A stretch of 41,128 bases of DNA. Source: Pleurocapsa sp. MO_226.B13 (GTDB lineage: Bacteria; Cyanobacteriota; Cyanobacteriia; Cyanobacteriales; Xenococcaceae). Where the stretch lies: positions 1 to 41,128 of the forward strand of contig JASJEI010000046.1 in assembly GCA_030064795.1 (NCBI GenBank), written 5' to 3'. A program made the translations under genes and the position numbers. The number at the start of each line of letters is the position of its first letter. Positions within the stretch are counted from its first letter, which is position 1. The notes below the pieces were generated by a model. The model searched no databases, was not told the origin of the DNA, and saw only the letters and a program-made list of their open reading frames with translations. Positions 1 through 41,128 of this stretch are shown here, one piece after another.

Positions 1-1
1 T

Positions 2-328
2 CATGCAGCCATAACCCTATCCTGGGATCGTTTGGTTACCCTCAATGATTTTAATCGCAACCACAGATACGATCGGGGGGAAACATTTCGCGATCGCGGT
101 TTAAATAATTTAGATGTTTATCTGATCCCTGTTGAGGAAGAAAGCAATATGCGCAATGTCTGTTCTTCTTCGAGTCCAGAAGATAGCGTGGAGCATATTT
201 TTTGCCGGATCCCAGCCACTGGACGTTACAAAATTCGCGTTTACTACCGCCACCAGTTTAACGAACCCGAACAAGCCTATGGTTTAGCTTGGTGGACGGT
301 GGCTCAAGGAACGAGGAACGAGGAATGA
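2..328 (+). CDS. C-terminal part of an unidentified, probably exported protein (5' end outside window)
   Basis: The reading frame is open from the first complete codon of the window, so this is the 3' end of a longer gene; a TTG at 32 is in frame but has no reason to be the true start. About 108 residues are visible. They alternate hydrophobic and polar residues (ITLSWDR, VYLIPVEEE, GRYKIRVYYRHQ, YGLAWWTV), which suggests a beta-sandwich such as the accessory domains at the ends of secreted cyanobacterial proteases. That assignment is inference. Two cysteines (in RNVCSSS and HIFCRIP) could form a disulfide. The last five residues (TRNEE) and the TGA stop are encoded by a heptanucleotide tandem repeat, so the original C-terminus may have been shifted by repeat expansion. 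The gene converges on rplI. Confidence 0.55.
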   Translation, partial: HAAITLSWDRLVTLNDFNRNHRYDRGETFRDRGLNNLDVYLIPVEEESNMRNVCSSSSPEDSVEHIFCRIPATGRYKIRVYYRHQFNEPEQAYGLAWWTVAQGTRNEE

Positions 329-360
329 GGAACGAGGAATAAGGAACGAGGAACGAGGAG
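307..360. repeat. Heptanucleotide tandem repeat (AGGAACG)n
   Basis: Seven full units of AGGAACG or close variants (AGGAATG, AGGAATA) run from 307 to 355, followed by a partial unit. The stop codon of the upstream gene (326-328) lies in the third unit. This matches the short tandemly repeated repetitive (STRR) class described in cyanobacteria. A related array occurs at 3673-3700. Confidence 0.85.
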
Positions 361-407
361 AATCGCGATCGCCTTTTGATTTTTGACTTCACATACTCCT
401 CGTTCCT
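349..407. terminator. Large inverted repeat between convergent genes, possible bidirectional terminator
   Basis: AGGAACGAGGAG at 349-360 is exactly complementary to CTCCTCGTTCCT at 396-407. This gives a 12-bp stem with a 35-nt loop that contains a HIP1 site. It sits between the end of the first gene and the end of rplI, which converge here. No long T-tract follows on either side, so a termination role is an inference. Confidence 0.4.
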
Positions 408-420
408 TGCTTCTAATTCC

Positions 421-879
421 TTAAAGGGGAATCACTTGAAAATCTACAGTGGCGGTGACTTCTGGGTGTAATTTTACTGTTGCTTGGTAGTCGCCAGTCG
501 TGCTGATGTCGGGAACTTCGATACCACGGCGATCTACTTCCATACCTGCTTGCTGTTTGATTATATCGGCAATTTCCTGGGTAGTCACAGTACCAAAAAT
601 GGCGTTTTCTTCTCCTACTTGTTTGCGGACGGTTAGTTTACCAATAGTTTTGAAAGCAACTTTTTTGTTTTCTGCTGCTTGTCTTTCGGCTAGTTTTTGT
701 TGTCTTTCTCTTTCTCTTCTAAGTTCGACCTGTTTGATAATTCCCTTAGTCGCGATATTAGCTAAACCTTGGGGGATAAGATAGTTACGAGCATAACCAG
801 GAGCGACTTCTACAAGATCGCCATTATTGCCCAATTTACTGACGCTTTGATTTAAAATTACAGATACACGCTTTGCCAT
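421..879 (-). CDS. rplI: 50S ribosomal protein L9
   Basis: A component of the large ribosomal subunit: it binds 23S rRNA through its N-terminal domain and reaches out through a long helix to a C-terminal domain. The 152-residue length is normal. The N-terminal signature is visible (GNNGDLVEVAPGYARNYLIPQGLA region, residues 18-41), followed by the charged connecting helix (RRERERQQKLAERQAAENKK, about 54-73) and the C-terminal domain with a typical FGTVTTQEIADII segment. The start is supported by AGGAGA about 12 bases upstream. It converges on the preceding gene and has its own upstream region shared with sppA. Confidence 0.97.
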   Translation of the reverse strand: MAKRVSVILNQSVSKLGNNGDLVEVAPGYARNYLIPQGLANIATKGIIKQVELRRERERQQKLAERQAAENKKVAFKTIGKLTVRKQVGEENAIFGTVTTQEIADIIKQQAGMEVDRRGIEVPDISTTGDYQATVKLHPEVTATVDFQVIPL

Positions 880-1082
880 TTTTATTTAAATTCTCCTATA
901 CAGATTACATTGCGATCGCACTCAGAACTTCTTATTATATCAGCCCGCTTGGCAAAAAGTATAGTTAAAAAACTCAAAATTGAGGGGGATCGTGAACCAG
1001 ATCGAGATCGGTTAAAATTCAATTTAGGGAAAACAACTGACTGCCCTAATTAACTCATAACTATAATATCTGATTCTTTTTA

Positions 1083-1907
1083 ATGATCTGGCCGTTCAAC
1101 AAAAACAAAAAACAAATTGCACGAATTGAAATTACTGGTGCGATCGCTTCTGAAACTCGCAAACAAGTTCTCAAAGCTTTTAAAACCATTGAAGAGAAGA
1201 AATTTCCCGCTCTGTTGCTGCGGATCGATTCTCCTGGGGGTACGGTAGCAGATTCTCATGAGATTTTTACAGCCTTACAAAGACTCCAGGAAGATAAAGA
1301 CGTTAAGGTAGTGGCCAGCTTTGGTAATATCTCCGCTTCGGGAGGAGTTTATATTGGTGTAGGGGCAAAGCATATTGTTTCTAACCCAGGCACGATTACG
1401 GGGAGCATCGGAGTTATTTTAAGAGGTAACAATTTAGAACGTCTTTTAGATAAGGTGGGAGTGTCTTTTAAGGTGGTTAAATCTGGCCCTTACAAAGATA
1501 TTTTGGCGTTCGATCGCGAATTAACGGGGGAAGAAGAACTGATCCTGCAACAGCTAATTGATGTTAGCTACGGTCAATTTGTTGCCACTGTCGCCAAGGG
1601 AAGAGGCTTAGATGAAGAGACTGTCAAATCTTTTGCTGATGGTCGAGTATTTACTGGCGAACAGGCTTTAGAATTGGGTTTGGTAGACCGTTTGGGTACA
1701 GAAGAAGATGCTCGTCGTTGGGCCGCACAATTAGCAGGTTTAGACCCCGAAAAAACTGAATGCTTCAACATAGAAGAACCCAAACCGTTGATCGATCGCT
1801 TTATTCCTGGTAGAAGCCAAACTAAAACTGGAATTGGCATGGCGATCGACTCGTTACAGTTTGACTTAGCTACCAGTGGTATGCCTTTGTGGTTATATCG
1901 ACCCTAA
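1083..1907 (+). CDS. sppA: Signal peptide peptidase SppA (S49 serine protease)
   Basis: A protease of family S49 that degrades signal peptides remaining in the membrane after protein export. At 274 residues it is the short, single-domain form. The nucleophile is likely Ser86 in ISASGGVYI. The general base is likely Lys138 in SGPYKDI; the 52-residue spacing matches the Ser/Lys dyad of Bacillus SppA. The substrate-loop motif IDSPGGTV is at about 48-55 and the family motif NPGTITGSIGVI at about 101-112. The N-terminus lacks a strong transmembrane helix, so the protein may be soluble or peripheral; some cyanobacterial SppA proteins also lack one. The gene is followed on the same strand by aroH. 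Confidence 0.93.
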   Translation: MIWPFNKNKKQIARIEITGAIASETRKQVLKAFKTIEEKKFPALLLRIDSPGGTVADSHEIFTALQRLQEDKDVKVVASFGNISASGGVYIGVGAKHIVSNPGTITGSIGVILRGNNLERLLDKVGVSFKVVKSGPYKDILAFDRELTGEEELILQQLIDVSYGQFVATVAKGRGLDEETVKSFADGRVFTGEQALELGLVDRLGTEEDARRWAAQLAGLDPEKTECFNIEEPKPLIDRFIPGRSQTKTGIGMAIDSLQFDLATSGMPLWLYRP

Positions 1908-1999
1908 GTTTGGTTTACTTCGACCGATTGAATCAACTCTGCAATAATATTGTGATGTTGAATAATATTCAAACTCAAAAGATAAGGGAGAAAAAGATA

Positions 2000-2383
2000 G
2001 TGGAGTGGAAAGTACGTGGCATTCGTGGCGCAACGACTGTTACTGACAATACGGTTTCAGCAATGACAGCTGCCGTTAATGAACTACTCGATGAAATTGA
2101 AGCTCACAATCAATTTCAGACTAAAGATATAGTTTGCGTATTTTTTACTACCACTACCGATCTCGATGCTATGTTTCCTGCTGCTGCTGCGAGAAAACGT
2201 TCTGGTTGGAATTATGTGCCTCTACTCGATCTACAGCAAATGCACGTCAAAGGTAGTTTGGAACGCTGTATTAGAGTCTTGGTTCAAGTCAATACTCCTT
2301 GTTCCCAGTCGGCAATTGTGCATCGCTATCTGCACCAGGCGCGACATCTACGTCCAGATATCAGTTTTCCCATTCACCAGTAA
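2000..2383 (+). CDS. aroH: Chorismate mutase, AroH type
   Basis: Converts chorismate to prephenate, the first committed step to phenylalanine and tyrosine. I chose the GTG at 2000: AAGGGAG lies nine bases upstream, the protein is then 127 residues (the normal AroH length), and it begins MEWKVRGIRGATTV, the family N-terminus. The frame is open further upstream, but that extension has no homology I recognise. Arginines expected in the active site are present (Arg6/Arg9 region, and the GSLERCIRVLV segment around residues 85-95). The segment that reads CMQEMD in Bacillus AroH reads DLQQMH here, so the catalytic Glu78 position appears to be Gln. I recall similar sequences in other cyanobacteria but cannot check that. 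It converges on ackA. Confidence 0.92.
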   Translation: MEWKVRGIRGATTVTDNTVSAMTAAVNELLDEIEAHNQFQTKDIVCVFFTTTTDLDAMFPAAAARKRSGWNYVPLLDLQQMHVKGSLERCIRVLVQVNTPCSQSAIVHRYLHQARHLRPDISFPIHQ

Positions 2384-2403
2384 TACTTACTATACTTACT
2401 ATT

Positions 2404-3627
2404 TCAAAACGACGGACATTTAAATCTAGAGTAAATCGAACTAGCTGCGGTAGCGATCGCCCAGACTTCCTGGGTATGAATTACTAAAATTTGTACCTGA
2501 GAATTTTCCGCAGCGATATTTTCGTCTACAGGATCGGCATTGTTTTTAGCTGTATCCAACTGCAAACCTAAATAGGACAAACCCGCACAGGTTTTTTCCC
2601 GCAGCCTACTCTGGTTTTCTCCAGCCCCCGCCGTAAACACTAAGACATCTAAACCATTGAGACTAGCAGCCATTGCACCGATCGCTTTTATCAGTCGATA
2701 AAGATAAATATCATAAGCTAGTTGGGCTTGAGCGTTACCATTACTCATTTCCTCAACGATCGTTCTCACATCATTGGATACGCCACTGACTCCTTGCAAA
2801 CCAGATTCTTGATTTAGGATTTGACTAATTTCCTCGGCATCCATGCCATATTCTTGGATCATGTAGATTGGAATTTGCGGATCGATCGAACCGCAACGAG
2901 TACCCATCATCAATCCTTCCAGGGGAGAAAAGCCCATTGTCGTGTCAATACAAATACCATCCTCGATCGCAGCTAAAGAACAACCATTACCTACATGACA
3001 GGTAACAATTTTCAGAGATTCTAACGGCTGTTGCAGAATTTGGGCGGTACGGTGGGCGCAATACTGATGAGAAATACCGTGAAATCCATAACGTTGAATT
3101 CCTTGTTCGTAGAATTTATAAGGGATGGGATAAACTTTTGCTGTTTCGGGAATTGTGCTGTGAAAAGCAGTATCAAATACGGCAACTTGGGGGACTTGGG
3201 GTAATATTGCTTCTATGGCATTGATACCCTCCAGATTAGCAGGGTTATGACTGGGGGCGAGGGGAATCAAATCGGCGATCGCATCTTTAACCTCAGCATC
3301 AATTATTGTCGGCTGGCTGTATTTTGTCCCGCCATGAACTACCCGATGACCAACTAGATCTATTTCATCCAGGCTATCCAAAACCTTGGTTTCCCCTTCA
3401 ACTAAAGTATCTAAAAGAACTTTTAAAGCCGTATCGCGATCTTCCAGCTCAATTTCCCCTTCGCGATCGTTACTCGCAACAGTCAGAATTCCACCCTGTT
3501 CGGTCACTGACCAATCAATATCTGCTTCCCATAAAGGTTTGAGAGGTGTCTCTGATATCGATTCGCCCAAACTGTAAAGACAGCTTTTCTGGCTACTAGA
3601 ACCAGCATTGAGAACTAAAACAATCAT
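2404..3627 (-). CDS. ackA: Acetate kinase
   Basis: Catalyses acetyl phosphate + ADP to acetate + ATP, reversibly, in the cytoplasm. All family motifs are visible in order: LVLNAGSSSQK at the N-terminus, VVHGG, AFHSTIP, RYGFHGISHQY, CHVGNGCSLAAI, GFSPLEGLMMGTRCGSIDP and FTAGAGENQSRLR. I start at the ATG at 3627 (MIVLVLNAGSSS, 407 residues). A TTG ten codons upstream gives an extension not expected in the family. The phosphoketolase encoded about 4 kb away produces acetyl phosphate, so the two enzymes can form a phosphoketolase-acetate kinase route. The 5' region carries repeats (3673-3794) rather than a recognisable promoter. Confidence 0.96.
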   Translation of the reverse strand: MIVLVLNAGSSSQKSCLYSLGESISETPLKPLWEADIDWSVTEQGGILTVASNDREGEIELEDRDTALKVLLDTLVEGETKVLDSLDEIDLVGHRVVHGGTKYSQPTIIDAEVKDAIADLIPLAPSHNPANLEGINAIEAILPQVPQVAVFDTAFHSTIPETAKVYPIPYKFYEQGIQRYGFHGISHQYCAHRTAQILQQPLESLKIVTCHVGNGCSLAAIEDGICIDTTMGFSPLEGLMMGTRCGSIDPQIPIYMIQEYGMDAEEISQILNQESGLQGVSGVSNDVRTIVEEMSNGNAQAQLAYDIYLYRLIKAIGAMAASLNGLDVLVFTAGAGENQSRLREKTCAGLSYLGLQLDTAKNNADPVDENIAAENSQVQILVIHTQEVWAIATAASSIYSRFKCPSF

Positions 3628-3672
3628 GATTACTAATTGGTAAAACTCAAAAGTCAAAGGAAGTAGAGGAGA

Positions 3673-3700
3673 AGGAACAAGGAACGAGGAACGAGGAAAT
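3673..3700. repeat. Heptanucleotide tandem repeat (AGGAACG)n, second locus
   Basis: Four consecutive units: AGGAACA, AGGAACG, AGGAACG, AGGAAAT. Same family as the array at 307-360, here between the ackA start and the phosphatase end. Confidence 0.75.
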
Positions 3701-3705
3701 ACAAT

Positions 3706-3793
3706 TAACTCCGAACTCCGAATTCAGGGGCGACCCCGCGTCGGCGTAAGACGCAAGGGAATGCGCCCCTGCACGAACTCCGAACTCCGAACT
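3706..3793. repeat. Palindromic dispersed repeat flanked by CGAACTC heptamers
   Basis: CAGGGGCG at 3725-3732 pairs with CGCCCCTG at 3764-3771. The inner bases (CCCCGCGTC and GACGCAAGGG) extend the imperfect stem. Both flanks carry the heptamer (C)CGAACT in two or three copies (3710-3721 and 3773-3792). This looks like a short palindromic element embedded in a heptamer array. It reaches the stop codon of the histidine phosphatase gene. Confidence 0.7.
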
Positions 3794-4403
3794 ACTTCAG
3801 GTGAGAGCGATCGCTCAATTTTATCAATCTCGGCCCCTGTTGACAAAATTCTAAGACACTAACCGCAGCTACAGGCATATGGATGCGATCGCGATATCTT
3901 CCTACGTCTATTCCCAACAAAGAACAAAGCATGATGCGAATAGTCGCTTTATGGGAAACCACTAATACATTACCATCGGGATAAGTTGATTCGATCTCTT
4001 CAATTACTTCCGAACTACGACGAGCAATATCAATGGCTCTTTCCCCTCCAGGGGGGGCATTCCAACCAGGTTCGGATTGCCAACGCACGTACTCATCATG
4101 ATATTCATGGTTAACTTCGGCAGGGGTTTTGCCTTCCCACTCGCCAAAATTGATTTCTTTTAGACCATCGCGCAGTTGCATTTCCATACCCACTAGATCG
4201 CAGATTGGTTTGGCGGTAGCAATAGTGCGACGCATTGGGCTAGAAAAAATGGTTTGCCAAGGTACAGACTGGTATGCCACGGCAAAGTCTTTTGCCATTA
4301 TCATTCCTTCTGGGGTTAGTTCCACATCGGAAGTTCCACAAAAACCGCCCGTCTTGCTAGCAACGGTTTCGCCGTGTCGGAGAAAGTAGATATTTAAAGT
4401 CAT
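3792..4403 (-). CDS. Histidine phosphatase family protein (phosphoglycerate-mutase-like)
   Basis: A 203-residue member of histidine phosphatase branch 1. The N-terminal motif YFLRHGET carries the phospho-accepting His10 next to Arg9. A second arginine lies in SSPMRRTIATA, the acid segment is NFGEWEGK, and the second catalytic histidine is in VLVVSHKATIRIML near residue 150. The family includes cofactor-dependent phosphoglycerate mutases and broad-specificity or cobalamin-pathway phosphatases (CobC-like). The substrate cannot be read from the sequence. The length fits a phosphatase rather than the ~230-250-residue mutase. It stands alone on the minus strand, downstream of the decayed toxin-antitoxin locus. 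Confidence 0.88.
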   Translation of the reverse strand: MTLNIYFLRHGETVASKTGGFCGTSDVELTPEGMIMAKDFAVAYQSVPWQTIFSSPMRRTIATAKPICDLVGMEMQLRDGLKEINFGEWEGKTPAEVNHEYHDEYVRWQSEPGWNAPPGGERAIDIARRSSEVIEEIESTYPDGNVLVVSHKATIRIMLCSLLGIDVGRYRDRIHMPVAAVSVLEFCQQGPRLIKLSDRSHLK

Positions 4404-4561
4404 TGAATTTGAGATAGCTTTATTTGAGTTTATTAATTTTTAGCTGTTAGCAAGTAGTTACTACAGATAACCTAGAGAAGAATAATGAACTATCATAAAA
4501 TAGGTCGAGCCTAATTATTACAGATCTATTAAATAACTGCGTTTAAATTAAATTGACGATC

Positions 4562-4787
4562 GTGAACCCCCCCCGATTTAACTTTTGATGAAATATTAAA
4601 TAATGTCGAATCTTTGACTATTGAAGACCAAGATTTATTATTTGAAATCGTACAAAAGCGACGAACTGAAACTAGAAGAGAATTAATCGCTAAAAATGCC
4701 CAAGAAACTATTAAATCATTCCAAAATGGCACTGCCAGTAAGGGAAGTTTAGATATTCTGAAAGCAGATTTACTAGAAGAAGAATGA
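4562..4787 (+). pseudogene. Antitoxin of a RelE/YafQ-type pair, 5' end frameshifted at a poly-C run
   Basis: Reading back from the TGA at 4785-4787, an open frame encodes FDEILNNVESLTIEDQDLLFEIVQ and a charged helical C-terminus ending ADLLEEE. This is typical of small cyanobacterial antitoxins paired with RelE-type toxins. No ATG is in frame. GTG at 4562-4564, followed by eight C bases (4567-4574), is one base out of frame; with seven C it would read VNPPDLTFDEIL in frame. The alternatives are initiation at the internal TTG (4614), or a non-functional gene. The stop overlaps the toxin ATG as ATGA (4784-4787), the usual coupled arrangement. Confidence 0.6.
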
Positions 4788-5078
4788 GAACTTTAGTTTG
4801 GGATAGCAGCTTTAAACGAGCTTTTAAACGTTCGGTTCGCAAAAATCCGCAGCTAAAAACTAAAATTTTTGTAGTTTTAGAATTATTGCTAGAAAATCCC
4901 TACAATCCTACTTTAAAAGCTCATAAACTCAAGGGCAGATTAGATGGGTTGTGGGCTTGTTGGGTAGAATACGACTGCCGAATCATTTATACTTTTTTAT
5001 ACTTTTAGATCCAGTAATGATTCTGGAGAAGAGTTTATTTTGCTAATCGACATTGGTACTCATGACGAAGTTTATTAA
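4784..5078 (+). pseudogene. RelE/YafQ-type toxin disrupted by a 10-bp tandem duplication
   Basis: The frame from ATG 4784 encodes a typical toxin of the RelE/ParE fold (LVWDSSFKRAFKR, HKLKGRLDGLWACWVEYDCRIIYTF) but stops early at 5006-5008. The sequence TTTATACTTT occurs twice in tandem at 4986-4995 and 4996-5005. Removing one copy restores the frame through SSNDSGEEFILLIDIGTHDEVY and a TAA at 5076-5078, exactly the expected family C-terminus. The intact toxin would be an mRNA interferase held in check by the upstream antitoxin. As written the toxin is truncated to 74 residues and lacks its last beta strand. Its restored stop overlaps the convergent glgP stop. Confidence 0.78.
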
Positions 5079-7654
5079 TTAGCTTGTAATCCAGCTTCAG
5101 CTTGAGAATACTCACTCAATTCAATTGGTACGGCTTTTGCTTGCCAAATATCCTCGCAGTATTCTCGAATAGAGCGATCGCTAGAGAATCTGCCCATCCG
5201 CGCTACATTGAGGATCGACATCCGAGTCCAGTTTTCTCGCTCTTTATAGGCTTTATCTACTCGCTCTTGGCATTCGATATAGGATTGGTAGTCGGCTAGT
5301 AAAAGAAAGGGATCTTGATGGAGTAGGTTGTTAACCAGAGGTTGAAATAGTTCTCGTAGCGAAGCCATGCCGTTAGCCGAAGGTGTACCCTTTAGGGTAG
5401 GCTTATCGCCGTTAGAAAAGTCCCCCGCAGGCAGGCGATCGATAACAGTCTTTAGTTCGTCGTTACGAGCATAGTATTCATAGGGATTGTAACCCCGATC
5501 TTTTAGTCGATCTACCTCGTCACTTTTTAAGCCAAATAAAAAGAAATTCTCTTCTCCCACTTCCTGACGAATTTCCACATTTGCCCCATCTAGAGTACCA
5601 ATAGTTAGTCCGCCGTTGAGGGCAAATTTCATATTACCCGTACCCGATGCTTCTTTCCCCGCCATGGAAATTTGTTCGGATAAATCGGCAGCAGGATAGA
5701 CTCGTTGGGCTAATTTGACGTTGTAGTCTGGCAGAAAAACTACCTTGAGGCGATCGCCAATATCGGGATCGTTGTTGACTACTTCCCCGACAGAGTTAAT
5801 TAGTTTAATGATTAACTTCGCCATATAGTACCCTGGTGCAGCTTTGCCACCAAAGAAAAAGGTACGGGGAACAATATCTAAGTCGGGATTTTGTTTGAGA
5901 CGGTTGTAGAGGGTGATGATATAGAGTACGTTGAGATGCTGACGCTTGTATTCGTGGATGCGTTTGACTTGGATATCGAATAAAGATTCGGGATTAACAG
6001 TAATGCCTAGCTTTTGGGCGGTATAGTCGGTTAAGTCTTGTTTGACTGCTTGTTTGACTCCGCGCCACTGTTGTCTGAATTCGGGGTCATCTGCTAAAGA
6101 TTCGAGTTGTTTTAGTTCTGCTAGATTTTTAATCCAGCGATCGCCAATTTTTTCGGTAATTAACTCGCTTAGTCTGGGGTTACTCAAGACCATCCAGCGA
6201 CGGGGGGTAACACCGTTGGTTTTACTATTAAACTTTTCGGGAAACAGTTCGTAGAAGTCTTTGAGAACGCTTTCTTTTAGTAGTTTGGTATGTAACTCCG
6301 CTACGCCATTAATTGCATGAGAACCAACACAAGCTAGATGCGCCATACGGACGTATTTGCCGTCAGCTTCGTCGATTAAAGAGAGTTTGGCTAATTTTTC
6401 CTTATTTTTAGGATATTGTTCCTCAACTCGCTCTAAAAATCTTTGATTGATTTCGTAGATGATTTCCAGATGTCTGGGTAGCAAAGAACCAAACAAATCT
6501 AGCGACCATTTTTCTAAAGCTTCTGGTAATAGAGTATGGTTGGTGTAGCCCAGGGTATTCTGGGTAATATTCCAAGCTTTGTCCCAATCTAGATGGTGTT
6601 CGTCTACTAAAAGACGCATCAATTCCGCCACGGCGATCGCGGGATGGGTATCGTTAAGTTGGGCTGCAAATTTGTCGTGGAAGTTATCTAAGCTATCTGA
6701 CTCTATTAAATGGACGCGAATCATATCCTGCAAGGAACAGGAGACAAAAAAGTATTGTTGCTGGAGACGCAGCTTTTTACCTTTAGTTAATTCATCATTG
6801 GGATAGAGAACTTTGGTCAGGTTTTCGGACACTACCTTGTTATCTACTGCACCATAATAATCACCCTGATTGAACTTAGTAAAGTCGAAAGATTTACAGG
6901 CTTCTGCTTTCCACAACCGCAGGGTGTTGACAGTATTTACCTGATAGCCCGAAATGGGCGTATCGTAAGGAACGCCCTGCAAAACATAACCTGGTATCCA
7001 ACGAACCCTGTAGTTCCCCGCTTCATCGGTATAAGCTTCGGTATGTCCTTCAAACTTAACTGATACCGTAGCTTCTGGACGGGCAATTTCCCAGGGATTG
7101 CCATATTGCAGCCATTTATCGCTAATTTCGACCTGCCAACTATCTCTGATTTCTTGGTCGAAAATGCCGAATTCGTAGCGGATACCGTAACCGACCGCGG
7201 GGACTGACAAACTAGCCAAAGAATCCATATAGCAAGCTGCCAAACGACCCAAACCACCGTTACCCAAGCCTGGTTCTTCTTCCTGTTCCACCAATTCCAG
7301 AAAATTTAACCCCGACTCTTCTACCGCCTGTACTACACGGTCGTAAATTCCCAAATTAAGTAAATTATTTCTCAAATGAGGCCCGACCAAAAACTCGGCA
7401 GAAAAATAACAAACCACCTTAATTTCTGGATCGAGATAAGTTTGAGCCGTAGCCAACCAACCTTGTAGCAGGCGATCACGTACCGAATAAGCTAAAGCCA
7501 AATAATAATCATTGATAGTTGCCGTTTTAGGTAATTTACCCTGAAGATAATACAAGTTGTCAGCGATCGCTCTTTTTAAGGTAGCGACACTCAAGCCCGT
7601 GCGATCGTCTTCTATTACAATTTGCTGTTGGGATCTCTCTTGCGATATTGTCAT
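5075..7654 (-). CDS. glgP: Glycogen phosphorylase
   Basis: A PLP-dependent enzyme that releases glucose 1-phosphate from glycogen by phosphorolysis. It has 859 residues, close to the family norm. The PLP lysine is about Lys676 in EASGTGNMKFALNGG, followed by TIGTLDGANVEI. Other hallmarks are NGGLGRLAACYMDSLA (about 130-146), QLNDTHPAIAVAELMRLL and KTNGVTPRRWM. Near the C-terminus, about 20 residues (NGDKPTLKGTPSANGMASLR, encoded at 5354-5413) interrupt the usual GDFS-ELFQPL junction. They come from a palindromic dispersed repeat inserted in frame; the site is peripheral, so activity may be kept. It shares strand with the phosphoketolase gene upstream (64-bp gap). Confidence 0.96.
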   Translation of the reverse strand: MTISQERSQQQIVIEDDRTGLSVATLKRAIADNLYYLQGKLPKTATINDYYLALAYSVRDRLLQGWLATAQTYLDPEIKVVCYFSAEFLVGPHLRNNLLNLGIYDRVVQAVEESGLNFLELVEQEEEPGLGNGGLGRLAACYMDSLASLSVPAVGYGIRYEFGIFDQEIRDSWQVEISDKWLQYGNPWEIARPEATVSVKFEGHTEAYTDEAGNYRVRWIPGYVLQGVPYDTPISGYQVNTVNTLRLWKAEACKSFDFTKFNQGDYYGAVDNKVVSENLTKVLYPNDELTKGKKLRLQQQYFFVSCSLQDMIRVHLIESDSLDNFHDKFAAQLNDTHPAIAVAELMRLLVDEHHLDWDKAWNITQNTLGYTNHTLLPEALEKWSLDLFGSLLPRHLEIIYEINQRFLERVEEQYPKNKEKLAKLSLIDEADGKYVRMAHLACVGSHAINGVAELHTKLLKESVLKDFYELFPEKFNSKTNGVTPRRWMVLSNPRLSELITEKIGDRWIKNLAELKQLESLADDPEFRQQWRGVKQAVKQDLTDYTAQKLGITVNPESLFDIQVKRIHEYKRQHLNVLYIITLYNRLKQNPDLDIVPRTFFFGGKAAPGYYMAKLIIKLINSVGEVVNNDPDIGDRLKVVFLPDYNVKLAQRVYPAADLSEQISMAGKEASGTGNMKFALNGGLTIGTLDGANVEIRQEVGEENFFLFGLKSDEVDRLKDRGYNPYEYYARNDELKTVIDRLPAGDFSNGDKPTLKGTPSANGMASLRELFQPLVNNLLHQDPFLLLADYQSYIECQERVDKAYKERENWTRMSILNVARMGRFSSDRSIREYCEDIWQAKAVPIELSEYSQAEAGLQAN
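5354..5415. repeat. Palindromic repeat inserted in frame in glgP
   Basis: A 60-bp stretch (20 codons) with the core palindrome ACCCTTTAGGGT at 5387-5398. An 8-bp direct repeat, GCCGTTAG, occurs at 5369-5376 and 5408-5415. A related TACCCTTTAGGGT core is seen outside genes near 15319. The translated insert has no counterpart in the glycogen phosphorylase sequences I know. Confidence 0.65.
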
Positions 7655-7691
7655 GGCTCGTTCATCAAGTTACTCTGGTTTATTGATTAAA

Positions 7692-7711
7692 GGGCGAACA
7701 ACCGTTCGCCC
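7692..7711. repeat. Short hairpin repeat between xfp and glgP
   Basis: GGGCGAAC (7692-7699) pairs with GTTCGCCC (7704-7711) around a 4-base loop. A near copy sits at 11448-11467 between pstA and pstB. It may terminate or attenuate transcription from xfp into glgP; no U-tract is present, so that is only a possibility. Confidence 0.6.
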
Positions 7712-7718
7712 CTACTTT

Positions 7719-10127
7719 CTATGAATCCCATTTCCAGTTAGAAATTTCTGGCTTATCTGCGCCGTGTTGTTTGGCATATGCCAGATTATCGATAATTTCG
7801 TCTTTCATCCTTTCTCGGACGTGGGCTGCGCGAGAACCCAAATGAGGAACGCGATCGATCACATCGATGACTAAGTTAAAGCGATCGATTTGGTTGATAA
7901 TTGCTAGCTGTAGGGGAGTGTTGATGTTGCCTTCTTCTTTGTAACCGCGAACGTGAATGCGCTCTTGGTTGGTACGGCGGTACGCCAACTTATGAATCAG
8001 CCAGGGATAACCGTGGAAGTTGAAAATTATCGGTTTATCAGCAGTAAATAGGGTGTCGAACTCTTTATTAGATAGACCGTGGGGATGTTCGGTTTCTGTT
8101 TGTAATTTATACAGATCGACCACGTTGATAAATCTGACTTTGAGTTCGGGGAACTCTTGGCGTAAAATCTCTGTTGCTGCTAAAGATTCCATGGTGGGGA
8201 TGTCGCCACAGCAAGCCATAATTACATCAGGCTCGTCGGCTTCTTTGCCACAATCATCGTTACTCGCCCAGTCCCAAATACTAATACCCTTGGTGCAGTG
8301 CTTAATTGCCTCATCCATGGTTAGGTATTGCAGGTGCATTTGCTTATCGGCAACAATCACATTGACGTAATCTTTGCTTCTCAAACAATGATCGGCAACA
8401 GAAAGTAGACAGTTAGCATCGGGGGGAAAATAGATACGGGTAACATCGGCACTCTTATTAGTTACCACATCGATAAAGCCTGGATCTTGATGGGAAAAAC
8501 CATTGTGGTCTTGTCGCCAAACTACAGAAGAAAGCAAAATATTGAGAGAAGAAACAGGGGCGCGCCAGGGTACTTCATTTTTGCAGATATCCAACCATTT
8601 AGCATGCTGGTTGAACATGGAATCGATTAGATGGATGAAAGCCTCGTAGGAATGGAATAAACCATGTCTGCCCGTCAGTAAATATCCTTCCAGCCAACCT
8701 TCTAAGGTATGTTCGCTCAACATTTCCATTACTCTACCGTCAGGAGAGAGCATACTACCTTCTTCATCTTCGGGTAAATAATCTCCCAACCAAGTTTTCT
8801 TGGTAACGTCGTAAATATCGGCAAGGCGATTAGATGCGGTTTCATCAGGGCCAAAAACGCGGAAATTGTGCATATTTTTCCGCATCACTTCCCGTAAAAA
8901 CTTACCTAGCACTCTCGTATTTTCGGCATACATACCTGCTGGCTGTTCTACCTCTAGAGCAAATTCCCGAAAGTCGGGCATTTTTAGGTCTTTACGCAAT
9001 AAACCCCCGTTTGCCGAAGGATTGGCACTCATCCGACGCTCGCCTTGAGGAGCTAATGCTTTGAGTTCGGGAATTAAAGTCCCGTTCTCGTCAAATAGTT
9101 CCTCTGGCTTGTAGCTTTTCATCCACTGTTCGAGAAGTTTTACGTGGTCTGGGTTGGAGTGCATTCCACCCATAGGAACTTGGTGGGCGCGCCAAAAACC
9201 CTCAACTTTCTTGCCATCAACTCGTTCTGGTGCTGTCCAGCCTTTGGGAGTACGCAAAATAATCATCGGCCAACGGGGGCGAAAAGCTTTATTCTGGCTG
9301 CGGGCTTCTTGTTGTATTTCCCTAATTTGAGTAATGCACTCCTCCAGGGTAGCTGCCATCTTTTGATGCATGACTTCGGGGTCAGACCCTTCGACAACGT
9401 AGGGAGTATAACCGTAGCCTCGGAATAAATACTCTAACTCTTCAGAACTAATGCGAGCCAGGATCGTAGGATTAGCTATTTTGTAGCCGTTGAGATTTAA
9501 AATCGGCAATACCGCCCCATCCCGCACGGGATTGAGAAACTTATTTGAATGCCATGCGGTAGCTAGAGGCCCTGTTTCTGCTTCTCCATCACCTACTACA
9601 CAAGCAGTAATTAAGTCTGGGTTGTCAAAAACCATGCCATAAGCATGAGAAATACTGTAGCCCAGTTCTCCTCCCTCATGTATCGAACCAGGAGTTTCAG
9701 GAGTACAGTGACTGCCGATATAGCCAGGAAAAGAAAATTGTTTAAAAAACTTCTGCATCCCTTCTGCATCTTCGCTCTTTTCGGTGTAGATTTCCGAGTA
9801 AGTCCCTTCCAGATATACAGGCCCCAAGACTCCTGGCGCACCATGTCCAGGCCCCGCGACAAAGATAGCATTCAAGTCATATTTCTTAATCAGTCGATTA
9901 AGATGGATGTAGGTAAAGCTTAGAGCAGGAGATGCACCCCAATGTCCCAAAAGTCGTTGTTTGATGTGTTCCGCTTTTAATGGCTCTTTTAGTAGGGGAT
10001 TATCTCGTAGATAGATCATTCCGACTGCAAGATAATTACAAGCACGCCAGTAAGCATCGATTTTTTTTAGTTCTTCAGAACTTAAAATTTCTGATGTTTG
10101 TTGAGGATTGGTTGGAGTAGAAACCAT
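7719..10127 (-). CDS. xfp: Phosphoketolase (xylulose 5-phosphate/fructose 6-phosphate)
   Basis: A thiamine-diphosphate enzyme that cleaves xylulose 5-phosphate (and usually fructose 6-phosphate) with phosphate to give acetyl phosphate plus glyceraldehyde 3-phosphate or erythrose 4-phosphate. Its 802 residues are full length. Visible motifs: [21 protein letters not shown] (about 90-110), ThDP-binding [22 protein letters not shown] (about 178-199), [18 protein letters not shown] and SHQDPGFID in the pyrimidine domain. It lies just upstream of glgP on the same strand and near ackA, consistent with a glycolytic bypass that makes acetate and ATP. A 442-bp gap upstream separates it from pstB, so it probably has its own promoter. 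Confidence 0.97.
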
Positions 10128-10569
10128 GATTTTTTCTAGTAGTCGTTATTTATCTAATTTAGACAAGAGTTTCTTAAGAAAAAGCTGAAAAAATCAAACC
10201 ATAATCGATCTAAAAATTCAGTTTTTCTCTAAATCAAATTGAGTTTCTCATTTTAGGTTTTACTATCTAAGTTACCTCTATCAAAAGTGATAAATCGAGA
10301 TACATTTGTTATACAGAATAGAACAGTTAGTTCAATCGTCTTGAAATCTAATCAAAATTAGAAGATAAAAAAGTACGATCGCACGAGGGAACGATAGGAG
10401 CTTAAGAAGAAGATCCAGACAATTATCTCTAAAATTTACCTTTAATATTAATCTTAAAATTAGAAGATTAACCAATAGTTAAGCTTAGGTTTATTTAACT
10501 GTCTGTATGTAAAAAATTCAGTAACTGTTATAACTTTAAACTCAAAAATTTTGCTGGTTGATTTTCACT
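10128..10569. other. Gene-free interval upstream of xfp
   Basis: An AT-rich stretch of 442 bp between the 5' end of xfp and the 3' end of pstB, both on the minus strand. It must hold the xfp promoter. I found no convincing -10/-35 pair, no riboswitch-like structure and no reading frame worth reporting. Confidence 0.5.
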
Positions 10570-11394
10570 TTAGCCGAAATGTCCACTTACATATTTTTGG
10601 GTTGATTCTTCTTGGGGATTTTCAAAAATATTTTCTGTTTTGTCGTACTCCACCAAATAGCCAAAGCGACTTCCCGAATCTCCTGCTTCGGCATTGAAAA
10701 ATGCCGTCATATCGGCAACCCTAGTTGCTTGCTGCATATTGTGGGTGACGATGATGATGGTATATTCTCCTCTTAGGTCGTGAATCAAATCTTCCACCTT
10801 ACTCGTAGATACGGGATCGAGAGAAGAACAGGGTTCATCCATCAAAACTACGTCGGGAGAAAGAGCAACCGCACGAGCAATACACAAACGCTGTTGTTGT
10901 CCGCCAGATAGAGATAAGCCATTTTGTTTGAGTTTGTCTTTGACTTCATCCCAAATAGCTGCCTGTCTTAAGGATTTTTCGACCAATTCATCCATATCGC
11001 CTTTATAGCCATTGATTCTCGCGCCATAAGCGATGTTTTCATAAATTGATTTGGGAAAAGGATTGGGTTTTTGGAAGACCATACCGATCCGTCGTCTGAC
11101 TTCTACAGGATCGATGTTATCGGAATAAAGATTCTTGTTACGGTAGATAACTTTCCCCTTGACTTTGCAACCATCAATTAGGTCGTTGAGACGATTAAAG
11201 CAGCGTATTAGGGTACTTTTACCGCAGCCAGAAGGCCCAATTAGAGCCGTTACCTGATTTTTGGGTATATCCATATAAACTCCCCGCAAAGCAGCAAAGT
11301 CATCGTAGGAAACGGTAACATCTTCGACTTTGAGAATGGTTTCTGCTTGCTGAGAATTTTGCGAGCGAGATTTTTGTTCTTCTTGAACGGGCAT
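10570..11394 (-). CDS. pstB: Phosphate ABC transporter ATP-binding protein PstB
   Basis: The ATPase of the high-affinity phosphate importer PstSCAB. It has 274 residues with Walker [10 protein letters not shown] (about 54-62), Q-loop region [24 protein letters not shown] signature [14 protein letters not shown], Walker [14 protein letters not shown] and H-loop [10 protein letters not shown]. The C-terminus [17 protein letters not shown] is typical of PstB. AAGGAG lies about 10 bases before the ATG. It is the last gene of pstC-pstA-pstB; no phoU follows. A truncated second pstB is present at 27697. Confidence 0.98.
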
Positions 11395-11447
11395 GATTAA
11401 AATTTCTCCTTGATTGATTTAATTTGTTGATTTCTGATTTGAGGAAG

Positions 11448-11467
11448 GGCGAACGACCGTTGGCCCC
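11448..11467. repeat. Short hairpin repeat between pstA and pstB
   Basis: GGGCGAAC and a downstream G(G)CCC arm, with one mismatch, match the element at 7692-7711 nearly base for base, including the flanking CCTAC. A dispersed hairpin repeat inside an operon may affect mRNA stability. Confidence 0.5.
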
Positions 11468-11476
11468 TACAATTGT

Positions 11477-12361
11477 TTAATAAACACTCTTTCGGGTTGC
11501 CCAACGAGAAAGGATACTGGCAAGTAAAATCAGCAACACTAAAATTAACGAAGCTGCCCAAGCAAGTTCTTTCTGGTTTTCGTAAGGGACAGTGGCGTAG
11601 TTATAAACTAAAACTGACAGGGAAGGAATCGGTTCAAACAAGCCCTGGGGCCAAAATTGCGTAAACAGGGCGGTAAAGATTAGAGGTGCGGTTTCTCCTG
11701 CTGCGCGAGCGATCGCCAGAGATGTTCCCGTAACGATCGCGGGTGTAGCTGCGGGCAAAACAATCTTGAGTACGGTATGAAAATTAGATGCCCCAACTCC
11801 CACCGATGCCCAGCGCACCTCTTGGGGAACGATTTGTAAAGCTTCGTCGGTGGTACGGACAATAATCGGTAGCATCAATATTGCTAGGGCAAAACCGCCA
11901 GCAAAAGCGGAAAAGCTATCAAACCTAGTGACAATAGTTCCGTAAGCAAAAATCCCCACGATGATTGAAGGTACGCCACTAAGAACATTAGTCGCAAAAC
12001 GAATCCAACGGGCGACTCTTTTGGGCGCGAATTCTGAGAGATAAACTGCTGCTAAAACTCCGATCGGGATACTAATTACAGCAGCAATCCCCACCAAAAT
12101 TAACGTACCGACGATCGCATTGGCAATACCGCCACCCTCTTGAAATGCAGCAGGAGGCAATTCGGTAAATAAACTCAAGTTAAAGCGATTTGCACCTTTA
12201 ATAATTACGTAGGTAATCACCAGTACCAGAGGTAATATGGCTACACCTAATAAAGTAAAAGCTAGGATAGTTAGCAAAGTACCAATAATAGTACGGGGAC
12301 GACTACTAGAAGCCTCTAAAGCATCGAGACTATCTCTTTGATTGTGTGTTGCAGATGTCAT
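11477..12361 (-). CDS. pstA: Phosphate ABC transporter permease PstA
   Basis: An inner-membrane permease of the phosphate importer, paired with PstC. It has 294 residues with six predicted membrane spans: the N-terminal LLTILAFTLLGVAILPLVLVI, further segments through the middle, and the C-terminal LAWAASLILVLLILLASILS. The permease signature loop (EALQIVPQEVRWASVGVGASNFHTVLKIVLPAATPAIVTG) and the PstA-typical ARAAGETAPLIFTALF are present. It lies 103 bp downstream of pstC and 82 bp upstream of pstB on the same strand. Both gaps contain short repeats rather than promoters. Confidence 0.97.
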   Translation of the reverse strand: MTSATHNQRDSLDALEASSSRPRTIIGTLLTILAFTLLGVAILPLVLVITYVIIKGANRFNLSLFTELPPAAFQEGGGIANAIVGTLILVGIAAVISIPIGVLAAVYLSEFAPKRVARWIRFATNVLSGVPSIIVGIFAYGTIVTRFDSFSAFAGGFALAILMLPIIVRTTDEALQIVPQEVRWASVGVGASNFHTVLKIVLPAATPAIVTGTSLAIARAAGETAPLIFTALFTQFWPQGLFEPIPSLSVLVYNYATVPYENQKELAWAASLILVLLILLASILSRWATRKSVY

Positions 12362-12423
12362 GATTTAACTTGCGTAGAATGTAGTGAATAATAAATAGTA
12401 ATAAGTGGTAGGAGAAAACAATT

Positions 12424-12462
12424 CAACAGCTAAAAGCTAAAAGCTAAGAGCTAAAAGCTTTT
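12424..12462. repeat. Heptanucleotide tandem repeat (AGCTAAA)n between pstC and pstA
   Basis: About four to five units of AGCTAAA or AGCTAAG in the pstC-pstA gap. A degenerate array of the same heptamer occurs at 31200-31228 upstream of the ABC-F gene. Confidence 0.75.
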
Positions 12463-12464
12463 CA

Positions 12465-13415
12465 CTAATACTTCTTAACTTGTTGAATGATCGACTCTGC
12501 CAAAATATTGACGACCAAAGTAATAGCAAACAAAATCAACCCTGCATACATCAAGGATTCTCTTTGTAAACCACTGGCTTCAGAAAACTGATTCGCCATC
12601 AACGAGGCAATAGTATTGGCAGGGGCAAGTATGGAAAAATTAAGATCGTTACTGTTACCAATAACCAGAGTTGCAGCCATTGTTTCCCCCAAGGCTCTAC
12701 CCAAAGCCAGCATCGTACCGCCGACAATACCTGAAAAAGCAGCAGGAATCAAAATGCTAAAAATAGTTTGCCAGCGTGTCGAACCCACCGCATAAGATCC
12801 AGAACGCAATTCGGGAGGTAAAGAAGCCAGAGAATCGCGGGCGATCGCCGTTAGAATCGGCAAAATCATAATCGAAAGAATGATCCCCGCAGGAAACATT
12901 CCAGGGCCGACATAGTTGGTCGAAAATAAGGGAAACCAGCCAATATTATCGTGTAACCAAGAACCGATGGGTTTGAGAAAGGGAATCAGCACGTATATGC
13001 CCCACAACCCGTAGACTACGCTCGGAATTGCTGCTAATAATTCGACCAAAAATACTAAAGTGCGACGCACCGACTTGGGCAGAAAATCTTCACTCAAGAC
13101 AATCGCACAGGCTACACCAATGGGAAAAGCAATCAGTAGGGCAATTAGCGAACTAACTACAGTACCGTAAATCATGGGTAAGATTGCGTATTGCTTTTCG
13201 GGAGGATTCCAAGCACTACCAGTTAAAAAAGATAAACCAAATTCTTTAACTGCTGGAACGGCCTGAATACCTACTTGAATTGCAATCCAGAGTAGGACTC
13301 CCGCGATCGCAAAAGCTAAGATACGGGTAAGCCAGATAAAACCACCATCAATTGTTTTTTCTGAAGAGGAACGTTTTTTGTTGTCTGCTTTGGAATTAGC
13401 AGCAGTAGAAGTCAT
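12465..13415 (-). CDS. pstC: Phosphate ABC transporter permease PstC
   Basis: The first gene of the minus-strand pst operon and partner of PstA in the membrane. It has 316 residues with six spans: an N-terminal helix at about 28-50 (TRILAFAIAGVLLWIAIQVGI), VSSLIALLIAFPIGVACAIVL, further spans, and the C-terminal LMYAGLILFAITLVVNILAESII. The permease loop (AIARDSLASLPPELRSGSYAVGSTRWQTIFSILIPAAFSGIVGG) and LGRALGETMAATLVIGN are family hallmarks. It is divergent from pstS across a 694-bp regulatory interval. Confidence 0.97.
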   Translation of the reverse strand: MTSTAANSKADNKKRSSSEKTIDGGFIWLTRILAFAIAGVLLWIAIQVGIQAVPAVKEFGLSFLTGSAWNPPEKQYAILPMIYGTVVSSLIALLIAFPIGVACAIVLSEDFLPKSVRRTLVFLVELLAAIPSVVYGLWGIYVLIPFLKPIGSWLHDNIGWFPLFSTNYVGPGMFPAGIILSIMILPILTAIARDSLASLPPELRSGSYAVGSTRWQTIFSILIPAAFSGIVGGTMLALGRALGETMAATLVIGNSNDLNFSILAPANTIASLMANQFSEASGLQRESLMYAGLILFAITLVVNILAESIIQQVKKY

Positions 13416-13712
13416 AATCCTAAAAAAGTTTACTAGAATTTAATACCATTTGAGAGCTAGAAATCTCGCCTTGGAAATTGCTCTGATGAATTTATAGTCA
13501 AGAAAAATTTTTGACTGAAAATTCCCATCTAAAAAATATAAAAGAGTCAATAACTACTCATTTACTAGTAATTGATTCCAGCTTTTTAGTGATAAGCCAT
13601 TGGAGAATCAACGACCTCTCTTACCGTCCAAATATAATAGAGGTTTCTGTCTAAATTTTCCCTCTTGAGATAGATATATTTTTCCCAAAAAATGTTAATA
13701 AATTATTTTATT

Positions 13713-13731
13713 ATTAATCTTCTGTTAATCT
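13713..13731 (+). promoter_or_regulatory. Candidate Pho box (two TTAATCT repeats, 11-bp period)
   Basis: ATTAATCT (13713-13720) and GTTAATCT (13724-13731) are direct repeats with an 11-bp period. Cyanobacterial SphR/PhoB sites are described as 8-bp PyTTAAPyPyT-type repeats separated by 3 bp. The pair is nearly 380 bp from the pstS ATG and about 300 bp from the pstC ATG, so which gene it would serve is unclear. Confidence 0.35.
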
Positions 13732-14034
13732 GCTTGTGGTATGGGAGATTTTATTTTCAATTATCGAGATTATTTTTGGTTTATCGAGGTTTTTTTTGCG
13801 AAAAGCTTTAGGCTCGGAGTAGTCATAATCAAACTAAAGTAAACCTCTAGAAGCGCGATTTGCCTACTTTAAACAAGGGATTGCTTTTCTTTTTACTTGA
13901 ATATTCAGCTAGATATTATCGTTTACAAATGGTTTGTGAGTTATCTGTTGTAAAATTCATCTATCATTAGATACAACTTAAAAAGAATTTAGATAAAAAT
14001 TATCAATAGGTGTCATTAGAGTATAAAATAAACT

Positions 14035-14063
14035 CTTGAGCAATCTTAATTTTCTCTTTACCT
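14035..14063 (+). promoter_or_regulatory. Candidate Pho box upstream of pstS
   Basis: CTTGAGCA (14035), CTTAATTT (14045) and CTTTACCT (14056) form three degenerate 8-bp direct repeats with 10- and 11-bp spacing, ending about 46 bp before the pstS ATG. A GATAAAT stretch near 14078-14084 could be a -10 element. The position fits activation by a PhoB/SphR-type regulator, but the match is degenerate. Confidence 0.35.
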
Positions 14064-14109
14064 AAATCAAATATTGTTGATAAATAGGAAAATAACTTAC
14101 TAAAATCAG

Positions 14110-15198
14110 ATGATTTCTAAAACAAAACGAAATTTCTACTTAACTTTTTTATCTGCGCTTTCTTTAGGACTTATCGCGCAAAACATAGATTTTTCTTCTA
14201 ATAAAGCTAATATTTCCCTTCCCGTTGCCAATGCTCAGGATGTAAGCTTATCTGGAGCGGGTGCATCTTTTCCCGCTCCTCTGTATCAACGTTGGTTTTC
14301 CGAATACAACCAGCAAAATCCTGGTACTAGAATCAGCTATCAGTCCGTAGGTAGTGGTGCTGGAGTAAACCAATACTTAGAAGGTACAGTAGACTTTGGT
14401 GCTACCGATGCACCTTTGACAGAAGAAGAACGTCAAACTTTTGAGTCAACTTACGGTCAAGCTCCCGTACAAGTACCAATGATCGCAGGTAGTGTAGTAT
14501 TTGCCTACAATTTACCTGGCGTAGATAGTTTAGAATTGCCCCGCGATCTCTATTGTGGCATTGTTAACGGTGAAATCACTAACTGGAGCGATCCAGCACT
14601 GGCAGAAGCCAACCCCAATGCTGACTTACCTGACACTCCAATCACTTGGATACATCGTTCTGACGGTAGTGGAACTACGTTCTTATTTACCAACCATATT
14701 TCCGCAGCCTGTCCTAATTGGCAGGGAGGCGCGTCCAAAACTGTAGAGTGGCCCACAGGTATTGGTGCAAAAGGTAACGAAGGTATTGCTGCTCAAGTAT
14801 CTCAAACTGAAGGCGGAATTGGCTACGTTGAATATGCCTATGCTACAGAAAACAACATTACCGCAGCAGCGATCGAAAACAAATCGGGTAATATCATCCC
14901 ACCTTCTCCTGAAGCAGCATCTTTAGTATTTGAAGGAGCAACAATTCCCGAAGACTTCGCTCTTACCGTACCCGATCCAGACAACCCCGACGCTTATCCG
15001 ATCGCTGGTTTGACTTGGTTATTACTCTATCCAGAATACGACGATCCTACTAAAGCGCAAGCTTTACAGGGTGTAATTGATTGGGCGTTAAACAACGGTG
15101 ATGAATTCGCTCAAGAACTAGGTTATATTCCTCTACCTCAAGATGTAGAGCAAAGAGTAGTTCAAACTGTCCAAGAAGAAGTTGTTGCTGGTCAATAA
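14110..15198 (+). CDS. pstS: Phosphate-binding protein PstS
   Basis: The periplasmic phosphate-binding protein that delivers phosphate to PstCA. It has 362 residues with a Sec-type signal peptide (basic MISKTKR, then a hydrophobic stretch; likely cleavage after ANA at about residue 43). Ligand-binding motifs are visible: LSGAGASFPAPLYQRWFSEY, YQSVGSGAGVNQYLEGTVDFGATDAP, HRSDGSGTTFLFTNH and GGIGYVEYAYA. The start is the first ATG before the signal peptide. It is divergent from pstCAB and followed by a strong hairpin terminator. Confidence 0.97.
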   Translation: MISKTKRNFYLTFLSALSLGLIAQNIDFSSNKANISLPVANAQDVSLSGAGASFPAPLYQRWFSEYNQQNPGTRISYQSVGSGAGVNQYLEGTVDFGATDAPLTEEERQTFESTYGQAPVQVPMIAGSVVFAYNLPGVDSLELPRDLYCGIVNGEITNWSDPALAEANPNADLPDTPITWIHRSDGSGTTFLFTNHISAACPNWQGGASKTVEWPTGIGAKGNEGIAAQVSQTEGGIGYVEYAYATENNITAAAIENKSGNIIPPSPEAASLVFEGATIPEDFALTVPDPDNPDAYPIAGLTWLLLYPEYDDPTKAQALQGVIDWALNNGDEFAQELGYIPLPQDVEQRVVQTVQEEVVAGQ

Positions 15199-15245
15199 AG
15201 CAAAGCTTTTCGGTAGCAGTTGGATTTAAAGTATAGTTCTTAATT

Positions 15246-15298
15246 AAAGTAGTAAAGCCATAACATTTCTGTTGATGACAAAAGCTTTGCTACTTTTT
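15246..15298 (+). terminator. Rho-independent terminator of pstS
   Basis: AAAGTAGTAAAGC (15246-15258) pairs with GCTTTGCTACTTT (15284-15296) over 13 bp with a single T/G position. The T-rich TTTTTCT run overlaps the end of the descending arm. It lies 48 bp after the pstS stop. Confidence 0.65.
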
Positions 15299-15324
15299 CT
15301 GTCTTTCGTTCGCAAGTTTACCCT

Positions 15325-16722
15325 TTAGGGTTTAACAATCATTCTCCAGCTTAAAATGACCATCAAAAAAACTAATGGCAAAGTAATTACTGTATAAAAA
15401 ATCAATTGATATTTAACAGCCGAAAAATTTCCTAGATTAATTTGCCATCCTGGTTGATTCCAAGGAATAAAGATAACAAAACTAATCTGAGGATTAAATA
15501 AAAATGAATATCTATTGCTAGGTCGATCGAGATAAAAAGTTAATTGGCGATCGCCAAAGGTAATTAAAATCTGATGAAAGAGTTTATCTTGAAAGACATT
15601 GGGTACAATTAACTCTGGGTGCGTAGCGTTGCGTCCTGTAATTGGAGTTCTCAGCCGAAAATGTAAATCATTTTTTTCTTGTCCGACGATCAGATTTTGA
15701 GCGTATATCCCTTGAGCTAAAGAAATTATTCTAGCAGGGCCAACTTGATTAATATCTTTGGTAGCAATGGTCAAACTTATGGTAAATTCGTTGCTATTTT
15801 TTAAGCTTTCAATCAAATAATTTACGGGAACTTGAGTTTTGAGCCAGCGTTTTCGATTCAATATAATCGAGTTTCTCGTCTCTCTTGGGCTATCGAGATT
15901 AATCTTTGTAGTTGTTGATTCGACAGCATGATTGCTAATTTCTCGCTCTGGTTTTTGTTCCCAGATCGAACCAGATAATTGTCGATCGCGCCTCAAATCC
16001 AACGCCATCACTAAATTATCCTGCTGTTTAAAAAAAGCATCTGTCTGCTCAAATGCTCGGTTAACTTCTAGATAATTTAAACTGCGATCGCTAACATATA
16101 AACTTTGAAGATCGCCGTGCCAAGGGCGATCGCCTGTAACCTCATTACCAATTGCTAAATAATAATCGTCATCCCAATTACTTAAATTAACGCTAGTAAG
16201 TAAGAGCGAAATCCCCAAGGAGACTACTAAAAGATATCCAAAGATTACAAATAATATAGACTTGATACTTATTTGCCCGATCTTACCAGTAACAATAGCG
16301 ATAACAAACTTGAGGATATGGGGATAATTCCAGTAGATAATACCTCCCAAACACCCCCCCAAACTATTACAAATAATATCAGTCCAATTAGAAATACGGC
16401 TGGGTAAAAAAAGCTGAGTCAACTCTACAGTAGTAGCTAAAATCGCACTACTCAAAAAAGCGATCGCTAATATTTTCCCGACTTGCTGTCTTTTGGAAAA
16501 GACAATTGCAGCCAAGCCAAATCCCCAGGGAATAAAGAGTAGTATATTTTGCCAATAGTCTTTAACATTACTACCGAATTTAAATTCGTCAACTATAAAT
16601 TGCCAAGATAACTCCTCTGGAACTACAAAATCTAGAGGTGATAGGGTAGCAGCAAAGATACCAAGCAAACTGATAGTCAATAAAAAATAACCCCAACCTT
16701 TAAGACTCCCGCTCGGATTCAT
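15325..16722 (-). CDS. VanZ-like membrane protein with a C-terminal LamG-like beta domain
   Basis: A 465-residue membrane protein. Residues about 10-165 form a VanZ-like module with several helices and the family's conserved polar residues (FIPWGFGLAA; TVELTQLFLPSRISNWTDIICNSLGGCLGG). Residues about 190-425 are a beta-rich extracytoplasmic region (TISLTIATKDINQVGPARIISLAQG, DLHFRLRTPITG, ITFGDRQLTFYLD) reminiscent of a LamG/concanavalin-like fold. A last helix follows (LIFYTVITLPLVFLMVILSW, about 440-460). VanZ proteins are linked to teicoplanin resistance in enterococci, but the role in cyanobacteria is unknown. The architecture suggests an envelope protein that binds a glycan or lipid, which is inference. 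Confidence 0.82.
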   Translation of the reverse strand: MNPSGSLKGWGYFLLTISLLGIFAATLSPLDFVVPEELSWQFIVDEFKFGSNVKDYWQNILLFIPWGFGLAAIVFSKRQQVGKILAIAFLSSAILATTVELTQLFLPSRISNWTDIICNSLGGCLGGIIYWNYPHILKFVIAIVTGKIGQISIKSILFVIFGYLLVVSLGISLLLTSVNLSNWDDDYYLAIGNEVTGDRPWHGDLQSLYVSDRSLNYLEVNRAFEQTDAFFKQQDNLVMALDLRRDRQLSGSIWEQKPEREISNHAVESTTTKINLDSPRETRNSIILNRKRWLKTQVPVNYLIESLKNSNEFTISLTIATKDINQVGPARIISLAQGIYAQNLIVGQEKNDLHFRLRTPITGRNATHPELIVPNVFQDKLFHQILITFGDRQLTFYLDRPSNRYSFLFNPQISFVIFIPWNQPGWQINLGNFSAVKYQLIFYTVITLPLVFLMVILSWRMIVKP

Positions 16723-16786
16723 AATTAGAAACTGTTTGTCAAGTAAATCTTAAAAACCAAAAAAGTGGGGAGCTAGGGGGTAGGGA

Positions 16787-16859
16787 GTAGAGACGCGATA
16801 TATGAGGGGCTGTTTCTTGAGGTTTCCTCAAGAATTTATAAGCCCCGTCGCGTCTCTAC
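16787..16859. repeat. Long multi-arm palindrome (MITE-like hairpin)
   Basis: GTAGAGACGCG (16787-16797) pairs with CGCGTCTCTAC (16849-16859). Inside it, GGGGCT pairs with AGCCCC, and TTCTTGAGG (16814-16822) pairs with CCTCAAGAA (16826-16834). The whole 73 bp folds into one nearly continuous hairpin upstream of the VanZ-like gene. CCCCAAAT/CCCCAAGT tandem repeats follow at about 16883-16903. Confidence 0.75.
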
Positions 16860-17028
16860 AAGGGAGGTAGGGAAGTATTAGTCCCCAAATCCCCAAGTCC
16901 CCTTCCAAGCGGTCAAATTCCAATAGATATCCAGTTTAATTTTTTGTTTACAAACACTCTCTTATTACTGTTTCTCATCCCCACCTTGTAAGTAAAGCAT
17001 ACAGGGTAGGAATTCTCGGTCTAAAAGG

Positions 17029-17778
17029 TTAAATAGGCATAGCATCAGAAATATTAATATCTCTGATGGGTTGTTTGGTCAAACAATGCCAATGACAAGT
17101 AAAAAGATCTGGTTGTTGAGTTTTAAGAGTTATTATAGCGGGTGCAGCGGGAAACGGCCATAATTTATCGAACACAATTTCACCATTGTACAAACTAAAC
17201 TGAAGTAGGTAAGTAGCTGGTGGTGCATCTAAAGAATCTAGTAGCCGAGCTGCTAAGCTATGAAGCGATTTACGCTGACGGTTGGGTATAACTACAGGCT
17301 GCTCGTAAGAATTAGGCATTGGCCCTTCGCCGATAATTTCGGCATAGATTGGCTTGTCCGTTAAAATTATTGGCAACCATAAATGACCCAACCAAGAATC
17401 GCCTACGCTAGTTTTAAATCCTAAATTTTTTTCTACCCATCTTCTTCTGGCATTAACATCTTTGCAAGCGGAATAGATTTCTTTTTGAGGAAAATCAAAA
17501 TATTCTGGTAACTGAATTGTCAAGGGACAATAGATTGTTTCTTTGTCTTTACGGCTTATTTTGAGATTTCTTGAGTGCTTAGACCAAAGAGTTGCAGCAG
17601 AAATTATTTCGGTAGTTGTTGATGGTGCAGAGTATTTTTCAATACTACGTTGCAGAGCTTCAACCATTTTTTGGGTTACTGGCGATGCAGAAATGAGTTC
17701 TCCTCGATCGCTAACTTCTGCATTAATAATAATTACAACTTTTTCCATTCCCCTTCCATAATTATGAGTTTTTGCCAT
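17029..17778 (-). CDS. Unrecognised 249-residue protein
   Basis: I do not recognise this family. The protein is soluble-looking with mixed alpha/beta character, no signal peptide and no membrane helix. It opens with a beta strand (KVVIIINAEVSDRGELISAS), has a KISRKDKETIYCPLTIQLPEY segment, a tryptophan-rich GDSWLGHLWLPII segment, and ends TCHWHCLTKQPIRDINISDAMPI with a Cys-His-Trp-His-Cys cluster that could bind metal. Two starts are possible: ATG 17778, used here, and ATG 17748 (MEKVVIII), which is preceded by GGAAGGGG but at very short spacing. It is monocistronic: the VanZ-like gene lies 306 bp away past a hairpin repeat. Confidence 0.6.
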   Translation of the reverse strand: MAKTHNYGRGMEKVVIIINAEVSDRGELISASPVTQKMVEALQRSIEKYSAPSTTTEIISAATLWSKHSRNLKISRKDKETIYCPLTIQLPEYFDFPQKEIYSACKDVNARRRWVEKNLGFKTSVGDSWLGHLWLPIILTDKPIYAEIIGEGPMPNSYEQPVVIPNRQRKSLHSLAARLLDSLDAPPATYLLQFSLYNGEIVFDKLWPFPAAPAIITLKTQQPDLFTCHWHCLTKQPIRDINISDAMPI

Positions 17779-18671
17779 AGCTGTTATGAATCGAACAATA
17801 TTTTTCCATACACTAAACGCTTGGTTGACTAATTACTAATCTTGCTACTTTGGCCAAGTGAAAAAATAGTTCGTGGTAGTTGTAGGGCATAGTTGAATTG
17901 TAGATCTGTCGTTTAGTTGATAGTTGTGAAGTCACAGATTATATTTGCCGTGAAACAATAAAGCTTCAATTATGAAGATCGATCGTCTATTTAGCTTCGT
18001 CAACATCTGGAAGTAAGCTCCAGATCCGCCTTGAGGCAAGAGAGTAAGGATTTGTCCGCAACTATGCTCATCAAGAGATAAACCGTGCTAAGTTCAGCAT
18101 CTAGTGGCTGAAGTCTTTGTCTTCCGCCTAAATCGGAACGAGTATATACGGGCATAACCTTTTGTTGCTATCGGCGGGGGTAGGAGTCAGACCTCTTAAT
18201 TGATAAGAGAAGGAGGCAAAACCAAGGATTTTCCCAGGTATTTTCGCCGTCCAGCTTATCTTGCCTGTTTTCATCAGCTTGAATGCATTGTCGCATTTAG
18301 CGGTCATAACCAAAAGTTGTCAGCTTTGGAGGATACTAGAACATAAGTATAAAATAATTGCTCAAAATTTTCGACGCGATCGCAATAGTTCGCTACTTTT
18401 TGCGGGAGCTGTTGCCATCTAAGGTGGTCGCCTTTTTAAGCAGTACCTATCATAATTGCTTCATGACTCAATTTTCAATCCAAACCGAGAAATAACTGAA
18501 TAATTTAATAATGTAAACATAAGATAACAAATTAACTCAATAAGACCGAATTAGCTACCTTTAATTAAATGCACTATAGCGTTAACTCCAATTAGTTAAT
18601 CTTTTTTTGCAGCTCGCACCGAAAACTTGTTCGGACTATCGTCAATACCCACTTATTTATAATACTAAAAT
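17779..18671. other. Hairpin-rich gene-free interval of 0.9 kb
   Basis: No credible protein gene. The interval is unusually rich in short perfect hairpins, for example ATCTGGA/TCCAGAT (about 18006-18026), GCC-TTGA-GGC (about 18030), TTCAGC/GCTGAA (about 18093-18112) and TGTGA/TCACA (about 17926-17938). A segment at about 18415-18445 ends in GGTGGTCGCC followed by TTTTT, like a weak terminator on the plus strand. It could encode a structured non-coding RNA. I do not see the conserved cores of RNase P RNA, tmRNA, SRP RNA or known cyanobacterial riboswitches. Confidence 0.4.
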
Positions 18672-19958
18672 ATGGAACTACTAGAGTATCAGGCTAAAGA
18701 ATTATTTAAAATGGTAGGTATTCCTATTTTACCTTCTCAGACTATTAAGGATTCTAGAAAAATCAAGCAGTTGCAAATACCATATCCCGTGGTCTTAAAG
18801 TCTCAAGTAAGATCGGGAGGCAGAGGAAAAGCAGGCGGGGTACGTTTTGTCGCTAATACCATTGATGCGATCGCTGCTGCCCGGACTATCTTTAATCTTT
18901 CTATACTAGGAGAATACCCAGAAGTCATTTTGGCAGAAGCTCATTACAACACAGAGAGGGAATTTTTCTTGGCGATAGTTTTGGACTACGATCTGCAATG
19001 CCCAGTTTTATTAGGGTCAGCATACGGAGGCATGAATGTCAATTCTTTGTTGGCAAATTTACAACAGGTGGTAGTCGGTCGAGATTTTTCCTTGTTTTTT
19101 GCCCGTCGTTTAGCTGCCAGTATGGGTTTATCGGGAGAGTTAATTTGCTCTGTGAGTGAGATTATTGCCAAAATGTATCGCTTGTTTGAAGAAAGAGACT
19201 TGGATTTAATTGAAATTAACCCTTTAGGGGTGAATACTAAAGGAGAATTGATGGCACTCGATGGCAAAATTACAATTAACGATCGCGCTTTGGCAAGACA
19301 ACCAATTGTTAAAAGCTTAAATTTTTCGGAATACCAAAAACAAAATAATAATTCTTTAGGAGAAATTACAGATAATCTTAATAAAGTTGGTTGGCATTGG
19401 TTAGATTGGCGCAATCAAAGAGGTAAAATTGCCATAATTTGTAATAGTTTTGATTTGGCTGTATTGACTTGGGATTTACTCAGTCAAAATAAAGTTACTC
19501 CTGCTTGTGGTGTGGTAATTGACAATCATTTTACTCAGGAACAAAATAACGATCGGCTATATCAAGAGCGGTTCGGGCAGATTTTGACTGAATTAGAATC
19601 AATCGAGGGACTAAAAGCGATTTTGGTTAATATTTGGGAAACTGAAGCAGTAAGCAAGGAAATTGTGCAAACTATCGCTCAATACCTTCAATCTAGTTCC
19701 AAATCAACTTTAGCTTCTAAATCAGAATCAATAGACCGCGATCGAGTCGTCGAGTCCAATCTCAAAAACTCCTCCAGTCTTCAGCAGTCTCAGTCTAATG
19801 TTGCCCGACAACCGCAATTAAAATTTGTTTTAAGGTTGTTGAATCAAGATAGTGATTCCGAAGCTGATCTGAGTTGCCAGTTTGAAGAAAGATTGTGTGT
19901 GTCTAATAATTTAGAAACGGCAATCTCCAAAGCGATCGCAGTAGTTAAGTCTAGTTAA
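18672..19958 (+). CDS. SucC-like protein (succinyl-CoA synthetase beta-subunit paralogue, motifs eroded)
   Basis: A 428-residue homologue of the ADP-forming succinyl-CoA synthetase beta subunit. The N-terminal ATP-grasp half is well kept: MELLEYQAKELFKMVGIPI, SGGRGKAGGVRFV (about 48-60), LIEINPLGVNTKGELMALDGK (about 180-200). The C-terminal ligase half is not. The glycine motif normally NGAGLAM-TMD reads CNSFDLAVLTWD, the DVGGGA motif is absent, and NIFGGI reads NIWETE. A Ser-rich low-complexity insert follows (about 340-375). With sucD-like downstream (171-bp gap, same strand) it forms a pair. If the motifs are required as in known enzymes, succinyl-CoA synthesis is unlikely. Confidence 0.8.
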   Translation: MELLEYQAKELFKMVGIPILPSQTIKDSRKIKQLQIPYPVVLKSQVRSGGRGKAGGVRFVANTIDAIAAARTIFNLSILGEYPEVILAEAHYNTEREFFLAIVLDYDLQCPVLLGSAYGGMNVNSLLANLQQVVVGRDFSLFFARRLAASMGLSGELICSVSEIIAKMYRLFEERDLDLIEINPLGVNTKGELMALDGKITINDRALARQPIVKSLNFSEYQKQNNNSLGEITDNLNKVGWHWLDWRNQRGKIAIICNSFDLAVLTWDLLSQNKVTPACGVVIDNHFTQEQNNDRLYQERFGQILTELESIEGLKAILVNIWETEAVSKEIVQTIAQYLQSSSKSTLASKSESIDRDRVVESNLKNSSSLQQSQSNVARQPQLKFVLRLLNQDSDSEADLSCQFEERLCVSNNLETAISKAIAVVKSS

Positions 19959-20129
19959 AAGAGTTCTGGGTAAAATCTGACCACAAAAGTAATAGACCCT
20001 ATACTGTAGCTTAAAGCAATAGATTACCATTCTAATTTCGCTCGCGCTAGTATTGAAGATCTACTTGCTTGCCTTCGACCTGTTAGCAATTATTATTCCG
20101 ATTATTTACCAGCAAATTTTTCTAATTTT

Positions 20130-21026
20130 ATGAATTGGTCGTCTTCTAATAAAGTCATTATCCAAGGAATTACCGCGTCTGAGTCTGCTTTTTATGCCGT
20201 GCAAATGAAAGCATATGGTACTGAAATTGTGGCAGGAGTAAGTCCAGGACAGGGAGGGACCAAGGTAGAAGATATCCCCGTGTTTGATTTAGTCGAACAG
20301 GTGTTGAGCGTAGTAGAGAAAATAGATACTAGCTTGATTTTTGTTCATCCTTATCAGGTTCTAGATGCCACTAAAGAAGCGATCGCAGCAGGCATTAAAC
20401 AAGTAATTGTTTTGACTCCCAATGTTCCTCCCCAAGACACCATTAAACTGATCGAATGTGCTGAAGCCAGTAACACGATTCTTTTAGGGCCTGGTAGTCA
20501 TGGAATTGTGATTCCCGATCGGGTTTGGCTGGGTAAGCTACAACCCCAGTTTTATCAGCCAGGAAAAGCTGGTCTGATAACCACTAGCGAATATCTCTCT
20601 TATGAGGTAGCAGCAGAGTTAAATCGGGCAAATTTGGGACAATCAATGGTGGTAAGTCTGGGCAACGATCGCATTATGGGTTCTAGTTTATCCCAGTGGT
20701 TGACGATTCTGAATCAAGACCCGAAGACAGAGGCAATTATTTATATCGGACAAAGAATTGGTATGACCGACGAGATCGTCACTTATTGTCAAAATAATAG
20801 TTGTGACAAGCCAATTATCGTTTATCTTGCCGGATTAAAAACACCACAAGAAAGAATATTTCGGGATGCGGTAACGATTATTAGCAATCATTTATCCGCA
20901 TCAATTCCCGCAGTTAATCAAAGGCGAAATACCAACAATAGATTAAAAAAAGCGGGAATCGAAGTAGCCAAAAGACCTAGCGAAATCCCGTTGATTTTAT
21001 CAAGAATATTTCAAATTAAAAACTAG
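20130..21026 (+). CDS. SucD-like protein (succinyl-CoA synthetase alpha-subunit paralogue lacking the phosphohistidine)
   Basis: A 298-residue homologue of the succinyl-CoA synthetase alpha subunit by overall layout: KVIIQGITA, MKAYGTEIVAGVSPGQGGTKVEDIPVFD, TEAIIYIGQ, KPIIVYLAGLKTP. Key residues differ from the active enzyme. The region around the phosphohistidine (R-MGHAGAI-IS) reads R-IFRDAVT-IIS, so His246 of E. coli is missing. The partner Glu208 motif GEIGG reads GQRIG, the CoA-site PNCPG reads PGSHG, SRSGTLTYE reads TTSEYLSYE, and GGDP reads GNDR. It is the partner of the SucC-like gene just upstream. A non-catalytic or re-purposed CoA-binding role is inferred. Confidence 0.82.
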   Translation: MNWSSSNKVIIQGITASESAFYAVQMKAYGTEIVAGVSPGQGGTKVEDIPVFDLVEQVLSVVEKIDTSLIFVHPYQVLDATKEAIAAGIKQVIVLTPNVPPQDTIKLIECAEASNTILLGPGSHGIVIPDRVWLGKLQPQFYQPGKAGLITTSEYLSYEVAAELNRANLGQSMVVSLGNDRIMGSSLSQWLTILNQDPKTEAIIYIGQRIGMTDEIVTYCQNNSCDKPIIVYLAGLKTPQERIFRDAVTIISNHLSASIPAVNQRRNTNNRLKKAGIEVAKRPSEIPLILSRIFQIKN

Positions 21027-21066
21027 CTCAAACAGATGGGCGATCGCCATTGAAGTTTATAACTAA

Positions 21067-21224
21067 TACCATTTCTCCTTGAAGTTGAACTTAATATTTT
21101 AAGTTGATATCTCACGCCAAGTCGTTTATCCTCAAAGCGACGAGGACAAGTCCCCATCGCATACGGGGGCAAGGGCGCAAAGGGATTAAATTTCAGAAGA
21201 GTGCATTGTTATGGAGAATTGGTA
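21067..21224. mobile_element. MITE-like element with 12-bp terminal inverted repeats
   Basis: TACCATTTCTCC (21067-21078) and GGAGAATTGGTA (21213-21224) are inverted repeats with one mismatch, 158 bp apart end to end. There is no coding capacity inside. Each end is flanked by TA or TAA-rich sequence. A further half-copy (TAATACCAATTCTTA) begins at about 21243. It lies between the sucD-like gene and the convergent triple-repeat protein gene. Confidence 0.5.
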
Positions 21225-21276
21225 TAAGCAGGTAGCGATAATTAATACCAATTCTTAAAAACAGCTAAATGGATAA

Positions 21277-22410
21277 TTAATATAAACTACTTTCAACTGA
21301 ATTATTAACAGCTAAATCGACTTGTTCTTGAGAACCAACTATTAAATCAGAATTATCTAATCCTTCCCCGCCCAAGTTTTCGACCGGAGAACCACCATAA
21401 AGATCTATATTCTCAATCATATAGTCAAGTGTAATAATTTCATTTTGATCTGTCAGTATGACGTTTGAAGGAAAATTTATTAGGGTTAGATTGCTATTAT
21501 CTTCTGGGGAGGTAATACTACGAGCATCAAAATCTTCATCATCTAAATCCCCGACGACGGTAACTTCTTGACCGACTCCTAAGTCTAAATCTCCCCCACT
21601 CTCCAACCAGTCATAAGCATCAACTAAAACCTCTCCTGTCGGATCTTGTAGAGTAAATTCATCATCAGATACACTAGTTACCGTACCAGAAATGGTTTGA
21701 ATCCGATCGTCTTCTGGAATTAAATCGCTAATATTAGTAACTGTTTGCAAGCTACCATCGTTTCCAGGTAGTGGAGAGGGTTGAGAAGTACTATCATCGT
21801 TTATCGGGACTGGAGAAGGTTGAGAAGCATTATCTTCCAAGGCAATGCCATAAGCATCAAAATCTTCATCATCTAAATCCCCGACTACGGTAACTTCTTG
21901 ACCTATGCCTATTCCTAAGTCTATACCTCCCTGACTCTCCTCCAAGTCATAAACATCAACTAAAACCTCTCCTGTTGCATCTTGTAGAACAAACTCATCA
22001 TCAGATACACTAGTTACCGTGCCAGAGATGATTTGAATCCGATCGTCTTCTGGAATTAAATCGCTAATATTAGTAACTGTCTGCAAGCTATTATCGTTTA
22101 TCGGTACTGGAGAGGGTTGAGAAGTACCATCATCGTTTATCGGTACTGGAGAAGGTTGAGAAGCATTGTCTTGCAAGGTAACACTACGAGCATCAAAATC
22201 TTCATCATCTAAATCCCCGACTACAGTAACTTGTTGACCTACACCTAAGTCTAAATTTCCCCCACTCTCCTCCAAGTCATAAACATCAACTAAAACTTCT
22301 CCTGTCGCATCCTGTAGAACAAACTCATCATCAGAGACACTGACTACCGTGCCAGAAATAGTTTGAATATTATCATCCCCTGGAATTAAATCGCTAATTG
22401 AAGTTATCAT
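21277..22410 (-). CDS. Acidic protein with three tandem OB-fold-like repeats (YgiW/BOF-like)
   Basis: The start is ATG 22410: GGAGGA lies six bases upstream, giving 377 residues. A longer frame upstream has no support. Three repeats of about 80 residues each contain ISDLIP-DD-IQ-ISGTV-SVSDDEF-LQD-TGEVLVD and VGQ-VTVVGDLDDEDFDAR. This resembles the bacterial OB-fold (BOF/YgiW-YdeI) family of small stress proteins. Linkers hold SQPSPVPIND units. Roughly the last 80 residues (SNLTLINFPSNVILTDQ to the end) are a different region with a TLDYMIENIDLYGG segment. The protein is very acidic and Asp-rich, which suggests calcium binding or surface location. There is no N-terminal signal peptide, so export, if any, would be by a type I route. 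Confidence 0.75.
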   Translation of the reverse strand: MITSISDLIPGDDNIQTISGTVVSVSDDEFVLQDATGEVLVDVYDLEESGGNLDLGVGQQVTVVGDLDDEDFDARSVTLQDNASQPSPVPINDDGTSQPSPVPINDNSLQTVTNISDLIPEDDRIQIISGTVTSVSDDEFVLQDATGEVLVDVYDLEESQGGIDLGIGIGQEVTVVGDLDDEDFDAYGIALEDNASQPSPVPINDDSTSQPSPLPGNDGSLQTVTNISDLIPEDDRIQTISGTVTSVSDDEFTLQDPTGEVLVDAYDWLESGGDLDLGVGQEVTVVGDLDDEDFDARSITSPEDNSNLTLINFPSNVILTDQNEIITLDYMIENIDLYGGSPVENLGGEGLDNSDLIVGSQEQVDLAVNNSVESSLY

Positions 22411-22578
22411 CGTCTTTCCTCCGAAAACTATTTGGAACAACAATGGCAGAATGCCAATTTGAGATAGCTTGCTGTCTGCCTTGGATTGGTTACAAATTGA
22501 ATTTAGCGAAAGATAATGACCACAAAATGACCACAAAAATTCGATGAAAATCTCGTTCTTAGAGGAGGTTATTTAATA

Positions 22579-23175
22579 CTAATGTCCTAACTGCTGACGA
22601 CCATTCTGGACAATTCTCAACATTTCCTGAAGTCGGTTTTCTAGATCTTGTAAAACATTACCCGCATAGCTATCGGCATCTTGCTGAATTGCTTGACACT
22701 CATTGAGGGCATCTTGTCGCAATTGCTCTATTTCAGTTTGAGTAGCTTGAATTAATTTTTCGCATTCCTGTTCGGTTCTCAATCTAATTCTTGCCCCATC
22801 CAATTCTGCCTGACGGACAATAGCAGACTCTCGAACAATTTGATCGGCCTTTTCTTCAGCAGATTTGACGATCGAACAAGCATAGCCTTGGGCATCGGCG
22901 ATAATTTCTTGTCTGCAATTGACTATTTCAATGGCTGTGGCTAATTCTATCGGTAAATTGTTTTGTATTTGTTGGAGTTGTTCTAGTAGCAGAACTTCAT
23001 CGACGATAGTTAATTCAGTAAGGGGAATACGAGAACTATTCAAGATTAATTCTTTGAGATGACCTAGTTCAATCTCGATCTCAAAATCAGGACGAGAAGG
23101 TTCGGCTATATCTGTGGTCACTTGGGTTTCGCTATATTCTGCTTTACTGTTTTGAGTATAATTTTCTTGCAACAT
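22579..23175 (-). CDS. Coiled-coil protein, conserved next to coaD (DivIVA/ATP-synthase-b-like)
   Basis: A 198-residue protein from ATG 23175; the TTG at 23223 is a weaker alternative. The N-terminal third is acidic (IAEPSRPDFEIEIELGHLKELILNSSRIPLTELTIVDEVLLLEQL). The rest is a long helix with heptad character rich in Glu, Gln and Ala (IIADAQGYACSIVKSAEEKADQIVRESA onward), ending MLRIVQNGRQQLGH. I recall a hypothetical coiled-coil gene beside coaD in other cyanobacteria. A scaffold or cell-division role like DivIVA is possible but unproven. It is the last of a minus-strand run behind coaD, with a 273-bp gap. Confidence 0.7.
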   Translation of the reverse strand: MLQENYTQNSKAEYSETQVTTDIAEPSRPDFEIEIELGHLKELILNSSRIPLTELTIVDEVLLLEQLQQIQNNLPIELATAIEIVNCRQEIIADAQGYACSIVKSAEEKADQIVRESAIVRQAELDGARIRLRTEQECEKLIQATQTEIEQLRQDALNECQAIQQDADSYAGNVLQDLENRLQEMLRIVQNGRQQLGH

Positions 23176-23448
23176 TATTAAATCTAATTCTTTGAGTCTA
23201 TTTGTAACCCAGATAAATAACAATTGCCACCAAACATTACATAATTAAATCAGACAAATTTATTGAAGTGTGTTTAGTTACAGTGGTTTTTAGCCTAGTA
23301 GCTCCTAGACAAACCAGCATTACCTAATTCTGACTTGCGATTTTTGGCTTCGTTTTTACAACTGGCAAACTAGAGATTGTCTGTGGAATTTAACTAAATA
23401 ACCGATAATTTTTATTTGGGATTAAATCAAAAAATAAAGTAAAATTAC

Positions 23449-23928
23449 CTAATGTTTGTGATACTTTTGGTACAGATCTTGGGCAATATTTGCCGAAACT
23501 AAATGATCGATCGCTCCACCAAATTGAGCGATTTCTTTCACTGTACTGCTGCTGAGAAAACTATACTCTTTATTTGTAGCTAAAAAGACAGTTTCTAGCT
23601 CCTGATTGAGAGTTTTATTGGTATGAGCCATTTGTAATTCTTTTTCAAAGTCGGATAAAACTCTCAAGCCTCTTAATAGAACTCCTGCATTGTGTAATTT
23701 GGCATATTCGACGGTTAGCCCGACAAAACTATCTACTTCTACATTATCAAGATGCTGGGTACATTTAGTAATTTGTTTCAATCTGCGATCGACGGTAAAT
23801 AAAGGCTGCTTGCTAGGATTAGAAAGAACAGCAACAATAACGCGCTCGAACAGTTTGGCTCCTCTTTCGATGATATCAATATGTCCTAGAGTAATCGGAT
23901 CGAAACTGCCTGGATAAATAGCAATCAT
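23449..23928 (-). CDS. coaD: Phosphopantetheine adenylyltransferase
   Basis: Transfers AMP from ATP to 4'-phosphopantetheine, making dephospho-CoA, the fourth step of coenzyme A synthesis. The 159-residue length is typical. The nucleotidyltransferase motif [17 protein letters not shown] (residues 7-23) carries the catalytic Tx[23 protein letters not shown] and the C-terminal [13 protein letters not shown] are the other family signatures. The ATG at 23928 leads straight into [11 protein letters not shown]. It lies 28 bp downstream of the AI-2E-type permease gene on the same strand, so the two are probably co-transcribed. Confidence 0.97.
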
Positions 23929-23956
23929 ATTTTTAGTGGCTTAAATATTAGCAAAA

Positions 23957-25018
23957 TCAAACTTTCACTGGTAGTTCGAGATGTTCTGGTTCGGGCTTAA
24001 AAATGGCGATCGTGTTTTTGATAAAGCTAGCTACGGGTACGGCTAAAATTAAACCTAAAAATCCACCTAACTGCGCTCCAATTAATAAAGATACTAAGAC
24101 TAACACGGGATTTAAACCAGTAAATTCTCCTAGTAAACGAGGAGCAATAACACTTTCAACTATTTGCTCGATCACAAAAGCGATCGCCAGAACCCGTAGT
24201 CCCAACCAAATACTTTTTAAAGCCATCAAAAAGCTAACCAAACTGATACTCAAACCCGCACCAAAAGGGAATAACGCCATAATGCCCACTACCAAACCAA
24301 ATAGTAAAGCAAAAGGAACTTGAATAATAATAAAGGTAATAGTCATCGTGACTCCCATGACGGAAGCAACGGTTAACTGTCCTGTAAAATAATTGTTAAA
24401 GGTTTGCTTCAAAGAATTGCGAATTTTGCCTCTTAGATCGTCGGGAAAGATTTGAAATAAATCCGACCACAGTTCGCTACCATGAAGCAATAAATAGAAG
24501 GTTAGGACAATAGTTAGTAATAAATCCAATAGACTACCGAGTACCGAAAACACGCTGCTGAGAATCTGTCCGCTTAGCTGTTGTAATTGATTGGATATAC
24601 GACCAAGAGCATCGGCAACGATACTACTAATGCTAACGGGGAAGTTGCGTTCGTCTGCCCAAATTTCAAAAGCTTTTGCTTGTTCGCTACCAGATGCGAC
24701 ATAACTCGGTAAACGATCCAACAGTCCATTTAACTGATCGATAAGGATAGGAATAACTGTGATCCCGATAATGCTAAATAATAGTATCCCCATGAGTAAG
24801 ACAGTCAAAATGGCGACTGCTCTAGGAATCTGCCGTTTTTGGAGAAATCGAACGGGATAATCCAAAATAAATGATAACAGGGTAGCGGTGGCAAAAATAG
24901 TAATTAGAGATTGAAAATACTCAAATACCAAGATTAATAGCCAACCATTTAGTATCAGCAAGGGTAAAACTAAACCTCTAATAAGCCACTTTGGTAATTT
25001 AGCAATTTGTTCGATCAT
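23957..25018 (-). CDS. AI-2E family transporter (PerM/YdiK-like permease)
   Basis: A polytopic membrane protein of 353 residues with about eight spans: paired N-terminal helices (LVLPLLILNGWLLILVFEYF; TIFATATLLSFIL), then AVAILTVLLMGILLFSIIGITVIPI, a cytoplasmic or periplasmic helix region, and a C-terminal bundle. The family signature is clear near the end (ERLLGEFTGLNPVL-type: APRLLGEFTGLNPVLVLVSLLIGAQLGGFLGLILAVP). Members have been linked to autoinducer-2 export or Na+/H+ antiport. The substrate here is unknown. It is upstream of coaD on the same strand and preceded by a heptamer-like repeat region. Confidence 0.93.
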   Translation of the reverse strand: MIEQIAKLPKWLIRGLVLPLLILNGWLLILVFEYFQSLITIFATATLLSFILDYPVRFLQKRQIPRAVAILTVLLMGILLFSIIGITVIPILIDQLNGLLDRLPSYVASGSEQAKAFEIWADERNFPVSISSIVADALGRISNQLQQLSGQILSSVFSVLGSLLDLLLTIVLTFYLLLHGSELWSDLFQIFPDDLRGKIRNSLKQTFNNYFTGQLTVASVMGVTMTITFIIIQVPFALLFGLVVGIMALFPFGAGLSISLVSFLMALKSIWLGLRVLAIAFVIEQIVESVIAPRLLGEFTGLNPVLVLVSLLIGAQLGGFLGLILAVPVASFIKNTIAIFKPEPEHLELPVKV

Positions 25019-25094
25019 AAAGAAAAAAGAAACAAGGAATGAGGAAATAATTGATTAGCGATCATCAATTATTAACAATTAACAACCAACAAAA

Positions 25095-25733
25095 TTAGGT
25101 TGAAGTTTTCTGGAACATAACTCTGTATACAGGTAAGTTTTGTTCTAACACATACAGTTCTCTTTCAGTTGGCACTGTCAGGGGATTTGTCTCCAGCCAA
25201 GTTGTACTGTGTTCTTGAATTAGAAGGGGACTAGCAGCAAAGCGATCGCGCATTTCAACAGCTACTTCTTTAATATCTGATTGCAAAAAAACCCGTCCCC
25301 CAACCTTTAGGTAGTCAATCAAAACCTCGACCAATTCTGGTTGTACTACTCGGCGTTTATTATGCCGTTTCTTAAACCATGGATCGGGAAATTGAATCGA
25401 AATAGTTTGGAGAGTGTGACTGGGTAAAGACTGCAATAATACCTCGGCGGAACTATTCATATTGCCAAACAGATAATGCAGGTTTGTCAAACCCAATTCA
25501 TCTCTGACTTGATTGGCAGCAATCACTAATGCTTGGCGGATTTCAATTCCCAAAAAATTAGTTTCGGGATCTTGTCGCGCCATTTGCAGCAAAAATCTAC
25601 CCCGCGCACAGCCAATATCAAGATGTAAATCCCGCCTTTCTAGCTCAAAAATTTCCTGCCAATTTGGTACTTCGATTGGTTGCTGAAACTTACGTGCAAG
25701 GGGGTTAACGTGCTGACGAATACGAATAGGCAT
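25095..25733 (-). CDS. trmB: tRNA (guanine-N7-)-methyltransferase
   Basis: Methylates N7 of guanine 46 in the variable loop of tRNA, using S-adenosylmethionine. It has 212 residues, normal for the family. The SAM site LDIGCARGRFLLQMARQDP is at about 36-54, NFLGIEIRQALV at about 56-67, and the diagnostic QFPDPWFKKRHNKRRVVQ motif at about 115-132. It lies 27 bp downstream of the DUF4330 gene on the same strand. Confidence 0.96.
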   Translation of the reverse strand: MPIRIRQHVNPLARKFQQPIEVPNWQEIFELERRDLHLDIGCARGRFLLQMARQDPETNFLGIEIRQALVIAANQVRDELGLTNLHYLFGNMNSSAEVLLQSLPSHTLQTISIQFPDPWFKKRHNKRRVVQPELVEVLIDYLKVGGRVFLQSDIKEVAVEMRDRFAASPLLIQEHSTTWLETNPLTVPTERELYVLEQNLPVYRVMFQKTST

Positions 25734-25760
25734 CTTTAGTGAATCATTTAATACAAGCCG

Positions 25761-26300
25761 TTAGGCATTTTTAGGTTTTATAGCAATGACAGTACCATTA
25801 AAGTCATAGGTATTACCCTGTAGCTGAATTGACGAACCGATTTTGATTTTTTTACTCCCCCCTAAAACAAAACCTGTATTGGTAATTTCCGCTCTTCCTC
25901 CCAAGGTAATCAACATATCTCGAAGCATCGTAATTTCTGGACGCGGATCTGGTAAAGCCTTTACCGTACCGTCTGGCTGAGGTACGGGAGTCGTTCGAGG
26001 CAAAAGTTGACTCGAAACAATCTCAACTTTTCCTGCGGGTTGATTGCGAATCACAATATCAGCCTGCTTGTCTTGCTCGAATTCTTCAATTAAACCATCC
26101 AAATTAGCTACGCCCAACCCTCTAACTAATACCTCTACTTCAATCGGCTTGAGCTTAGTCTGAGCGACGATACTATTGGTTAGAGGTGTTCCAGGAAAAA
26201 AGAAAATACCGACAACGACTAACACAATTACGCCAGCAGCAGCTAAATCGAGGAGGCTTAATTTCCCAAATAGTCTTCCTTTGGAATCAACAATTTTCAT
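25761..26300 (-). CDS. DUF4330 domain protein
   Basis: A 179-residue protein of the DUF4330 family found in cyanobacteria and some other bacteria; its function is unknown. It begins with MKIVDSKGRLFGKLSLLDLAAAG, then a single membrane helix (AAAGVIVLVVVGIFFFPG, about 20-37), and a soluble extracytoplasmic part with VEVLVRGLGVANLDGLIEEF, ITLGGRAEITNTGFVLGG and KIGSSIQLQGNTYDFNGTVIAI. It is probably anchored in the plasma or thylakoid membrane by the N-terminal helix. Close spacing to trmB suggests co-transcription. Confidence 0.9.
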   Translation of the reverse strand: MKIVDSKGRLFGKLSLLDLAAAGVIVLVVVGIFFFPGTPLTNSIVAQTKLKPIEVEVLVRGLGVANLDGLIEEFEQDKQADIVIRNQPAGKVEIVSSQLLPRTTPVPQPDGTVKALPDPRPEITMLRDMLITLGGRAEITNTGFVLGGSKKIKIGSSIQLQGNTYDFNGTVIAIKPKNA

Positions 26301-26431
26301 GAGCGATTATCGGATTTCTTAAGGTCTTTAATAATTTCGTTTATATTATCGAAGAAAATCTCTCTAGATGACTACAAACTAAGCAATTATTTTTAAATCT
26401 AATTTTATTTTGAGAATTAAATAAAAACTTC

Positions 26432-26593
26432 ACTTGACATGGTATTATATACATAATGGAAAAGTGTGCGCAAAGCGAACTTGTAAAGATACTCCTCAGT
26501 TGGAGCAAAACAAAATAGGCACACCCTCCTCAAAGCTTTTCTTAGAGTCGGCGTCGGATTTCAAAACTAGAAAACACACAACAAGGCGATCGC
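26432..26593. repeat. 162-bp direct repeat, copy A
   Basis: About 85% identical, by eye and in the same orientation, to 29390-29550. Both begin ACTTGACATGGTATTATATA and share GTGTGCGCAAAGCGAACTTGTA, GAGTCGGCGTCGGATTTCAA and a terminal GCGATCGC. Copy B covers the last ~17 codons of the UPF0104-like gene. Copy A is the same segment with its frame broken by one extra base, so it appears to be a duplicated 3' end of that gene. Confidence 0.85.
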
Positions 26594-26776
26594 GCTTTGG
26601 CAGCAGAAAGCAATCAAGTAATTTGGGGCGGTGTCTCGCCCTACAACAAATATCTGTACCAGTTAATTATGCAATCGGCTGTATTTTGAGGATTAAATAA
26701 GGTAGTGTGGCAAAAAGTTGAGATAAGAGTAGAAAAGAAGAGATAACCCTTAAATTGAATTGTCTTTATGACAATT

Positions 26777-26980
26777 TTACACAGCAATCCCGAATAGAGA
26801 ATGAATAAACTGCAAGCAGCGGAAGGCGCACAGGGCGAATGCATTCGCCCTTGCGTACCGCTTAATTTGACCTAAAACATCATCTTGTTCCACATTCTTG
26901 ATTTGACCTTTTCGGATCGTGTTCATCGATTCATAACCAGAAATGGTACGATTGGCACTCCAAAAGTTACGGAAGTTTTG
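26777..26980 (-). pseudogene. IS6-family transposase, C-terminal remnant with an in-frame palindromic insertion
   Basis: The conserved end of IS6-type DDE transposases is recognisable: FRNFWSANRTISGYESMNTIRKGQI, then DDVLGQIK and, after an interruption, FIHSLFGIAV. The interruption is 17 codons (26810-26860) derived from a palindrome with core GGGCGAATGCATTCGCCC (26833-26850), so it kept the frame. Everything upstream of about residue FRN is missing, including the catalytic domain. The remnant cannot be active. Confidence 0.7.
26810..26860. repeat. Palindromic repeat inserted in frame in the IS6 transposase remnant
   Basis: 51 bp (17 codons) with an 18-bp perfect palindrome core and flanks GCGGAAGGCGCA / TGCGTACCGC that partly pair. 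It splits IK and FIH of the transposase C-terminus. Confidence 0.65.
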
Positions 26981-27213
26981 ACGGTAGTGTTGCAAAAAGT
27001 TGAAGCTGTAATGTAATAGTATTTAATTACTAACTGAGACTCACCATCGATGAATTCAAAAGTGTTGCTTGATGAATAACCTTGATAATTTAATGGTTTT
27101 ACCCCCAAATTACAAGTAACTTATTCAAGTCAATTTTATTTTCAATTTATATATAAGCTTTTATTATGTTCCGCTCACTTTTAGAGAACATATGTATTAA
27201 TAATTGGGGATCG

Positions 27214-27332
27214 ATACTGTTCGGATAAGTCTTATTTTCCTCTCCCCCTGCTCCCCCTGCTCCCCCTGCTACATGCGGCTAAAGCCTTTGTCCTGCTTGT
27301 CTCAACACATAACTTTGTTAACCGAACAGTAT
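27214..27332. mobile_element. 119-bp MITE-like element interrupting the pstA remnant
   Basis: ATACTGTTCGG (27214-27224) and CCGAACAGTAT (27322-27332) are perfect 11-bp terminal inverted repeats; the similarity continues a few bases inward. Inside is a triple direct repeat CCCCCTGCT (about 27244-27271) and GCGGCTAAAGCCTTTGTCC. It has no coding capacity. The right end abuts codon GAA of the second pstA. Confidence 0.7.
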
Positions 27333-27333
27333 T

Positions 27334-27573
27334 GAAACTGCACCTTTAATTACTATTGGAGCTTTAACTTTTATTGCTTTCTTGCCTCCTCTATCTTTAG
27401 AAGGTTTGCAAACTCCATTTACCGTTTTGCCAATCCAAATTTTCAACTGGGTTTCCCGCCCCCAACAGGAGTTTCATACGGCAGCAGCAGCAGGAATTGT
27501 CGTACTAATGGTGGTTTTGCTGTTAATGAATACCACTGCTATTTGGTTGCGTAATAAGTTTCAACAAGATTGA
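27334..27573 (+). pseudogene. Second pstA, 3' remnant
   Basis: Starting immediately after the MITE-like element the frame reads [19 protein letters not shown], then [23 protein letters not shown] and the final helix [28 protein letters not shown]. This is the C-terminal quarter of a PstA permease. It differs from the intact PstA at 11477 (for example IWLRNKF versus ILSRWATRKS), so it comes from a distinct pst operon. The 5' three quarters are missing. Confidence 0.82.
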
Positions 27574-27696
27574 GTAATCTAAGGAGAGCGATCGCTTGAT
27601 TCTTTTATTCTTAGATTCATTAAGAAAATAAGAGTCTCTGACTGACTCAAAAAGACAAGTAAATATATTGTTATAACTCCATAAAATTTGGTTTTT

Positions 27697-27936
27697 ATGA
27701 ATACTGATACTTTAAACAATGCTGTAGCAGAAGCAATTTTTCAATTAGAGCAAGTTTCGGTTTTCTATGGTGATTTTGAGGCGGTGCGTCAAGTCAGCAT
27801 GGACATTCCGAAAAACGAAATTACTGCCTTTATTGGCCCTTCTGGCTGCGGAAAAAGTACGTTGCTGCGATGTTTTAACCGTTTAAATGACCTCATTCCT
27901 GGAGCGAGAGTCAAAGGAAGAATTACCTATCACGAT
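27697..27936 (+). pseudogene. Second pstB, 5' remnant cut by an IS element
   Basis: From ATG 27697, about 80 residues of a PstB ATPase are intact, including Walker A (GPSGCGKST) and [25 protein letters not shown]. The homology ends at the left inverted repeat of the IS element at 27937, so the signature, Walker B and H-loop are gone. It follows the pstA remnant in the normal pstA-pstB order. The short protein it could make, read into IS sequence, would not be functional. Confidence 0.85.
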
Positions 27937-29387
27937 CAATACCTTCGCCAAATCACTAAGGAGTTTCAGCGGTTTGTCTAGGGTGTACAGCGCCTAGATT
28001 AGCAACTTTGACCAAGATCTGTGCCCAAGAAATTGGGTCGGGCTTTTGCGGAAGTAATTTCCAGACTTCCTCAACGTACTTGTAACCCCGAAAGCAAGCC
28101 TTCAAGTCCAGAAGACTAAACTCGGAGTTGTCCTGGTGGCAGTCTCGCAACAAACGAGAGGAGAGGTTGACCATAAAAAAGGACAGATGAAAGGCGTTGG
28201 TTACTGCTGTTTCGGTAGTATTCATAAAATCTTCTAATCCCCAGAACTGTTTGGCATCTCGGAAATTAAATTCAATCTGGAACCGCAGGGAGTAATAGTC
28301 AATTACCTTCTGGTAAGACAGCTCCAAGTCACTGGTAAACAAAATCACATGAGCGCTTTGCTTGGGTCTTGAGATTAGTTTTGACGATGATAACGACATT
28401 AAGCCGACACGCAAATTCCTTATGGCGCACTTGAGCTTGATAAATCTCTGTTTGGATATCTTTGTCGCTGTAGCGCTCACACAAAAATTGCTCGGGCAGA
28501 GGAGCGGGGGTTGAGTTTTTCGCCATATTTGCGTTGACGATGGGGTCCTTGGTAGGGCAGATATAATCCGGAGTCATAGCGTAACTTCGACAACCTTATG
28601 CAGTCCCATCTGTCTGGCCATTTGTAGGGCGCGCGTTGTTACCAAAGTGACCATCCAGAGCCAGATGGGTCGGCGCGATCGCTCCAGCAATCAAGTCAAA
28701 CAAGGCAGCAATCATACTTTTGATGTGCAATAGTTCACGATTGAGGCGCACAGCGGTTTTGTCTTGGTTCTTTGAGCCTTTGGGTCGACCGCGACCCCGT
28801 TTCTTGGCAGTCGGCTTGCCCTGAGGTAGGCTCGCACTCGCGGGCGGGGGCGAAGGTCGCACCACCTGTTCAATCCGCACTCTCTAATGAGTGTCGTTGC
28901 TCAATGCTCACTAAAGATCAGCTAAAAAAAGCCAATCCAGGAACGGGGCGCTTGTACAAACTGGAAAAGAACCGTCCGAGACCATGGGTCTGTTTGCCTG
29001 CTTTGGTCACTACCACTTCGTCTCCCACCAGCAGATAGGTGTCATCACGACGCCAACAGTGAGTCGCGAAAAAACACCCACAGTAAGTTGGGCCAGCAGA
29101 TGCTCGTGTAGAAGAAACGCTGGAGCGTCCGATAGCTGCCTCCTTTCCCTGCCCAGCGAGAGATACCCAGCATCGTGACTCGGCCACTCATAGTCAACAG
29201 AGCAGTAATGATGACACCCAATTGACCTAGGGTTGTCTGGCTGATGTAAGGAGACAAGCAGTGCAGCAGTGGTACAATTTCAAACATGGGCTTTGAGGAT
29301 ACTGGATTAGGAGTGATCCCAATTGTCCTACAAAAGCCCTCTTGACTAATTGCCAGTTTTTATGGATCTGCTTTGGCGAAGGTATTG
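27937..29387 (-). mobile_element. IS4-type insertion sequence, 1451 bp, decayed
   Basis: The ends are perfect 16-bp inverted repeats: CAATACCTTCGCCAAA (27937-27952) and TTTGGCGAAGGTATTG (29372-29387). It carries one frameshifted DDE transposase on the minus strand. I find no target-site duplication: the left flank is TATCACGAT and the right flank begins TCACTTGAC. Together with the loss of the 3' part of pstB, this suggests an IS-adjacent deletion after insertion. Confidence 0.85.
27956..29287 (-). pseudogene. IS4-type DDE transposase with several frameshifts
   Basis: Homology runs through at least four frame changes: 29287-29045, then 29187-28918, 28880-28596, 28577-28329 and 28480-27956. 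Recognisable parts include LVGDEVVVTKAGKQTHGL (first catalytic Asp), LALDGHFGNN (second Asp), a Lys/Arg-rich GRGRPKGSKNQDKTAV stretch and YSLRFQIEFNFRDAK. The last matches the Y-(2)-R-(3)-E-(6)-K signature of the IS4 group and carries the catalytic Glu. The single-base shifts mean no full transposase can be made without recoding. Confidence 0.82.
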
Positions 29388-29389
29388 TC

Positions 29390-29550
29390 ACTTGACATGG
29401 TATTATATAAATAATGGGAAAGTGTGCGCAAAGCGAACTTGTAGAAATACTCCTAGATTGCAGCAAAACAAAACAGCCTCACCATACTCGCAGCTTTTCC
29501 TAGAGTCGGCGTCGGATTTCAAAACAGAAAACACACAATAAGGCGATCGC
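29390..29550. repeat. 162-bp direct repeat, copy B
   Basis: Partner of 26432-26593. Its left end begins two bases after the right inverted repeat of the IS4-type element. Its right part encodes the last residues (CVFCFEIRRRL) of the UPF0104-like protein. Confidence 0.85.
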
Positions 29551-30426
29551 CAGAGGAAGCAAAAAGCGAATGCCTCGATAAACCAAAAGCGAACTCAACA
29601 CATCTGGAACGGCAAGAGTTTTGGGTAACAAAAAGATAATTACCGTTTCAAATACTCCTATCCCCCCAGGAACATTGCTGATGATTGATGCAGCCATAGC
29701 GATGAGATAGATCTTAAAAAAATTCAGATAAGACTTATCGAGATAATCAGGAATGAGGCAATACAATACTGCTGCTGCCAAAGCCCAATCTAAAGAAAAA
29801 ATAACGATCTGAGCCAGTGAAGTAGTAAGCTTGGGAAAACAGAGTATTTTACCCTTGACTTTAAAACGTTTGCGACGACTACATTGGTAAAGATAACTGC
29901 CAACTAAGAGCAAAGCGATAATTCCCAAGCAGCGAATGATTACCAAATTTAAATTTAAAGAGTTGGGTAATTGTAAAGGATTAATAAGAAAAGTAATGCC
30001 AGTTAAAGTTAACAATCCCAACCAAAAAGTTATATTACCTAAAGCTGTTATTTTGGCGATCGCTTTAGGAGGAACACCCCAAAGAGAATAAAATCGGTAA
30101 CGAATTCCGCCACCAATGAGTAAGGTAAACCCCGTAGTGTTGCTCACCGCATAAGTAATAAAAGTAGTAAAAAAAATGCGTTTGAGATTTAAATGATACT
30201 GAAAACAGCGAAAAGCAACTAAATCGTAGCAACCGATCGCCACACAACTGAGGAGAGTAAAACCCAAAGCGGAAACTAGTTTTCGATTGCCAATCGAAGA
30301 TAAGCCCTGTAAAATATCTTGAGGATCGTAACGAGATAACTCTTGGTTGAGGATATACAAAGAAAAGCCAAGTAAAAAAAAACCTAGTGTGGGATATAGC
30401 CAACGAGTCCAGCGATCGCGATTCAT
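29500..30426 (-). CDS. UPF0104 / LPG-synthase-like transmembrane protein
   Basis: A 308-residue polytopic protein of the family that includes the flippase half of MprF and the YbhN group. About eight hydrophobic segments are visible, starting WLYPTLGFFLLGFSLYIL and ending ALLVYRGIRFLLPLAIALLCVF. Family motifs: AVSNTTGFTLLIGGGIRYRFYSLWG (about 91-115) and SNVPGGIGVFETVIIFLLP (about 252-270). No aminoacyl-transferase domain is present, so it is a stand-alone membrane module, perhaps for lipid transport. It lies 31 bp downstream of the GDPD gene on the same strand. Its last codons are inside direct repeat copy B. Confidence 0.87.
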   Translation of the reverse strand: MNRDRWTRWLYPTLGFFLLGFSLYILNQELSRYDPQDILQGLSSIGNRKLVSALGFTLLSCVAIGCYDLVAFRCFQYHLNLKRIFFTTFITYAVSNTTGFTLLIGGGIRYRFYSLWGVPPKAIAKITALGNITFWLGLLTLTGITFLINPLQLPNSLNLNLVIIRCLGIIALLLVGSYLYQCSRRKRFKVKGKILCFPKLTTSLAQIVIFSLDWALAAAVLYCLIPDYLDKSYLNFFKIYLIAMAASIISNVPGGIGVFETVIIFLLPKTLAVPDVLSSLLVYRGIRFLLPLAIALLCVFCFEIRRRL

Positions 30427-30457
30427 CTAATTAGTAATATAATATTAAGAGATAACT

Positions 30458-31141
30458 TCAGACAATCGATACTACTCGGTCGGGATAGTTGGTAAAAATA
30501 CCATCCACCTGTAATTCTCTCATATGACGAATATCATTATGTCGATTTACGGTATATACCCAAATTAGTAAGTTGTGTTGATGTACGGTGGCAACTAGCT
30601 GGGGAGTAACATAATCTAAACTAAAGATAATTAGATCGGTTGCCAATTTTCGGGCGATTTTTAAATATTCCCAGGGCAAACCATAAATTAAGATGCCAAT
30701 TTCGACTTTGGAGTCGGCTAGTCTGACTTGATTTAATTGATAATGATTAAAAGAAGAAACAAGAAAATCTCGATAAGACCAACCTTGTTGGAGATATTTT
30801 TGAATCAACTCAACAACTAACTTAGCTGTATTACTGCCTTTTAATTCAATATTAATCGTAGCTTGCCGATGTACTGTATCAAAAACTTCATTTAAAGTAG
30901 GAATTTGTTCCCCTTTTCCCGCATCGAGCGATCGCAAATAGGCAAAACTCACCTCATCTATGTAACCATGACCATTAGTAGTCCGAGACAAGTCGCGATC
31001 GTGAATCACTACCAGGTTATCTTCAACATTATGAACGTCAATTTCAATTGCATCAACCCCTAACTCTAAAGCCTTTTTAATCGACAGTAAAGTATTTTCT
31101 GGTTCGTATCCCATCGCCCCACGATGTCCGATACAGAGCAT
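30458..31141 (-). CDS. Glycerophosphodiester phosphodiesterase
   Basis: Hydrolyses glycerophosphodiesters from lipid turnover to glycerol 3-phosphate and an alcohol. The start at ATG 31141 gives MLCIGHRGAMGYEPENTL, the family N-terminus, and 227 residues; a TTG two codons upstream is less likely. Catalytic and metal-binding residues are visible: HRG with EPENT, VDAIEIDVHNVEDNLVVIHDRDLSRTTNGHG, and TINIELKG. The C-terminal strand ends VDGIFTNYPDRV. There is no signal peptide, so it is cytoplasmic. It is upstream of the UPF0104-like membrane protein in a likely two-gene operon, fitting a phospholipid theme. Confidence 0.94.
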   Translation of the reverse strand: MLCIGHRGAMGYEPENTLLSIKKALELGVDAIEIDVHNVEDNLVVIHDRDLSRTTNGHGYIDEVSFAYLRSLDAGKGEQIPTLNEVFDTVHRQATINIELKGSNTAKLVVELIQKYLQQGWSYRDFLVSSFNHYQLNQVRLADSKVEIGILIYGLPWEYLKIARKLATDLIIFSLDYVTPQLVATVHQHNLLIWVYTVNRHNDIRHMRELQVDGIFTNYPDRVVSIV

Positions 31142-31199
31142 AATCAATAATGAATAATTGGCATCTACTTCAAAAATCAGTTTAAAACATAATTATTTA

Positions 31200-31228
31200 G
31201 CTAGAAGCTAAAAGCTATTAGCTTAAAG
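31200..31228. repeat. Degenerate AGCTAAA heptamer array
   Basis: AGCTAGA, AGCTAAA, AGCTATT, AGCTTAA in succession. Same heptamer family as 12424-12462, in the divergent gap between the GDPD and ABC-F genes. Confidence 0.6.
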
Positions 31229-31270
31229 CAAATTAATCTCAACGCAGCCATTTTATAAGAGACTTTAACA

Positions 31271-33196
31271 ATGAGTATTTTAACTCTACAAAATATTAAA
31301 AAAGATTTCGGTATCAAAGAGATTCTTCGCGATGCCAGTTTTAGTATTGAACCAAATGACAAGGTAGGGTTGATCGGCGTAAATGGTTCTGGTAAGTCTA
31401 CTCTACTAAAAATGATCGCGGGTATCGAACCCACAGATGGCGGACAACGTTTAGTAAAAAGTGGCGTGAGGATTATTTATCTACCTCAGCAACCAGAAAT
31501 CGATGAAGAACGCACTGTCATCGATCAGGTATTTGCCGATAGTGGCGAACAAATGAACTTGGTAAGGGAATATGAAGATTTATCTCACCAGATCGCTCAT
31601 GCAACAGGAGATGATTTAAATGCTTTGATGTCTCGCTTGGCTAAAGTAACGGAGAAAATGGAGTCGGTTGGCGCGTGGGAGTTAGAAACCAAGGCAAAGA
31701 TAATTTTAAGTAAACTAGGTATTGAAGACTTTGACGCTAAAGTTGGCGATCTTTCTGGAGGATACCGCAAGCGGATCGCGCTGGCGACGGCGTTACTCAA
31801 CGAACCAGATCTACTACTGATGGATGAACCGACAAACCATCTCGATGCCGAGTCGGTAGAGTGGTTGCAAGAATACCTCGATCGCTTTGGCGGTGCTATT
31901 TTATTAATTACTCACGATCGCTATTTTTTGGATCGGGTAACAAATCGGATCGTTGAAATAGATCGAGCAGATTTATATACCTATGGAGGTAATTATTCCT
32001 ATTATCTAGAAAAAAAAGCCCAACAAGAAGAATCTGTCGCCAGCACTCAACGCAAACATCAAGGGGTATTAAGAAGAGAATTAGAATGGCTCAAACGAGG
32101 CCCAAAAGCTCGCAGTACTAAGCAAAAAGCCCGGATCGATCGCATTGGCCAAATGCAGGATAAGGAGTTTAAACAGGCTCAAGGAAAGGTGGATATCGAT
32201 ACTCCAGGTAGACGGATCGGCAAAAAGGTAATCGAACTAGAGCATATATCTAAAGCCTATCAAAACCGCACCCTAATCAAAGATTTTAGCTACAAATTTA
32301 CACGAAGTGATCGCATTGGTATTATTGGCGGAAATGGCGCGGGTAAGTCCACCCTAATGAATATTATTACAGGTAGAATCGAACCCGATGAGGGTAAGGT
32401 TGATATCGGTAAGACAATTCACATCGGTTATTTCGATCAGCACTCCGATAATTTGTTAGCTGCCGTTAATCAAGAACAACGGGTAATTGAATATATCAAG
32501 GAGGTTGCCGAAATTGTTACTACCGCCGATGGGAATAAGATTACTGCATCTCAGATGTTAGAGAAGTTTCTCTTTACTCCCAACCAACAATATGCACCGA
32601 TATACAAACTATCTGGGGGTGAAAAGCGTCGTCTGTTTCTCCTACAGGTATTGATGGCTGCACCTAATGTTTTAATTCTAGACGAACCGACTAACGATCT
32701 CGACGTACAGACCCTAGCTATTCTAGAAGAATACCTCGAAAACTTTAATGGTTGTGTTATCGCCGTTTCCCACGATCGCTATTTCTTAGATCGGACTGTA
32801 GAATTTATTCTGGCGATCGAACCTGGGGGTAATATTCGTAAATATCCTGGTAACTATTCTGTCTATTTAGAACATAAAAAGAAAGCCGAAAAAGCAGCCA
32901 AACAAGAACAGGTTGCAGAAAAACCGAAACAAAGTAAAGCCAAAAGCAGCAATAGCAAATCTACTACCGACAAAAAGAATAAACCCCTGTCTAATTTTGA
33001 AATTAGAGAATACAACAAACTAGAGGCAAAAATTGCTCAACTGGAAACCGACAAAGAGAAACTAGAAAGCGACTTAGCAGCTAACTGTAGTGACTATAAT
33101 TTAGTACAAGAATTATCCAATAAGTTAGCTACCCTCAACGAAGAAATCGATACCGCTACCGAGCGTTGGTTAGAATTTGCCGAAAGAGATATGTAA
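31271..33196 (+). CDS. ABC-F family ATPase, Uup type
   Basis: A 641-residue soluble protein with two ABC ATPase domains and no membrane span; ABC-F proteins act on the ribosome or, for Uup, in tolerance of DNA damage and ribosome assembly. Domain 1: Walker A GVNGSGKST (about 36-44), signature LSGGYRKR, Walker B LLLMDEPTNHLD. Interdomain linker with LEWLKRGPKARSTKQKARIDR (about 274-294), typical of the family. Domain 2: GGNGAGKST, LSGGEKRR, VLILDEPTNDLD. The C-terminal tail (about 540-641) is a Lys-rich region followed by a coiled coil (KLEAKIAQLETDKEKLESDLA), the Uup-type C-terminal domain. It is monocistronic. Confidence 0.93.
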   Translation: MSILTLQNIKKDFGIKEILRDASFSIEPNDKVGLIGVNGSGKSTLLKMIAGIEPTDGGQRLVKSGVRIIYLPQQPEIDEERTVIDQVFADSGEQMNLVREYEDLSHQIAHATGDDLNALMSRLAKVTEKMESVGAWELETKAKIILSKLGIEDFDAKVGDLSGGYRKRIALATALLNEPDLLLMDEPTNHLDAESVEWLQEYLDRFGGAILLITHDRYFLDRVTNRIVEIDRADLYTYGGNYSYYLEKKAQQEESVASTQRKHQGVLRRELEWLKRGPKARSTKQKARIDRIGQMQDKEFKQAQGKVDIDTPGRRIGKKVIELEHISKAYQNRTLIKDFSYKFTRSDRIGIIGGNGAGKSTLMNIITGRIEPDEGKVDIGKTIHIGYFDQHSDNLLAAVNQEQRVIEYIKEVAEIVTTADGNKITASQMLEKFLFTPNQQYAPIYKLSGGEKRRLFLLQVLMAAPNVLILDEPTNDLDVQTLAILEEYLENFNGCVIAVSHDRYFLDRTVEFILAIEPGGNIRKYPGNYSVYLEHKKKAEKAAKQEQVAEKPKQSKAKSSNSKSTTDKKNKPLSNFEIREYNKLEAKIAQLETDKEKLESDLAANCSDYNLVQELSNKLATLNEEIDTATERWLEFAERDM

Positions 33197-33274
33197 AATA
33201 CTATACACTGTAGCCTAAGAGAATAATGATAACTTCGGTTCAATTAGTTAACTTTTGGGGGGTTTGGGGGGCTA

Positions 33275-33315
33275 TAAGTCCCACGCCATAATCTTCGATT
33301 TGGCGTTGGGATACA
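33275..33315 (+). repeat. Solo IS200/IS605-type right-end hairpin
   Basis: CCCACGCCA (33280-33288) pairs with TGGCGTTGGG (33301-33310) with a one-base bulge, followed by ATACAT. Its arrangement parallels the hairpin after tnpB (34701-34733, CCCACGCTC with GAGCGCGTTGGG, followed by AGTATGTCAC). It looks like the leftover right end of an earlier TnpB-type element. Confidence 0.5.
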
Positions 33316-33479
33316 TGGCGGGAAGGGGGCTTAAAACTAGGTTTATCGGCTAAGAGTTCTAATTTTTGGGAAATACAAGCCCCCTCCCGGCCCCAAGCCA
33401 ATTGAACCCCTCGATGGGGTGAAAATTGGCAATTAGATAAATATTCTAACAAGTAGCTAAGTTCTGTTAGAATATAATT

Positions 33480-34670
33480 ATGGAAAGCAAAACTTACACA
33501 TATCGCATTCATCCAGATATCGACCAAGAAGCTAAAATGCTCTTATGGCTCGAACAATGTCGTCGTGTCTATAATTACGCGCTTCGACAAAGAAAAGATT
33601 GGATAAATAGCCGTAAGTGTAGGATTGATGCTTGTAGTCTCAGACAGGAATACATTATGTCTGCTGATGAGCCATATCCTGACTACTACAAACAACAAAA
33701 CGCACTGACCAAAGCTAAGAAAAATATTCCTGACTTGGCGGCGGTTCATTCTCAGGTTCTTCAAGATGCACTCAAGAGACTTGACCGAGCATTCAAGATG
33801 AGACAAGAGAGACAGTTTGGATTTCCACGCTTCAAAAAGGTTGGTCGCTATCGTTCGTTTGTATTTCCTCAATTCAAATCTAACCCTGTAAGTGGTTGGC
33901 AAATCAAGCTTCCAAAAATAGGCAAGATGCCGATTGTTTTGCATAGAGCTATTCCAGAAGGATTTATTGTTAAACAGGTTCGGGTTTTGATCAAAGCTTC
34001 GGGCTGGTATGCCCAACTGATTTTGCAGTCTGACATATCCATTCCCGAACCAGTGCCTCATGGCGAACCACTGGGGATTGATTGGGGCATTTCCAGTTTT
34101 GTTGCTACATCTGGTGGTGAATTGATTGATAATCCTCGGTTCTACATTCAGTCTCAAAGCAAGCTTAAATGGCTGCAACGCAGATTGAGCAAGAAACAGA
34201 GAGGAAGTAAGTCTTATCAAGCACTGGCTCACAAGATATCTTTGCTCCATGAAAAGATTAGCAATCAGCGAAAAGATTTTCACTACAAAGTCAGTCATCA
34301 TCTTTGCCGTACTGCTGGAATGATATTTGCTGAAGACTTGAAGATCTTGGGACTGAGCAAAGGGATGCTTGCCAAGCACGTTCTTGATGGTGCGCCAGGA
34401 CAATTCTTGAGCATCTTGGATTGGGTTTGTCGTAAAACTGAGACTTACCATCAAAGAGTTGATGCTTTTGGCAGTAGTCAACTTTGCCCCGAATGTGGAG
34501 CTGATGTGCCTAAAGATTTGAGTGTCAGAGTACATAGTTGTCCCGAATGCCATGTCGTCATGCCTCGCGATGTGGCTAGTGGAAAAATCATAGTCAATCG
34601 GGGTATTGCAGCCGTTGAAGGTCTAGCGGTCAAGCTGGGTGTGGAGGAAGAATCGCCGGATTCCCGATGA
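33480..34670 (+). CDS. tnpB: TnpB, RNA-guided endonuclease of an IS200/IS605-type element
   Basis: Encodes a 396-residue TnpB, the compact ancestor-type relative of Cas12 that cuts DNA using an omega RNA made from its own 3' end. The RuvC-like active site is intact by motif: first Asp in LGIDWGISSFVATSGG (about 200), Glu in GMIFAEDLKILGLSKG (about 285), last Asp in PRDVASGKIIVNRG (about 362; the usual RD-NAA reads RD-VAS). A four-cysteine zinc finger (CPEC ... CPEC, about 333-356) is present. The N-terminal helix region YTYRIHPDIDQEAKMLLWLEQCRRVYNYALRQR is typical. No tnpA (Y1 transposase) is nearby, so the element needs help in trans to move. Confidence 0.94.
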   Translation: MESKTYTYRIHPDIDQEAKMLLWLEQCRRVYNYALRQRKDWINSRKCRIDACSLRQEYIMSADEPYPDYYKQQNALTKAKKNIPDLAAVHSQVLQDALKRLDRAFKMRQERQFGFPRFKKVGRYRSFVFPQFKSNPVSGWQIKLPKIGKMPIVLHRAIPEGFIVKQVRVLIKASGWYAQLILQSDISIPEPVPHGEPLGIDWGISSFVATSGGELIDNPRFYIQSQSKLKWLQRRLSKKQRGSKSYQALAHKISLLHEKISNQRKDFHYKVSHHLCRTAGMIFAEDLKILGLSKGMLAKHVLDGAPGQFLSILDWVCRKTETYHQRVDAFGSSQLCPECGADVPKDLSVRVHSCPECHVVMPRDVASGKIIVNRGIAAVEGLAVKLGVEEESPDSR

Positions 34671-34743
34671 AACACCAATTTCTCAATGTGAGTTGAGAAG
34701 CCCACGCTCTCCATCTTTGATGAGCGCGTTGGGAGTATGTCAC
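34671..34743 (+). ncRNA. Right end of the TnpB element, probable omega-RNA 3' part
   Basis: CCCACGCTC (34701-34709) pairs with GAGCGCGTTGGG (34722-34733) around CATCTTTGAT. An upstream TCTCAATGTGAGTTGAGA hairpin (34681-34698) precedes it. The segment ends AGTATGTCAC at 34743. In TnpB elements the 3' end of the tnpB transcript through the right end forms the guide RNA, and the following bases act as guide. Here the guide would begin in AAAACCGAC. Confidence 0.5.
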
Positions 34744-34830
34744 AAAACCGACTATTTACTACTGGCAGAAAATGCAGACTCCAAACTAGCCAAAGCCGAC
34801 AAATTAGGGATCGAGCAACTGCTGCGTTGA
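34744..34830 (+). pseudogene. C-terminal remnant of a BRCT-domain protein (LigA-like)
   Basis: Directly after the TnpB right end the frame reads KTDYLLLAENADSKLAKADKLGIEQLLR and stops. This matches the end of the BRCT domain that closes NAD-dependent DNA ligases (SKTDYLVVGE-GSKL-KA-KLGI). Only 28 residues remain. I do not find the matching 5' part upstream of the element. It marks the original insertion target or later decay. Confidence 0.55.
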
Positions 34831-34920
34831 CTAATAGGGTGGCATAATCATGAGCTATATTAATGTGATCGATTTAGGCATTTCTCTGCTCGACTTTCGA
34901 GATATTAGCCAACTCTCCTA

Positions 34921-36306
34921 CTACCCAATAGGTTTAATATTGGTATTGAAATGGAAGAAATTTTCTGGGTCATAACGCTGCTTGATTTCTCTTAATCGCT
35001 CGTAGTTCGCACCATAAACTTCGGGAATCCGATTTGCTTCATCTTCTGCAAGAAAATTAGAATATGCTCCAGATGTTGCCAAGGGAGTGAGAGCTTGTAG
35101 CAACTTATGCGACCAGTCCAGGTTTTTTTCTGTCTCTGTCTCCCTTTCCCATCTTGATTGAATGACAAGAATAAAGCGTGCCTTACGATTACCGAAGGCT
35201 GTAGCATTCTCTGGAATACGGTTTACCGCCCCTTCTAAGTGAAAAATTTTGATATCAGTCCAGGGCGAATCCACCTTTTGAAGATATTCTGAAAGAATGG
35301 CGATGGATTTAGGAGTAAGTTCGTCCAAATAAAGGCTACGCCAATCATTATAGAATCCATTATCCCAGCGTGAATCAAGACTTTTTTGGAACTCAGTATA
35401 TAAAACAGGACGGATCGAATTAGCAATCGGTTTTTGAAACTTGATTAGCTGTTCAGCCCATTTTTTACCTTCATCTACGTTGCCACAATAACAAAACGAG
35501 ATTGCTACAACAGGTTTGTCAACGATTTTCTGAGGAATTGTAGGATGAGGGGGAGCTTTTCGGAGAACAAAACAGGTCATCAGTTCATCGGGTGCAGAAG
35601 CGACATAATTCTGGTGGAAGTCGGCTAATTTTAAAAAACTATCCAAAGGAAAATATACTAATCCCGCAACCACTTGAGGACCAATCTGATGGAGTTGCAA
35701 CTCCATTGCAGTGACTACCCCAAAGTTGCCCCCTCCTCCTCGAAGTGCCCAAAACAAATCTGGATTGCATTGAGCATTGGCATGGAGCAGATTTCCCTCG
35801 GCTGTGACAATATCGGCGGAAATCAAGTTATCACAGGCAAGACCGAGCTTGCGATGCAGCCATCCATATCCCCCTCCCAAGGTAAACCCAGAAACACCTG
35901 TCATAGAAACGATTGGACCCGTACAGGCTAAACCCCAGGTCTGAGTTTCAGAATCGAAATCAGCCCAGGTAAGACCAGTTTGGACGAGGACGCGGTTTTG
36001 GACGGGATCGACCCGTATCCCTTTCATAGGGGATAGATCGATCGCCAGTCCATTATCACAGAGAGCGTGTCCAGCTACATGATGACCTCCTCCTTTGATT
36101 GCCACTTCTAGTTCGTGTTCCCTAGCAAATTTAATCGCTTTGACAACATCAGCAGCTCCCCTACAGCGAGCAATCATGAATGGGTGACGATCGACCAGTC
36201 GATTCCAAATTTCTCTTGCAGAATTGTATTCTGTGTCTCCTTGAAGAAAAATATCGCCGTGAAATCGATTTTTAAAATCTTGAATTTCAGTATTTTTGCT
36301 CGTCAT
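34921..36306 (-). CDS. FAD-binding oxidoreductase (BBE/berberine-bridge-like)
   Basis: A 461-residue flavin-linked oxidase of the FAD_binding_4 plus BBE architecture. The FAD domain shows IKGGGHHVAGHALCDNG (about 77-93), whose histidine usually carries covalent FAD, then IDLSPMKGIRVDP, GVSGFTLGGGYGWLHRKLGLACDNL and LFWALRGGGGNFGVVTAMELQL. The C-terminal BBE motif YGANYERLREIKQRYDPENFFHFNTNI is complete. The position for a second cysteinyl-FAD link does not seem to hold a cysteine, so attachment is probably through histidine only. Substrates in this family range from sugars to alkaloids and antibiotics; none can be assigned here. It lies only 15 bp downstream of the propeller/RTX gene on the same strand, so co-transcription is likely. 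Confidence 0.92.
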   Translation of the reverse strand: MTSKNTEIQDFKNRFHGDIFLQGDTEYNSAREIWNRLVDRHPFMIARCRGAADVVKAIKFAREHELEVAIKGGGHHVAGHALCDNGLAIDLSPMKGIRVDPVQNRVLVQTGLTWADFDSETQTWGLACTGPIVSMTGVSGFTLGGGYGWLHRKLGLACDNLISADIVTAEGNLLHANAQCNPDLFWALRGGGGNFGVVTAMELQLHQIGPQVVAGLVYFPLDSFLKLADFHQNYVASAPDELMTCFVLRKAPPHPTIPQKIVDKPVVAISFCYCGNVDEGKKWAEQLIKFQKPIANSIRPVLYTEFQKSLDSRWDNGFYNDWRSLYLDELTPKSIAILSEYLQKVDSPWTDIKIFHLEGAVNRIPENATAFGNRKARFILVIQSRWERETETEKNLDWSHKLLQALTPLATSGAYSNFLAEDEANRIPEVYGANYERLREIKQRYDPENFFHFNTNIKPIG

Positions 36307-36321
36307 TGCCTCATTCCTTAT

Positions 36322-38952
36322 CTAAATAGAAAGTGCGAATTCAAAGGCATCGCTGGATAAATCTAGATCGGTCATGCCCTGGATAAAGCCGATCGCTTCA
36401 GGAACTTGACCTTCAGCCGTGTAAAGGATTGCAGTTCCCAAGCCAAACGCTTCTATTTGTTCTAATTGATAGTCATCGGCACTCCCATGCAGCCGAATTA
36501 CATCGGATTCGTCGAGGTTGAAATCCCTAATTACTGCCACATCTTTCAAGCCCATTGTCTCGCCAACACCATCATCGTAGTAGACTTCTAAAGCATCTCC
36601 CAGGACGAAGGTGTCGCTCCCTTTGTCGCCTTTAAAGACATCCATTTCACCTTTTCCAGGGGTAAAGGATTCGACCCTAACTCCAATCATGACATCATTT
36701 CCATGTCCGCCGTTGAGTCGATCGTCGCCTTCCCCAGCAATCAGAACATCATTATCATATCCGCCCAAGAGATAGTCATGACCTTCCCGACCGAAAAGCT
36801 TATCATTACCGCGATCGCCCCAGAGAATGTCATCGCCATCTTCTCCGAATATTTGGTCGTTGCCATTGCCTCCTTGGAGACGATCGTTATTGCGATCGCC
36901 CACAACCAAATCGTCTTGGGTAGGGGCAGTAAAAGCTAAACCAAAGGGATTGAGACCATTAACCTCAACCGAGTCGAGCAAAACAGGACGGGTAGGATCG
37001 TCGAGAGAGTAGAAGCTAACCTGACTGGCTTCTGAACCAGAATGAGTCATAAATAATCTTTGTCCATCTCCAGTCAGCCAGACATTATGGGGTGAAGGAA
37101 ACGGCGTATCAATACCGTCGAGATCGCCAACAATTTCATTAGTGCGCGCATCGATCGCCAACAAGCCATTAGCACCGCCACCAGGTAAATTGGTAGTGTA
37201 AAGATACCTGCCATCGAGACCGAAATCAATACCATGAACGCCTGGTTGCTCGATTGAGTTAACCTTAACTAACTCCGTGCCTCTCCTGTCAAAGACATCA
37301 ATGCGATTGCTATTCTGAGTAGGAACGTACAGTAAATTACTTTCTGGTGCTAGGGAGAGGTGAGGATCTTTGCCTACCTCTGCGGTATCGAGAATCTCAA
37401 AGGTTGCGGTATCAAATTTTAATAATAGATCGGAATCGGGGTTATCCTCACGCAGAACGGTGACGTAAGCATAAAGTCCAGAAGGATCGAGGATAACATC
37501 GTGAGGTATGGCATTCGTCCCAATTGCCGTTTCGGGCAACTGGACTTTGGTAGTTTCGTTTGTTTCTAACTCGACCACGGTCAAGGCAACGTCAAGGTCA
37601 TTAACTACCCACAGTTGCTTCTCTTGAGGATCTACCCACATATGAAAGTTGCCCGCACCTGTTTCGACAGTACGAGTGACTTCGTAGGTGGTTTGGTCAA
37701 AGAAGACAACTCGATTATTGGCGCGATCGTTTACAACAATTTCATTGGTGCTGAGTAGGTGATAGACGTACATGGGTTCGGGAGAAGTTTCTCCTTCGCT
37801 AAAAGGCAAGTCTACCGTCCTCAGTTCTTCTCCTGTTCGAGTATCTAGAATGGAAATGTTGCCCGAAGCACGATTGGCGATAACAATTTGTCCATTATTA
37901 GTTTGGGTAGCATCTGAGGGGATGAAATCAACTGCCGTTACTGCCCCGCTGCCTGCCAAGGAAATATCCATTCGAGCGACGTTTTCGACATCAAATCCCA
38001 GTTGTTGGAAACTATTATTTTCGAGTTCTGGTATTTCTAAGGTTGCGATCGCTCGAGAATCATCGTCGAAAAAAGTAATTGAACTGCCAGGCTCATCAAT
38101 ATCCAAGAGATCGACACCCGTGATGTCAACCTCAGTATCCCATTCAAACGTCAAGATGCCGCCATGAGCACGATCGTCTGGATCGCTAGCATCGTTATTT
38201 TCTGAGATAATCAGGACATTTCCTAAATCCGCTGCTGCCAGGTCAAAGTCTTCTCCCGTCGGATGATTGGTGTCAAACAACATAGCACCAAATTCAGAGG
38301 ACGTAGAAATAGTCAATCCCAGATCGCTATACTGCTCGGTAATAATGGTTCCAGCGACTAAATCGTCGCCTTCAAAATAAACTGTAATTTGAGACAAAGG
38401 GGGGTCGGCATCAGAAACCGCTGGAAAAACTGCAAACTGGATATTTTCACATTCATTAGGAGGACAACCACCATTCAGGGTAGTAATTTGTTCCTCTTCT
38501 AGTTCGGGAATAACCGAACCATGAGTACGGACAACGGGATGAATCTCAGCCGAAAAAGAATCTTCTAGTCCATCGCCCAAAATAACCTGGTCTGAACCAG
38601 TAGGAAGCTCTCCTTCTAGAAGTTCTACGCTAAAACTTCCTCCACTCTCATCACCGACGACTTCTCCCGTCGCCCAAAACGAGGAGGCATTGACCGCCGA
38701 CCTTTCTAAATCGTCGCTACCGCAACCGTCTACGCAGAATTCGGGATTATTAAATACCACCCACCAAACGGTATAAGCTCCAGGAGGAAGATCTGTATCT
38801 AGAGTTAATTCAACCCCATCTTCTCTTCGCTCTAAAACTGCAAAGGAATCATGTATCGGCAATCTAGTGTCGAAAGCGGAAACTTGGCTGGTTTGTAAGG
38901 TTGCGGTAGGGGTACTTAAATCATTATTTTGTGTATCATTAATAACTTCCAT
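36322..38952 (-). CDS. Secreted beta-propeller protein with RTX calcium-binding repeats
   Basis: An 876-residue acidic protein with three visible regions. Residues about 45-160: a module with LPPGAYTVWWVVFNNPEFC and SSFWATGEVVGD, seen in other extracellular bacterial proteins. Residues about 355-680: a YVTN/NHL-type beta-propeller (QIVIANRASGNISILDTRTGEELRTVDLP; PHDVILDPSGLYAYVTV; VHGIDFGLDGRYLYTTNLPG; LTGDGQRLFMTHSG). Residues about 690-775: RTX nonapeptides (GGNGNDQIFGEDGDDILWGDRGNDKLFG) that bind calcium. The C-terminus (SDVIRLHGSADDYQLEQ to the end) is the type I secretion signal region of cyanobacterial RTX proteins. No Sec signal peptide is present, consistent with type I export. The substrate or ligand is unknown. 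Confidence 0.85.
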   Translation of the reverse strand: MEVINDTQNNDLSTPTATLQTSQVSAFDTRLPIHDSFAVLERREDGVELTLDTDLPPGAYTVWWVVFNNPEFCVDGCGSDDLERSAVNASSFWATGEVVGDESGGSFSVELLEGELPTGSDQVILGDGLEDSFSAEIHPVVRTHGSVIPELEEEQITTLNGGCPPNECENIQFAVFPAVSDADPPLSQITVYFEGDDLVAGTIITEQYSDLGLTISTSSEFGAMLFDTNHPTGEDFDLAAADLGNVLIISENNDASDPDDRAHGGILTFEWDTEVDITGVDLLDIDEPGSSITFFDDDSRAIATLEIPELENNSFQQLGFDVENVARMDISLAGSGAVTAVDFIPSDATQTNNGQIVIANRASGNISILDTRTGEELRTVDLPFSEGETSPEPMYVYHLLSTNEIVVNDRANNRVVFFDQTTYEVTRTVETGAGNFHMWVDPQEKQLWVVNDLDVALTVVELETNETTKVQLPETAIGTNAIPHDVILDPSGLYAYVTVLREDNPDSDLLLKFDTATFEILDTAEVGKDPHLSLAPESNLLYVPTQNSNRIDVFDRRGTELVKVNSIEQPGVHGIDFGLDGRYLYTTNLPGGGANGLLAIDARTNEIVGDLDGIDTPFPSPHNVWLTGDGQRLFMTHSGSEASQVSFYSLDDPTRPVLLDSVEVNGLNPFGLAFTAPTQDDLVVGDRNNDRLQGGNGNDQIFGEDGDDILWGDRGNDKLFGREGHDYLLGGYDNDVLIAGEGDDRLNGGHGNDVMIGVRVESFTPGKGEMDVFKGDKGSDTFVLGDALEVYYDDGVGETMGLKDVAVIRDFNLDESDVIRLHGSADDYQLEQIEAFGLGTAILYTAEGQVPEAIGFIQGMTDLDLSSDAFEFALSI

Positions 38953-39088
38953 TGTTGGTTCTCCTTGGTTATATACTCGTGCTGTTGATTAATTGATGTC
39001 ATGTCGATTGTTAGCTTTCTAGAAAATTCTTTAGATATCTACTCAAAATTGAGGTGTTGCTTGGTGGTGGGGATAATTTTGGTAAATG

Positions 39089-40150
39089 TCACCTGGAGCG
39101 AGATTCTTCAAAGCTGCTAGTTTGTTTACATCTACAGAACTCTAAAAGGCGATCGCCCAGAGGTAGCGAAGCCGATCGCCCGAACCCATCATTTTCAATT
39201 GCGCCCTCAGACGGCAATAAATCTTGAAACAGAACGGTACTCAGGTAACGCTCTCCAAAGCTAGGCTGGATCGTGACGATTAGCTTGTTGGCATTTTCAG
39301 TGCGCTTGGCTACCCGAATCGCAGCGTAGAGTGCCGCTCCAGCAGAGATGCCCGACAGTAAGCCTTCTTCTTTGGCAAGACGACGACTGTAGGCGATCGC
39401 GTCATCATCTGTCACCGAAATAACCTCATCTAGTAAGTCAGTCCGCAGTACAGAAGGTATAAAGCCCGCTCCGAGTCCCTGAATTTTATGCAAACCAGGT
39501 GTGCCACCAGACAGCACGGGACTACTTTGAGATTCAACGGCAATGGCTTTAAACCCTGGTTTCCTTTGCTTAATAAATTCAGCTATGCCTGTAATCGTGC
39601 CACCTGTCCCCACGCCCGCTACCAAAATATCTACTTGTCCGTCTGTATCTGCCCAAAGTTCCTGAGCCGTGGTTTCGCGATGAATGTTAGGATTAGCAGG
39701 ATTTTGAAATTGGTTGGGCATGAAACCATTGGGCAACTCCCGCATGATTTCTGCTGCACGGATAATCGCCCCTTTCATTCCCTCTCTTTTAGGCGTTAGC
39801 ACTAACTCGGCCCCATAGGCTCGCAGCAGAACAAGCCTTTCCCAGCTCATCGTCTCTGGCATGGTTACGATTAATCGATAGCCTTTAACCGCTGCCACCA
39901 TTGCTAGAGCAATCCCCGTGTTACCTCCAGTTGCCTCTACCAAAGTCGTTTTTCCAGGCTGGATCTCTCCCGCATCTTCTGCTGCTTGAATCATTGCAAT
40001 CCCAATTCGATCTTTGATTGAGGCTGCGGGGTTCATCCCTTCTAGCTTTACCACAATCCGTCCTACACATCCTTCAGCCTGGGGAATTCGGTTGAGCTGC
40101 ACTAGTGGTGTGTGACCGATTAATTGAGTAATATCTTGAGCAATTCGCAT
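39089..40150 (-). CDS. cysK: Cysteine synthase (O-acetylserine sulfhydrylase)
   Basis: A PLP enzyme that makes cysteine from O-acetylserine and sulfide. The PLP lysine is in [15 protein letters not shown] (about Lys47). The substrate loop [14 protein letters not shown], the [11 protein letters not shown] phosphate-binding loop and [12 protein letters not shown] are all present. The family body ends at about residue 318 ([14 protein letters not shown]). The protein continues to 353 with a tail ([16 protein letters not shown]) partly encoded by a HIP1-containing repeat at 39148-39180, so the C-terminus looks extended by repeat insertion. [21 protein letters not shown] is near the usual TMPETMSLERR. 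It is a single gene. Confidence 0.94.
39148..39180. repeat. HIP1-flanked palindromic repeat inside the cysK 3' end
   Basis: GGCGATCGCC (39148-39157) and GCCGATCGCC (39171-39180) bracket CAGAGGTAGCGAA. The GTAGCGAAGCC core is shared with the in-frame insert in glgP (5356-5366). It encodes part of the non-family C-terminal tail of CysK. Confidence 0.6.
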
Positions 40151-40503
40151 GACTGATATCTCTTGAATCTTAAGGTAATGAGTAAAATGACGGAACTTAG
40201 ATTGACAAAGTACGTTCTTTTTCCCATGGGTTGCCAGAAGTAAAACATTAGATTTCTTGCATTCGTCAGGGTCAAGGGAAAAGGATCAGGGGGATTTGAG
40301 CAATTTCATTTCTTTACCCTTGTATCTTGAACTTAGGATCTTAAATCCTGATACCTTAGAAAAGGTAGTTGAACGTTTTTCCCTTGGTTAATGAAAACCG
40401 TGTTAAAGCTGGGTCACTACCTTATCTCTCTCCTCAAATAAACTCAAACAATCGCCTGGGTAAATTAAACCCGTATTTTTGCCAGGATTTTGAATTCAAA
40501 TGG
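40151..40503. other. Gene-free interval upstream of cysK
   Basis: 353 bp between the cysK start and the end of the haemagglutinin-like remnant. I see no gene and no clear promoter motif; the only notable detail is a small AGGATCTTAAATCCT palindrome near 40336. Confidence 0.45.
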
Positions 40504-41010
40504 TCAAGATTTACGGCAATTACGAGAATTATGAGGAGTGCGCTGAACATTGCTGGTTGGATAAGCAGTTAAAATCACATCTCCATTTTCTTTAAGGATC
40601 ATGCCTCGTGCAGGATAAATTTCTCCCTGGGCAGTAATTATGGGTTTAATCTCTTTGTGTCGTACTTTTTCTGCTGGTTCTGAACCAATGGGAACAGATT
40701 TTCCTTCTATAGCAATGGGATCGGCAGTAAAAGGTTCAGTTGGTTCAGGAGGTACACCACCTTTGCCAGTAATAGTAAAACTACTAGCTCCCCTTGCTTC
40801 TCCTCCAGAATAAGCGTTCGCACCTAATGTCTGTGGTTCGACAACTTCTGTTGTTTCAATGTTTTCCTGAAGCACGCTTATATCTGGACTATTAATCGAA
40901 ACAGTGCCATCTAAGCCCAACTCGGAACTAGCATCAATATCATTGGTAAAAGGACTTTGAGGTCTTTCTTCGATACCTAAAAGTGATTCATACCAGTTCT
41001 CAAAAGTCAT
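40504..41010 (-). pseudogene. C-terminal remnant of a filamentous-haemagglutinin-like exoprotein
   Basis: A 168-residue frame whose middle (DIDASSELGLDGTVSINSPDI; SSFTITGKGGVPPEPTEPF) matches the closing region of large cyanobacterial proteins with an N-terminal filamentous-haemagglutinin secretion domain. Intact members are many hundreds of residues long and have a signal peptide, a TPS domain and a beta-helix, none of which is present. An in-frame TGA lies about 12 codons upstream, inside a tandem repeat, so the rest is absent or disconnected. The ATG at 41010 (MTFENWYESLL) may be a chance start. Confidence 0.65.
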
Positions 41011-41029
41011 TGGAGACTTAGTTTTAATT

Positions 41030-41058
41030 CAAAATTCAAAATTCAAAATTCAAAAACT
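41030..41058. repeat. Heptanucleotide tandem repeat (ATTCAAA)n
   Basis: Four units of ATTCAAA in a row, upstream of the haemagglutinin-like remnant. On the minus strand it supplies the in-frame stop that closes that reading frame. Confidence 0.8.
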
Positions 41059-41128
41059 AAACATAGTAGGGATTTGAATAATTTTAATTAATAAAAAATA
41101 ATTTGCTATCTTTCTAGCTAGTTTCGAG

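Follow-up and report, generated by a model that had tools for sequence, protein, structure and literature searches.

The window, by which we mean the whole stretch of 41,128 nucleotides analysed here (positions 1 to 41,128 of contig JASJEI010000046.1 of Pleurocapsa sp. MO_226.B13, assembly GCA_030064795.1), carries two intact genes whose products are, by sequence, homologues of the two subunits of succinyl-CoA synthetase (SCS): a beta-like SucC homologue of 428 amino acids (18672..19958, + strand) and an alpha-like SucD homologue of 298 amino acids (20130..21026, + strand). The beta-like protein keeps its ATP-grasp half and has diverged in its C-terminal ligase half. The glycine loop of the ATP-grasp, GGRGKAGG (residues 49-56; 18816..18839, +), is canonical, the lysine of the site (Lys43) is kept, and so are Asn183 (in INPL) and Asp197 (in ALDGK), which together span 19218..19262 (+) and correspond to the Mg-nucleotide positions of canonical SucC. 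The C-terminal half (residues 240-428; 19389..19955, +) is variable, and its NGAGL, DVGGGA, NIFGGI and GTN motifs are gone.

The alpha-like protein has lost the catalytic residues of SucD. Asp246 stands at the place of the phospho-histidine of the MGHAGA loop, inside a stretch that substitutes for that loop (residues 237-263; 20838..20918, +), and Gln208 (20751..20753, +) stands at the place of the partner Glu of GEIGG. The CoA loop reads SPGQGG where the canonical protein has TPGKGG, the lysine being replaced by glutamine (20241..20258, +), PGSHG is found where PNCPG is canonical (20490..20504, +), and TTSEYLSYE where SRSGTLTYE is canonical (20580..20606, +). Within the substitute loop A247, T249, L255, S256, S258 and P260 are conserved, and its pLDDT is below 50 when alpha is modelled alone. 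An initial annotation had listed these losses in alpha and, in beta, the contrast between a retained ATP-grasp half and missing NGAGL, DVGGGA and NIFGGI motifs; several separate alignments of alpha and the alignments of beta agree with it on every motif, and the loss of the catalytic residues is confirmed. Chance or misalignment as the cause of the missing His and Glu is ruled out by the separate alignments and by cyanobacterial controls that keep the histidine.

The fold of alpha is of the SucD type, according to a structure model and a fold search; the model of beta is poor (pLDDT 60), too poor for a fold search. With SCS of E. coli (1jkj) and T. aquaticus (3ufx) the pair shares the fold, the pairing of the genes, the ATP-grasp and the CoA-type Rossmann half, but it lacks the phospho-histidine, the partner Glu, the CoA-loop Lys and the C-terminal motifs of beta, and it falls below the NCBIfam curated cut-offs (171 of 376 and 210 of 353 bits), as do cyanobacterial alphas that keep the histidine (best, 320 bits). 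ATP-citrate lyase and citryl-CoA synthetase share the superfamily fold, with lower similarity than SCS; these enzymes use a phospho-histidine, which is absent from the window alpha. The FdrA/AllF family (PRK06091), a SucD-like protein of a different reaction, puts the SucD-like fold to another use, but the window alpha scores only 21.9 of its 433-bit cut-off.

Distribution of the histidine loss

The initial annotation had treated the pair as an isolated case, and in this it was mistaken: the loss of His and Glu is a family-wide state. The histidine is kept in none of the 120 closest alphas of the window (the best 120 of 698 matches), where its place is taken by Asp in 113 and by Asn in the other 7. 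It is likewise kept in none of the best 120 of 1902 matches of a profile of Nostoc-type and Synechocystis-type sequences, in which Gln stands at the place in 114; Nostoc, Anabaena, Calothrix, Cylindrospermum and Nodularia are named among these 120, and several of them carry the annotation succinate--CoA ligase. Our literature searches, with most subscription papers outside their reach, returned no publication describing a cyanobacterial SucD that lacks the histidine.

The phylum was sampled with 386 genomes; psbA was matched in 186 of them, in 159 over the cut-off. A SucD-like match was present in 143 of the 386, as a single copy except in five genomes with a weak second match. Among the 186 psbA-bearing genomes 109 have an alpha and 77 have no match; 28 of the 109 keep both His and Glu, so that a ligase may persist in some of its lineages, and 81 are without the His, 77 of these being without the Glu as well. 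Six of the 81 (L188, L191, L194-L197) are very divergent, with no canonical motif left, an uncertain His place and the beta gene elsewhere in the genome. An alpha is present in 34 of the 200 psbA-less genomes, and His and Glu are kept in all seven of those read. No alpha has His without Glu (0/42); the statistics of this co-loss rest on only three to four independent events, and consequently no test of His-Glu coupling can reach significance. The CoA-loop Lys is rare in alphas of either kind, at 2 of the 28 that keep the His and 7 of the 104 that do not.

In the genome family nearest to the window, 26 of 27 genomes have an alpha match and one has none; of the 23 newly matched genomes, 20 were read. 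A group of near relatives (L119, L121, L122, L126, L130 and L136) reads FGDTET where the His would be and SQVGG where the Glu would be. One genome (G406, loci L265 and L268) has an alpha that matches as two pieces and contains a stop, either a broken copy or an assembly error. In a plasmid collection 118 records match the window alpha, all below 60% identity.

Descent and selection

A tree was built from 84 alpha plus beta rows with the catalytic columns removed; it was made by a quick method, and the composition of some rows is uneven. Its rows were drawn from 146 alphas, 129 of which have a beta within the stretch read, and were then thinned at 80% identity; this restriction to thinned alphas with a nearby beta excluded the six very divergent alphas. 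The 72 oxygenic rows form one clade (support 100) adjoining the intact SucCD found in members of the phylum that lack psbA, so that a tree with both subunits, as proposed with the initial annotation, places the oxygenic pair as one cyanobacterial branch beside intact SucCD. To account for the distribution of the histidine, this tree requires four or more changes of state. One of them falls on the 40-row group to which the window belongs (support 99), a second on a 17-row group carrying Nostoc-type motifs (support 100), and two concern single rows.

Both subunits are under purifying selection. Median dN/dS values (NG86) of alpha are 0.107 in 471 His-less pairs and 0.104 in 30 His-keeping pairs, with values up to 0.78 in single pairs; those of beta are 0.153 (187 pairs) and 0.156 (25 pairs), respectively. 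The pairs share sequences and are consequently not independent. In the window's clade, where dS is near saturation, dN/dS is 0.05 for the ATP-grasp half of beta (46 of 91 pairs unsaturated), 0.29 for the C half of beta (42 of 91), 0.15 for the stretch replacing the His loop (64 of 91) and 0.15 for alpha. Invariant columns of beta number 37 of 60 in residues 1-60 and 31 of 60 in residues 61-120. Furthermore, a beta was found for all 132 cyanobacterial alphas read: upstream on the same strand for 116 of them, at a median gap of 84 bases, and unlinked, elsewhere in the genome, in the remaining 16 of 16 genomes. The suggestion that the pair is not simply decaying is upheld by this selection (alpha about 0.11 and beta about 0.15, far from the pseudogene value of 1), by the constant presence of beta and by the conservation of new motifs in place of the old ones. 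That the genes are slowly decaying pseudogenes, as the eroded catalytic and CoA motifs, the six psbA-bearing genomes with unrecognisable alpha motifs and the alpha in two pieces might suggest, is contradicted by dN/dS of about 0.1 and opposed by the retention of beta, the conserved new motifs and the position of the losses at the base of the 40-row and 17-row clades, and can hardly be the case.

Pathway context and gene neighbourhood

No canonical copy appears to stand behind the pair. A SucD model matched in 28 of 28 genomes and exceeded its cut-off in none of them, while 10 of 14 controls were over it. The backup sucD whose search had been proposed was looked for with this model, for SucD only, and none of the 28 genomes has a second SucD-sized protein; the further matches were open reading frames of 889-977 amino acids or a fragment of the same hit. 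One beta each was found in the 17 genomes checked.

The supply of succinyl-CoA was compared in 55 genomes with an alpha, 30 of them oxygenic (28 psbA-tested, the other two classed as cyanobacteria from their records) and 25 psbA-less, out of the 34 psbA-less genomes in which an alpha is present. The 2-oxoglutarate dehydrogenase E1 model was over its cut-off in 0/30 oxygenic and 7/25 psbA-less genomes, and a model of the 2-oxoacid:acceptor oxidoreductase superfamily, which is not specific for 2-oxoglutarate, in 0/30 and 22/25; either supplier model was over its cut-off in none of the 30 against all 25. The ligase residues are thus eroded where neither type of succinyl-CoA supplier is found, and yet 28 of 109 genomes keep them. 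Two published papers describe cyanobacteria as being without 2-oxoglutarate dehydrogenase and using OgdA/SsaD instead (PMC7133116, PMC5160925).

The commonest neighbour cluster besides the pair itself lies on the opposite strand and occurs at 46 of 146 loci; 45 of these 46 are His-less. In the window a gene for a protein of 249 amino acids (17029..17778, - strand) is transcribed divergently from the beta gene; it lies beside the pair in 20 of the 24 nearest-family loci, the window included, and in one of the four loci without it (L200) the contig ends there. This protein has no convincing match in Pfam or the PDB. Other neighbours are less constant. A coaD-like gene for CoA synthesis, recognised by eye (23449-23928, -), clusters only with L273 and L276. 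The product of 21277-22536 (-) contains three similar copies of a unit resembling ISGTVxSVSDDEFxLQDxTGEVLVDVYD, which looks OB-like by eye, and has no counterpart among the neighbours at the other loci, and a PstS-like phosphate-binding protein, also recognised by eye (14110-15198, +), lies upstream of the pair and is absent from the other loci.

Possible function of the pair

A residue critical for SCS is lost and the pair is still selected, and evolution is therefore probably protecting another job. We consider that the pair is very probably no longer a ligase and, on balance, that it is a pseudoenzyme complex derived from SCS with a regulatory role, reporting or relaying nucleotide/CoA or carbon status. 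Sensing of a nucleotide or metabolite would be its most likely role, to judge from the retention of the ATP-grasp half and of part of the CoA-type domain and from the published phenotype of a deletion in a genus whose six sampled genomes are without the His at its place. Of the changed function put forward in the initial annotation, the loss of the phospho-His relay chemistry stands, while the regulatory or sensing part is what we infer. The pair is descended, by vertical inheritance, from the SCS of the cell itself. Among oxygenic cyanobacteria, which presumably make no succinyl-CoA from 2-oxoglutarate, the ligase reaction would have become useless; the phospho-His and partner Glu were lost at least four times, while selection on both subunits continued. 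Binding of Mg-ATP/ADP by the ATP-grasp half of beta may persist, as may that of a ligand by the CoA-type domain of alpha, and the pair would signal to a partner in central carbon metabolism instead of making succinyl-CoA, the re-made loop 237-263 being a candidate for a new contact or switch.

The best precedent for sensing by an SCS-like part may be found, by analogy, in the Pat/PatZ lysine acetyltransferases, in which the acyl-CoA-synthetase-like part is regulatory. Pat is one long chain that includes the acetyltransferase domain. The likeness lies in a part resembling NDP-forming acyl-CoA synthetases in a non-ligase role (PDB 9isq, 'Protein acetyltransferase'); the window pair differs in consisting of two separate SCS-type subunits with no acetyltransferase domain by Pfam.

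Other ATP-grasp ligases operate without a phospho-histidine, and the pair might be an enzyme with changed chemistry, whose ATP-grasp half would phosphorylate a carboxylate with no relay and which would use a new acceptor in place of CoA or succinate. That half is indeed the most constrained part of beta, in its invariant columns as in its dN/dS of 0.05, the window has Lys43 and Asn183/Asp197, and 51 of 92 His-less betas have the Asn/Asp pair. In the other 41 of 92, however, the Mg-binding Asp, which an ATP-using ligase would be expected to keep, is replaced by Asn; these betas may no longer bind nucleotide, which counts against the sensing reading as well. DVGGGA and NIFGGI are altered in every cyanobacterial row of the beta alignment (NGAGL is kept in several His-keeping rows), and no recurrent biosynthetic neighbour was recognised by eye around the pair. 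We regard this chemistry as unlikely.

Rather improbable is a structural or chaperone-like scaffold that binds no small molecule and holds a partner enzyme of a carbon pathway. The replaced loop is conserved yet of low pLDDT in alpha alone, as expected of a partner-binding segment, and a GatB-SucD contact model exists (PDB 9a6e, met in the fold search), but conservation is highest in the nucleotide half. We find it highly unlikely that the pair has remained a working succinyl-CoA synthetase with Asp246, a histidine displaced by one residue or some other residue relaying the phosphoryl group. Asp is common at the His place among the closest alphas (113 of the best 120), and some His-less alphas have a histidine close by, one residue ahead of the place in 10 of 98 and three residues ahead in 14 of 98 (the six very divergent alphas are left out of both counts), but these nearby histidines are off the aligned place and inconstant within groups. 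The Glu is kept in none of the ten, although a shifted His may still serve in them. Among psbA-bearing genomes the partner Glu is gone in 77 of 81, and Gln occupies the His place in 114 of the 120 Nostoc-type matches, Asn in other alphas; neither Gln nor Asn is known as a phosphoryl carrier.

The laboratory model genera share the loss. Picosynechococcus lacks His and Glu at their places in 6 of 6 genomes, congeners of PCC 7002 and not that strain itself; PCC 7117 and PCC 7003 were recognised by a contig identical to their plasmids over the compared stretch. The His shifted by one, present in 5 of the 6, is Tyr in PCC 7117, at odds with a shifted relay. In PCC 7002, according to the published study, strains deleted for sucCD failed to grow at 2% CO2; a single sucCD deletion lowered succinate and malate to about 60% in the light and 40% in the dark (PMC5160925). 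Its authors took the phenotype as lost SCS activity, a reading that the lowered succinate fits as well. A quadruple mutant from which no succinate was expected had 2.0-fold wild-type succinate in the light, a value that the discussion calls comparable (PMC5160925). As far as these reported values go, the loss of a regulator could fit both the lower succinate and the succinate of the quadruple mutant, and the loss of a ligase fits the lower succinate. It is possible, if somewhat doubtful, that a TCA-cycle enzyme became, more than once in oxygenic cyanobacteria, a carbon- or energy-status sensor governing high-CO2 acclimation, having ceased catalysis but retained its nucleotide and acyl-CoA pockets; such a sensor would explain why the sucCD deletion of PCC 7002 fails at 2% CO2.

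Many cyanobacteria, including these model genera, thus keep an annotated SCS pair without its catalytic histidine. One review holds that SucC/SucD of Synechocystis 'probably catalyses' the succinyl-CoA reaction (PMC7133116), the legend of a TCA figure includes SucCD (PMC9855186), a proteome study places SucCD in carbon flow (PMC9175036), and another review describes SCS as absent from cyanobacteria (PMC11546870). If a regulatory pair is what these genes encode, the annotation would be mistaken for 81 of the 109 genomes in the sample that have both psbA and the pair, the disagreement among these papers would be resolved, and the role of SucCD in the absence of 2-oxoglutarate dehydrogenase could be tested in laboratory strains, starting from the published high-CO2 phenotype. 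Synechocystis lacks His and Glu at their places in 5 of 5 genomes, congeners of PCC 6803 and not that strain itself, PCC 7338 being identified by a contig identical to its plasmid over 12 kb. Three of the Synechocystis loci (L147, L153 and L185) have no beta within the stretch read around alpha, and the separate locus tags of PCC 6803, sll1557 and sll1023, as given in PMC8385029, also suggest unlinked genes.
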